Origin: Blepharisma japonicum
Taxonomy: Eukaryota; Ciliophora; Heterotrichea; Heterotrichida; Blepharismidae
Length of the DNA stretch: 64,000 bases
Assembly: GCA_949751835.1 (NCBI GenBank)
Contig: CATKHK010000005.1
Coordinates: 558,001-622,000, forward strand
Direction of reading: 5' to 3'
Notes under the pieces: generated by a model
What the model saw: the letters and a program-made list of their open reading frames with translations, nothing else
Database searches by the model: none
Told to the model about the DNA's origin: nothing
Program-made: the position numbers and the translations under genes
Shown: piece after piece, positions 1-64,000 of the stretch
Layout: the number at the start of each line of letters is the position of its first letter
Numbering within the stretch: the stretch's first letter is position 1

Positions 1-215
1 GGTAAAAGTTGAAAAATTGAGACAATTAAAAATCAAATGTTGGCTACTCTATTAAATTGTTCGAATAAATTTTTTGGGAGTAGAGAAAATACTGTATATT
101 TGCCTGATGTAATAAAATTGTTGGGAAATGCTGTGGGCTCGCATGCTTTGCCGCCTTCTATTTTTATTTGTCGAAATTCTGCAGAAGAACTGTCAATAAA
201 TGCTGCATCTGCCAT
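1..215 (-). CDS. P4-type ATPase (phospholipid flippase), N-terminal fragment
   Basis: The first 71 residues of a P4-ATPase lie on the minus strand and run off the left edge. The segment FPNNFITSGKYTVFSLLPKN followed by LFEQFNRVANI is the family's hallmark N-terminal stretch before TM1. Reading on, codon TGA at positions 30-32 gives Trp and continues as FLIVSIFQLL, the start of TM1 (most homologues have Tyr/Trp-Phe-Leu here), so TGA must be sense. P4-ATPases flip aminophospholipids from the outer or lumenal leaflet to the cytosolic leaflet of plasma, Golgi or endosomal membranes, usually with a CDC50 partner. The catalytic DKTG and other domains lie outside the window, so subfamily cannot be given. 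The start is the only upstream ATG (213-215). Confidence 0.9.
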
Positions 216-478
216 TTAAAAGTTCTTGATTAATTATTTTATAAGAAGTTTTGGAATTTAAAATTCGCTTGCAATTGCATTTGTGAATTCTTTGCAAATA
301 GTCATTTATGAATTTGAGAAATTAATTAAATATTAAAAATATGATTATTTCCTTTAATAATAAATTAATTCCTAATTTATTACATAAAACTGCTGGGACT
401 TTTAGGAAAATGTATTAAATTTTTAATAAGTATAAAAAATTTTGTGAATTATAAAAGTTTAAATGGTAACCTAGATAT

Positions 479-1099
479 TTAAGCAAGCTCATCCTCTATA
501 AAATGAGAAGTCGTATTTATCCTTTCAAGCGATAAAAATGGGCTACTGTTGTTATCCTTTCTCTTATCCTCTTTATCTTCTGAAGTTTTAGCTTTAAGTT
601 CTGCCAATCTTTCCTCAATTTCTCTTTTTTCTTTATTTTTAAGAATTCTCAGTTCGCTCGGATCCATATTCCTGGTAACCGGGACTGGTGTAAACAAATA
701 AGTGTGATCTTTTGGGAAAGGAGGCAAAAAATTAGGGATATTTTCATCGTTATAGAAAACATCCATTTCTTCTTTAGGTGATAGACGAGGGACAATTGGG
801 AATTTTATGTCTTCACGGCAAAAAGGAATGTCAGCTATTTGATTTGTAAGAAAATGCTGAAGCTGCTCTTTGTTAGCCTGGAGAACATCTAATGCTCTGG
901 ATGTGTCAAAAATGTTGCATTCTGTACGGCCTGCGTGCTCAGCTATTAATTTAGCTCGAAGACCTATTTTTTCGATTAAAAGCTCTGTTACTTCCTCAAG
1001 GGTGTCTAAAGCTTGGCTGGATATGCTGGAAAAACCCATTTCTTGGGCAAGTTGGCATAAAGCAAGTTTGCCAATTTGTCGCTTATAATCTTCAGACAT
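479..1099 (-). CDS. TAF8: TAF8-like TFIID subunit (histone-fold)
   Basis: A 206-residue protein. Residues 1-85 look like a Bromo_TP histone fold (KLALCQLAQEMGFSSISSQA, then a helix ending in RALDVLQ). Residues about 120-140 carry NIPNFLPPFPKDHTY, which matches the proline-rich TAF8 C-terminal signature (IPxxLPPFPDPHTY). TAF8 pairs with TAF10 through the histone fold and helps bring TAF2 into TFIID. The C-terminal 60 residues are charged and low complexity. TAF3 shares the fold but not the LPPFP motif in this spacing, so TAF8 is preferred. No in-frame TGA is present. Start ATG is at 1097-1099 and the stop is TAA. Confidence 0.75.
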   Translation of the reverse strand: MSEDYKRQIGKLALCQLAQEMGFSSISSQALDTLEEVTELLIEKIGLRAKLIAEHAGRTECNIFDTSRALDVLQANKEQLQHFLTNQIADIPFCREDIKFPIVPRLSPKEEMDVFYNDENIPNFLPPFPKDHTYLFTPVPVTRNMDPSELRILKNKEKREIEERLAELKAKTSEDKEDKRKDNNSSPFLSLERINTTSHFIEDELA

Positions 1100-1602
1100 T
1101 TTAATATTGGGGTGTTGTATTTAAATTAGCTAGGCTCTTAATATTGATAAAGGAATCTCTGATACATAATTATATTCTTGCATTTGATAAATAATGTTTA
1201 AAAATTATCAACTCCTTAAACGGAAAAAAAAAGCTATCTAAAGGAAAAGAAGGAAGATGATTTTTCATTAATTTGACTAAAAAGTTATTAATAAAGGAAA
1301 AAGAATTATGCCTTAATAAATTACGAAGTTATGACGAATAGAAAATATTAAATATTTTAAACGTTCTTTAATCTCCAAAAGAATATAATCATAAACAAGG
1401 CCGAAATAAATCAATAATTCTAATTATAAAGAATATTTCAAAACTTTTAAACACAAACTACTATATCAATTCAATTATTGTTGCGCTTTATTTTCATGTA
1501 AATCACTTAATTAATACAGAAAAAACTACTTTTTAAGTTATAATTAGTAATCTATTTAGTAATTTGATATTAGTAAAAGATTTCATGATGTCATAAAAAT
1601 TA
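1100..1602. other. Intergenic, divergent promoters
   Basis: About 500 bp of AT-rich DNA between two divergently read genes (TAF8-like and the acyltransferase). I see no coding frame, RNA gene or repeat. It must hold the promoters of both neighbours. Confidence 0.6.
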
Positions 1603-2976
1603 ATGATCGATACAGCTATTGTATTGCTTTGAACCGTGTGCTTCTTTTATTTATACACAAGTTATGGATTTTTATATGTTATTGGATGAATTATTATTAC
1701 TTGGGCCACTCTGAACTGGATGCCTTTGCTATTCGGCTACGAAAGAGTAAGTGGATCAGACGGGATTTGGCTTCTTGACTCTCCTACAAACAAAATGTTC
1801 ATCACAAGCATAGGTATTTTAGAAAGGATCAGTGCGGACCAGATGAAAGATATTGTCAGAGCTTCCCATGAGTCTGAACCTCGTGCTAAAAAAATTATAA
1901 AATTATTATTTTGAAGGTTTTATTGGACGAAAGATAAAAATTACAATTTCGATAATCACTTTGAAACAATTTCGAACAAAATGGACAAAAATGATTTCCA
2001 AGAACTTGTAAACTCTTTAATTACCAAAGAGCTCGACCCAAAGCATCCTCCACATAAAGTTATTTTTGTTGAAAATTATGAAAACGATTCTTCAGCATTT
2101 ATTCTAAGATTTCATCACACTTTTGCAGATGGCATATCAATGGTTTCTAGAGTAGTTTGGTCAAGTGATGAAGGATCAGATAAGATTTTTTTCAATCCTC
2201 CAAGACCTACATTTTTGAGAAGTATTTTTCTATGGACTTTGGCAGTGATATCACTGCCTTATTCTGTGATTTCTTTAGCTCTACTTAAAATGAATAGAAA
2301 TAAGCTTCATGGAAAGCCATTGACAGGGAAAAAGACAATGTACTGGACAAATGATATAAAATTTTCTAATGTAAGCGCTATATGCAAAAAAAGAAGAATT
2401 ACATTTAATGATTTCCTGACCGCAAGTATAATTCAAGCATTAAATGAGTATGCTGAATGCGACTTAGGAGAGCTTATTAGCTATATTCCATTTAGACTGC
2501 AAGGCCAGCCTACAGATGGGAATTGCTTACCATTAGAAAACGATTTTGCTGCTTTATTAGTAAAGCTGCCTAAAGGAGACTTTGAAACACTACTAAATAA
2601 ATGTTCAAGTCTCTTCAATAAGCTTAAAAGCTCTCTACAGCCATTCTCTATTATGCTTGCTATGAAATTGATGGGGAAAATACTACCTCCTTCTTTTTCA
2701 AAACGAATTATGTACTTTTTTGCTAATAAGGCAACACTTTTGTTTTCCAATGTGCCTGGACCAAAGAAAGAAGTACGATATAAAGAAAAATTAATGAGAA
2801 GAGTTATAAGTATGAGTCCTACAATTGGGACTTGCGGAATTTCTATTACATCTTTTAGCTATAATGGATACTTCTTAATAACCTGTTATGCTGATACTGC
2901 AATAATCCCTGATGTGCAAGCATTCATCAAGATCGTGGAGAAGAATATTTTGGAAGAAATTAGCACCTTAAAATAA
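1603..2976 (+). CDS. Wax ester synthase/DGAT-like acyltransferase
   Basis: A 457-residue single-exon gene once TGA is read as Trp (TGAs at 1630, 1687 and 1912). The catalytic motif HHTFADG (residues 171-177) is the HHxxxDG of the WS/DGAT family, preceded by the expected N-terminal SPTNKMFITS. Further on, LLFSNVPGP and a late Gly-rich segment match the DUF1298 C-terminal half. The protein begins with a hydrophobic segment (residues 5-35), so it is probably anchored in the ER. Enzymes of this family esterify fatty alcohol or diacylglycerol with acyl-CoA to make storage lipid. The ATG at 1603 is chosen because it gives an unbroken frame that includes the TM segment. It converges on NRDE2 with 36 bp between stops. 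Confidence 0.85.
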
Positions 2977-3012
2977 TTATTTATTTAATTAATAATGCAT
3001 TTAAATATTCTT

Positions 3013-5649
3013 TTAGAAGTCAGCCATTCTTATTTCTTTTTCAGCAATAAGTTCCCATTTTTCATCCATTTCTAGTAATAAATAAAATTCTTTTATCCAA
3101 GGATGCCTTCTGATAGCTTGATGAACTATTGTTTCTTTGATATCTTCATTTGAATTATTAATATAAATTCTCCAGAGATCAATATAATCTGGATCTAATT
3201 TAGTATTTCTTGACGAATTTAGCAAAAATTTTGGTAATATTTTCATGCCTAATAATTGAAATTTTGGGTTATTTATAACTAACTTCATGTGAAATGGGCT
3301 AAAGTGAGTGATCTTTTTGATATCATTAAAGATCAAAAACTTTGGATTTGAATAAAAATCTAGGAAAAAAGAGAAAAATAAAGGATTTTTAGGGAAGGAC
3401 TGAAAGCTACGTAAGGCTGAATTCATGCATAATTGAGCAGAGAATATTAATCATTGGATATTCTTTGCATAGAGTAGTAATGAAATATTGTTTAAGAAAA
3501 AATATTCATTGGATAATCCTTTACATAGAGATGTTTCACATATATTTTCGGGTTTAAAACTATCAAACTCGTTTAATGCAGATTCAAGCCCTTCAGTTCC
3601 GTAAATAAATCATTGTGTAATAGATAAAACAATACTTCTTAACGAAGGAATTCAATTTTTTTCTGCTGGGCTTGATATCAATTTTCTCAATTTTATTTTG
3701 CATGACAAAGAAGTCAGCTCCTTTATGGACTCGATTGGGATATTTAAAATTTCAGATTGGATTAGTTTGCATGCTTCAAGTAAGGGTATTTTCATGTCAA
3801 AAATTTGATATAGAAAATATTGATGAACACAAAACAGTTTTTCATGTTCTGAAATTTCGCCAAATTTTAATATAGTTCTATATAATTTTTCTGCTTTTAT
3901 TGGTTGGCTTCTTCTTAAACTTTCTGTATAAGCCATTCAATATGCCAATGAATTTGATTTTTTTAACAAAATTTTAGTTAATCTGTCTTCATTCAATTTA
4001 TTTTCAATCAAAATTAGAAGAATCCCTAAGTCCTCTGTAAATATTCGTGTAAATTGCATAGATCTTTCAAGGATTCTCTCAGCGAAGCTTAATTTTGCCT
4101 TATCATTTAAATTTATAACTGGACGTCAAAAGATGGGTTTTATTTCCGTTTTTTCTCTATCAATATTGTTTTTCTTTTGGCAGTTTGTACATGATATTTT
4201 AGGGATACCTAGAAATTCCAAAAAATTTTCAATGATTTTTTTCTTATGAATTATTGGAAACTCTATCGGAACTAAATAATCACAAATATCTTCATAAAAT
4301 ACAACTCCTTCAGGAGACTTCTCAGCTTGCTCTTTATCTAAAATAGTTCTAAGAGGCAATAAATTATTTCCATAATCACCTAATTTATCATTAATCAGCA
4401 TATTATGAATTTCATTTTGAGTATAATTTTCATAGTTATTTCAACCTATAGGGACTTTAGTATCCCCAACTCTTGGCAATTCGGAATCCCAATATTCTTC
4501 AAATGAGCCAGCTCTATTTCCAAATACATAAAATTCAGTTAAAGCTTGATAAATCCCAATCGATCTCTCATAGTATCCGCTCATTCATTCAACTTCAATT
4601 ACTTTGGCCATAATTTCAATAAAAATTTCGATCTTTGTTAAATCAGGCTCACTCATCAAGTCTTTTATCCCTTGGCTAATTATTTCTCTAAAATTTGTCA
4701 TAGAAAATTTGGAAAAATTAGACAAAATGAAATAAAAATAATTGTTTCAAAGCTCTCTACTGTCAGGCTTCTGCTTTAAATACTCTTTTCACATATAAAC
4801 TAATTCAGAATTTGCAAGCTCATTTTCTCCAATTTCTTTTATGTTTTCATGATCATAAAGCAGCTTTTCTTCAAAGATTTCTAAATGTTTTAAAATCAGA
4901 TTTAAATTTTTTTCAGATGGGACTTCAATCAAGGCTTTATTTATTATTGCTAGTTCTTTTTCGATTGTAGATTTTTTATTTCCAAAAGCCTCCCTTTGAT
5001 ATTTCAAGTAATCTATTCATAAGTTTGGATCAGTAGGATTTTCTAATAATTTTTCATTAAATATTTTTATGGTTTCATGAATTTTTATTTCTTCATTTTC
5101 CTGCTTAATTTCAATTGATTCTATAGGAATATACTCTTTTGTGCATACATTGCATGCTTTTTGGATTTTTATTGACCCTTTTGGTTTAATTTCAAAATAT
5201 CTCTTTTTTATGTGCTTTTCTTGATTTTTACTTATCCCAAGATAATAATCAAGCTCTTCTCTTACCTCTTTGGCTTTCTCATACTGATTCTCTCCAATAA
5301 CTCTAATTGATCTAGCTCTTTTAAACCTAGGGACTTTTGATAAATTTGGGATATAATATTTTGCACTCTCATAGTCTCCAACTCTATCAGGCTCCCATTT
5401 AAGTATGATAAAAGCTTCTCCTTTTTCGTATAATGTATGCTCCTCATTAACTTCATTTTGGATTTTCCTTATCGATTTATCATTTGATATTTTTATTTTC
5501 TTCGCAGGCTTTTTTTCAATAGCATCTACTAGCTTCTCTTCTTCATCATCAAAGAAGTCTTCTGCTGTTGGACGTTTTTCTTGTGTTTTCTGAGGTGACT
5601 CTTTTAAAATAGGAAACAAAGGAGCTGAATTCCATCTATTAAACTGCAT
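3013..5649 (-). CDS. NRDE2: NRDE2-family nuclear RNA-surveillance protein
   Basis: An 878-residue protein read through many TGA=Trp codons in one frame. Residues 60-120 contain the N-terminal block EAFIILKWEPDRVGDYESAK...VPRFKR, comparable to the tyrosine/arginine block before the HAT repeats in NRDE2. From residue about 205 it shows HAT-type helical repeats starting NPTDPNLWIDYLKYQ. The C-terminus, VHQAIRRHPWIKEFYL followed by EKEIRM, matches the end of animal NRDE2 (RAIQxCPWxKxLYMD...EKELR). NRDE2 binds the exosome helicase MTR4 in human nuclei and acts in nuclear RNAi in worms. Length is close to the usual 1,000-1,200 residues. I checked the breaks between segments: only TGA occurs in frame. 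Start ATG 5647-5649. Confidence 0.85.
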
Positions 5650-5903
5650 AAATAAAATTTATATAAATGCTATAATTTTAATTCTATTCATATTTTATCT
5701 ACTACAATAATTAATATCCTGAGTATCCAAATAAAATTAAATTAAATATATATATTTCAAAATACCAGTAGTGTTGCTTTACTTCTGACATCATAAAGAT
5801 GTAAAATATACTATCCTCTCTTTATAATACCCTTATCATCAATATTTTCTTAGTAACTTCCAATATAATTGACACTTTATCTACGTCATCACAATAAATA
5901 GAA

Positions 5904-7865
5904 ATGTCACTAGATCGCCACATCCTTTCTTTTTTAAGAGCGCTAGTTTCTTCACGAGAGCGAAAAGTTGCGACAGCTGGTGTAGTCATAGGCATCCTTT
6001 ACCTTTTAAATTGGAGTCAGCGCAAAACATCAGCAAAAATTTCACTTGGCCAGCGAAGTAAAAAATCAAATAAAGGCACTGTGGATCTTGAGTTTTTCAA
6101 GCGTATAATTGAGCTAATAAAAATTGTAGTCCCAAGCTGAAAATCTCTGGAAATGTTTAACCTTGTGCTACTTAGTGCTTTACTAATTGCAAGAACTCTT
6201 CTCAGCATTTCTATATCTAGCGTCAACGGAAGAATCGTAAAAGCAATTGTCACTCGAGATTTCAATTTGTTTATGAAAAGAGTAATTTTTACATAGATAA
6301 TTCAATTGGCAATGTTTGCAATCCCTGCTTCAATGGTAAACAGTGGGCTTGACTATTTGAATCATAAGCTCGCTATTCAGTTTCGTGCAAAAATGGCTTA
6401 TTATTTGAATCAAAAATACCTTACAGGACTTATTTATTATCAAATGAGCAATCTCGATAACAGAATAGCTAACCCTGACCAAAGATTTACTCAGGATATC
6501 GATAAATGGGCATCTTGTCTTAGTAATCTGTATTCAAATATTACGAAACCTTGCTTAGATATATTTTTATTCAGCAGAAAATTATCAGATTTAGTAGGTG
6601 CTGAAGGACCCATTTTTATTATTGGCTGGTATTTTCTTTCAGGGATTATCATAAAATTTATAACACCTCCATTTGGGCTTCTTACAGCTCAAGAGCAGCA
6701 GAATGAAGGCTTATACCGAGCTTGTCAAAGTGATCTTGTCAATCACTCTGAAGAAATTGCTTTTTATCGAGGCAATGATTGGGAAAAACGAAGAATTAAT
6801 AACACCCTAGAAAAAATTGTAAAACACATCAATGATATATTGACGAAAAGATTTTTCATGGGAACTTTTGATAGTATGCTTGTGAAATATGGAGCCACTA
6901 TGACATCTTATGGAGTCCTTGGTCTGCCTGTATTTGGACCTAATAGGGAAAAATATTTCGCTAGGATAGGAAATGACCCAAGCTCTATTACGAGAGATTA
7001 TATAAGAAATTCAAGTCTCTTGATAAATTTAGCAAAAGCTATAGGAAGACTAGTAGTGTCTTATAAAGATTTGCAGTCTTTAGCTGGATACACAACACTT
7101 ATTCATGAAGCAAAGGTCGTATTGGAAGATTTGGCAAATGGGAAATATCAAAGGACAATGATGGAAGGAGCAGTTTATGACCAAAAGTCAAGGGGAACTT
7201 ATATAATAGCTGATTATATTAAATTTGAAAATGTGCCTGTGGTATCACCTAATGGAGATCTTTTAATAGAAAGACTGTCTTTTACAATAAAACCTGGCAT
7301 GCATACATTTATTCAAGGACCTAATGGATGTGGAAAATCTTCATTATTTAGAATTCTTGGTGAGCTTTGGCCATTATTTTCAGGGACTGTATATAAACCA
7401 CCTATGGAGCAGCTATTTTATATCCCACAAAGGCCATATTTGCCACATGGAAGTCTTAGAGAGCAAATTATTTACCCACACTCCAAGGAGCAAATGGAGA
7501 AATTAGGTTACAATGATGAATATTTAGAAAATCTTATGAGAATTGTAAGGCTAGAAGACATAATAGAAAAGAGAGGAGGGTTTGAACAAATCGAGGACTG
7601 GAATGACACTTTAAGTGGTGGCCAAAAACAAAAGGTCGCTATGTGTAGACTATTATACCATAAGCCAAAATTCGCAATACTTGATGAATGCACAAGTGCT
7701 GTCAGTATGGATGTGGAAGGGAGCATTTATCAGCATTATAAAGATAATGGCATTACACTGATTACTGTTTCACATAGAGAGAGTTTGCTGAAGTATCATA
7801 ATCATATTTTGAAATTTGATGGAGAAGGAGGATGGAATTTCTATACAATTTTGCCAGATTCTTAG
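5904..7865 (+). CDS. ABCD-family peroxisomal ABC half transporter
   Basis: Two exons (5904-6281 and 6297-7865) give 648 residues, close to the 659 of human PMP70. The TM domain carries family marks: NPDQRFTQDI, LYSNITKPCLDIF and the EEIAFYRG motif typical of ABCD proteins. The nucleotide-binding domain has Walker A GPNGCGKSS (from residue 467), the signature LSGGQKQK (565-572) and Walker B FAILDECTS. ABCD transporters work as dimers in the peroxisomal membrane and import acyl-CoA or fatty acids for beta-oxidation. The 15-nt intron is needed because TAG at 6294-6296 would otherwise stop the frame. One TGA (6138-6140) is read as Trp. The stop is TAG. Confidence 0.93.
6282..6296 (+). other. 15-nt intron in ABCD transporter gene
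   Basis: GTAATTTTTACATAG, phase 0. Its last codon TAG is in frame, so unspliced mRNA would stop here. Removing it joins LFMKR to IIQLAMFAIP, which aligns with the family. A is present six bases from the 3' end. Confidence 0.92.
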
Positions 7866-7970
7866 AAAATTCATAGTAAATAATGAAAATTAGTCTTGGT
7901 TTAAGATATATGGCCTTTAAAATAATAAATTAGTGTTGTCTAATCTATAAATAATTAATTAGCTAATATT

Positions 7971-9389
7971 ATGGTTACTCGTGAAGAAGCAATTCGGATT
8001 CTTACGAAATCCAAAGCAGATTTAGATATAATCAAAGAAAAAATTTATCAAAGCTTAACTCAATGTGAAGATTACAATAAAAAAGCATTGCAGCCACGCT
8101 TGATGAGAATCAAAGAACGTATAGCCTCAATTGATTTATTTCTAAAGAAATTACCCCAAACTGCTAATAAAATTGATGAAAAAGAAATAAAGAAGCTAAA
8201 AGGCGAAAAAATGAGTAATTGAGTTTTGAAGTGAATTGCTGATAAGCCAATATTTGTAAAAGATTCAAAAACATTAGTTGATATTATAAATGACAATATA
8301 AGGAAGCTTTATTTTCTAGAAAACAAAATTAATGAATTAATGAATAAAAGTAAGCCAAAAAATTTTGAAACAATAAAAATAGAAATTTCAAAAGAAATTG
8401 AAGATATTTCTGATTCTTTACAAAATATTTTCCAAGAGCCTGACCGCATGAAATATTTGCTTTATTGAAACGATGAAATTCGTCAACCTTATGACTATTT
8501 TTTAAGTAAAAGTGAAAAAATTTTGGAGTCATTTTATTTTTTCATGGATAAGTTTATAGCTGAAAAGAAATTTTTATTCAATATTACTCAGCAAAAAAGA
8601 ACAACTAAGCTAATAATTAGATGAATAGAAAATCCTCGAAAAATTGAAAAATATTTCGACTTAATTCATCTAGATGCTGGAACTTGCATATTAGAATTAC
8701 CAGGCTCTGAGCTATTTTTATATGGAAGCTCTTCTCCGATCACAGGGACATGTTGCATTATTAATATGAAAAATTATCAAATTAAAAAAATTTTGCCTGC
8801 TGGGGCTCCTTCATATTATGGTGGTCCAGCTTATTATAAAAATTCCGTGTACGTGTTTGGAGGGAGATTTCCTCAAAAATCAACACATTATGCTTATCAA
8901 TCAGACTGTGCAAGAAGATTTGATTTAATTAAAAATGTATGGTTTTGTCTTGCTCCCATGCCTGAAGATAATTCTTTATCTTCTTGTGTTACTTTTAAAG
9001 ATTCTATATTATTTTCTGGAAAAGGAAATACTGAAATTATTAAGTATGATTTAATTTTGGAAAGCTATTCAATAATTTCAAATATCAAATCGTATTCTGA
9101 TGCAATTAAATTATTGTTATCAGATTCTCAAAGAGTTTGAATGATTGAGAGCATTGGGAGAATTATAGAAAGTGAAATAGAGAATGAATATGTATGAAAA
9201 GTAATTGGCTACTCAAGGTATAGCGCTTATCAGAATTATTTCGTTGCATTTATAGATCAAGCTTTTTATATCAGTTTGTGCTCTTCAGGTAACGATATGA
9301 AGTACTATAAATTTGATATAAGTAAACAGACCAAAAATTTTATTGAAAGTATGGGTATATTTGAGAAAAAATTATTCTATTATGAATAA
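7971..9389 (+). CDS. Kelch-repeat protein with N-terminal coiled coil
   Basis: A 472-residue protein in one frame with at least six TGA=Trp codons against one TGG. Residues 1-200 are charged and helical, probably coiled coil. The second half has degenerate Kelch blades: YYGGPAYYKNSVYVFGG, then CARRFDLIKNVWFCLAPMP, then SSCVTFKDSILFSGKG with NTEIIKYDLILESY. The GG and Y...W...LAPMP spacing is that of Kelch motifs, though only three or four blades are clear, so the propeller may be incomplete or diverged. Such proteins are scaffolds; no enzyme activity is implied. The stop is TAA 9387-9389. Confidence 0.7.
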
Positions 9390-9583
9390 GTAAAACAACT
9401 AAATTAAAAATAGCCTGAATTTAGTAATTTGATGCTCTATCTAAAAATATGCTTATTAAATAAATAATTAAAACCATTTATTAAATTGGCTTTTAAATGC
9501 AATTTTTATAATGCTATATGATGAATGTTTAATTCTCATTTCAGCAAAATTTAAAATTAAAAAATTTAAATTATAAAATAAAT

Positions 9584-10477
9584 ATGAACCCCCCCATTAC
9601 GATTATTGATGATTCCTTAGACTCAATTCTCCAATCAATTGAATCAGCCAAATCTAAATCCCGCACAAATTTTCCTACCAAACAAATTTTTATCGTGTCT
9701 TGAAATGTAAATCTGCTTAAAAAAGCTGCATCAAGAGACCAATTTCACCTATTCATCTCTGAAAAATCTCCAGACATTTTATGCTTTGAAGAAACAAAAA
9801 TCACGCTATCAGAGCAAAATCGCTTCAAGTCTCTTTTTCCTCAATATTCCTATCAATATTGGAGCTTTTCAGAGGAACTTGACCATTGAGCAGGCCTTGC
9901 TTTGCTCTCAAAAGCAGAAGCTCACTCAATTTATCATGGAATTGGCACATTAAATAGCACAGGAAGAGTTTTATCAGTTGAATTTGAAGATTTTTTTATC
10001 TGTGTTTGCTATTGCCCTCTATCAAAAAGTGAAGAAGAGCAGCAAAAAAGGGCAATTTGAGATGAAGAATTAAGACATTTTATTATTGAGCTTCAGAAGA
10101 GAAAAAAAGTTATTTGAATAGGGGATTTTAATATAATTCATACTGAGGATGATATTATTGGACTTCCTAGTGATCTAATCATACCTCCTGGGTTTGGAAT
10201 AATTGAAAGAAAATCATTTGAAAAAAATTTTGAATTGGGGTTTGTGGATAGCTTTAGATATTGCAATGGAGATGAAAAAAAATTTAGCTGGAGAAGTATA
10301 AGAATGCCTGGATGCCCATTAGGGAGAATTTGGAAATCAAGAATTGATTATGCACTGGTTAGTGTAAACATGCTGCCATATTTGAAGGAATCTATTATTT
10401 TTGATGATTATAAGGCAGTTAGTGACCATTGTCCTATTGGGGTTAAATTGGATTTTTCTTTGTATGAAAATATTTAA
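9584..10477 (+). CDS. ExoIII/APE1-type AP endonuclease
   Basis: A 297-residue protein of the endonuclease/exonuclease/phosphatase superfamily. In order it carries VSWNVN (Asn catalytic site), LCFEETK (metal-binding Glu), WAGLALLSK, VIWIGDFNIIH (Asp/Asn of GDxN), RIDYALVS and SDHCPIGVK (catalytic Asp-His). This order and the EETK and SDHCP signatures are those of ExoIII/APE1 enzymes that cut DNA 5' to abasic sites in base-excision repair. It has four TGA and three TGG Trp codons, with the TGA Trps inside core motifs (VSWN, IWIGDFN). The N-terminal 40 residues have no obvious targeting signal. Start ATG 9584 follows a run of A/T; the codons after it are a C-run (AAC CCC CCC). Confidence 0.9.
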
Positions 10478-10880
10478 ATTATAATACATAATTAAATAAA
10501 GTTCAGCTATTAATTTAAATTAGAATTATTGCCAGATCTGAGAGCCAGTAAAGATGAATTAAATATCTCCTTATAAAAATATTAAATTTGGCTTAAAGTC
10601 TTAAATAAAATTCTGTAAAAAAAATTATTTGCTTATTTAACTTCTGTACTTTTTTATATTTAAAGTCAAAGTTAGAAAAATTTTATTCCCAAGATGTTCA
10701 GTAATCAGTAACTTTCTTTTTAATTCAGAATCTATTATTGCTCTTGCAATTATAAATTTCTTATCCATAAATATAATTGTAATAGCCAGGAAATTCAAAT
10801 ATAATTCTCATATGCAAAATTTTATCTTCTTTCCATGATGATCTTTCTTATATTAAGATTAATTTTATCCAATAATAAAA
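10478..10880. other. Intergenic
   Basis: About 400 bp, AT-rich, no coding frame or RNA gene seen. Confidence 0.6.
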
Positions 10881-11342
10881 ATGTTTATGAGATCTATTTG
10901 CAGAGCTTTTACTAGTCGTCCTTTTAAGGTCCTTGGGGTTCAACAAGTCGCTCTTGGACATTTAGATAAAAATGTGCTTACCAATTTTTGGAGCAATCAG
11001 CTTGGAATTCCAAAAATCGGTAATTTCCAAAGTGAGTCAGAGAATGTCAATGAAGACATTTTAAGAATTGGGGAAGGAGAGAATGCTGTGGAAATCGATT
11101 TAATGCAGCCTATCGATCCAGAAAAGAACCCTAAAGTCCATAAGATTGCCTTGAATCACTTTGGATTATGGATTGACGACTTAAGAGCTTGTGTCGATCA
11201 TTTAGTAGCTAATGGAGTTCAAATGACACCTGGAGGAATCAGAAGAGGCGCAGCAGGATTTGATGTAGCTTTTGTTCATCCTAAATCTACAGGAGGAATT
11301 CTTCTTGAGCTGGTTCAGCACCCTAACCCACCTAAGCAATAA
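10881..11342 (+). CDS. VOC-superfamily protein, methylmalonyl-CoA epimerase-like
   Basis: A 153-residue protein with two VOC half-repeats. The N-terminus MFMRSICRAFTSRPF is Arg/Ser-rich and lacks acids, which suits a mitochondrial presequence. The second half carries NHFGLWIDDL and FVHPKSTGGILLELVQ, close to the HPKDxGGVLxELEQ end of methylmalonyl-CoA epimerase, with the metal-binding His and Glu. The first ligand position reads QVALGHLD, where epimerases normally have HVAI, so the first His is Gln here or shifted to the later His. The epimerase racemises methylmalonyl-CoA in propionate breakdown; a glyoxalase-like enzyme is the main alternative. Both Trp codons are TGG. Confidence 0.72.
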   Translation: MFMRSICRAFTSRPFKVLGVQQVALGHLDKNVLTNFWSNQLGIPKIGNFQSESENVNEDILRIGEGENAVEIDLMQPIDPEKNPKVHKIALNHFGLWIDDLRACVDHLVANGVQMTPGGIRRGAAGFDVAFVHPKSTGGILLELVQHPNPPKQ

Positions 11343-11776
11343 ATAAAAAATCCAAAAATTAGACAGAATATGTTATAAAACATCAAATTGATACTAATAT
11401 TCTAATTGCCTAAAGGTATTTTTCAATACCAAATAAATTACTTATAAATAATGATGATTTTTCAAAAATTTATATATTTTAGCTATTATTTTTATATTTC
11501 ATACTCAAATAAGCCATCCTGGTGCTATTTCATATCATTTTAATTATCTTGATGAAAAAGCTAAATAATGAGCTTTTTAAACAAAAAAATTCTCGCATAA
11601 GTCAATTAGTTCAGTATATGTGCTGATATTACTGCTGAATCACCTTTAAAATGTATTTCATGCATTTGAGCTCAAAACGCTTCCATAGTTTCACTATTAT
11701 TGTTTTAAATTATTTAGCTATGAAATAATCCATATTGCTTTTAGATTTAAAATATTCATATTTCATAAATTAAAAG
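11343..11776. other. Intergenic
   Basis: About 430 bp, AT-rich. A short coding-like fragment on the minus strand near 11570-11710 was considered and not accepted. Nothing else is seen. Confidence 0.5.
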
Positions 11777-12043
11777 ATGAACACAGAAAACGTGAATCCA
11801 AATCTACCTACTGAAGAACTGAGGAAAAACAAAATGTTTATGCATGAAATAAAAGACAAAAGTCTTATATCAAGGATTCCTCTTCAAGAAAAAGACATAT
11901 ATAAAGTACCTTCATTGAATTGTACAGAAATTTTGATGCCGACACAGTTAGATTTGGATCTATATGAAATCCAACGATTATATAAACAAAATTATAGGGA
12001 AGCGAGCTTGAAGATAATAAATTCAAGGAAATTGGATCATTAA
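11777..12043 (+). CDS. Small hypothetical protein (88 residues)
   Basis: An 88-residue ATG-to-TAA frame in a region richer in G+C than its flanks, without in-frame TGA. The sequence is hydrophilic (NVNPNLPTEELRKN, SRIPLQEKDI, YEIQRLYKQNYREASLK). I do not recognise a family. RIPL fits the minimal RxxL pattern of a destruction box, but a four-residue match is weak. Frame length and composition support a real gene moderately; conservation would settle it. Confidence 0.45.
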   Translation: MNTENVNPNLPTEELRKNKMFMHEIKDKSLISRIPLQEKDIYKVPSLNCTEILMPTQLDLDLYEIQRLYKQNYREASLKIINSRKLDH

Positions 12044-12534
12044 CTAACATATGTTAAACTATAATTCTTAGTTTTAAAAATGGATACATTTCAGTTAAAC
12101 TGATATTTTGAATAAAATTAGGAAATGGACGAAAATCTTATAGAGTCCTAATTTTAAATATTCTTTACGATCAAGATATTTACACAACACTTATAGCTGT
12201 ATCCCTATTTTAAAATATTAAGTGATATCACATTACGCTATTCTACTAGTTTATCTAATTTATAATAATTATTAATTGTTGGAGAAATAGAGCTATGATG
12301 CTATCATATAAACATTTAAAGGTTTAATTTAAAAATTAATTATTTTAAGTCATGTTGGAAATCTAATAACTATATAAAAAAATAAAAAATTGTCTATTTA
12401 CATCTATAATTTTCCATAACATCTTACTCAATTATTAAATTTAGTTTTTTCTTATTATTTTGAAATTAAATATAATTGAATCATATAGTGTAATACCATT
12501 TCCATTTTAAATATTTCAATAATAAATTCTTTGT
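12044..12534. other. Intergenic
   Basis: About 490 bp, very AT-rich; no gene or repeat seen. It would hold the promoter of the F-BAR/TBC gene. Confidence 0.6.
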
Positions 12535-15243
12535 ATGAGCTATACCGAAATAAGTGACCAGTTTGAAACGATTTCTTCCAACCTTAAAAAAGGCAGCCAA
12601 GTGATATCAGCTATGTGTAATTTCTTCAAAAACTATAAAAAATTAATTGATACCTACAATCAGCAGCAATCAAAATTATGTGATACTTTAGTTCTTGAGT
12701 TTCCTAAAGAAGGCAATGTAGATACCTTATCAACAGCACTCCACTCCTTTATTAGTTTTCTCAGAAAACAAAATCAAAGCCAACTTGTATTCTCCAAAAA
12801 TTTACAACTAGATATAATCGAGCCTTTAGAGCTATTTATCAATCACTTTGCCACATCAACAGCTTCTTTATCAAGTCAAGGAGCTTCAGAGTTCAAAGAA
12901 TTAACAAAATGCAAAGACAGGCTCGAAAAATCCATGAATAAATACATTCAAGCTTCAGAAATCGCAGAAAAATCTGAAAAGCTCATTTCTGTTGATGATT
13001 CTAAAGAAAAGCAAGAAAAAGCCTTAAAACAATTTCTAGGCAACCGAGCAATGGCCAATAAAGAATCTGACAGATATATGATTGCATGCAACAAAATGAA
13101 TGGCCGTCTCGATGAATATAACAGCGTAATGCCAGGCATAATGCAATGCCTCCAACAAAATGAAGTAGGAAGAATTCATTTCGTAAAATACACCCTTGAA
13201 AAGTATGGAAAACACTATTTAGCTTACCATAATGTCACAACTGAGTCTTTAGACGATATGACCAAAATTTTGAGTAACGTGAATAGTGACATTGACATCA
13301 GAGTTCTCGTAGACAGACTGAAGTCGAAATCTAGTGAAATCACAAGAACAGAATTTATTACATATGAAAAATGAAAAGAAACTAATAAAATAATAGAAGA
13401 AACTTTACCAAAAGAAGAAGAAACGAATATAGAAGAACTTGCAGATCCGAATTATGAACTTATTAGGACTGTGCTTAATTATCTTACACAAGATATAATG
13501 AGGCGCTCAATAGAGAGTTCAAGCGATTCTGATGCAAGTATCGATATACCTGCTTACACCCCAGAGCTTGAAGAGCTCGACCAAAGCTATTTTACTAAAC
13601 TTTCTAATATTCTGAGAACATCTGAAGGCCGCACTTTATTTTGTGACGTTTTGGAGCATATGAAGCATAGAAATTCGTTGACCGCAGAAAAAATATTGCA
13701 GCTTGCAGCCATTATAAACTCACTTTTGACAGTAATTATGATGGAAAACGACAAAGATCCTATGGTCTTCAGCAAAATTATAGTATCTTCTCATATATTT
13801 TATACAGAAAAAGAAGATGGAAAAAGAGTTTATTTATCAAATTATATATCATCTCACACGATATGAAATGATAAATCACGATGGATTCAGGCAATTGATT
13901 ATACAACTCAAGTAAAAATTTCGACAGATAAGACATCAATGCAGAGGATTAAATCAATGAAAAGGAAAAATGAAGGGCTCTTTGGAACTATAAAGACATT
14001 AGCCAATAAGCTACCTATGGTATTTCAAAAAGGAGGAGATGAGCAGACTGATAAATCAGCAGGATTTATGGTGATGACACAATTTAGTTTTCATATGATA
14101 CATTTGGCTGTACCTTTAGAAACTGCGAATGCTATTATAATGAGTTTTTCGCAAAAAATAAATTTAGATCCTGATAGAACTTGTGTGCTCTTAGCTGAAT
14201 TGCAAGCAAATCAAAGAAATAGTCTAAAAGAAGAAGCACCATGAAAAATATCTAAAAAAAGACGAGAAAAAGAAAGGCGAAAATGGGGAGAAATTTTGCC
14301 GATTGGATTAGCATTGAAATTTTTAACACAAAAAGAAATCTTAAATTTAGTTTTAGTCTGCAAGCACTGAAAGCTAAGACTTTACCCCACAATCATAAAG
14401 AAATGGCTCTATAAAGGAGGACTTGATGAAGAACTTAGGCTAAAAATCAGAACTAAAGCATGGGCAGAACTGTTAAAAGATGATATGCCAGGATCTATTG
14501 ATTACATTGCACTATTAAATAAAGTTGTAGCTGAACCTACAGCTATTAATGAATTAGAAGAAATTATTGATATGGACGTCTCTAGGTGCTATCAAAACCA
14601 CCCGCACATAATTCCACAAGTCCTTAAGAATTTATTAAAAACTTATGCATATTATAATCCTGAAATAGGGTATTGCCAAGGGATGAATTATATTGCTGGA
14701 ACTTTATACATACAAATACAAGATGAAGAGGCCACATTTAGATCTTTGATTTCACTGGTTAAAAGGTTTAAAATGACAAATTTATTTATAAATGACTTGC
14801 CAAAACTCAAACAATTTTTCTATCAAATGGACAGACTTATTGGAATGTTAGAGCCAGAAGTCCATGATTATTTCAAAGAAGTTGGAATATCGTCAGGCCA
14901 TTTTAGTTCTCCATGGTTTATCACTCTCTTCGCCAGCCATCTGCAGAATAAAACAGAAATTTTACTACAAATTTGGGATCTATTTTTAATCCAAGGATGA
15001 AAAGCAATTTTTAAAGCTGGGATTTCAATAATTAGCAGGCTATCCAAAGAAATTATAGGATCAAGATTTGAAGACATTATGCAGCTGCTGACAAGTTTGA
15101 GTATTAACATTGCAAATATTGATGTATTCGATGGAGAATTTATTGAAAGAGTGAAGATGGTAAAAATTAGTGATGCTTTGCTTCAGGATCTGGAATTTGA
15201 GTATGAAAACTTAAAAATAAGAGCTGCAGAAAGAAAAAAATAA
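12535..15243 (+). CDS. F-BAR / F-box-like / TBC RabGAP multidomain protein
   Basis: A 902-residue single-exon protein with several TGA=Trp codons. Residues 1-250 look like an FCH/F-BAR helix bundle (start SYTEISDQFETISSNLKKGS). Residues about 340-450 form a helical domain ending YLSNYISSHTIWN, faintly like the SBF2/KIAA0513 module. Residues about 584-625 resemble an F-box (ILPIGLALKFLTQKEILNLV followed by LVCKHW). From about 640 a TBC domain follows: IIDMDVSRCY holds the Arg finger (R684) and GYCQGMNYIAG the Gln finger (Q715). Both catalytic residues are kept, so it should act as a GAP for a Rab GTPase at curved membranes. The F-box suggests ubiquitin coupling, but that part is inference. Confidence 0.82.
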
Positions 15244-15510
15244 TTAATTGCAATAAATTCATTTCGTAATTAAATAACTTACTAATAACTTGCTCCCATG
15301 AGACTTATCGTAGAGCTTTATTCATAAATCTTCCAACCTTTCTAGATCATCTTCTTCTATTTCTTAAGTACAATTTATAAAATTATAAATATACTTTAAA
15401 AAAGTTTTTAGGCATTAGATTATTATTTCAAGAAATAATAGTCTTTACGGATCCAGACAAGGCAATTTATTTTAAAATTTCAAGTAGCATATTTGTTTAT
15501 ATTCCTTATT

Positions 15511-16695
15511 ATGGCACTTCTTAAGTCAATAATTTCATGACTTTTGGGTCTTGGCTTGGGATCTTTATTAGCATATTATTTATCAAGACAAAAAAAGAAG
15601 CAACGTTCAATACCTCTAAAAGACCAATTAATCAGAAATTCCCAATTTTTTGGAGAAGGCCAAAAGAAAATTCAGCAAAGTTTTGTTATTGTTATTGGCC
15701 TAGGTGGTGTCGGCAGCCATTGCGTAGTTGGCTTAGCTCGATCAGGTGTTAAAAAGATCCGAATTGTTGATTTCGATATCGTTACACTTGGCTCTTTAAA
15801 TCGGCATGCAGTCGCTGTAGTTGATGATGTTGGCCAAACTAAATCCGATGTATTAAAAAGGCATTTAGAAGAAATTATCCCACAATGTGAAGTAGACGCC
15901 ATTAATACATTATTTTCTAGAGAAAATGCGGAACAACTACTAAGCGGAAACCCTGATTTTGTTATAGACTGTATTGATAATATTAACACAAAAGCTGATT
16001 TATTAGAATTTTGCCATCAGCGCGAAATCAATGTTATCAGCTCAGGAGGCGCCGGAGGAAAAATTGATCCAACCCGAATGGAAATTTCTGATATCTCGTC
16101 GACAAAAAACTGCGAGCTTGTAAGAAAATTAAGAAAAATTTTGCATAAAAGAGGAGTAAAAGATGGAATTACTGTTGTTTACTCAGCAGAAGGAGCTGCA
16201 CAAAGCTTGTTAAAAGTGCAAGACAAAATGTCAAATACACAAGAAAAATATGATGATTATGCAAAATTCAGAACTAGAGTTATGCCAGTTATTGGAACTA
16301 TGCCAGCAGTAGCAGGAAATTCGATAGCTACTTATGTGCTGTCTAGACTGGGTGGTGTTGAATTTAAGTCACTTGATAAAGAAAATGTCCGAAGAAACAC
16401 ATTTAACAAATTTTATCAAGGACTTGAAATACTAGAAAAAAAGGTATTTAAATGCAAACTGGAAATGGACTTCGAAGAATTTGAAAATGTTGCTGGAGAT
16501 TTGTGGCATTGGCAGTCAGTTTATAGCCACACTACCATTGGAGTTGATGCTGTGAGATTTGATTTGACCAAACCTCCAAGTGAAACTAATTTAATTATGC
16601 TGACTAAGCAAGAATTAAAACAGCATATTTCGAACACTCTTCCATGGACACAAGAGCAGCTTGAAGAAATAAAAAGAAAACTGGAGGATAATTAA
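15511..16695 (+). CDS. tRNA threonylcarbamoyladenosine dehydratase (TcdA/Tcd1-like E1 enzyme)
   Basis: A 394-residue ThiF/E1-like protein. The N-terminal segment ISWLLGLGLGSLLAYYLS (TGA=Trp at 15538) is a membrane anchor, as in fungal Tcd1/Tcd2 of the mitochondrial outer membrane. The nucleotide-binding loop is VIGLGGVGSH, followed by VDFDIVTLGSLNRHA and DCIDNINTKADLL, which are characteristic of the TcdA branch rather than ubiquitin E1s. The enzyme uses ATP to dehydrate t6A37 to the cyclic ct6A in tRNAs reading ANN codons. Start 15511 is chosen over later ATGs because it adds the anchor in frame. Confidence 0.88.
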
Positions 16696-17367
16696 GCATA
16701 AAATTATTTAGCAACAAATTTTATTTTTCATGTGCTTTAAATGCATTCTTAATTCAAAGTTTTGTTAAGTTTAAAATTTAAAAAATAGTTAAAATATTAT
16801 GTTATTTTAAATTTTCTCTATAATTAATTTTTATTTTAAGTATGTTCATCAAAACTTCAGCAGAAATTAAAAAAATAAGCCAAATTTGTATCTAAACCTT
16901 TATCTAATTATGATTAAGGCATATAGTTTCTTTTCTGTAAAGTAAAATTTATATCAGCATAATTATGGCTTCATATTTAAAGTTTGGAAAGGTTTTATTT
17001 CTATATGATGAACTATTTTCTTAAGCTTAATAACAAATATAAAATAATAATTATCATTATATCAATAAGCCTTTAGGATCAAAATTTTAATCTTTTTAAT
17101 TGAGTTGCTTTATCTTCCTCATTTAACTTATTTTACTGCAATTTCAAGTATTTTAAATTAAATCTTTACCTTTTTAAATAGCTAAGAGCGGTTGCATTTT
17201 TTGCTATTTAAATTTATAAAAAGTTTTCAATTTTATTATATATCTATATTGTCATCTAATCTAATCGTTTTGGCATTATAAGTATCAGTAAATTCAACCA
17301 TAATGTTCATAAGTGAGTTTCATTTCTTAGGAATACAAAAAACAATAATGGCTCATATAAAATTAAA
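16696..17367. other. Intergenic
   Basis: About 670 bp, among the longest gaps. AT-rich with no coding frame, tRNA or tandem repeat that I can see. Confidence 0.55.
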
Positions 17368-17697
17368 ATGTCAGAGTTGATTCAAACAAGTCTTCTATCC
17401 AAAGTTGAAAAAGACCCATTAATAATTTCACCCAAGCCTAAAAGGGTTTCTTTGGTCCCCATAAAGTCCACTATCAGCAACCCCTTCATTTCTTTGCTCG
17501 AAAATCAATGCAAAAATGAAGAGGATTCCATCATCAATGAGTTGCAGTTTATATTAACCCAGCCTGAAGTACAAAGGAAAAAATTACCAAACCCAGTACA
17601 GTCGCCTGCATTTTGCAGAGCTCAAAGACCAATGTCACGTCATACAAGTAATCCAATAATCAACGATGCATTATTCCAAGAATTAAACTGTTCTTAG
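17368..17697 (+). CDS. Small hypothetical protein (109 residues)
   Basis: A 109-residue frame ending in TAG, hydrophilic and Pro/Lys/Ser-rich (SPKPKRVSLVPIKS, QRKKLPNPVQSPAFC, RAQRPMSRHTSNP). The short basic-Ser/Pro runs look like phosphorylation or linear-motif sites in a disordered protein. No in-frame TGA; G+C is clearly higher than in the flanks, which supports coding. No family is recognised. Confidence 0.5.
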   Translation: MSELIQTSLLSKVEKDPLIISPKPKRVSLVPIKSTISNPFISLLENQCKNEEDSIINELQFILTQPEVQRKKLPNPVQSPAFCRAQRPMSRHTSNPIINDALFQELNCS

Positions 17698-18082
17698 AGG
17701 GTGCGTATAATGTTTATACCTAATTAAATTTTTAAATGTCAATTTGGTCTTACTTTTTAAAAGATTTTTTGATATTTTTGACGATCAAATTTGGGCGATT
17801 TTTTTCTTGGCTATGTTAAATTCAATAAAAAACACTTATAAATAGAGCCAGAATAAAATATTACATTTTTTAAAGTAAATAAATGTGAATAAAATGAAAA
17901 GAGAGACAAAGAAAACTTGTTGAGAATTTAGAAAATTGAAGTTATTATACATTTTATTGAGCTGGCTAAATAAAGAATTTTTCATATTTTTTATATTTTG
18001 ATAGACATCATTTTCATTTTTAATTATTACATCAAATTTATTCTGAGAATAATTTTAAAATGTCTCAATAAATTGTCATTAA
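17698..18082. other. Intergenic
   Basis: About 385 bp between converging genes; AT-rich, no feature seen. Confidence 0.6.
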
Positions 18083-19894
18083 TTAATGCCTTCTTCTCTC
18101 ATTACTTCTACTTCTCGATCTTCTTCTCCTTGGTGGAGTTTTTGATCTTTTTTTATTTTCTCTCCCTTTCTTTTCTTTTTCTTCACTTTCAATTTCTCTT
18201 TTTAAAAACCTGTCTGCAGCTTCTTTATTCTTTTTTTGTTCAATTTCACTTTCGCTTTCAGATCCTGAAGAATCACTTGATGATTCTTCTGATGAAGATG
18301 AGCTTGAAGAGGATGATGAGCTTTCTACTTGTTGTGGGGCATTTTTTAAAAATTCTCTTAATTCATCAGTAAGACTACCTAGTCCAATTGAAGTGAAAAA
18401 GTTGATAGCAAATCTGGTATGCTTTGGCAAGTCTTTAGGGAAAAGCCCTTGGAAGCAGTCCATTAATTCTTCATCTTTAAACTTGAATTGCATTTTTTCA
18501 ATGCTAAGATTTTCTGCTATTTCTTGCATCACGATTTTTATAAAGATTCTGCTTGAAGAGGTGGTGTCTTCTTCTGTAAGTCTAATGACTCTAAAAACAC
18601 ACCATGAAATAGCATCTGTAAATAATAAATGAGCAAAAAATTTTGCTAAATTTCTAAGTTTATTTGTTTCAAGTCTATGAATAGTCTGATAATACTGTGT
18701 AAACAAATACTGGAAATGCTCTTGGTATACAGGATTCAGCATACAAAATCTTTGTGAAAGTAATCCAAAGAAACGAAGATAAGTCCTTTCTTGCATGCAG
18801 CATTCTAAAATCATAGCTGCAATGTCGCCTTCTTGTCCTTCTCTAATTTTTAATTTTAGCATTTTATTTGCACATTCTTCAAATCCTACGCTTGACATAA
18901 TGCTTAAGTAAATTGTTTTTCTCAAATTCAGTAAATCCCTTTCTGTATAATCTTTGATTTTCCCTTCATTTTCGTCTTCTTCCTCTTCTTCCTCACTTTC
19001 CTCTTCATCTCCTTCTCCCAAATAATTTTCTTCGCCCAAAATTTCTCTTTTAATGACAGCCCACTCCTCTTCATTTTTTTCGAAATTTTCGTCAAACTTA
19101 AAAACGTTTAAAATTTCTTGCCCATCTAAGCTGTCAACTAATGAAATTTCATGGGTAATCTTATCAGCGTCTTCAACAAGGTCTAATTCTTGAAGTACAC
19201 CAGGATGATCTCTAAATTTTGTTTTTCTGATGGCCATAAGGTTCTCAATGGTATATTGAACCCTTTTATTAGTTTCTCCTTCTTGTAAAATTCCTCTAAA
19301 ACGGTCAAAAATTGCATTAACCCCCGTTGGCGACACATCAGTTAAAACTTGTCCACATTCAATCATAAAATCAGTTGCAATTTCAACTGAATCTTCTGTA
19401 GGTTTTTCTAATAGCAAAGCCATGATTTGCAGAGCTAATAATTCATTGACGACTTGCTGATTTACTAAGTGAGCAATCATTTTTGTTGTCGCTATACACA
19501 ATAATTTATCATTTCTTTTATATGACCTTTGGAATTGAAGAATTACTCTGTGCAAAAGCAATATACCAATTTCTGGTAATTTTGTATTTATGACAGAAAT
19601 TAAAGCAGCATAAACATGTGTGAAATTTGGGGCTGCCATTTGTGCTTTAAGTATAGCCTTAGTCAATAATCCTTTTCCACGCAATAAATTTTCATTAAAG
19701 AGTTCAAAAATTACATTAGAAATGTTACTGATATTGACTTTATTGATGATCCCATTAATGGATTTACGCAAGAGATCCCACATGAGTTTTTGATATTCAG
19801 GTGATTTTTTATCTTTTATTTCTTTTTGCATTTGAGCGAGCCTAAAAGGAGGGATATAGACGCTTTCAGATTGCATTGGCTTTATATCTGTCAT
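18083..19894 (-). CDS. CWC22: Pre-mRNA splicing factor CWC22
   Basis: A 603-residue protein with a MIF4G domain (residues about 10-260; YIPPFRLAQM and FELFNENLLRGKGLLTKAI are close to animal CWC22), an acidic linker (LGEGDEEESEEEEEEDENEG) and an MA3 domain (about 310-500). It ends in a Ser-run and an RS-like tail (TPPRRRRSRSRSNERRRH). CWC22 binds eIF4A3 and brings it to the spliceosome for exon-junction complex deposition. All three Trp codons are TGG. I place the start at the ATG 19892-19894; upstream in-frame codons contain no ATG. It is divergent from eEF1B with 137 bp between starts. Confidence 0.93.
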   Translation of the reverse strand: MTDIKPMQSESVYIPPFRLAQMQKEIKDKKSPEYQKLMWDLLRKSINGIINKVNISNISNVIFELFNENLLRGKGLLTKAILKAQMAAPNFTHVYAALISVINTKLPEIGILLLHRVILQFQRSYKRNDKLLCIATTKMIAHLVNQQVVNELLALQIMALLLEKPTEDSVEIATDFMIECGQVLTDVSPTGVNAIFDRFRGILQEGETNKRVQYTIENLMAIRKTKFRDHPGVLQELDLVEDADKITHEISLVDSLDGQEILNVFKFDENFEKNEEEWAVIKREILGEENYLGEGDEEESEEEEEEDENEGKIKDYTERDLLNLRKTIYLSIMSSVGFEECANKMLKLKIREGQEGDIAAMILECCMQERTYLRFFGLLSQRFCMLNPVYQEHFQYLFTQYYQTIHRLETNKLRNLAKFFAHLLFTDAISWCVFRVIRLTEEDTTSSSRIFIKIVMQEIAENLSIEKMQFKFKDEELMDCFQGLFPKDLPKHTRFAINFFTSIGLGSLTDELREFLKNAPQQVESSSSSSSSSSSEESSSDSSGSESESEIEQKKNKEAADRFLKREIESEEKEKKGRENKKRSKTPPRRRRSRSRSNERRRH

Positions 19895-20031
19895 TTTAAT
19901 TATATAACAGTGCAAAATCCTAATAGAAAAAGTTAAATAAAAATTTAAACGTAGGATAATTATCTAATATTTGGGTATTAAAAGACTTGAAAGATAGAGC
20001 AATATTAAGGCTAATTATTATAAACCATAAA

Positions 20032-20751
20032 ATGGCACTTACAGCATCAGAACCTCAAAGGTTAGAAGAAGCTCTTCAGGCAAATCTTTACCTGACTGGA
20101 GATCATCCAACTCACACTGATGCAAAGGTGTTCGGAGAACTCTCTGGGACATCTTTTGATAAGGCCGCTTTCCCTAATCTCTGGGCATGGTTCCAATTCA
20201 TTAGCCAATTCGCCCCAGAAATCACACAACAATGGCCAGCCCCAGTGCAACAAGCTCCAGCCCACGTCGAAGCTGCACCTCAACCTGAACAAAAAGCTGC
20301 TGAAGGTGCAGAAGAAGACGAACTCGATCTTTTCGCTGACGATCCTTCTGTGGAAGAAGAAGCTAAAAAATTAGCAGAAGAAAAAGCCAAAGGAAAGAAA
20401 GAAGAGCCAGTTGGTAGAAGCACTGTCGTTTTTGATGTAAAACCAACCACCTCTACCGTCGATTTGGATGCTCTCGCAGCCAGAATTATCAACGAAGTTC
20501 AATTCCCAGGCCTTAAATGGGGTGCTGAATTTAAGAAGCAGCCAGTTGCCTTCGGAATCTTCAAGCTCATGGTCGGATGCGTAATGGAAGACTCTGTTGA
20601 AACTGAAGCAATCGTTGAGCAAATCATGGAAATGACCGGCACAATGAATGTGGAAGAAGAAGACGAGGAAGGAAATGGAACTGGAGTTTGGAATACAGTT
20701 GAAGACAATTTAGTTCAAAGTGTGGATATTGCCAACTTCCAGAAACTTTAA
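20032..20751 (+). CDS. Translation elongation factor 1B beta/delta (GEF)
   Basis: A 239-residue protein with a GST-C-like N-terminal region (residues 1-70), an Ala/Pro/Glu linker, the acidic CAAC-type segment EEDELDLFADD, and the C-terminal guanine-exchange domain starting STVVFDVKP and continuing to VEDNLVQSVDIANFQKL. It reloads eEF1A with GTP in translation. All five Trp codons are TGG and codon choice is richer in C-ending codons than its neighbours, as expected for a highly expressed gene. The final residues (IANFQKL) differ slightly from the usual VAFNKI end but keep the pattern. Start ATG 20032. Confidence 0.95.
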   Translation: MALTASEPQRLEEALQANLYLTGDHPTHTDAKVFGELSGTSFDKAAFPNLWAWFQFISQFAPEITQQWPAPVQQAPAHVEAAPQPEQKAAEGAEEDELDLFADDPSVEEEAKKLAEEKAKGKKEEPVGRSTVVFDVKPTTSTVDLDALAARIINEVQFPGLKWGAEFKKQPVAFGIFKLMVGCVMEDSVETEAIVEQIMEMTGTMNVEEEDEEGNGTGVWNTVEDNLVQSVDIANFQKL

Positions 20752-20778
20752 GTAAGTTCTTTCTTTTTATAATTATAA

Positions 20779-22368
20779 ATGCTCAGGTATAAAATATATG
20801 CTGTAGTCACACACCCTGCATTTCCTAATTATGCCTATAAGGTTTCTTTGCTGCTACTGATAGGAGCGATTTATATTTTACTGAATCCAGAACAGATTGA
20901 ACAGAGGGCTTTTGTGTCGGAAAATGCATTGAGCATACAGACAGCGACTATTACAAGTAAGGATTTAAGCTATGTCAATAATATAGACAATCTTGAAGAG
21001 TTTTTTACCAACAGATTATTTGCAAAAAAGTGAAATAACACTAAAGTTTACTATAATCTTATTAGAGGAAGCAGAACTGATGGAAAAGACTGCATGGCTT
21101 TCATTATACCTTATAATAAAGAAAAATATGTAGGAATTGAAGCTGCTTATGAATTCATTAATTTTGTTGAGAAAAAAGAGTGGGTTGGAACGAATTTATT
21201 GTTTCTTTATTATGATGATTCTATTCCTTATGCATTAGAGTTTAGAAAGTGGCTGGATGAATATATTACACAGCCTTCTGAGTATTTTGGGATTATTAGG
21301 GAAGCTGTGGAATTTGATCTTTCAAACAGATTTAGCTATTTTACTGTGGTTTCTGAAGGAATTAATGGGGTGCAAACTGATGTGGACATGCTTGTATCCA
21401 CACTTAGATGCTTTTCGCGGATTGAGGTTATTAACTTTAAGCATCCAGAGCCCATTTTATACAAAATTCCTGATGATATCTCATCTCTTTTCCCTAATTT
21501 CTTAAGAAAAATAGAAGGCTCCTTATCAAGCTGATATTCTTTATGAAGCGGAAATGTAAACAACGCATTTTCCTATGCTCTTGATAAAGGAATTTTATCT
21601 TTAGCAATCAAAACAGGTCTGGAAAAAGGTGATAAAGGAAAATACACAGGAAATGTCAAGCTCCAAATAGTAAAACTAATGGAAATGCTAACAAGAACTT
21701 TTAGCTCACTTGATGAAACCATGCATGCTGGAAGCTATTTCTATTACTTTTCTGGCAATTGGAAAATGATTACTTTAGGCAAGTATGCATTTGTGATTGG
21801 AATTTTAATACTTCCACTAGCATTGCAGTCAATATTAATATTAAGAGCAGGGTGGTTTAATATCCGAGCCATTTTGTCAACAATTTTCCCTGCTATTTTG
21901 ACAGTTTTTCTTGCTAAAAGCTATTTATCAATCTTTGTAAGCACAGCTGGGTACTTTTCATTAATTGTGCTTGCATTGATACCTTTACTATTTTTGAAGA
22001 AAGAAGACCATAATTTCCTTCAAGCTTATACAAATGTAAGCTTTGCTGTTACTTTAGTAGTTACATCTCTGCACATTTTGCCGATGATGCTAATATTTAT
22101 TCCTTTAATTCCTCTCAAAATTGTCGCTTTTATGAAGCCATCAAGCAAAATGCTCAAAAATCTTTATACAACTTCTTTAGGGATCATTGCAATTTCCTTG
22201 ATTTTTGCCCCACTTTCTCTTATAGAAACAAGTTCAAATCCATTGAGTATGATTTCATTGGAAAATTTATATGAAATTGAGATGAACTCTTCACACCAGC
22301 TTTTGTCGTTTTTTATTATTATCACTTTTCCATCGATATCACATATAATTTATTTAGCCTTTATTTAA
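20779..22368 (+). CDS. GAA1: GPI transamidase component GAA1
   Basis: A 529-residue membrane protein starting 27 bp after the eEF1B stop. It has an N-terminal TM (about residues 22-38), a lumenal peptidase-like domain and a cluster of C-terminal TMs (from about residue 335). Family marks include YEFINFVEKKEWVGTNLLFL, the GINGVQTDVDMLV segment and MHAGSYFYYFSG. GAA1 is a subunit of the ER complex that attaches GPI anchors to proteins, abundant in ciliate surface antigens. Three TGA and four TGG Trp codons are used. Length is near the 560-620 of other GAA1 proteins. It converges on LeuRS, with 101 bp between the stops. Confidence 0.88.
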
Positions 22369-22469
22369 CATATTTTAAGTCTTTATGAATTTATTGTCTA
22401 TTGAGATTTATATGAAATAAATGGCAGTGATAAATATTATAAGAGCTATAAGACTTTTTATTTAAATAG

Positions 22470-24656
<2,187 letters not shown>

Positions 24657-24661
24657 TTATT

Positions 24662-26083
24662 ATGCTTTTTAGAAGAAGTCTAATATTTTTCAATTTTCGC
24701 TTCTTCTCTGAGGTACAGAAAGCTATAAATCCTATGAGAGATTTAATAACACAGATAGAAAGCAATATAAATGCTGTAGAATTGATGAAAAAAGAAAGAG
24801 AAATGAACGAGGTTTTTCAAGAAAGAAAAAGAGCTTTAAATGATTTAGAACAGACTGCAGCATTTAAGGTGCATGAATTTGATAATGAGAATTTGATAAA
24901 GATATTGAAAATTTATGCTGAAAATGAGCAGGGGACTGAAAAGTTACTGTCTGCAATTTCTGCACAAATATACAGAAGAATTCATTCATTTTCATATCAA
25001 GAATTGTCAGATATCGTATTTTATCTGTATAACTGGGAGCATGAATCGCGAATTTTTGATGTTATAGACAACATATTAACCAAAAATCCGTTTGAAATTA
25101 CTCCTGAAATGGCTGCAAGAATTTCATTAGCATATGGAATGAAGAAGAAAGGCTCAGACACCTTATTCAAAATTATTACCAATATTTTTTTAACAAAGAA
25201 AGAAGAAATTGATGCAGAAAACGGAATTATGATTATTACAGGCCTATATAAAAAAGAGTATAAAGACTTCGCACTTTTAAGAACTATTGAAGAATGAGCT
25301 GTAAATAAAGTAGAAACAATGAACCCTTCACAAATTTCTCAATTGTTTTACTGCTTAATTAAATTAGAAAGCTCTGATTCTGTATTAGAAAAAATAGAAA
25401 ATTCTTTTAAAGTTCAAGATTTTCAAGCGAAAGATGTAGAAAAAGTCTTAGGGTGCTATTTACTTAAAAACAGATCTTTGACAAATAGAAAATTATTAGA
25501 TCGCTGTATAGAGCTAATAAGCAGCAATCAAATAACTCCATCTGAGTTAGTACAATTAATTTACACATTATCTCAACACAACAACACCGCAGATATTTTC
25601 ACTGAAATTGAAAAATTGATCGTGAACTCAATAGAAAATTTCAGTCAAGAAGAAATTGTTTACTTATTTGTAGCATTAATTAGAACTGGCAAAGAAACTC
25701 CAAGTATTTTATCAATTCTTAAGCCTTGCCTTGATACAAATATTGATGCAAAATATTTATCAATAATTTATACATCGATTCTTCGTAGAGGTAATCTTTA
25801 TATTGAAACTCTTGAACCTTTATTCAAATGGACAGCGACTTGTATACAAGGGAATATTCTTCATACTCAATCGACTATTGCAGCACTTTACACTTTGCTT
25901 CAGCTAAAATACCAAAACATTGAGTTCTGGTCAATAATCTTAAAATGCATCAAAGACATTAAAATCCAAAGTGCTGATGAATATATACAAATTTATAAAA
26001 TAACTCAAAGAATTGGAAAACTTGACTTGGACGTTGGAGAAGTTTTAGAATTTTTGTCTAGAAGATATGAAAACCCTAATTAA
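24662..26083 (+). CDS. Mitochondrial helical-repeat protein (FASTK/heptatricopeptide-like)
   Basis: A 473-residue protein with one TGA=Trp (25295). The N-terminus MLFRRSLIFFNFRFFSE is a typical mitochondrial presequence. The rest is tandem helical hairpins of about 35-40 residues (for example ENLIKILKIYAENEQGTEKL and YQELSDIVFYLYNWEHE, ITPSELVQLIYTLSQHNN), as in FASTK, heptatricopeptide and OPR-type RNA-binding proteins. No RAP domain is seen at its C-terminus. A role in mitochondrial RNA or ribosome handling is inferred from fold and targeting only. It is head-to-head with mitochondrial-type LeuRS, with 5 bp between ATGs, so the two may be co-regulated. Confidence 0.7.
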
Positions 26084-26096
26084 ATAAATAATTTAA

Positions 26097-27104
26097 ATGG
26101 AAAATAGCTTTGGCTCAGATCTAGAGCAGTATTTAAAAGACTACTCCACTTCAAAAGTTTATAAAGCAGCAAGAAATTTGCAGCTCCCACTCAGTGAAAA
26201 TACAAGAAAACAAAACCAACTAGGCCTTATAGAAAAGAATGAATTATTAGAAAATGAAAATAAAAAATTGACAATTAAAATAAGAGAGCTTGAGCATAAA
26301 TGGTCAGAAGAAAGAAGAGAATTAATTAATTCTCACCTTTATAAGATCGAAGAAATTGAAAATAAAAATAGTCAACTTAGAAAAACCATCACAAATTTGG
26401 AAGTTGAATTGAAAAATGCACAAGACGAATTAAATTCATACCAATGCAAGCATGAGTATCTTAATCTAAAAGCGAAATCATTAAGAAATTTTCACGAAAA
26501 CCGCTCAGAGCTGCTAAAAGAAGTCGAAAAATTAACTGATAAGCTTTTCAAATTTAAACAGAAAAAATATGAACAATTTAATGAGATGAGCTTAAAATAT
26601 AAAGCCATTGAAGATGAATTAGAAATCTGCAAAGAAGAGAAAAGGAAAGAAAAAGAAGAAGCAGAAAATAGAATTTCGATGCTAGAGCAGACACTAAGGC
26701 ATATGTGTGAAGAAAAAGATACGAGAATAGAAAGATTACAGTTTCTTATAAGAGAAAAAACTCCTATAAAAACGAAAGAAAATTTATCAAGGACAGCTAC
26801 TCCTTTGACTGGCAGAAACGCAAGGTCAATTTCTCCTATAGCAACATCGAGAAGCAATTTTGATTTAACAAAAACAATGGATATAACTACAAAGCTCTCT
26901 GAAGACTTCAGTGCTGATATCAAAAATCTTGAAAACTCCCACAAGAAATTAAAGCAAACATATATTTCTCTGATAACTTCGAGAGCTCATGAGTCTGAGC
27001 TCATAAAAGTATATAACAAAATTAATGCAAATGAAAAAGCATTGAATGATTTTCATAAAAAACAGAAACAAATAGTTCTGGAATCAAAAAGCTTTAATTT
27101 GTAA
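26097..27104 (+). CDS. Coiled-coil protein, unknown function
   Basis: A 335-residue protein starting 13 bp after the previous stop. Residues 45-215 are long coiled coil (ELLENENKKLTIKIRELEHK, KYKAIEDELEICKEEKRKEK). Residues about 215-260 hold Ser/Thr-Pro sites (KTPIK-like, RTATPLTGR, SISPIATS), followed by a second helical stretch. No tryptophan TGA appears in the frame; a single TGG is present. The make-up suggests a cytoskeletal or basal-body component, but no named family is recognised. Its stop is 22 bp from the stop of the converging giant gene. Confidence 0.75.
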   Translation: MENSFGSDLEQYLKDYSTSKVYKAARNLQLPLSENTRKQNQLGLIEKNELLENENKKLTIKIRELEHKWSEERRELINSHLYKIEEIENKNSQLRKTITNLEVELKNAQDELNSYQCKHEYLNLKAKSLRNFHENRSELLKEVEKLTDKLFKFKQKKYEQFNEMSLKYKAIEDELEICKEEKRKEKEEAENRISMLEQTLRHMCEEKDTRIERLQFLIREKTPIKTKENLSRTATPLTGRNARSISPIATSRSNFDLTKTMDITTKLSEDFSADIKNLENSHKKLKQTYISLITSRAHESELIKVYNKINANEKALNDFHKKQKQIVLESKSFNL

Positions 27105-27126
27105 AATAATTTTTTATATAAAAGAT

Positions 27127-30100
27127 TTAAAGCTCGTTCACTGTCATAACTGCTAGTGAATCATTAATTCTTGGCCCAATTTCTTGAATTTTGCTTCCCA
27201 AATCTCCAACGTTTCTTGCTTTTCCAAGCACTCCTCCAGAGCCCATAGGTAGTAGTGAGTTTACAGCTGATCCAAATTTGCTGGCTGTTATAAACCCTAT
27301 AATTCCAAGGAAAATAAATGCGAAAATCAAAATCAATATCAGCAAAGTGATTAAAAACATTTTAATCAGTTTTCCTTTTCCCATTCCCATATGCTCAATT
27401 GCACCATTTGCAATTTCGCTACGAATATATTCCAGAGCCGCATCAAATTCTTGCACATTCATGCATCCACTTCCATCTGCATCAAATTTAGAAAAAATTT
27501 CTAATAGTCTTTGCATGGTAAATTCCAAGTCAAAAAATTTCATAATTTGGGCAAACTCTTCAAAATCAAGCTCTCCTGAATGGTCTTTATCAAGCATGTG
27601 GAAGATTTGGTCTGTGTCTCCTCCTGAGTCCATTTTTTCTTTTAATTTTTCAAGGTCGCTTTTACCAGATCTTGCTTCCTCTTCAGATTCTCCTATTAGT
27701 TTCAATCTTTTAATAAGTGTTACTACTTGCTGAATTTTAATAGGGTCAAATTCACAAAACCTCCCAGCCATTCCAGCCAAGCCATTCCAGTCCCCTTTAC
27801 CTAATGCTATAAACCCAGCTATAATATTTTCATCAATATCATACGTTTTTGACAGCTTATACGCTGCTTTATCTCTGCTTTCTGGGCTATTATCTGATTG
27901 GAATAGTGCTACAAGTCCACATAACAAAGATAAGGTTTCAGGCTTTACGTTTGGCATTAAAGCAAGCCCTAAGCTAGGCATTGAAGCTAAGACTGCGCCT
28001 TTATACTTATTTGGATCTGTGCACACCAAAAAGAATGCATCTAGGACAGTGATATCAGCATTTTCTTTTTCTTTACCAGGTTTGACAGGCAATCTTAAAT
28101 TTTTCGGGATATTTGATACGATGTAGTCTACAAATGGAAATAGAACTTCTCCCATACCGTCGCGGCCATAGTCTAAATCTTTTTGAAGTTTTCCTAGTAG
28201 TTTTACTATTGAATCAATAACTGGTATAGGAATTTTTGGGTATCGCTGATTAATTATTCTTGGAAGCCATACAAATTCTTTCAAGTTTAATGGGTTTTCA
28301 GGGACTGCTAATGTATAAAGCTCTTTAAGAGCGTCTTCTGGGATGCCAAACTCCTCTTTAGCGAACCCTAAAAATGCTTCAAGCTCTCCCATTGCATAAA
28401 GCAAAAACATTTTCCCTGGCTTAGATTTTGCTGGCATTTCCACCTTTGTGAGCCTTTCCAAAAATTTCTTTATAAATGGTAAAAGCTCTCTATAGCGGTC
28501 ATCAAGCTTTTTTTGCACTAAAGCAATCATTATTTCAGGAGCATTTTCCACATAATTTTCTTTTAATTCCGCTCTATAATTATCTGAGTTTGCAGCCCTT
28601 GTTACCCCTTTTGCCATTAAATTATACTGTTTCCTTACAGATCCTACAATACTTTGTATAAGTCCTGACGGTATATTTAAATTATTGTGGTCAATATATT
28701 CTTCAATTTTATCCGTAGCATTAAAAAGCATAGTAGAGTTTCCATTGAAAACGTGGACTAAGAACTTTAAAATTTCATAGTGATCAAAGCTTTCTCCAAG
28801 GATTCTCATTACTATTGGCACTACTTCTACATCACCATCACCAATGCCTAGGATTAAATCAAGAATGATCCCTCCGGCCTTTTTTCTGTGCTCATTTAGG
28901 AGAATTCGCCTCATATTAGGGTTTCTTCAGAGTCTCCTGAAGCCGATTTTCTCAATTAGAGCTTCTTTGTAAGGGTTTCCAAGTGAATTTGCATTAGGAG
29001 CTTCAATGTCATTTGTGGTGTCTGCTTCTAAAAATCTGGTTTGATTAGGTGAAATATCAATTTCTGGTTCAATATCCATACGAATGTTGTCATTAAACAT
29101 GCTTTCTTTTACATCATATGGCATTTTCTTAGATAAAATGCTTTGCAAAGCTTTTAATAGTAATGATTGCGGCGACTCATCTTTTTCTTGCGACCTCTGT
29201 AAATTCATGAAAAAGAGTCCTAATTGTACCCACGCATCCAAGTCTCCTGACATAGCTTGGAATATTGAAGCAGCTAAAGAGGCGCTAATGGGTGGAGATG
29301 ACAGCCTTTCACAAATGCTTTGAAAGGAAAGTTCCAGACTTTCTTTAGTTTTATAACAATATGGCAAAAACCCTTGTGCAATACTCGGATCAATTTCAAG
29401 CCTAACTGCTAATGGGCCTATTCCTGATGAAAGTGCATCAATTGAATTAAAAGAAAGCATGATCAGGATAAGCAGCATGTCTTGGTCTACTTCTAAAAAG
29501 TCTCCTAAAGCATCAATTGTTTCTATAACTCCATGAGGATTACGAGAACATAGTGCTGTCAAGCTCTGCAGAAGCCTTGGGTCAGGATATATTTTTGTGC
29601 ACAATAATTGATGGGTTTTACTTTCGATTTTCCAACAGCTATGGTCACCTTTAGCCAACTTTACCAAAAATTCGAGCTCAGGGGCATCCGGCTCAAAGCC
29701 ATAAAATGAAAATAAATCGTCTTCATTAGCTTCATCAGTATCAGTGTTCCCTAGTAATTTTTTATTTTTTTCTTCTAGCTCATTAAATTCTTCTACTAAT
29801 TCTAATATATCCTCCCAATCTCCAGTAGACAGCGCCATGATTTCTTTTAACGTATCAATATCAATAGGTAAATCTTCATATAAAGATTTCAGTATTTCTT
29901 CAATTTTATCATGATGATGCAAATTTCCGCCTGCCAGTTCTAAAAACAGTTTTACAGACTCTTCATTGAAATATCCTTCACCTGGCAATGATTTTTCGTT
30001 TAATCCAGATATAAGAGTATTCATATATTGCTGTTTTCTGTTTGGATCAAAACTCAAAGTTATTCGCTTTTTCAGTATTGAGCCTTCAGATTCAACCCCA

Positions 30101-33100
30101 TCTAAGTCGCCAGTTGACGAAAAAGAACTTTCAGATGAAGAGCCCATAGATGATGAAGATTCTGAGTCGGATTTGTCAGATTCTTCGATCTCCAAAATGT
30201 AATCGTTAAAATCGTCTTCATGGATGTATTCGTCAATAAACCGTTGGGCTTCTCTTGCAGTTTCTACTTGCAAAATTTGTCGAAGCCATAAAAGACATGA
30301 TGCATCATGCCTGGCAAGTTTTATTAAAATTTCTAATCCTTTTGAAGGAATTTTAAATAGGTCAGACAAGTTTCTTATTATAGAAGGAAGGTGCTTGAAT
30401 GCCATTCATGCATTGTGCTCTTTGGATTTTATATTGTTTCTGAAAGGGTTCTGATTTACTAAGCACGCGAAACTTGCATAAATATTTTTTTCCACTGATC
30501 CCCAGCCTATTTTTCCTGCGATTTCTCCTATAATGCTTGCATCGCCTTGTACAAGCTTTGTAACTACAACAGCACCATTGCTATTAGGCAATCCAATAGA
30601 TTTGCAAAGCCAAGGCAATCCTTGTTTTAATTTTTTTGTCTTTTGAGAAGGCTTATATTTTTTCCCAGACTTCCCATCAATAGACAAATATGAATAAATG
30701 CTCAACAAAGCTTTTAAGAGCTGTGGCCTTATTGCTCCTCCATCTTCTAAATCTTCAGCTATGTCTTCAACATGCTCAAAATCTGACCTAGTCAATGCAA
30801 TAACAGCAGCTGCTTTTTGGTCATCAAGCCCTAATTTTAATACAATTTTTTGGAAACTGGAAGAGGTTTTTAGAGCAGTATGGTTTAAATCGTCATTTCC
30901 TGACAAAGTCACCAATACCTCTGCTATATCTGCATCAAAGGAAATAGCTGAACATATGTCTTCTATGTTTTGAACCATTCCAAGTGCCATAGAAATAAAA
31001 CCTCGACAATGTGATTCTTCTATTTGAAAACCTGGACTGTGCAGTCTAGACATTTCTATAATGGTAGACGCCATAGTTTCATAATCAAGCTTAGAAGCCG
31101 CAATCATCCCTGATATAATTAATGGAGGAATTTCTAAGACTTGTCCTAGGACTTCTGAGCATGTAGCTTTTTTCGATAATTCGCCTTGTGGGTTTATCGA
31201 AAATTTACAGTTAGTTTTGATAGCTAAAGCTGATAAGGATTTTCCTATGTTTTCAAGAACTGGATCAAGTCTTAACACATGAAGTAAATTACCTACTTTT
31301 TCTATGACATCTGAGTCAGAAAGAGCTCCAAAAATGGTCATAATTGTTGTAAGGGTGTCAGGATTTAAAGAAAGTGTTTTTCCTAATGGCTCTAATTCAG
31401 AAATTTCTCCATTTACAAAGTTCGCTATTGAGTCTTGTAAAGCTGGTGCATCAACCCCAAGCTCTCCTATAAATTTCTTAGTGAACTGTTTGAATATTTC
31501 AGCGTTTTCAGAAACAATGTCAGCAAATCCAATAGCGAGGGAGTCTAAAAATGAGGTTGGGACTCCTATAGTTCTAGCCAGCTTATTGAAGCCAAGAACT
31601 GCATTGAAAAATATTTGGTTTTGGTTAGAGTAGTCTTGGATTATTCCTTCATAGCCAGACACATCTTTTATGCCTACTTTTTCAAGCCAATTCTTCATCG
31701 CGATTGTTTTCGGATAAATATTGTCTTCTAAAACCATATCAATTCAGGCACTCATCATTTCTGGCTCAACTTCAAGCAGCCTTGCGAGGGCAATGATGTT
31801 TTCTTTTCTTTTAGTTCCTTGAGTTTGTCATAGATATGAGGCTTGAATTAATGATTTATATTTTCTTTGGTTTTCTTCGTCACATGGGACTTTCTTCTCA
31901 AAGATTTTCCTCAGGAAAATGGCAGGATATTGGAATGACATTAATAGCTGCCCTTTAGCCATAATTCTTCTCTTAATTTTCAAAGCTTTTATTTCAGAAA
32001 CCTTATTCGCAAGTGCTTTGCATCAATCTTTACAAAGTGCTGCATGGAATCTCCATGACAGCGCTTTTTTCCTCCTCACAAGTGGGTCATCATTTTTTAA
32101 TTTCAGTTGCTTTACTAAATATCCATTTGGTAAATCCTTGGGGTCAATAAGTCTTTTAGCTACAAAAGTCAAGTCTTTGCATTGCATTTTCAGCTTAGAA
32201 TGAGCCTCCCTTATAGAATCTACATCAAGTGAAGTTAGCCACACAGTTACGTGTGTTAAATAATCAGTAAAGCTTTCATCCAATCTCATTCTCCTTACAA
32301 CTTCTCTAGTGATTTCTTTAAGTGCTGAGCCTTGCCGCTTATTAGCACCTCTTATGATTGAATAAAGTCCTAGCAGTTGTTCTCCAGTCAATTTAAAAAA
32401 TTTTGCCATCCATTCCATGCTTTCAGCTGTTGGCTGATGTGACTCTGCAAGTGCTTTAAATGCAGGTGGAAGCTTATTTTCATTAATCATAGCTTGAATT
32501 TCACTGTCAGGCTGTATGATATCTCCACTAATTAAATTTGAGTCTCTAACATTTTCTACATTTGTGATAAGTCTGGGAATCTCTGTATATTTTTTCTCTG
32601 CAAAAACAGGGGCGATGCTTTTGACGATTTCTGGATCTAAGTCATATTGATCAGCAAGCTCGTCAAAATCAATATTAACGCCATGGATTATTGCAAATAG
32701 TGAAGACATTACTTGATGCTCAAGTCTCCAGCCATATTTTCTATTAAACATGTCTGTAATTTGTATTAGTAGACGTTGAAGCTGCCCATGAGATTCTCTG
32801 GACATATGGACAATCATTTGGATTGGCAGAGAGTCTTGCATTCCTAAAAATTTGGAAAATAAGTCAACTTTTTCGTCCCAACCGCTGTAGTCATTTTGAA
32901 ATTTACTTGCATATCCTTCGTCGCAAAATGCTCCAATACATTCCGCTATATCTTTAGGGAAATTCCCAAAATTGATCATTAGTCTTACAAAAATTTCTAC
33001 AATTTCTTTGCCTCCATCTTCAATTAATCCTTTGATTAGAAGCATTAAGTCTGTAATAGGCTTCGGAAAAGTCTCTGATGTAGATATTCAGGTCAGCATT

Positions 33101-36100
33101 CTATCAGTAGACCCACGTGACATTGCAACCAGTGCTTCAATAATTCTAGGATCTATATTGTATCCATCAATTTCTTTGTCTGCTAATAATTCTTTTTTCA
33201 TCTTCACAAACTGCACAGTTGCCATTTTCACAGAGCTTCTTATATTTAAATCGCTTTGCTTTAGAGATACTTTTACTATCATTTTGGCAATATCAGGAGA
33301 AATATTAATGGCTGGGATTACTGCAAGCTGCTCAGTGATTCCTAAAAGCTTATTATTATCTTTTTGTATTACTGCTACAATAGCTGCCATTATTAAGGGA
33401 TGAATACCGAACTCTATTGCAATTTCTTTTATCGCAGATTCATCTCCTTGAGCTAAAGCAGTAGCGAGCTTATGGTTTATATCTAGCGATTTCGCTATTC
33501 CTCCAAGTGGAGTTTTAGAAAATACTTGTAAGGTTCTGTTTTCTCTACTAATCGTAGAAGTCTGCACTTGGCTTAAAGCTAGCCCAGCGCATGCGCTTTC
33601 TAAGGTTGCGCTCACATTTCCATTTAGTTTTTCTTTTACAGACGTTTTCACCCGCTTGAAAATTTCTGATGTCATAAATGTGATTATTTTTACCTGGGCT
33701 AAGCAAAATGCTATTAACGTTGCAGCACCTGCACAGTAAGGCAAAAATATATCAGGGTTAAGTACTGCTCCTAATATAAACCACATTAATGCATTCACAA
33801 ATAGCATCATAATAATTCCAGCAATAAATAGTAATGCAAAATAATGGGCAAATTGAGAAAATTTTCGATATCCTGTAATCCCTGCTAATAAGGTGTCTGC
33901 TCTGGCTGGGAATACTTGGTAGATGTAATATGTATATAGCTCAATTATAGAAATTACTAATAAAATAAGCGACACTATTAGCATTACCCAAAGAATTGTT
34001 TCTAAGTATTGAAATTTTGAAGGCATCAAATATCATGCACTTTTCATATCAATTTTGGTCAAAATATAGTCAGGATTTCTTGCAGAAGTTTCAGCATGCT
34101 TTGTTTCAGTTAAAAGCGGAGTTAAAGACAGCGGCAATACTATTCAAACACATAAAATTACATGCAAAATTGCAACGCAGCAATCTGCACAATACCAACA
34201 TCGCCCTAGAGGACTAATGTCTTTATCACCTTCTGTATAGACAAATGCTGATAAATCTATCCTATATCGTCCTCCAGCTTTTAAATGGGTTATTTGCAGC
34301 CTCTCAAAAATACTTCCCATAGCGCCCATCGCTCTTTTAGTAATAGGAACCGCATCAGTCACCTGCTCAGCCCTACAAAACTTCTCATACTCGCTTTGGA
34401 AGTCTTTAACATAAATTACATCAGCATTAAATGGCGATAAATTGCACCTTGACCTGACAAAGAAACTTAGTGAGTCTTCATTTGGCATTTGTGCAGGTTT
34501 TCCAAGCTCAATTAATTCTTTTCTATTTTTAAACAAAATTTTTCTGAAAACTTCAGTAGAAGTATCGTTGACAGTAAAAAATTCCATTTCAAGATCAGCG
34601 AACTTGTCTTTATTTTCTTTGAGATTCTTTTCAACGTATCCTTTTGCAAAGCAGAATTCTTCATACTTTGATTTAACATCTACCAATTTTAATGTTTGTA
34701 TCGGCACTTCTTCGCCTTCTGGTACTTCTTTTACAACTTTTTGTAAAAACAAGGACAACGAATCAGCGTTTGATTGCGAACTTTGGGTTATTAAAATATC
34801 AGGAATTGCATATGGAGGCAATAAGCATCCTTCCCCAGGGACTTGCTCTTCCTCTTGTTCTTCCTCATTTCCTTCAGCTCCTTCTTTTTCATCTTCATTA
34901 TTTTCATCGTTTTCTTCATCATCTTCATCTATTTCATTTAAAATATCTTTCGCAGACCTATTATCTCTTATTCTTGTTTCTACCGTATTTCTGAGCACTA
35001 AAAACCTTCTTTTATGCTCTAATTTTCTCCACACAATGTCAGCAAGATTTTTAAGAAAAATGTAAAAACCAAAAGCGCCTCCAAGTCCACATATAAAGCC
35101 TAAAAACAAACTAATGGAAAGAGCAGCCAATAGAAATGGGTTACTAGTGAGCTTAATAAGGTGCCTTGATAGCTGTAGGGTTTTTGTCCGAGAAAACTTG
35201 TATCAGTTATCGCTGCTTTTGCTTGTTTCCATTCAGATGAGTAAGTCAGAGTCTCTTGCTGACCACATGTCGTAGAGTGTATTATACATAGTGCTAATCG
35301 TGGCGTTGGATAATTTTGTGTTGGTTAAGGGATAGCTTAAAGGAAGAATCCTTATATTAATAGAATATATATCAGGGACTAGTAATCCAAAAGATATTAA
35401 TGATAACCACCAAGGCTTCATTTGAGCATATGCTTCATTAGTAGTAAAAAGCCACTTTCCAGTGTCTTCATAAATCCCAGGCATGTTCATAATTGTTAGG
35501 ACGTCTTTGTTGATTCCTGCGTTAAATGTATCATTTGCGATTTTATCAATAACCACATGGCCTTTTAAGTCAACAATTGGGACTTCGTCACCTGAAACCA
35601 TTTTATAGCCTGGCTGAAGCTCTCCTCCACTTATTAAATTCCAATATATTGCACCATTGCTTACTTTTACATCAAATGATCTTGTGCTTTTACATGGGCT
35701 TGAAGAACATACATAATGAGCCCCTTGGCAGCTTTCAACTGTATAAGAAGTGTCATTTGTATACCAATATTTTGAAGTAACACACTCATCAGCAGATTCT
35801 GTTATTATGCTAGGTGCAGCAAAGCAGTAATATCCAGAGTATGTGGTAGCTCAATTAATATGAGAATCCTTAGGTGTTTGTAATCATAGATCTCCATCTG
35901 TTATATCAATATTCCCACTAGTAGCAGTTAAGCTTTCAATAGTTACAGTCCCACTTAATTTTATTGATAAATCGCCAGTATTAGCTCCTTTAAGCTTAAT
36001 TCTGCTTTGTAAAATATTTCCATTGTCATCAGCGTAAGTATTTGCTGTGAAACTGCTAAAACTGATATCTTCATCAACTTGCTCAATCCAGCACAAATGA

Positions 36101-36642
36101 ATACACTCAAAAACTGTATCAGGGAAGATTCCATTTGAGGTTAATTTAATTTCGCAAGTCTCTAAATCTTCATAGTAATTCTCAACAGTAAGGATGCCTG
36201 GCTCTGCTTTTGCTGTGTCATTTGAAGGATTTCGAAATGCGTTTACATATGCCTTTACTTCGTTTTCTGATAATGATAAGTCTTTATAAAGCTTTATTTT
36301 ACAGTCACGAACTGAAATTACTAGGGATGAATCTGTAAAGGTTGCGTTCAGCTCAAATTGACTACTTATAGCGTAGCTGTAAAAAGAAATAAAAATAATG
36401 AAAAGAAAGATCGTTATGTAGGTAATTCTCACTGTTTTTCTTATATTGGCTAAGCAGGTGTTTGACAGCTTGCCTGAGCCTAGTGATCTCCATGTGCCCA
36501 TAACTGAAGTAAGGCTTTTTTTGAGAAGTGGAGCCTTTTCTTGGACTGGTTGGTCTTGATCAGGCAGATCTTCGCAGTTCTGAATAATTATAACAGGCTC
36601 AGGCGCAACCTTAGGGCTTTTTGCACGCTCGGGTTCGATCAT
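27127..36642 (-). CDS. Giant multi-TM protein with helical repeats and C-terminal EF-hands (3,171 residues)
   Basis: One uninterrupted frame of 9,516 bp with TGA=Trp. N-terminal cytosolic tail; TM1 about residues 72-92; an ectodomain of about 410 residues with many Cys and a beta-rich SIKLSGTVTIESLTATSG block; TM2 about 503-530; a very acidic cytosolic segment (about 555-590); TMs about 815-842, 882-905, 930-960 and 968-985. From about 1,040 to 3,000 come degenerate alpha-helical repeats with a core like xALxxGDxxxIxxIA (LATALAQGDESAIKEIAIEF, FIALGKGDWNGLAGMAGRF, LVKLAKGDHSCW). Two canonical EF-hands follow: DKDHSGELDFEE (from 3018) and DADGSGCMNVQE (from 3054), then a last TM about 3092-3118. 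No known family is recognised. A calcium-responsive membrane scaffold is an inference. Confidence 0.85.
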
Positions 36643-37124
36643 AAATTTTTATTGTAAAAACGGTTTCATGACGACAGAAATTAAGGGAAGATTAATATCA
36701 ATTACTCTTGAGGGAACTATAAATTAAAATTAAGACAAAAAATAATGTTTTAGATAATGATATAATCAGCGTTTTTGATAGAAACGCTTAAATATTATAA
36801 TGGGTTGCTTCTAAGTATTGCTATTAGAAGTATTAATAAATATTAAAGATGGGTTATGAATCAAACTTATTCAAATATATTTCTTTAATTTATATCCGTA
36901 ATTAATGCACTTCGTAATAAAAAAATGCAATTTATGTATTTTATTATTCTTAATAAATTTAATTAAAAGTAAGTTTGAATTAAAAATGCCTTTGCAAGTT
37001 ATAAAATTACTGAATTTACTTAATATGTATTAGATAAATTTACAAAAATGAAGCGACTATAAAATATTAATGATTTAATATTAAAATACTTAACTTTATC
37101 CATAGAAACCTAATTGATATCAAA
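36643..37124. other. Intergenic, divergent promoters
   Basis: About 480 bp, strongly AT-rich, between the giant gene and the first methyltransferase. No other feature seen. Confidence 0.6.
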
Positions 37125-37942
37125 ATGGTGCTTTTCACTTGATCAATATTCAGGGTATTTTCAACTCATGACTATTCAAAATATGCACTTTCTTATGCAA
37201 AGTACCGCCCTCAGTATCCTGAAGAGCTATTCTTATATCTTTCATCATTAACTAAGCGTCATGAAGTAGCATGAGATGTTGCCACAGGAAATGGCCAAGC
37301 AGCAATATCTCTATGCAAATTCTATTCCACAGTTATAGCAACTGATCAACGCCAAGAGCAGTTAAATAATGCTAAAAATGCAACCCCTTATATAGCCTCT
37401 CTTTTATATGAAAATCTCCCAGCAGAGTTATCAGAAGACACAATAAGCTCTCATAGGTTTTGAAACAATCAAATATTGATATAATTACAATCGCTCAAGC
37501 CATTCATATGTTTGATTTAGAAAAATTTTATGCAGCTGTATATAAAGTTCTAAACCCTGAAGGAGTGCTAGCAGCTTGAGGCTATCAATTTCCTGTTGTA
37601 GAGCAAAATATTGATAAAATTGTGAATGAAATTCATAAAGATGTGGTAGGAACTTATTGAAGTGATAAAAAATCAAGCGTGGAAAATGGATATTCACACA
37701 TTTATTTCCCATTTAATGAAATTTCACCTCCAGAGTCAATGAAATATATGGTGAAATTATGAACTTTAGAAGAATTTTGAGGGTATATATATACATGGTC
37801 AGGTGTTCAAGCTGCTGTAAAAGCCTTAGACCACGATCCATTAGAAAATTATTTTGAAAAAATTAAATTTTACTGGGCTGAAGGAGAAAAAAAAGCCATA
37901 AGATTTCCTATTAGTTATCGTATAGGAAGGCTGCATAATTAA
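37125..37942 (+). CDS. SAM-dependent methyltransferase, frameshifted copy
   Basis: A class I methyltransferase similar to the N-terminal third of the next gene. It starts MVLFTWSIFRVFSTHDYSKY (presequence-like), then YAKYRPQYPEEL and motif I WDVATGNGQAA. The first frame hits TAA at 37482-37484; the similarity resumes one frame over from about 37472 (IDIITIAQAIHMFDLEKFY) and runs to TAA 37940-37942 (IGRLHN). Against the paralogue the shift equals one missing base in the A-run near 37471-37473. No intron of 15-16 nt fits. It may be an assembly error, a recent pseudogene or true recoding. Intact, it would be about 272 residues, a normal size for this family (trans-aconitate-methyltransferase-like). 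Confidence 0.65.
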
Positions 37943-38048
37943 ATTTAGATTTTTCTTAAATTTCCAATAAAAATAATGATAATATTAGCTAATTTCCATT
38001 TATATATCAAGATCTTATGGACTAAGCCACTTATTCTTTAATTAAAAT

Positions 38049-40667
38049 ATGAAGCTATTGAGAAGATCAAGCCAAAGATTTTTCTCAAAAGACCTATTTT
38101 CAGGCTTTTCTGATTCATATGCCAAGTACAGGCCAGACTATCCTGAAGACTTGTTTACACATTTATCATCTCTCACAAATAATCATTTAGTCGCATGAGA
38201 TGTCGCCACAGGCTCAGGCCAAGCGGCAAAATCTTTATCTAAGTATTATTCAACCGTAATAGCCACAGATGTAAGTGCGAGTCAAATAAATAGTGCTTTG
38301 CCAAAAGACTCTTCAAACTCACTAATTTTTGAGCATCTCCCAGCTGAATTACCAAAAGAAGTAATTGACTCTCATAAGTATTTGACCTATAATAACGTAG
38401 ATTTAATTACAGTTGCCCAAGCTATGCATTGATTTAATTTAGAAAAATTTTATGATGTTGTTTATAAGGTCTTGAAGACTGATGGGATTATTGCAGCTTG
38501 GAGTTATCAATTGCCTGAAGTTAGCAGTGAAATTGATAAAATTATGATGGAAATATATGAAAATGTGCTAGGGGAAAAGTATTGAAATCCACTGCTGAAG
38601 CATGTAGATAATGGATATGCAAATTTAGATTTTCCATTCGATAGGAATGTCGCTTTACCACCTACACAAGAAATTAGAAAAGAATGGAATTTTGAGGATT
38701 ATTGGAATTATCTGCATACTTGGTCTGGCTTGCAAACAGCCATTAAGGACCTAAACGAAGACCCTTCACAGCTTTTTTATGAAAAATTTTTAGAAATTTG
38801 GGACAAAAATGAAGTGAAAACTGTAAAGTTTCCAATGAAATTTCTAATAGGAAGGCTTCAATTTGATAGGGAAATCACAGAGGATATGAGCATAAAAGAC
38901 ATAAACAGCTATATAAGAAGATTTTCTTTATCTCGGGCCACACAATCAGAATCTGCTTTAAGTACTGTAAAGCATCTTATAAATAAAATTTCAACTCATT
39001 TTGATGCACCAACTGATAAAGAAATAATTAATATTCTTGAATATTTAACAGAAATAAAAGATTTACCGATCAAAGCAGAAAGAGACAATTTAATTATATC
39101 ACTTATGAAATATATTGTTGGGATAAGAGATGATGAATTCCTTATTAAATATATCAGTTTCCTTAACACAATCACGATAAATGATACAAATTTATCTAAT
39201 TTTATGGATTACGTTGACTCATTTATTACTCTTATTGTCAGAAGAAGCTTAGAAATTTTTGCGAAGCCATTTTTTCGGAATGTATGCAGCTATTTGGATA
39301 GTATCCCTTCAATTTCTTTAAAAAACACACAAATAATCCACTTAGCAGCTTCACTAGCAAGGGCTGAAGGCATTAATCATCGATTAGCTGACAAAATCAT
39401 CTATATGAGCATGAATGGGATTTCTAAAGAAAGCTGAAGTGATATAATAGTGATTTCATCTTGTGCTAGAGATGAAAAAATATGACAATATCTCCGAAAA
39501 TCGATTCTTCCTCAATTCGCCTATAGCATAATATTAAGTCCTAAACATCTTTTTATGAAAAATGTCGTGGAGTTTTATTATTGGCCACACTATGAGAAAG
39601 AATTGCATGATATGTTATTCAAGTATATTAACAAGTTTTTTGAGAGAAGAGATTTAAAATGGGAAGATGTTGAAGAGGTTTATAATTTTGTGACAGATAG
39701 ATTCGAGGTCAGGCATTTGGAATACAAAAAACATCTGCTCTATGGCTCAATAAAATTATATGGTAATCTCTATGAGCCAAAAACAACGAATCAAGTTTTG
39801 GATTTTTTGACATTCATATCAAAAGTTTCTACTAGAGAATTTGGGGCTTTTGCGGCTCTTTATGCTGATTTAGGTTTAAATTATTTAAAATTCACAGAGA
39901 GAGATAAAGTTGCACTATTAGAATGCTTAGGGAAAAGAAGTGTACAAAACAGTGAAATTTTCGAAACAGTTTGTAGTGAAATTCTTGCTGACCCAGAAAA
40001 ATATTCTAAATATTATCCTCATATTTTAAATGCAATTGCAGAAGCAAATTATGAAAATGAGCCTTGGGCTGAAAGTATAAAAAAATTAATTTTAGATTAC
40101 GTGATTAATAGCCGCAACTCATTACAAAAAGACCATAATTCGCTAAAGCTGTTATGGGCTCTGATTAAGTGCGATGCACCTCTAAATGCTATAGAAATAG
40201 CAGCAAAATTAATTCCTGAAAAAGACATGTGAAGGAAAAGTCATCTAAAACGACTTGCCTGCTACTATTATTTTGCTGATAAAAATATAGAATTTGGCAA
40301 AAGAGAAGAGTTTGAAATGATAAAATATAAAATGAAAAACGAGAATGAATGGTCTACTAAAAAAAACTGGGCAAATAATATCATTCAAGCATTCAAGAAA
40401 TATAATGTTAATTATTTATTATTAGAGGAAATGGATGGATTTATCTGCCCAATAGCATTTCCAAGCTTGAAGACTTCTATTTTTGTTACAACAAATCAAA
40501 ACATGAATTATGAAAAAAATTTGCTAAGAGGAGATTTTGCTATGCTTGAGAGGTTGAAAGAAAAACGAGGAATTCGATGCTTGCAGATTAACGGGGAATG
40601 GATGAAATATGAAAAAGGTGAGATGCTGGAAGAGTGGCTGGTATCAAACTCAATCATTAGTAAATAA
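38049..40667 (+). CDS. SAM methyltransferase fused to helical-repeat/RAP-domain protein
   Basis: One 872-residue frame with TGA=Trp. Residues 1-20 (MKLLRRSSQRFFSKDLFSGF) look like a mitochondrial presequence. Residues 20-275 are a methyltransferase (YAKYRPDYPEDL, WDVATGSGQAA, VDLITVAQAMHWF) that ends at FLIGRLQFD, exactly where the neighbouring copy stops (IGRLHN). The frame then runs on through FASTK-like helical repeats (about 300-800) to a C-terminal RAP domain (FAMLERLKEKRGIRCLQING). RAP proteins bind RNA in mitochondria, so a guided RNA or rRNA methyltransferase is a fair inference. No TAA or TAG separates the parts, and no short intron is needed. Two separate genes misread as one is less likely but needs transcript data. 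Confidence 0.78.
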
Positions 40668-41058
40668 ACACAAATTTATATTTATTTTTGAAAAATATTA
40701 TCTAAGCAAAATTTATATAATTCATATAAATTTAATTTTTATTTTTCCGATTAAAAATTTATTCTAAAACAATTTATTACTAGGCATAAACCAATATATA
40801 ACTCTCATTTTAAAAAAATTAGAAAATTTTATTGTTTGATCATTTAAATTGAAATTATTTTAGCATTCAATTAACTCCATAATTATTAACACTATATTTA
40901 AATATCTACGTAATCTCTTTAAATTCGAATTTTTTTATTTCCACTAAAATATTGCCATAATTTTTTTAACCTAACTACTTTATTTTACCTTTATTCGCAT
41001 TCTGATCATAATCCTACACAGTTATTCTTATACTTACCTTATAATTTCTTATTTTAAT
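40668..41058. other. Intergenic
   Basis: About 390 bp, extremely AT-rich, no feature seen. Confidence 0.6.
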
Positions 41059-42717
41059 ATGAGTACATCATGGACTATTGGGAGCCAAAATCAAACATCA
41101 GAATTAAAAAACTACAGTCTTCCTGGAGTAATATCATATCTTGGAGAACACTGTAAATCAATAGAAATCGAACGTACACATTGACTAGTCGAGAAAAAAC
41201 AGCTAACTGAAAAGGTAGCTCAGCTAGAAGGAGAAAACAAGTCCCAAGATAATATTATTAAGGATCTAACTCGAAGAATAAAAATGCTAGAGTATTCTTT
41301 ACGACAAGAGCGCATAAAATATGCAAAATTAACCGGTGGTCACCATAGAGTGAACTCAGATGTGATTACAAGTATTTTATCTCGGGATGAAAAAAATGGA
41401 GAAGGTTCAGCGAACGCTCCTCCAAAGCACAAAACAAGGGCTCATAGACAATTATTGTCTAAATATTTACTAGAATTAGGACTTGATGATATTTTCAGCG
41501 GGGATCTGCCTCCAAGACCATCATTGACGCATCATAGATCCAGCAAAAGTTACGGAAGTGGCATCCAAGCTTTAATTGAACCTCCTGAAGCAGATAATAA
41601 ACCTATTCCTAAGCCAGAGTCTGTAAAATCTTCTTCTATAATAGAAGAAAAATGCAAGCGGTCATGAGAACTTAAAGCTACTTTAAAATCTCACATGGAT
41701 GGCGTCAGAAGTGTATATTTCGCTCCAAAAAATGGAATTCTAGCCACTTCATCTGAAGATTGTGTTATAAAACTTTGGGACATTTCTAATTATGAGTCTC
41801 TAAATGAAAGCAGCTTTTTTGAGCCTTATTTTACTTTAAGAGGCCATAAAGGACCTATTTTTTGTAGCGTAGGCAATCAGATAGGAAATGAGCAGATGTT
41901 ATATACAGCTGGAAAAGAAGGGGATATTAGGGTATGGGATTTAAGGCCATCTAATGAAATTGATACTTATAGTCCAGGGCCAGATAAAGGTTGCTGTGTA
42001 GGTGTATGGGCAAGCCATAATGAGCCTGTCTGGGACTTACAGCACCATCCTGTGGATAATCTTTTATTATCTGTAAGTTCTGATGGCGTCACCAAGCTGT
42101 GGAAGACTATAGATACCAGAACTTCTATTGAAAATTGAGTCGAAGGTAGAGCGAGCTCAAATTTGCTGAAAAATTACACGTTTCCTATAAGTGATAATGA
42201 TTTTCATACACCAACTTGTTGTGCTTGGATTATGACTGAGCTGAATTCTTTCGTGGTTGGCTACACAAGTCCATTTTTGAATATTTATGATAACCAAACT
42301 GGCAAGCCAACAATAATAAAATTTGTAAAAGAGCAAAATGCTCCATTAACCACTTATCAAATAAATTCAATAGTAACAGATCCAAATCACAGCTTAGTTG
42401 TATCTGGGCACGAAGATAAGCACATAAGGTTTTTTGATTTAAATAGCTGCAATTGTATAAAAGATTTGGTAGGACATACAGAATCAGTCAGCTCGCTACT
42501 TATGGACAAATATGGAAATTATGTGATTTCTGGAGGACATGATGGAAGCTTAAGATTTTGGGATATGAGAAATTATCAGTGTTTGCATGAAATTCCAGCT
42601 CATAGAAAGAAATACGATGAAGGAGTGTTTTCAATTGCACAGCATCAAAATCTGCCGATTTTGGCATCTGGAGGCGCTGATTCTTTGGTGAAGATTTATA
42701 ATATGTCTGAAGAGTAA
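41059..42717 (+). CDS. Striatin (STRIPAK B-subunit, WD40)
   Basis: A 552-residue protein. The N-terminal coiled coil is highly conserved: YSLPGVISYLGEHCKSIEIE, HWLVEKKQLTEKVAQLEGEN and RRIKMLEYSLRQERIKYAKL match animal striatin almost position by position. Six or so WD40 repeats follow from about residue 205 (MDGVRSVYFAPKNGILATSS, TLRGHKGPIF, SGHEDKHIRFFDL, SGGHDGSLRFWDM, SGGADSLVKIY). Striatin is the PP2A regulatory subunit of STRIPAK, which controls Hippo-like kinases and the cell cortex. It has three TGA Trp codons (41182, 41665, 42136). The linker is shorter than in animals. Confidence 0.95.
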
Positions 42718-42800
42718 TAAATAAATAAATGTTTATGTAGCAGTAATTTTATCGCGTTTTGAATAAATTAGTGGTGAAATAGTTAAAATAGTAAAATAAT

Positions 42801-42805
42801 AAAAA
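42801..42805 (-). terminator. Pol III terminator of tRNA-Glu
   Basis: Five Ts on the minus strand, two bases after the tRNA 3' end. Confidence 0.75.
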
Positions 42806-42807
42806 GA

Positions 42808-42880
42808 TTCCGCATCCGGGACTTGAACCCGGGTCTACAGGGTGAGAGCCTGTTATCCTAACCAGCTAGACTAATGCGGA
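42808..42880 (-). tRNA. tRNA-Glu (anticodon CTC)
   Basis: Minus-strand cloverleaf with a 7-bp acceptor stem TCCGCAT/ATGCGGA and discriminator A (42808). The anticodon stem is ACAGG/CCTGT with loop CTCTCAC, giving anticodon CTC (plus-strand 42844-42846). The T arm is CCGGG TTCAAGT CCCGG. B-box and A-box (TAGTCTAGCTGG) are as expected. No intron. It reads GAG. Confidence 0.95.
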
Positions 42881-43148
42881 GATATTCATCAAAAACAGTT
42901 TACCTATAAATACAATTCAGAATCGTATCCCACTTTTATAATATTTTTAACTTCCATTAATAGAAGTCAACGTCTTCTCACTTTTTCTTTACATTGTATA
43001 ATAATATTTATAATAAATTATTCTTATATTATACCACTTATAGTTGCCTATAATAATATCTGTTACCTATCCAAGCCAATAAAATAATTAAAATCTCTCT
43101 TCGCTCAATTACTACATTAGATTTTTAAATAATATAAATAATCTGAAA

Positions 43149-46044
43149 ATGAAATCCTCAGACGCATCTGCAAACATTTTCTCTACAAATAATCATTTAA
43201 TTCCTTCAAAAGTCTTTTTAACTGAAGCCAAGCAAGAAATTGACATCCCAGTAACTCCCTATTTAGCAAGGATTCGATGAGCATCCAGAATATGAACAAA
43301 TGTTCAATGAGCAGCTTAAAAGAGCTCGACTTATGAGAAATATAGGCATAGAATCAATTGGAAATCTCCCTGACAAAAGCGATTGAAAAGAAACTTATAT
43401 TAAGAACCGTATTGAGCTAGAAAAAGCAAAAGCCTTTGAACGTCAAAGAATCCAAGATGAAAATTTTGAGAAACGGCGAAAACGGCAAGAAGAAATCAAC
43501 TTTCAGCGGGAAATCACAGCCAAAAGAAAATACGACCAAGCCTTAAGGAAAATTAACTTTAAGTCAAATGACCCAAAATATACCCAGGCTCCTTTTTACC
43601 CTGGTTTTCGATTTTTTGAAGCTTTAGTTACTGCAAAAAAATTTCCTGTCTCACTTTTATCAATAAATATCCCAAACACATTATATGTCCTTGAATCTCA
43701 ATCCCATTGGCTTTATACAAGTGAAAATGATGGGAAAATCAGGGACGAAAAAGAATTTTCCAAGCATCAAGTTTACACATGCTTTGAAAACTTCCTTGAT
43801 GAAACATTTGATATTTGTGCAGTTTTAAGGCACCCCACAAGTGCTTGTGACATGGAGGCTAATCCTCTTGGATGGGTGGAATTTTCAGATAAGCTATTAA
43901 AAGGGAATTTGACTAGTGGAACTATGATACAGAGGTATATAAGACCAAATGGAGAAAGACCAAGTATCATTAGGCTTTTTTATATTAGTGAAACAAAAGA
44001 CAATAAAGCTTCTTTTGCTTACTGTATAGTAAGCAGTATGAGGGCTCTAGAGCAATATTCACAAGCAAAATATATAGTGTGCAGCAATATTGTTGGTGGC
44101 TTTGATATGTATCAAATGCATGGGCTTGCCATTTCTGAGCTTTTGAATTCAGCCCAAAAAATCGTCAAATTTTTACAATTTGCTTATTCAGTAAGAATAG
44201 AAGAAATTGTATTTGATTTTATCAGAGACAAAGATGGAAAATTTTGATTTTTAAGCTGCAAAGGATTTAATTTAGATTTAGTTGTATTAAAGTCAAGGGA
44301 ACTGAGAATTGAGAGCCAAAAAGACAAATCGCAAGAAGAAATAGAAGACTTAAAAGAGCAAAGATTAAGTGCAATGCATTGCAAATTATGCCTACTGCCT
44401 TTTAAGCCGCATGAATTAACGCACGTTTTACCATTTAAAATGCTGCTATTATATAAAAGACATACAAAAAAGTCAGGAAGGAAAACTATGAAGCTTTCTC
44501 ACATAAGACTTTTAGCTATTGATTTTTTAAGCCATGGTGTAAGACTCTGCGATTTATGCTATATGTTAATAGTCCAGGAAAATGAATTGATAGAAGTAGA
44601 GACAAAATTGGCAAATTTATTAAATGTTGATATCAAGCCTGAAGATTTAACAAGTCAGCCAACTTATAACCACCCTGCATTTTTGCCAACCCTAGCTATA
44701 CAATGAAGAATCATGTTTTATTTTACAGGCATCGACATACCAATTTCTTGTATTTCTCATCAACTTTTTCTGCATTTCAAAATTTTCGAAAAAATATACT
44801 CAATGTGTCTCTGTAAAGCAACTAATCAAACTTCTCATATAAAACTATCCAAGGCGAGGCTTTTTTATTTTTTTTCAATAGATAGTAAGCATGCTGAAAA
44901 ATTATGTGCTATTGAAGAAATGGAACTTTTTATATCTAAAGGAGAAGATGGGTCAAAAATCATAGCCAGTGGGACTTCAAAGCCATTAAGATTTTTTGGC
45001 TGCGAAATGCAAGAAGGGGATTCTATTACTCAGCCACTAGAAGTTATATTATTTTCTCCTGATAAAAAATATTTCACGCTAAGGCTTGTAGCGGGTATAG
45101 CAAGCGACCATAAGCTGAATCCAAGGACTTTGCAAATAAATATAAGGAAATATCACAGTACATATATACCTGATGAATGCTATTTTTCTTCAGATATTTT
45201 GCCAAATTCTTGGATGGAGATTTTTGATCCTGAGTATAAAGAAAATGATGGGTCAATGATTTTAAGCTCTTCTGAAGAGCTTGACCAAGTTTATTCTCCA
45301 GCATTAGAAAGAGATTTGATTTTAAATACTCCATTTGGATCAGGAAAAATTTTGCACGTCAATGTTGATTTAAATTCAAGCCCAAGAAGTAAGAAAGAAA
45401 CACCACGAAGCACACAAGATACACCAAAACTTTCTCCAGTAAAAAATAAAAGAGAAAAACTAACTCTGAATATAAAAAAACTGAATTCAGATGAAAAATT
45501 GTTAAAGCCTCTGAAATCTACACAAAGTTCAAGATCTCAGCTATCCACTTTAGCCACTCCAGGCTCAAAACTATTTAAATCCAGCTCTCTTTCAAACACC
45601 CCCTCGGCTCAATTCAATAGTTTATCTACAAGAACCAGATCTGACGCATACTCCACTAATGAGGAAAATACCAAAGAAGATACTGCGAAAGAAGAAACTG
45701 ACAAAGAAGACACAAAAAATGAATTTGGCGAGCTAAAATCCATTGTAAAGAATTTTCTATTTCAAAGAAACTTCAAAGAAGAGCGAATAAGTATATCTGG
45801 AAAAATGATAAACTCCAAATCTGCTAAAGAAATTAATGAAAAAAAATTGCCAGAAATAGCAAAATCAGAGTCTGTAAAAGAGATAATTAAAGAAGAAGCT
45901 AGGACAATAGATAAAAAAACTGGCAAGAAAAAGAAAGGCAAGAGACCTAAAACAGCTGGATATTTGAAAATTGAAAAGAAAATTGGATTGGTGGACATTT
46001 ACGCGCCAAAAGAAATTGAAAATTTAAGAAAGATTTTTGAGTAA
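43149..46044 (+). CDS. Large unknown protein with paired CxxC motifs
   Basis: Two exons (43149-43250 and 43267-46044) give 959 residues. A charged helical N-terminus (residues 60-130, KRRKRQEEINFQREITAKRK type) is followed by a globular region of about 250 residues. Then CKLC (406-409) and CDLC (462-465) lie either side of a basic helix and could bind one zinc. A C2-like beta-rich stretch lies at about 600-700 (LEVILFSPDKKYFTLRLVAG). The last 250 residues are disordered, Ser/Thr/Lys-rich with Lys-Glu repeats (ENTKEDTAKEETDKEDTKNE). No family is recognised. The 16-nt intron is required to keep the frame, and TGAs at 43393, 44245 and 44704 are Trp. Confidence 0.8.
43251..43266 (+). other. 16-nt intron
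   Basis: GTAACTCCCTATTTAG, phase 0; the only 16-nt intron here. Without its removal the frame ends in TAA about 50 bp later; with it, EIDIP joins QGFDEHPEYEQM and the long frame opens. A is six bases from the 3' end. Confidence 0.9.
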
Positions 46045-46123
46045 ATAATTAATAAAATAATTGATTACTTTTGTGATGCATAGCTTGATATTATTTAAGA
46101 GAAATCAATTAATTAATCCTGGC

Positions 46124-46197
46124 GCCGTGGTAGCTCAGCTGGGAGTAGCGTAAGACTGAAGATCTTAAGGTCCCCGGTTCAATCCCGGGTCACGGCA
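46124..46197 (+). tRNA. tRNA-Phe (anticodon GAA)
   Basis: Acceptor stem GCCGTGG/TCACGGC with one G-T pair and discriminator A (46197). Anticodon stem TAAGA/TCTTA, loop CTGAAGA, anticodon GAA at 46158-46160. T arm CCCGG TTCAATC CCGGG. The D arm has one base more than usual (GGGAGTAGCG where eukaryotic tRNA-Phe has GGGAGAGCG), so the 3' D-stem pairing is weaker. No intron. Confidence 0.93.
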
Positions 46198-46203
46198 TTT
46201 TTT
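46198..46203 (+). terminator. Pol III terminator of tRNA-Phe
   Basis: Six Ts directly after the discriminator base, then G and a second T-run. Confidence 0.8.
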
Positions 46204-46417
46204 GTTTTTTTCAAAAGCATAAATAGCTTTTACCGTTTCTACTGTCAGGGTATGCTTTTAATATTAAATAACTAGCATTGACTTAATCTCTATCAAGTGT
46301 CTTATTCGGTTTTTATTGAAATTCCACAAATTATAAGCCTTAGCTATTTGCAATTCATCCCTGCAATAATAAATCTCTTATAAAAAATTTAATTTCTCAC
46401 TAATTTTCATTAATTAA

Positions 46418-47512
46418 ATGAACATTATCCAGCAAAGCTTTTTTGTATGTGTTGGTGTTATTGTATTTTCTATATAGGTTGGCTGTCTTGCTCATGCCCC
46501 ACAATTAATATACAGATATACCAATAAATCATTTGACCCAAGTGCAAGAAATGAATGATTTTTGTTATCTTTGGCTTGTCTCCCTCCTATAGGTTGCATT
46601 TTTCAAGAAGGCTTAATGAGGACAGGTAAGAAATGATGGGCGAAAGTTAGCTTAGGGGTCTATATTGCAGGCACTATATTGACCATGTATATGATTATCT
46701 TAGGAGGGGCTGTTGCTGCAAATGGAATGTTTCCCCAATTCCGTGTAGGGCACGAATATTGTGGAGACCAAGACATTATCGGCCAATGGACCTCTTGCTT
46801 CCATTTAGTTGGCTTAGGTGTAGAACTTTCGGGCCAAGTTTGTGCTATTACTTTACTTATTCAGTGCCTCAGATTTACTCCTAATATGATTCAACTATTA
46901 ATTGTTGACGAAAGACTAAGGATGCTAGCTAAAGAAAAAGAAGACGAAGAGCGAGAAGAAAGAGAAGAAGACGAAAAAAGGCGAAAAGGCAAAAAACGAA
47001 TCTGTTTAGATGAGACCCGAGAGCACGATTTAGCAATTTTTGACATGCTAGACGATAATGATGAAAAAACAAAAGGAAAAACCGACTACAATACTATTGA
47101 AGAAGTCGATATTACTCATGAATCTGAAGGAGACAAAGCATTTAAAGAAGATTTCATACAAAATGAAAACTCTAAAAAGCCTTACAGCGTTGATGAGCAG
47201 AAAGACGGCACTTTTACCCAACATTTTATACATAATGAAAGCTCAGTAAGACCTTATGAGGTAGAAGGAGAAAAAGCTATGAGCTTCAGAGAAAAGAGCG
47301 TAACACCTAAATCTAATAGAGAGGCGCACCAGCGGAGAGATTCTGGATCAAATCCTCAAAGATCAATAACCCCACGCTCTGAAACAAGAAGTAATCATAA
47401 AGGAGTTTCTGATACAGAAGCTGGCTCTCTATATGAGAGCGAAGCAATCAATGAAGCTGAGCGGGAAGAGGAAGAAGAGGATAAAGAAGACCTCGAAGAT
47501 ATATATAAGTAA
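46418..47512 (+). CDS. Four-TM protein with long acidic tail, unknown
   Basis: Two exons (46418-46462 and 46478-47512) give 359 residues. Four hydrophobic segments lie at about residues 5-25, 46-65, 72-105 and 130-160 (QSFFVCVGVIVGCLAHAPQ; EWFLLSLACLPPIGCIF; VSLGVYIAGTILTMYMIILG; HLVGLGVELSGQVCAITLL). The 190-residue tail is charged, with two copies of a motif near FxxxFIxNExSxxPYxV (DFIQNENSKKPYSV and HFIHNESSVRPYEV). The four-TM layout recalls tetraspan or claudin-like proteins, but no signature is present. TGAs at 46556 and 46637 are Trp. Confidence 0.75.
46463..46477 (+). other. 15-nt intron in four-TM gene
   Basis: GTATTTTCTATATAG, phase 0, with in-frame TAG. It lies inside the codons for TM1; removal gives CVGVI joined to VGCLAHAP. 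Confidence 0.9.
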
Positions 47513-47539
47513 ACAATTGTTTATATTATAATAAAATTT

Positions 47540-48376
47540 ATGGAAAAAATACTGCAAGTCCATGAACTAATGCTTGCTGCAAAAGCTTTTACAATTACTA
47601 GTGTAGAGCTTCTGAATGATTTAGGAAGTGATGAAATTATTTTTGACGAAAATGAGCTAATTATTTCTTCGAAACTTGCGAATGAAATTTATGAATTAAG
47701 CCTTAGAGGACTCAAAAAACACAGAGATGGAGAAAGGAATGAACTTATTGAAAAATTTTTGGATATTTGTGTGGTAATTAACGGGGAATTACATTTAGCG
47801 TGAAATATAAAACAAGAGATCATGGATTCGTTAGGGATTGAAAAAGAAAGGCAAATTAATGCTCTTGCTTTAAGAACTCATAGAAAATCTTCTGTTGGGT
47901 GGGAGTTTAGGAAAAAAATTCACAGAAATTCTGAGTTTAATAAAAGAAAAGAAAGAGATTTCCTCAATGAAATGGCTGAGCTGCAAAAGCAAAATTATTA
48001 CCTGTGGGAGTATAGAAGATGACTATTTAATTGCTTGCTTTTAGAGGAAGAAAAAGCTGAAGAAGTTAAAGAAGTTCAACATTTCTGTGAGGGCCATCCT
48101 TCAGACTCTTCAAGTTTTCATTATTGCTTTTATATAATGAATCATCAGATACTAAATAATGAAGCCTATAGATGAATTGTAGACCTATGCGATAGATTTT
48201 ATTCAGAAAAAGGACTTTATGATGGAATTAGTCCACCTGGGTACGAAACTTTGCATTTGTTTAGAATGAAATCAAGAAAAAAGGAAAATGATAAAGAAGA
48301 GGTGAAATATATAGAAGAACAAACAAAGCTTGGAAGAAGTCAAATTACAAAATTGCTTAGATGAATAGCAGAGTAG
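47540..48376 (+). CDS. Prenyltransferase alpha-subunit repeat protein (PTAR1-like)
   Basis: A 278-residue protein 27 bp after the previous stop. PPTA-type repeats are visible: LHLAWNIKQEIM, RTHRKSSVGWEFRKKIHRN and ELQKQNYYLWEYRRWLFNCL, with the W-x-x-R-(K/R) core of alpha subunits of protein prenyltransferases. A later YRWIVDLCDRFY may be a fourth. The length and looseness of the repeats fit PTAR1, the alpha subunit of GGTase-3, better than FNTA or RABGGTA, but this is a judgement. TGA Trps occur inside the repeats. The stop is TAG. Confidence 0.65.
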
Positions 48377-48942
48377 ACCCAGGATAAATTTTATATATTT
48401 GACGCGAAAAATTAAAGCAAAGTTCACAAAGATAAAGCATAGTTTTATAAATATCTTTATGAAAAATATGGTATTTAAAACGCTTAATTATTTAAATAAA
48501 TATCTTAATAATCAATTTATCTTAACTAGAATTTTATATCAATACTAGATTTTTATACTTATTTTTCAGAGTATTTAAGGCTGAAAAATAGAAACTTATT
48601 ACAAAGATTGAATATATTTTTAAAATATTGTTTATCACGTTTAAACCAAAAATTTCATAGTTCCTCATTTATTCTCAGACCTTTGCTAAACACTATATTT
48701 TTGCTTTAACTTTCTTTTATTCAATCTTCATAGTTTCTCATTTTATTTCAGTAATTTTATTTCTGCCCATTTTATGCGTTATAAAAATTGAAATTGATTA
48801 AAAACGATTTTTTTCAAAATTGACCTATAACCCAAGCCATCTAGCTATTCCTCAAGAGACCATTCAATATCTTTCTTTAATTAATTTTCTCCCGGTCTAT
48901 AAGATATAAATTTCAAATTATCTAAAGTCTTATAAAAATATA
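48377..48942. other. Intergenic
   Basis: About 565 bp, AT-rich; no coding frame, tRNA or repeat found. Confidence 0.6.
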
Positions 48943-49494
48943 ATGGAACAAGAATTACTCATCTTAAAAAAAGACAATCCAGAACTCTGCATATTAGAGA
49001 CACGAATCTCAAACTTCGTTGCAAAGCATCATGGCATGGATAAACTGTGTTATGCATGGCTTTATTGCATATACAACGGAGACTATGATATACTGAAACG
49101 GACCATTCAGCGTTATCATAAAACCGGAATAAAATCCTTTTTCAGGCTTTTCGGGCCTAAAGTGATGTATGGGTCTTTATATTATCCTTCAGACGACACT
49201 GGACTGAAGTTTATAATTGACCACGTCCCAAAAGACTTAATTATTTCAGCAATCAGGGCAGGACAATACTATGTAATAAAACTGTTTATGATGAACATGG
49301 CTTTAGATATTAGTGAAGGCAAGCTGACTGAAGAAAAGATTTACTGGAACGTGAGAAAGTTAAGCTTGCTAATGAGCTTAAAACCGGATGAAATTAAAGC
49401 TGCTATTAAAGAAAGTTTGGAACAAAAAGCGATAAATGTAACAGTCAAAGAGAAAATTGTAACTTCTTTAAAGCTTCATATTGAATTTGAATAA
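48943..49494 (+). CDS. Hypothetical protein (183 residues)
   Basis: A 183-residue ATG-to-TAA frame with two TGG Trps and a third at YWNVRK, no TGA. Predicted mostly helical: LCYAWLYCIYNGDYDILKRT and LIISAIRAGQYYVIKLFMMN have the look of worn ankyrin-type hairpins (the NGDYDILK and AGQYYVIKL steps resemble the second ankyrin helix). I do not claim a family. G+C is higher than in flanking DNA. Confidence 0.65.
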   Translation: MEQELLILKKDNPELCILETRISNFVAKHHGMDKLCYAWLYCIYNGDYDILKRTIQRYHKTGIKSFFRLFGPKVMYGSLYYPSDDTGLKFIIDHVPKDLIISAIRAGQYYVIKLFMMNMALDISEGKLTEEKIYWNVRKLSLLMSLKPDEIKAAIKESLEQKAINVTVKEKIVTSLKLHIEFE

Positions 49495-49877
49495 AGTGTA
49501 AAAAGAGAAGAAAATTTAGAAGAGATAAAAACTAAAGCATTTAACGTCGGTTAAATGCTAAAATTAGGAAAAAGAAATAATTAAAATTATCAATTTATTT
49601 CAATTTTTTTTAAAAAAAAGCTAATAAAAATTCAATAAAACACATGCCAAATTACTGTTATTTACCTATAGAAAAATAAATCGTGAATAATCTGATGTAA
49701 ATTTTGATTTTGGAGTTACTTTTCATTTCTGAGAAAGAGATTACGCCATTTTAAAAAAGTGCTGAATTTCTTCAAAATGATTATTTGTCTCTTTAATTTT
49801 ATTATTTATCAATATCCTTAAAATTCTTTCAATTTATAAATTAATTTCCTTATCATACAAAATTTCTATTAGATATT
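49495..49877. other. Intergenic
   Basis: About 380 bp between converging genes, AT-rich, nothing seen. Confidence 0.6.
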
Positions 49878-50453
49878 TTAACAAAAAACTCTTGAGTGCT
49901 CTTCTACTTCCTGTATCGTATGCAAATGTCCTCTCTGCTTTTTAGCTTTCATTTTATTAGTTAATTGTCCAGCTTCAGGTGCTGCATATACAGAAAGATC
50001 GATATCCAATATAACTTTATTTACAGTAACGCTATGAGAAGTCTCCGGAGTGCTTGCTGCAGAATTTTCTAAAATAGGACAAGATCTAATGGACTTCGAA
50101 GAATTATTAGTTACGTTTAGCTTTGAATTTGATTGTGAGTCATCTGTTTCAGACAAAGTTTTACCCACCGCCCTTAATAGCGCAAATTGGTCAATTCCTA
50201 CAGACTCCAATGTACAATTATCGTCTAAGGCGAGAGAGTTCATATAAAGTTTGAGCTTTTCGCCTGTTTTTTCTTCTAATTGAAAAATAATTTCTTGGAT
50301 TTTCATCTGTGGATGAATTCTTATGTAAAAAACATCTTTTTCGGTATAAATAGTTATGTGTTCTTTTTTACGTACTGGAGCCCCATAAGTTCCTGGTAGA
50401 GGTTTGATTATTTGCCTTGGAAAAGGCATTGGCGTACTTTGTTTAGTTCCCAT
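49878..50453 (-). CDS. Ubiquitin-like-fold protein, predicted N-myristoylated
   Basis: A 191-residue protein. MGTKQS at the start fits the N-myristoylation consensus (Gly2, Ser6). Residues about 32-95 fit a ubiquitin-like beta-grasp: HITIYTEKDVFYIRIHPQMK, then IIFQLEEKTGE and KLYMNSLALDDNCTLESVGI match the K/Q-x-I-F-x-G-x-x-L-x-D-x-x-T-L-x-x-x-x-I pattern. The remaining half is Ser/Thr-rich, likely disordered, with no Gly-Gly end, so it is not a conjugated modifier. A membrane-tethered ubiquitin-like adaptor is the simplest reading; no named family fits. Confidence 0.7.
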   Translation of the reverse strand: MGTKQSTPMPFPRQIIKPLPGTYGAPVRKKEHITIYTEKDVFYIRIHPQMKIQEIIFQLEEKTGEKLKLYMNSLALDDNCTLESVGIDQFALLRAVGKTLSETDDSQSNSKLNVTNNSSKSIRSCPILENSAASTPETSHSVTVNKVILDIDLSVYAAPEAGQLTNKMKAKKQRGHLHTIQEVEEHSRVFC

Positions 50454-50605
50454 GATTTATATATATAAGATTTAATCATATGAATTTTGATAATTCGCTT
50501 ATATTTCAAATTAAAAAATTATCAGTGAATTTCTATAGAAATTGTGTGCCATCTATTGATTTTTTTTAAATAATCAAAAAACCCATATTTTAAAATTATA
50601 ACCTA

Positions 50606-52207
50606 TTAAATATCGCTGTAATCCACAATGGCCCTTCTTCCTTTAGGATGTTTTGCAGGATCATCTAAATCTTCATACGGTTCATCGGGGACTGGCCGTT
50701 TTCTTGGGAAATTCACTTCTCTGTCAGCTCCGTCACTTCTTTCTCTATGCTCCCCTCTGTCTCCTCTATCCCCTCTGTCACCTCTTCCTCTTCCTCTAAA
50801 TCTGTCCCCAGCAAATTGTATTTGATTTTGCAGCTTATCAGGATCAGCCAAATAATTTTCCAAAGTAATAACTTTAACTCTTTCCTTCACCACTGCTTGA
50901 TAATCCTCCTGATGTTTGGTTTGCAGATGCTTTTTCATAAATTCATTGCTTCTGAATAATTTTTTGCATAAATTACACCTGACCTTTTTTTCTTCTTCTT
51001 CAGTGGTGTTTTTGGTTTCGAAATCTTTTATCATTTTTTGGAGCTCTTGGTCATTCTAAATAAATTTTACATCTTTATCATATTTTTTCACAGGATTTTT
51101 TCTTAAAATCCTTTCTTCGATTTTCTGGTCAAATTCGGCAGGGCGGGCAGCAGATTCATCGTAGGTGGTTCTTATATGGGCTGGGCCACATTTTGCAGCG
51201 AGCATTCTTTCATCTTCGTATTCTTCTTGGCAATAATAGCAGAAAGCATGGACTCTTCTTAAATAAAGCAACTGCAAATCAAGCTGCATTTCTTTTTCTT
51301 CTTCTGAGAATGTTGCAAACATTTCTTCAGTGATCAGCAGCTGGTTTTCATTAATTCCTTTTTCTCTGTCAATAAAGGTGATTAATCTAGAGCTTTGCTT
51401 CCAGTCTAATTCAATAGAGCTAGGATGCTGAGGTGGCTGAAGCCTTAGTTCTTTTCTTGAAACGCTTTGTGACTTGACAGGGGAAAGCTTGAAGTCTGGG
51501 GTCACGACTCTTCCTGTCAACAATTCCAAGCTTTCATTGCAATGGTCTTCAGTATCATAAAGTACCCACGCAAATCTCGAAAACCCTTGCGTTTTCAATG
51601 GTTCTGACATTGATAATGACACAAACCCAGGTGACGTTTTTACCACATTCAGCACGTCCCATCTTGATATATTGACTGGAATATTTTTCAAAAATAAAGT
51701 CATAGAATTTGGGTCAAACCCAAAATAAGGTGGACCAGAAATCTTCTCAACAGGGCTTTCTTGGATTTTTAATTTCAGCCCAGAAAACCCATTATGCTTG
51801 CTGAGCTCTATAAAAGCTGTATGGGAGACTTTGGCGTCCAAGTATCTCTCTTCTTGCCATTTTTGAGAAAAAATTGGGTCGTATTTTTCGATAAACCAGT
51901 GTTCATTGTTGTGTTCGCTGAAGAAAATTTCAAGATGTTTGCGTTCGTATTTGGTTTTGTAGTCATCGTAGATTTGTTGGGCTTCTTGGGGAGGGATTTG
52001 ATCATGCTGCATTTCCATGAATTGCTTGTAGGTTAGTAAACCACCTGCGAGGCTTGGGCGAATTATGTGGGGTTTGCCATCTTGATTGCGAGGGAAGCGG
52101 GGACGATTCTGATTTTCGTCATTGTCTCGGAACCGCTTGCGGGGCTCACCGTTGGAGGGAGCAGCAAAAGAATCAGTTTTGGTTTCTTCTTCTGATGGCC
52201 AATTCAT
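50606..52207 (-). CDS. SRRT: ARS2/SERRATE homologue
   Basis: Two exons (complement of 51071-52207 and 50606-51055) give 528 residues. The N-terminal block LLTYKQFMEMQHDQIPPQEAQ matches ARS2's LSYKQFxxxQDDxIxPxEA, then an RRM-like core (LFLKNIPVNISRWDVLNVVK). The C2H2 zinc finger CNLCKKLF...HLQTKH follows the intron, then an Arg/Gly/Asp repeat region and a C-terminal tail. ARS2 binds the nuclear cap-binding complex and sorts transcripts between export, processing and exosome decay; in plants and animals it also supports small-RNA production. It is short compared with animal ARS2 (about 870). The start ATG is 52205-52207. Confidence 0.92.
51056..51070 (-). other. 15-nt intron in ARS2 gene
   Basis: On the minus strand GTAAAATTTATTTAG, phase 0, with in-frame TAG. 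Removal joins KKYDKD to NDQELQKMIK, just before the zinc finger. Confidence 0.92.
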
Positions 52208-52496
52208 CTATGTTGGGACATACCTTTTTATTATAAGAAAAAGCCCCTGCTGAAATTTTAAGAAATTGGAGTAATGGAAAATTAGAGGGAATGGGGACAG
52301 GCAATTATGTATAGGGAAATCATATGGGCCTTATTTTAATTTAAAATTAAAATTATAGGAATGAGATAGAAAAATTAGTATCAATTACACATTAAAGTCT
52401 TAATAAAAATCCTATTAGCTAGCTTAGTTCAGCAGCATTTTCTTTAAAATGTCTCGTCATTTTTACATTCACTTCAGAATTGCCTAAAATTATTAA

Positions 52497-52934
52497 ATGG
52501 AAGGAAGCACTGCTCTATGGATAATTATTTGGTTCGTCAGCAGTGCTGCTTGCTACTTATACGGGATGCATGTAGAATCTAATCTAAATCCAAAAGCAAA
52601 GCCAAAATATTCAGAGTTAAAGCGTGAGGAAGAAAAATCAGAAACTCAAGAATCAAGTGATGAAAAACACTACAAAGAAGAGCTCAATAAAGAAAGAGCA
52701 AGCAAGAAAAAAATGACTCAGGACTATGAACAAGAAATTGACAGCTTAAAAGCTCAAATTGCATTTGTCCAGGAACAGACTAAAGCAAAATTAGTAATTT
52801 ATAATCAGAAAAATAGGGAAGAAGAAGTGTTTGAAGAGGAAGAAGGGTTTGGGGCGCCAACTGTACAGATTGTGGAAGGGAGTTATGAGAATTTCGATGA
52901 AGAATTGAATAAGGAGCTAAATAATGAGATTTAA
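52497..52934 (+). CDS. Single-TM coiled-coil protein, unknown
   Basis: A 145-residue protein with an N-terminal hydrophobic anchor (ALWIIIWFVSSAACYLYGM, residues 6-24) and a Lys/Glu-rich coiled coil (about 40-110), ending in an acidic tail. Both Trps are TGG. The design suggests a tail-facing-cytosol membrane tether or adaptor. No family is recognised. Confidence 0.65.
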   Translation: MEGSTALWIIIWFVSSAACYLYGMHVESNLNPKAKPKYSELKREEEKSETQESSDEKHYKEELNKERASKKKMTQDYEQEIDSLKAQIAFVQEQTKAKLVIYNQKNREEEVFEEEEGFGAPTVQIVEGSYENFDEELNKELNNEI

Positions 52935-53620
52935 TTTTTACAGTTTCGGTAAATAAATCATATCAAAATAAAAAAAAGTAATTGCCTCAAATCATTCAAA
53001 AAATATAGAATATAAAGAATGAAAGCAAAATTAAAATAAAAAACAAAATTGATTAGTAAATTATATGAAATTGGAAAAAATATATTTCCTAATTCAGAAA
53101 TCAAGAATAAGCTGAAAACAAATTATCAATAATTGAAACAAATACTTTAGAGAAATGAAAAAAAAAGACATAAATAGTTATTTCAATATTATAGGATGAT
53201 GCTAAAATATCGAAAATGAAAACAAAAATCATTTATCATGAGCAGAAGATAAAGAAGGAGTAGAGAAAATGTCTATCATACTTCTGAATTTAGATAAATA
53301 TATGGAGAGCCATAAAAGATGTATATTGAAAAATTAAAGAAAATTAAAAACTGTTTCGAAGAAGTAGCAAATGGTAGATTTGCATTGTGCAGACTATTTT
53401 AGTCTAGTATTATTGGCAAATAAGATAAAACACTATTATTTATCAGACTCTTATACAGTTAAATTATAGTCAGATTTCAGTATTAATCAGTATAAACTTT
53501 AGTTTCAATTGCAAAATAAAAGATCACAGGCTTAAAATAACTTAAGAAAATTATAGCAAACAACGATTTATCAGTTTTTCAAATAAATCCATTTATTAAA
53601 AAACTTCTTAATATTAAATA
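52935..53620. other. Intergenic
   Basis: About 690 bp, AT-rich, with an A-rich top strand in its first half. All frames are broken by TAA or TAG within about 50 codons. G is not enriched at any one codon position in the best-looking frame, so I read it as noncoding. Confidence 0.55.
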
Positions 53621-55093
53621 ATGCAACCAACAAATTCAAATCAGTCCAATTCTAAAAACATAGGCCATTACTTATTAGGAAGAACCATAGGACAAGGAAC
53701 ATTTGGAAAAGTAAAAATTGGCACCCATGTTCTGACAAGTGAAAAAGTTGCCGTTAAAATTTTGGAAAAAGAAAGAATTAAAGACATTTCTGACATAGAA
53801 AGAGTTTCGAGAGAAATTCATATTTTAAAGCTTATTAGACACCCAAATATCATACAGCTGTATGAAATTATTGAAACGCAAAGCAAGTTGTTTTTGATTA
53901 TGGAATATGCTAGTGGAGGAGAGTTGTTTGACTATATCGTGGCTGAAAAGAAAATTAAAGAGCTTGAAGCCTGCAAATATTTTCAGCAAATTATTGCAGG
54001 GGTTGAGTATATTCATAGACTTGGGGTTGCTCATAGAGATTTGAAGCCAGAAAATCTGCTTTTGGATTCAAAAAGAAATATAAAAATTGTTGATTTTGGG
54101 CTGAGCAATACATATAAGGAAGGCGAAAAGCTAAAAACTGCTTGTGGAAGCCCATGCTATGCTGCGCCTGAAATGATAGATGGGAAAGATTATAACGGAT
54201 TAAAAGCTGACATATGAAGTTGCGGAGTAATTTTATATGCAATGCTTGCAGGGTATTTGCCTTTTGAAGATCAAGATACTGGAAAACTTTATAAAAAAAT
54301 ACTCAAAGGGAAGTATGAGATCCCAGATTGAATTTCAAAGGATGCAAGAGATCTTCTGGGGAAAATTCTTAGCACTGAACCCAGCAAAAGAATTACTATA
54401 GAAAAAATAAAAAGCCATCCTTGATTTTCTTTAGTTCATCAAAATACTTCAAATGGATTATTAGTCGGCTATTCGACAATTCCAGTAAATCAAACGGTTC
54501 TTAGAAAACTCGATGAATATGGTTTTGACTTAAATTACTGCCAGCGCTGCATTGAAGCTAATAAGCACAATCATCTAACCACAACTTATTATCTCTTATA
54601 TCGCAAGTTAAGTCCTCTCCCTGATCCTGAGCCAGAACCTAAACCGCCTATCATCCGTCCAAGCTTTGTTCCTGCACCTCCTGTAGCTCTAGAGATCATT
54701 GAAAAAAATAATCATAGAAAATACCACAGAAAAAAAGTAGAAAGTACTGGAGGTTCTTCATCAAATGAAGGAGAAATTTTATTTGGGAAACAAATAGCTT
54801 CAAAATCCAATAGAAACAGCCCAAGAACAGTCATTAAAAGTATTTACACACATATATCTGGTCCTCGAAATTTGAGTACTGGAAGGTATCCTCAAGAGCC
54901 TACAATCCCAAGACCTGCAAACGCAAAGGCGTTTAGAAGAAAAATTGTGAATACTTCCCAGCATAATACTCCTAAAAAGGTCAATAAATCAGTAGACTAT
55001 GGGAAAAGTATTTTTGGAGAGCAATCAAAAAGGCATACTAGAGCGAATAGCTCTCTTGTGTCGCATCGTAAAACAGATCGCACTCATTTTTAA
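53621..55093 (+). CDS. AMPK/MARK-type Ser/Thr protein kinase (CAMK group)
   Basis: A 490-residue kinase. Gly loop IGQGTFGKVKIG, Lys46 in VAVKIL, HRDLKPEN (Asp140), DFGLS (Asp158) and the activation loop LKTACGSPCYAAPE with Thr173 in the LKB1-type site. WSCGVILYAMLAGYLPFED follows with TGA as its Trp. A UBA-like helical segment (about 290-330, VLRKLDEYGFDLNYC) sits after the kinase domain, as in SNF1/AMPK-related kinases. The Pro-rich linker and basic Ser-rich tail are unlike animal AMPK-alpha. All three Trp codons are TGA. Energy or polarity signalling is the usual role of this group. Confidence 0.93.
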
Positions 55094-55234
55094 AATGAAA
55101 AAAATTACATTTATGCTATTTTTAAGGATATTTAATACTTATTGAGTAAAAATTATTGATGCCATTGAATTATTTTATTAATTAATTCATGATTATTACG
55201 AGGCTTTTTGTCCCATTTTTAGTGATCTTCCAAG

Positions 55235-57310
55235 ATGTTTATTATAAAAATGAAAAGGCTGAGATCAAGGAGCCCAGCCAGAAAAACAACAAACCAATCC
55301 ATAAATCCATTCACTAATAAACAATACTCAAACAAATATAGAAAATTAAGAGAAGAAAGAGAAAAATTGCCTATTTTTGATGCGCTTCCACAGTTTGATA
55401 CGATGTTTAATAAAAATCAAGTAGTCATCTTGCAAGGAGAGACTGGGAGTGGAAAAACTACACAAATCCCACAATATATATTAGAAAAAGGATATGCAAA
55501 AGGAAAACTGGTGGCTTGCACCCAGCCAAGGAGAGTTGCTGCAATGAGTGTTGCAAAAAGAGTGGCTGAAGAAATGGATGTAGAACTCGGCCAACAAGTC
55601 GGGTATTCCATAAGATTCGAAGAATGTGCTGGGCCTAACACCCTCTTAAAGTATCTTACCGATGGTATGCTTTTGCGTGAAGCCATGACTGATCCAACTC
55701 TTGATAAATATGGAGTTGTGATACTTGATGAAGCTCATGAGCGTACATTATCAACTGATATCTTATTTGGCCTTTTAAAAGAAGTTTTGCAAAAGCGCAA
55801 AGACTTAAAAGTTGTGGTCATGAGTGCTACTTTGGACACAGAAAAGTTTTTAGGATATTTTAAAGATGCTCCACTTTTAACTGTCCCTGGAAGACTTTAC
55901 CCTGTAGAACTTTTTTATACAGAATTTCCAGAAGAGGACTATTTGTGGGCAACAGTGAGGACTGTGATGCAGATTCATGCTTTTGAAGAGCCTGGAGATA
56001 TTTTAGTGTTTTTAACTGGGGAAGAAGAGATAGAGTCAACTTGTGACTCGATTAGAAAAGAAGCTGCAAGATATAAGGATAATGTTGGGAAATTGTCTGT
56101 TATACCTTTATATTCTTCTCTGCCTCCAGCTATGCAGCAAAAAATTTTTGATCCTGCCCCAGAAGTAAATTCAAATGGGATTCCAGGTAGAAAATGTATA
56201 CTCTCCACAAATATTGCAGAAACTTCGTTAACTATTGATGGGATTGTTTATGTAATCGACTCAGGGCTTTCTAAACAAAAATGTTATAACCCTCGTATGC
56301 GTGTTGAAAGTTTGCTGGTCTCTCCTATATCAAGAGCTTCTGCCAAACAGAGAGCAGGTAGAGCAGGGAGAACTAGGCCTGGGAAATGTTATAGACTTTA
56401 TACAGAAAAATCGTATAAACGAGAGCTGGTTGAGTCAACTGCACCTGAAATTTTAAGGTCAAATTTAGCAAATGTTGTATTACAATTAAAAATTTTAGGC
56501 ATTGAAAATTTGGTTGATTTTGACTTCATTGATCCTCCAAGCCCAGAAACTATGATGAGAGCATTAGAAACTTTGCATTACTTAAGAGCTTTAGATGATG
56601 AAGGAGAGCTAACAGAAGAAGGTCGCTTGATGTCAGAATTTCCTCTAGATCCTGAGCTCAGTAAGCTTTTAATTATCAGTCCAAAGTATTCTTGTGGCGA
56701 AGAAATGCTAAACTTAGTAGCAATGCTAACCTCTCCAAACCCATTTTTAAGGCCAAGAGACCACGAAGACGCAGCTGACAAAGCAAAATCTAAATTTGTC
56801 AACAAAGATGGCGATCACATAACTTTAATAAATGTTTATCAAGGCTTTGAAAATGAAGGTAGACAACCTTACTGGTGCTCCAAAAACTTTTTAAATCCTC
56901 GCACCATGAGAGGAGCTGCTGAAATCCGAGACCAGCTTGTAGTGAAAATGAATAAGCTCGATATCCCAATCATTTCCAATAAGCACAATATAAGTGAAAA
57001 CATCAGAAAATGCATTATTTCTGGGTTTTTTATGCAAGTAGTGCACAAAGAAAAAGCTAATTTCTATATGACTCTTAAAGAAAAGCAGCATGTAGCACTT
57101 CATCCATCTACAGGTGTTATGAGGCCTGATTGGGCTGTATATCATGAATACGTATTAACCTCAAAAAAATACATAAGGATCGTATCTTCTATAAACCCAG
57201 AGTGGCTCATAGAAATTGCTCCACAGTATTTCGAACTCTCACATTTTCCTGATACAAATGGGAAAAAATTACTTCAAGAAATGATTGATGGAAAAAATAC
57301 ACAAAAATAA
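55235..57310 (+). CDS. DHX15: DEAH-box RNA helicase DHX15/PRP43
   Basis: A 691-residue helicase with NPFTNKQYSNKYRKLREERE before motif I, as in PRP43. Motifs in order: GETGSGKTT, TQPRRVAA, DEAH, SAT, STNIAETSLT, QRAGRAGR. HA2/winged-helix and OB-fold domains follow to the C-terminus (VMRPDWAVYHEYV, QYFELSHFPD). PRP43 disassembles spliceosomes and works in ribosome biogenesis, with G-patch partners. All Trp codons are TGG. ATG 55235 or the in-frame ATG 55250 could be the start. It converges on the SNARE gene with just 9 bp between stop codons. Confidence 0.96.
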   Translation: MFIIKMKRLRSRSPARKTTNQSINPFTNKQYSNKYRKLREEREKLPIFDALPQFDTMFNKNQVVILQGETGSGKTTQIPQYILEKGYAKGKLVACTQPRRVAAMSVAKRVAEEMDVELGQQVGYSIRFEECAGPNTLLKYLTDGMLLREAMTDPTLDKYGVVILDEAHERTLSTDILFGLLKEVLQKRKDLKVVVMSATLDTEKFLGYFKDAPLLTVPGRLYPVELFYTEFPEEDYLWATVRTVMQIHAFEEPGDILVFLTGEEEIESTCDSIRKEAARYKDNVGKLSVIPLYSSLPPAMQQKIFDPAPEVNSNGIPGRKCILSTNIAETSLTIDGIVYVIDSGLSKQKCYNPRMRVESLLVSPISRASAKQRAGRAGRTRPGKCYRLYTEKSYKRELVESTAPEILRSNLANVVLQLKILGIENLVDFDFIDPPSPETMMRALETLHYLRALDDEGELTEEGRLMSEFPLDPELSKLLIISPKYSCGEEMLNLVAMLTSPNPFLRPRDHEDAADKAKSKFVNKDGDHITLINVYQGFENEGRQPYWCSKNFLNPRTMRGAAEIRDQLVVKMNKLDIPIISNKHNISENIRKCIISGFFMQVVHKEKANFYMTLKEKQHVALHPSTGVMRPDWAVYHEYVLTSKKYIRIVSSINPEWLIEIAPQYFELSHFPDTNGKKLLQEMIDGKNTQK

Positions 57311-57319
57311 TTAAGATTT

Positions 57320-57955
57320 TTATAGATAAAGTATAATAAATAAGAACAGAAATATTAAACCAACAATTGTCATGATCAGGCAGCAATCTGAAGACTGCTC
57401 AATTAGTGCCATCATTCGTTTTTGAACCCTCCCCATTTTTAGTGTATTTTTGTCAATATTTCTTTCAACATCATTTAATAAAACTCCATGTAAATCTAAT
57501 TCATCACCTATATCTCGGCTAGCTTTTTTGAGATTGCCTACATTTTCAATAATCATATCAATTCTATCATCCTGCTCCCTCATCATTTGTTGCTGTTGCT
57601 GCTTCAGCTCATTTTGAGATAAATTTATCATATTAGGGTTTTTAGTTGTAGGCATCATTTCTACTGAGGTCTTTTGACGAATGTTTTTAAGTTTCCTTGA
57701 ATTTGAGTCATGATATTCTTCAATTTCTCTTACTATGGCTTCTCTTCGTTTTTGCTCACCTGGGGAATTAGCTTGTATTTTTAAAAGATCATACAATTCT
57801 TGGACTTTTACATTAAGCTCCTGAAGCTTCTGGTAAACTCTTTTTTCTACTTTATAAGATTTAGGCCCACTAATGCCTTCCAGTTCCCTCAGATCTGCAT
57901 TGATTAATCGTAGAATTTGGTATGATAAATCTGCCTTGCGTGAGAATTCACCCAT
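57320..57955 (-). CDS. Qc-type SNARE (syntaxin-6/8/SYP-like)
   Basis: A 211-residue tail-anchored SNARE. The N-terminal half is a helical domain; the SNARE motif starts near MMREQDDRIDMIIENVGNLK and runs to MALIEQSS, followed by the TM LIMTIVGLIFLFLFIILYL. In the aligned core, syntaxin-6 IGGELEEQ corresponds to IGDELDLH, so the zero-layer residue is His156 (codon CAT, plus-strand 57488-57490) where Q-SNAREs have Gln. Qc SNAREs pair with Qa, Qb and R partners to fuse Golgi or endosomal vesicles. No TGA occurs in the frame. Confidence 0.88.
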   Translation of the reverse strand: MGEFSRKADLSYQILRLINADLRELEGISGPKSYKVEKRVYQKLQELNVKVQELYDLLKIQANSPGEQKRREAIVREIEEYHDSNSRKLKNIRQKTSVEMMPTTKNPNMINLSQNELKQQQQQMMREQDDRIDMIIENVGNLKKASRDIGDELDLHGVLLNDVERNIDKNTLKMGRVQKRMMALIEQSSDCCLIMTIVGLIFLFLFIILYL

Positions 57956-58192
57956 ATTGAAAAGAATTCTAAAGATAATTGCGTGTCTAAAGAAGCTTAA
58001 TTTTTATCACTTTAAAAATAAAAGTGGCTCTTAATAAGAAAATTAAATTATTACCTCTTAAATTAAAACTAAAATAATTTTTACCTAATTATAATATCCC
58101 AAGTCATTTAATATAGCCATTATATCACACCTTTATAATACACACATTTTAATACCTTAATAATCCTTTATCCATATTATAAAGCATTTCTA

Positions 58193-58660
58193 ATGTCCAA
58201 AGAACAAAAAATAGAGGATGAGATTTTTTCAAGAGAAGATTTCCCCAAAAAATATTTGACCACCCCAACTGCTGATTGTTTTCGGCCCGAGTTAGAAAAG
58301 CTTTATCAAAAGAAAAGAGCAAATAAGAACTTTGAAGGAAAATCAATGAATTTTTTTACACAAAAGTTTATGAGATTATATTTTTACCAAGGTTTAGACA
58401 GCCTAGATAGACTTCTAGTACACACTGAGCTATTGGAGTTCAAAAATAAGCAATTCCACACAGTAGCAGCCTCAGTCTCAGCTGTGGTTGTCACTTATAT
58501 CACCCTAGGAACTACAGTGAGATATTCCAGATTTTCAGCACTCAGATGAGCTGCATCTTTAGGGGCTGGTTATGTGGTATGGTATGCCTTCAAAACTTAC
58601 GCATTAAATAAAATTGAAAAAGCTACTGGGCATCTCTATGAAAAGTACTCAATAAAATAG
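58193..58660 (+). CDS. Small two-TM protein, unknown
   Basis: A 155-residue protein, stop TAG. A charged N-terminal half is followed by two hydrophobic segments (about 95-113, TVAASVSAVVVTYITLGTT; about 118-135, WAASLGAGYVVWYAFKTYA) and a short polar tail. One Trp (WAASL) is TGA and one (VVWYAF) is TGG. The helical hairpin with short loops resembles mitochondrial or ER membrane proteins of unknown function; no signature is recognised. Confidence 0.7.
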
Positions 58661-58711
58661 ATAATTAAGGCTATTAAAATAGATATCAAAATATTTAAAT
58701 TAGGAATTTTC

Positions 58712-59557
58712 ATGTCTTCTTTTTCATTTAACGGTGCCAGATCAAAATCCAAGCCAACTGAAACAATTTTGCAGCAGGAATCGCCTAGCCAAAAGAAATA
58801 TAGAGAAAGAGTTTCAGCAAATATATGCAAAACAAGCTCATTTTTGAAGCCAAACCAGTTATCTGAATTCACTTCACAATTCAAATCCAAAATAAGGGAG
58901 AGAGATGAAAATCTTTGTTTGAAATCCATCGAAAGTGAAAACTTCCCACAGTTTATATCAAAAAACAGCGCAATTGAAAAATCAAATCTAGGCAAAGCAA
59001 TTGATTCAGATAAGCTTGAAAGCTTTTTAAGGGAAATTGGGATATCAAAATACATGAATTTGTTCAAAGAAAATGAAATTTCTTATGATGATTTAGCCCT
59101 TTTAACAAGAGATGATTTGATAGACTTGAAACTACCTATTGGGCCGAGAAATAAGCTACTGATTGCGATTAAAGAAAAATTTGAAAATATTTCGAAAGAA
59201 GAAATTAAGCCATTAAGCCAAATTAGAAATGGGACACCACAAAGATATCAAATGAAAGAAGAAAATGATATTTTTATACCGAACTTGACACAAGTGTCAA
59301 ATAAATTTGACGCAAAAGAAAGACCATCTTCCAGACAAAGCATGGATAGCATTTCTTCAGAGTCGTTGAGATCGCCAAATTATGATGAAATTGTAGCAAT
59401 GCTGAATAATATGAGGGAGCAGCAAAATATAATGCTTAAAGCAATTGAAGAAAACCAAAAAGTAATGGCAATGCTGTGCCAATCTGATTATCTTCACAAT
59501 GCAGAAAGACAATCTCATAGCCGAAAAAGCTCAGGATATAATGGAAATATTTATTAA
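58712..59557 (+). CDS. SAM-domain protein
   Basis: A 281-residue protein starting 51 bp after the previous stop. Residues about 98-160 form a sterile-alpha-motif domain (LESFLREIGISKYMNLFKEN, then LTRDDLIDLKLPIGPRNKLL). The flanks are polar, with a Ser-rich linker (RPSSRQSMDSISSESLRSPN) and a short C-terminal coiled coil (MREQQNIMLKAIEENQKVMA). SAM domains form homo- or hetero-oligomers; the partner is not evident. No Trp is present. It converges on the TPR/IQ gene, with 17 bp between stops. Confidence 0.85.
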   Translation: MSSFSFNGARSKSKPTETILQQESPSQKKYRERVSANICKTSSFLKPNQLSEFTSQFKSKIRERDENLCLKSIESENFPQFISKNSAIEKSNLGKAIDSDKLESFLREIGISKYMNLFKENEISYDDLALLTRDDLIDLKLPIGPRNKLLIAIKEKFENISKEEIKPLSQIRNGTPQRYQMKEENDIFIPNLTQVSNKFDAKERPSSRQSMDSISSESLRSPNYDEIVAMLNNMREQQNIMLKAIEENQKVMAMLCQSDYLHNAERQSHSRKSSGYNGNIY

Positions 59558-59574
59558 GTGTATAAAATAAATTA

Positions 59575-61230
59575 TTACATTAATAATTTTCTAACGCAAT
59601 ATCCTCTCCATACTGACTGAATAAATATCGCAGCACTCCTTATTATTTCATAAAGAGTTCTTGTTTGATATTGTCTAATAAGAGATTGAATCTTAATTGC
59701 AGATTTCATTATTTTTTGGTATTTCCTTTGTGCTAAAAAGCGCCTAACGTGAGACTGAATAAGCAAAATTTTTCCATCTTGAGTCTCACATTTTGATTCA
59801 GGGATAGACGCAAGTACACTAGGCCGAAATCTTTTAGCTGAATTTATGAATCTTACAGGATTTCTTTGTTGTGAAAGCGGAGGAATATGAATTTTCTTTT
59901 CTTGAAAAATTTTTCCTTGTGGCTTTTCTAATTTTTGTAATGATGCCTTGCCTTTTTGTTCAGCTATTTGCGATTTCAATTTTAAATAATATTTTCTTAC
60001 TTTGTAGCCTCTTCAATATTTTTGTATTGTTATTGCATGTTTATTTTTATCAATTAAAATTCTGCCACTCCTCAAATGGCTTTTAGCAGGAACAGCAAGA
60101 GGTGGTTTTATTGGGGTATTAATCTTGAAATCTTCTTTTCCTGACAAAAACTCTCTAAAGCTTTCGTCTTTTAGCTCCAATGCTAGGATTTGATTCTCTA
60201 TATGCTTAAGTTTTTCTTCTATATTTAAAAATGGCTCATCACTTACATTTTGTCTTATTCTAACTCTTGTTTTTCCTGATATTGGCCTAATTCTTTCATT
60301 TTTTACAACTGGATTAGGTGGGATTATTGCAATATCTTGCAAAATATCATTTTTTGATGTTTTTTGCTTAAAATTCTTCTTTAATGTTTGCTTTATAATA
60401 TCTCTATTATTTGGAAGTGAATTTTCAAGATTAATGTCTCCGCTAAGTTCAAAACTTGAACTTTGCCTCCTTTCTTTTGGCCTTGCACTAGAAATTCTTA
60501 CAGCCGGTAAGCTATCATTCAAATTATATTTTCTATTTGACTGCGTTGAATTTGCCCTCTGGTGGTTTGGCTTTAAATTAATTTTCTCAAATTTATATTT
60601 TTGGTTATGCACAGCATTCTTTGCCTTTAATACGCTATAATTTTTTACCAAAAGATTCAGCACATGGTGAGTTTCTGTTTTATTGCAGTTTGCTTTTTCA
60701 ATTCCAAGCCTATAAGATTCTTCTGCTTTTGCAAAAAATCCTAATAACTCATATTCTATTCCAGCGTTATAATATGCGATAGCTAAAGTGTTTACAATAT
60801 TTTCAGTTTTTTCATATCTTTCAGCTTCGCTAAGTAAACTAATAGCTTTTGTGACACTTTTTACAGCTGAGTCGTGGTTTCCCAGCTGTGATTTAATAGC
60901 ACAAATATTTAGGTGAGTCCCTGCAAGATTAGTTGATTCGACAGGTGAGTTTATGCCTAAATCCAATGCTTTCTGTAAAAATTGAAGAGCAATATTTAAT
61001 TTTCCAACTTTTTTATAATAACAACCTAAGTTGTTGTATGTAATTGAGAGTAATTTAGTCTTTGAGGTAGAAGACTGAGGTAAGCTTAATATATCCTGAG
61101 CTCTTCGCAATAAATGAAACGAGCTTGAAAAATTTTCTTGTCTTAAATAGTCCATAGCTAGCTTATTACACCCTAGAACTAACTCTTGTAATTGCACTGA
61201 TAATGAAGTCTCTTGAAATTTTAATGACAT
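59575..61230 (-). CDS. TPR and IQ-motif protein
   Basis: A 551-residue protein with TGA=Trp. Residues 1-190 contain about four TPRs (LSITYNNLGCYYKKVGKLNI; AGTHLNICAIKSQLGNHDSA; AYYNAGIEYELLGFFAKAEE). A disordered Lys/Ser/Asn-rich middle follows. At least four IQ motifs lie between about 400 and the C-terminus (ITIQKYWRGYKVRKYY, LIQSHVRRFLAQRKYQ, IKIQSLIRQYQTRTLYE, IFIQSVWRGYCVRKLL). IQ motifs bind calmodulin or centrin, and this combination is common in ciliate cortical and basal-body proteins. It stands 30 bp upstream-side of RPF1 in a tandem minus-strand set. Confidence 0.88.
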
Positions 61231-61260
61231 TAGAAAAAATATTGAGAAAAATTATTTGTG

Positions 61261-62199
61261 TTATAAAAAGAATTTTTTACGATTCACCTGCATATTTGGC
61301 TGATATAAAAATTCATACTCTCCTGATTCTGCGTTGAAAATCCCTGATTGTAGACTTCTAAGCTTTAAAGTCATCCTTGGTCCAACTTCTTGTAAAATTA
61401 CTTTTTTTCCATCCTCTTTGAATAAATATCGATGATGTCGGAAGAATATAAAATCTCTTTGATTTTTCATGGTAACTACATTTCTGCCTCTGAACTCTGG
61501 CTTCTGTGGGAAAAGTGATGCCAGCATCCTTCCAATTCTTTGACCAAGCCTTGTATCGAAATTCTTCATAATTAATTCTGGATAATACCCTGTCGGTGTT
61601 CCATGATTAGGAATTTCTCTTCTTTTCCACGTATTCGAAACCCTAAAATGAGCAGTTGGACCTTCAGGCAAATGAATAATCCACAGCCCTTCAGGTTCTT
61701 TACCCTTTTCATTAAATACTAAGACATCCGTATATTCCCTATTCGACGCATATTCGCAGATTTCTTTCATATCATAGGTTCTTCTATCATAATACTCCGC
61801 ATTTGGCATAATCCCTTTCACCTCATTAGCGAATTTAACTAGTTGTTCTGATGGTCTCCTTTTAGTCGTGACGATAATTTTTGGGAGGACTCCTTCTTTA
61901 TAATAGCTTGCAAACTCATCAATATTTTCGTCATTTTTTACTTCTTCATTGTCAGAGGTCACAAAAGAGTCTTCAGGAACTCTCATTGATTCAATAGTTT
62001 TCGGAGCTAAAGGCTATATAAAGATTACAGCTTCACCTGTTTTTTCTCTTTGTTTTTTGCGTTTTTCTCTGCCTTCTTTTTGCTGCTTCTTTAATTCATA
62101 TTTGAGACGCAGCATTAATTGGACTTTTCGAGTTTTGTTTTTTACTGTGGGGAGAAGTGATTTGATGCGAGTTGTGTTGGGAGCTTGATTTTTTACCAT
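61261..62199 (-). CDS. RPF1: Ribosome production factor 1 (RPF1, Brix domain)
   Basis: Two exons (complement of 62029-62199 and 61261-62013) give 307 residues. The basic N-terminus (KYELKKQQKEGREKRKKQRE) is followed by PLAPKTIESMRVPEDSFV, the conserved RPF1 KTIEnxRxxD block rebuilt only after removing the intron. The Brix domain includes LPKIIVTTKRRPSEQL, DVLVFNEKGKEPEGLWIIHL, GPTAHFRVSN and a final EVGPRMTLKLRSLQSG. RPF1 works in 60S subunit assembly in the nucleolus (27S pre-rRNA processing). Trp codons seen are TGG. The stop is TAA (61261-61263). Confidence 0.95.
62014..62028 (-). other. 15-nt intron in RPF1 gene
   Basis: On the minus strand GTAATCTTTATATAG, phase 0, with in-frame TAG. 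Removal joins TGEA to PLAPKTIES, matching the family. Confidence 0.93.
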
Positions 62200-62223
62200 A
62201 TTATTTATAAATAGAAATAAAAG

Positions 62224-62766
62224 TTACTTAAAATTAAACTCCTCAATTTTAGCTTTCTTCATAAATGATTTTAGCTCAGCTTTGACTTTATAATATTTAT
62301 CACAGTATTTCTTAGCTTGCTTTGTTAAGGCATCTATAATAACTTTATCCAGACTCATCGTTGGAATGGATTCAGTCTGGTCAGTTTGTACAGACATATG
62401 AGCAACTTCTTTTTCTTGCCTTGTATGGGGTGTTGGCTGGTTTGGCCTGACTTTAATAACAAGTCAGTCCCATATGACATCTTTTGTAAAGGGGAAATAT
62501 TCTAGTTTATCCACAACTCTTTCTTCCTCTAACGTCTTCCTTTCTCCACTTTGAAGCTTTCCTTTAAATGTTCATGTACAATTTACAAAGAGAATGTTCA
62601 CAATTTTTGAAATTGGATTTGAGCATCCTCCACATTGGCAAACATTTTTTACTCTTGCGATATCGAAGGTACCTTGACTACCGACATATAAAGGGACTTG
62701 ACGGAGGTAGTATGTGCAGTCCGGCTGCGTGCATTTTCCGATGAAATAGACTCCAGGTATTGGCAT
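62224..62766 (-). CDS. Cys-rich small protein, unknown
   Basis: A 180-residue protein with two TGA=Trp codons, 24 bp from RPF1 in tandem. The N-terminus is Cys-rich: GVYFIGKCTQPDCTYYLRQV, then VKNVCQCGGCSNPISKIV and VNCTW. CX4C with CxCxxC could hold a zinc ion. The middle reads FPFTKDVIWDWLVIKVRPNQ and the C-terminus is a basic helix (ALTKQAKKYCDKYYKVKAEL). I recognise no named family; a zinc-binding domain is inferred from Cys spacing only. Confidence 0.65.
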
Positions 62767-63599
62767 TTTTTTATTAGAGGAAATTCATCGTTGCTAATTG
62801 GAGAATTTTGATATAGAAATAATTATTTTTTAATCAGAATTTTATAATACCTGCGCTAATTAGCTAGTGAATATATAACATGAAATTAATCAGGGGAATA
62901 TAATAACTATTATCCATTGTTGAATTAATTATACAGCAAAAGAGAAGAAGTGATTATAAAAAAAGCAATTTTATTTCTAAACTTTTTATACTTATATGCA
63001 AAAATTATTTTATTAATAGCATATGCAATAATTAAGATGTATCTTTAATAAAATCACGTTTAGAAACCCAAAAAATTCAAGTAATGCCAATCACTAAATT
63101 TTACTAAGTAGTGATAAAAATAGATTGGAGAAATAATTCTAAATATTTGAAGAATAATTATGTCGCTTTGCTCTTTGTGCTATGCAAGATTAAAATTAAA
63201 TTATTTTAGTTAGAAAATTAATCAACAATACTTATTTAATTATGAAAATTTTGTTCACCTGTATGAATTCTTTACATATAGCTCATCAGCCATTAGAAGT
63301 TGGTTTTTATTCTAAATTCTGGTATTAAAATATGTTTCGGTATTTTATCAATTTCTTTAAAATTTAATTTATATTATCCTATACTTTATATATTTCATAG
63401 TCTTTCTTATCAACTTATCTTAAGCCAAAAAATCCCAAATGAAAATTCATTCATATGCAATTCATATATTTTTATTCTCAAAAATAACTCTTTATCATTA
63501 TTTTCCACAAAATTAATTTAGATATTAATCTTAAATTTTAATCAAGCTATAATTAGAAAAATTCCCAAAAATATAAGTCTTTCAATGCTTTAAGGGAAA
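62767..63599. other. Intergenic, divergent promoters
   Basis: About 830 bp, the longest gene-free stretch. Very AT-rich. A 73-codon frame (63300-63521) is Ile/Phe/Leu/Ser-rich with AT-driven codons and looks like chance. No RNA gene or repeat seen. Confidence 0.55.
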
Positions 63600-64000
63600 A
63601 TGGAGGTTGTAAAGGATAACTTTGAAGAAGCTCTTCAGCTTTTTCAAGAAAACCTTTATCAAAGCGAAATAGTAGCACTTGATCTTGAATTCACAGGCAT
63701 TCATGGGAAACCAGAACAATTCAACGATAACATGACAGAAAGATACTCAAAAGTCCGAAGAGTTGCAATGAATTATGAGATTATTCAAGTAGGATTGTGC
63801 CTTTTCGTTCGCAAAGGTGATATATGGGAAACAAGACCATTCAACTTCTATGTCTTTCCAGAAGATTCAGGTGCAAATCCTAGAGTTACTTTAGAAGTCT
63901 CAGCAATTTCATTTCTCAAGGAGCATAATATGGACTTCAACAAATGAATATACCAAGGAATCCCATATATGACTATGCTGCAAGAAAGCGACCTTCATAC
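63600..64000 (+). CDS. PARN: Poly(A)-specific ribonuclease PARN, N-terminal part
   Basis: The first 133 residues of a PARN/CAF1-type deadenylase, cut by the right edge. MEVVKDNFEEALQLF and IVALDLEFTGI carry the first DEDD acids (Asp28, Glu30). The order RYSKVRRVAMNYEIIQVGLC, FNFYVFPE, SAISFLKEHNMDFNKWIYQG and IPYMTMLQE follows human PARN closely (QFGLCTF, SFNFYVFP, SIDFLASQGFDFNK, GIPYL). TGA at 63945-63947 is Trp. PARN shortens poly(A) tails and trims small noncoding RNAs. The remaining catalytic residues and any R3H domain lie outside. Confidence 0.93.

Follow-up and report, generated by a model that had tools for sequence, protein, structure and literature searches.

Does an open frame of more than three thousand codons in the genome of the ciliate Blepharisma japonicum encode one protein, and if so, what kind of protein might it be? 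The frame lies on the minus strand of a 64,000-nucleotide stretch of DNA (the window), and reads from position 36642 to 27127 as a single frame of 3,171 residues that ends in a TAA stop:

27127..36642 (-), whole gene; 3171 codons plus TAA with TGA read as Trp, defined by the frame and the paralogue

The frame contains 12 TGA and 26 TGG codons. Under table 11 the 12 TGA codons are its sole breaks and split it into 13 segments; an earlier note made from the sequence alone had described eight TGA-separated segments in one frame, and the single frame has held while their number has not. Read with that table, the locus could be taken for several separate genes, or for a frame left open by chance, but this is extremely improbable. 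A full-length collinear paralogue is present in the same genome, 16 of the 22 alignment columns with TGA in either copy hold Trp in both, and in 20 Markov shuffles of the window no run without a stop went beyond 223 codons.

A search of the genome (45.2 Mb in 224 contigs, window included) returned one other copy only, with 43% identity to residues 52-1060 of the window protein and 46% to the next 1,930. This paralogue, on contig C17, is one open frame of 3,165 residues that is collinear with the window protein over its whole length and 47% identical to it in the full alignment. Across the 3,113 aligned codons, the fractions of differing sites at codon positions 1, 2 and 3 are 0.42, 0.29 and 0.58, respectively. 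All 17 regions have changed most at position 3, and in 16 of them position 2 has changed less than position 1, the exception being the 33 codons after the second transmembrane segment (TM2). The pattern is as under protein-level (purifying) selection. Since the paralogue is collinear and full-length, the locus is therefore one gene and not several, as far as sequence can establish this, and the earlier claim of one 3,171-residue gene stands. On these comparisons the gene is real, single and conserved, is present in two copies, and has as its predicted product a giant membrane protein with EF-hands.

Introns in Blepharisma stoltei are described as mostly 15 and 16 bp long (PMC9942806). Of the 42 gaps in the alignment of the gene and its paralogue, five are 15 nt long, none of these five with GT..AG ends, and a 16-nt intron in the gene would disrupt the frame. 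A narrow intron pattern matched once, at paralogue codon 2194, where the alignment continues through. The gene contains 14 GT-N11-AG 15-mers and the paralogue 20; the only one at a common place (codon 3116) encodes conserved residues. The gene is apparently intronless, as had been proposed and as far as can be read from its nucleotides.

The wider genome fits its assignment to Blepharisma. Matches to three units of the CCCTAACA telomere repeat were found on the contigs (77 forward and 91 reverse; 0 for a reversed control), and the same repeat is reported for the B. stoltei genome, together with UGA as tryptophan (PMC9942806). A neighbouring leucyl-tRNA synthetase gene, recognized by Pfam, carries the 15-nt intron GTAAATTATAATTAG at window positions 23678..23664 (-), removal of which joins two open reading frames into 722 residues. 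TGA as tryptophan, the telomeres and this intron fit Blepharisma. The window also holds a 914-residue open reading frame at 43300..46044 (+) with no Pfam match at E 0.001, a tRNA-Glu (CTC) at 42808..42880 (-) and a tRNA-Phe (GAA) at 46124..46197 (+). Near the paralogue, at L003:3607..4944 (+), lies a protein with repeated DVNGDG.ADIVG-like units, FG-GAP-like by eye only, and a hydrophobic segment close to its end. The open reading frames flanking the two copies are seemingly unrelated, as judged by eye.

From the N-terminus, the predicted protein is made up of the following parts:

36358..36426 (-), TM1 (residues 73-95); hydropathy and apparent free-energy scale; preceded by a 72-residue N-tail
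35143..36357 (-), ectodomain (residues 96-500) between TM1 and TM2; the least conserved large domain
35053..35136 (-), TM2 (residues 503-530); hydropathy; followed by a K/R-rich stretch
34825..34947 (-), acidic low-complexity stretch (residues 566-606); sequence and paralogue alignment
34507..34824 (-), loop copy 1 of a tandem duplication (residues 607-712); hhalign and alignment
34198..34506 (-), loop copy 2 (residues 713-815); hhalign and alignment; winged-helix-like by eye only
34111..34182 (-), TM3 (residues 821-844); hydropathy and free-energy scale
33934..34002 (-), TM4 (residues 881-903); hydropathy and free-energy scale
33772..33843 (-), TM5 (residues 934-957); hydropathy and free-energy scale; continues into an identical stretch (954-965)
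33679..33747 (-), TM6 (residues 966-988); marginal, could be re-entrant
27673..33522 (-), helical, degenerate-repeat region (residues 1041-2990); amphipathicity, hhalign, a tandem-consensus query and leave-one-out profiles (weak)
30043..30222 (-), Ser/acidic insert within the helical region (residues 2141-2200); sequence and paralogue alignment
27439..27615 (-), EF-hand pair (residues 3010-3068); Pfam; both 12-residue loops canonical by residues
27292..27360 (-), TM7 (residues 3095-3117); the most hydrophobic segment
27130..27285 (-), C-tail (residues 3120-3171); 59% identical in the paralogue

The N-terminal TM-ectodomain-TM arrangement and the strongly hydrophobic terminal TM described in the earlier note were both recovered. 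Of the four TMs that it placed after the acidic loop, the last (TM6) is marginal, and weaker still in the paralogue: on an apparent free-energy scale TM6 scores a poor 0.76 in the window protein and 2.14 in the paralogue, where two later stretches do better (0.79 at about residues 999-1017 and 0.97 at about 1071-1089). Ambiguous hydrophobic stretches beyond TM6 lie near residue 1010 and at 1074-1094. Within the TM3-6 module the longest run identical in the two copies is WFILGAVLNPDI (window 33748..33783, minus strand; residues 954-965), 12 residues at the end of TM5.

The assignment of inside and outside was made because of the lysine and arginine residues next to TM1, TM2, TM6 and TM7. Within 15 TM-adjacent residues there are 5 after TM2, 4 after TM6, 3 before TM1, 3 before TM7 and 0 after TM1; the counts around TM3 and TM4 (2/2 and 2/1) are uninformative for topology. 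On this basis the N-tail would be cytosolic and the Cys-rich domain would face the outside or the lumen, TM3-6 would bring the anchor to six passes, and the helical region would be a solenoid in the cytosol, rejoining the same membrane through TM7. As TM6 is weak and later stretches of the paralogue score better, the helical region and EF-hands can be assigned to a side only with reservation.

If TM6 did not cross, the helical region and EF-hands would be luminal or extracellular, and the protein might sense calcium in a store or have a structural role at the surface. We consider this rather unlikely. The weakness of TM6 in both copies speaks for it, as does an excess of N-glycosylation sequons in the helical region of the paralogue (L002:3095..9403, residues 983-3085), where the 23 found compare with 12.4 in shuffles and were reached by 2 of 1000 shuffles, an excess that fits a lumen better than the cytosol. 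The corresponding region of the window protein shows no such excess (8 against 10.7), K/R clusters stand right after TM6 and before TM7, and the Ser/acidic insert resembles, by eye, a cytosolic phosphorylated linker. Eight sequons occupy a common alignment column in the two copies, and 5 of these are outside the ectodomain. The ectodomain itself has 5 sequons, 3 of them at the same paralogue column, and is not enriched relative to shuffles (5 against 5.2 and 5 against 4.4); all 9 of its cysteines are invariant in the paralogue.

Identity between the copies varies along the protein, being 32% in the N-tail, 37% in the ectodomain, 53% in the loop, 42-53% in the helical parts, 60% in TM2 and TM7 and 68% in the EF-hands. 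Among the large parts divergence is greatest in the ectodomain and smallest in the EF-hands, and the lowest value overall (30%) belongs to the 33 codons after TM2. This distribution over the large parts is as expected for two receptors with different outside partners and one inside machine.

New relative to the first reading is that the loop after TM2 contains, on profile comparison, a tandem duplication of about 100 residues per copy. Residues 607-712 and 713-815 came top of 66 segment pairs in hhalign (single-pair P 0.0003), with an hhalign probability of 39.8% against 1.8% for the best of 66 column-shuffled controls. The copies had no match in Pfam; their best match was PHROG 5853 (E 0.0064, 1 of 4 members), which has no function assigned, followed by a C-Myc-binding protein in the PDB (E 0.023) and an NCBIfam model (0.059). 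These library matches were taken as chance, and a winged helix is a by-eye likeness only. Two single-sequence structure models had mean pLDDT values of 55.1 and 33.9, the latter for the loop, and were too poor for fold search or other use.

The long region between TM6 and the EF-hands had been described as about 2,000 residues of helical repeats. Its helicity is supported by amphipathicity, the helical hydrophobic moment exceeding that of shuffles by 1.8 to 3.6 SD in all five helical segments and falling below it in the ectodomain. The repeats are weakly supported and degenerate, the claim being made because of the hydrophobic moment, hhalign pairs and a tandem consensus and not because of an iterated profile; the latter seemed strong, but all 16 of its hits were the seeds from which it had been built. 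Two of 36 helical segment pairs exceeded 10% hhalign probability, against 0 of 66 shuffled controls. Searching the genome with a tandem consensus of the unit returned 8 matches at E up to 1, of which 7 were in the two paralogues; as the query was modelled on these, the matches show only that the motif is specific to them. When each of nine sites was left out in turn, the excluded site was recovered in the window protein in 4 cases (0.1 to 3.2 bits), in the paralogue in 2 (1.7 and 4.2 bits) and in neither copy in 4; the best scores of 102 control sequences ranged from none to 1.6 bits, and the site at residue 1060 was the only one above controls in both copies. Together these results modestly suggest a long helical region with old, degenerate repeats of roughly 28-40 residues. 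Ankyrin, TPR, HEAT and ARM models were absent among Pfam matches to E 10 for four pieces that span the helical region and three smaller ones, a search that degenerate repeats could escape. The tandem consensus, an artificial sequence, drew 123 Pfam families, several over cut-off (best Sp-DndD, 9e-15), as well as 22 PDB sequences, none better than E 0.11; both sets were taken as artefacts of an idealized repeated helix.

The EF-hands are the one part of the protein with a credible family match. PF00036 scored 42.7 bits over two stretches in the window protein and 42.4 bits in the paralogue (cut-off 25.4), in keeping with the two EF-hands of the earlier note, and the two canonical calcium loops in both copies are what the protein shares with EF-hand proteins (PF00036/PF13499). 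It differs from them in that the hands make up about 2% of its length and nothing else matches credibly. When the EF-hand end (residues 2991-3171) was used as a query against the genome, at least 3 stretches besides the two copies scored below 1e-6 among the 150 of 282 candidates scored. Whole-protein searches of PDB sequences returned 312 and 336 entries, the best 60 of which were all on the EF-hands, and queries with the EF-hands left out returned 1 and 3 matches at E 0.78 or worse. The NCBIfam model XopAW stayed far below its cut-off of 120 (29 and 32.8 bits) and reflects the EF-hands only. Weak library matches to SAM_KIDINS220 (E 0.009 to 0.18), SurA_N_3 (E 0.26), HpaP (E 0.14) and, in the paralogue, PGA2 (E 0.0053) were taken as chance. 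The view that the protein belongs to no recognized family holds for Pfam, NCBIfam and PDB sequences, where no credible match was found beyond the EF-hands. No relative was confirmed when viral and prokaryotic contigs were scanned by pattern, and no account of the protein was found in the titles and abstract openings of the papers listed; the protein of PMC10974281, there described as a 489-residue kinase with EF-hands, is unrelated. As far as these searches go, the protein is unusual and uncharacterized, and Stentor or other ciliates may have homologues of it.

By analogy with polycystin or the ryanodine and IP3 receptors, TM1-6 could form a pore under EF-hand control. Like polycystin and TRPML, the protein has a large domain between the first two of six hydrophobic segments; like the ryanodine and IP3 receptors, it has a giant helical region adjoining EF-hands near membrane segments. 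The differences make a calcium-regulated channel improbable. Pfam searches with the whole protein, seven pieces and the paralogue matched no channel family and no RIH/MIR-type domain. A 290-residue loop follows TM2 and the giant helical region is C-terminal, unlike in polycystin and TRPML, and the gap between TM5 and TM6, the latter itself marginal and perhaps re-entrant, is about 8 to 16 residues depending on the boundaries chosen, less than a pore loop usually takes up. The parts also come in the opposite order to those of the ryanodine and IP3 receptors, with the six-pass module N-terminal here and C-terminal there.

The earlier note had suggested that the protein could tether two membranes or couple calcium to cortical tension; no result here supports either. 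In a tether, the six-pass module would sit in one membrane and TM7 in another, with the solenoid as bridge, and the presence of an anchor on either side of about 2,100 residues, a length judged sufficient for a contact site, would suit it. All the hydrophobic anchors can lie in one membrane, however, which is the simplest outcome of synthesis at the ER, and the conserved tail of about 50 residues beyond TM7 is longer than that of typical tail-anchored proteins. A tether is unlikely, and less likely than a scaffold in one membrane. With regard to cortical tension, no mention of contractility in Blepharisma was found in the available portions of the cited literature. The giants of ciliate myonemes, which are Sfi1-type scaffolds binding centrin or spasmin (PMC12661445), are likewise large calcium-linked ciliate proteins; they bind separate EF-hand proteins, whereas the window protein carries its own EF-hands together with TMs, and no Sfi1 model was among the Pfam matches of the whole protein, its seven pieces or the paralogue.

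We tentatively read the protein as a calcium-sensing, receptor-like membrane scaffold with all its anchors in one membrane, and the two copies as an old paralogous pair. The collinear paralogue, the invariance of all the ectodomain cysteines, the K/R next to TM1, TM2, TM6 and TM7, the identities by region, the helical moment and EF-hands over cut-off in both copies argue for this scaffold; the low identity of the 33 codons after TM2, which it places inside, argues against it, as do the weak TM6, the sequon excess in the paralogue, the lack of sequon enrichment in the ectodomain and the position of most shared sequons elsewhere. Beyond the anatomy, we infer the mechanism at every step. Calcium binding at the EF-hands beside TM7 might move the solenoid with respect to the six-pass module, and its new position could alter what the solenoid binds or the pull that it exerts on that module. 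The two copies would then be receptors that read different outside partners through one common calcium machine inside. It is also conceivable, although distinctly doubtful, that the pair founds a family in which a giant calcium-sensing solenoid, held at both ends in one membrane, works on a six-pass receptor or pore module in the manner of a spring or lever driven by calcium; such an arrangement would resemble a giant calcium-release channel with its parts permuted.

A heterotrich ciliate consists of one giant cell, in which calcium drives fast responses, as reported for Spirostomum and Stentor (PMC12661445, PMC8511388). A conserved pair of giant calcium-binding membrane proteins would be an immediate candidate for the connection between calcium and what happens at the membrane in these organisms. 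If relatives exist outside this genome, the plan, in which anchors flank a giant helical region and EF-hands, would merit a family of its own.
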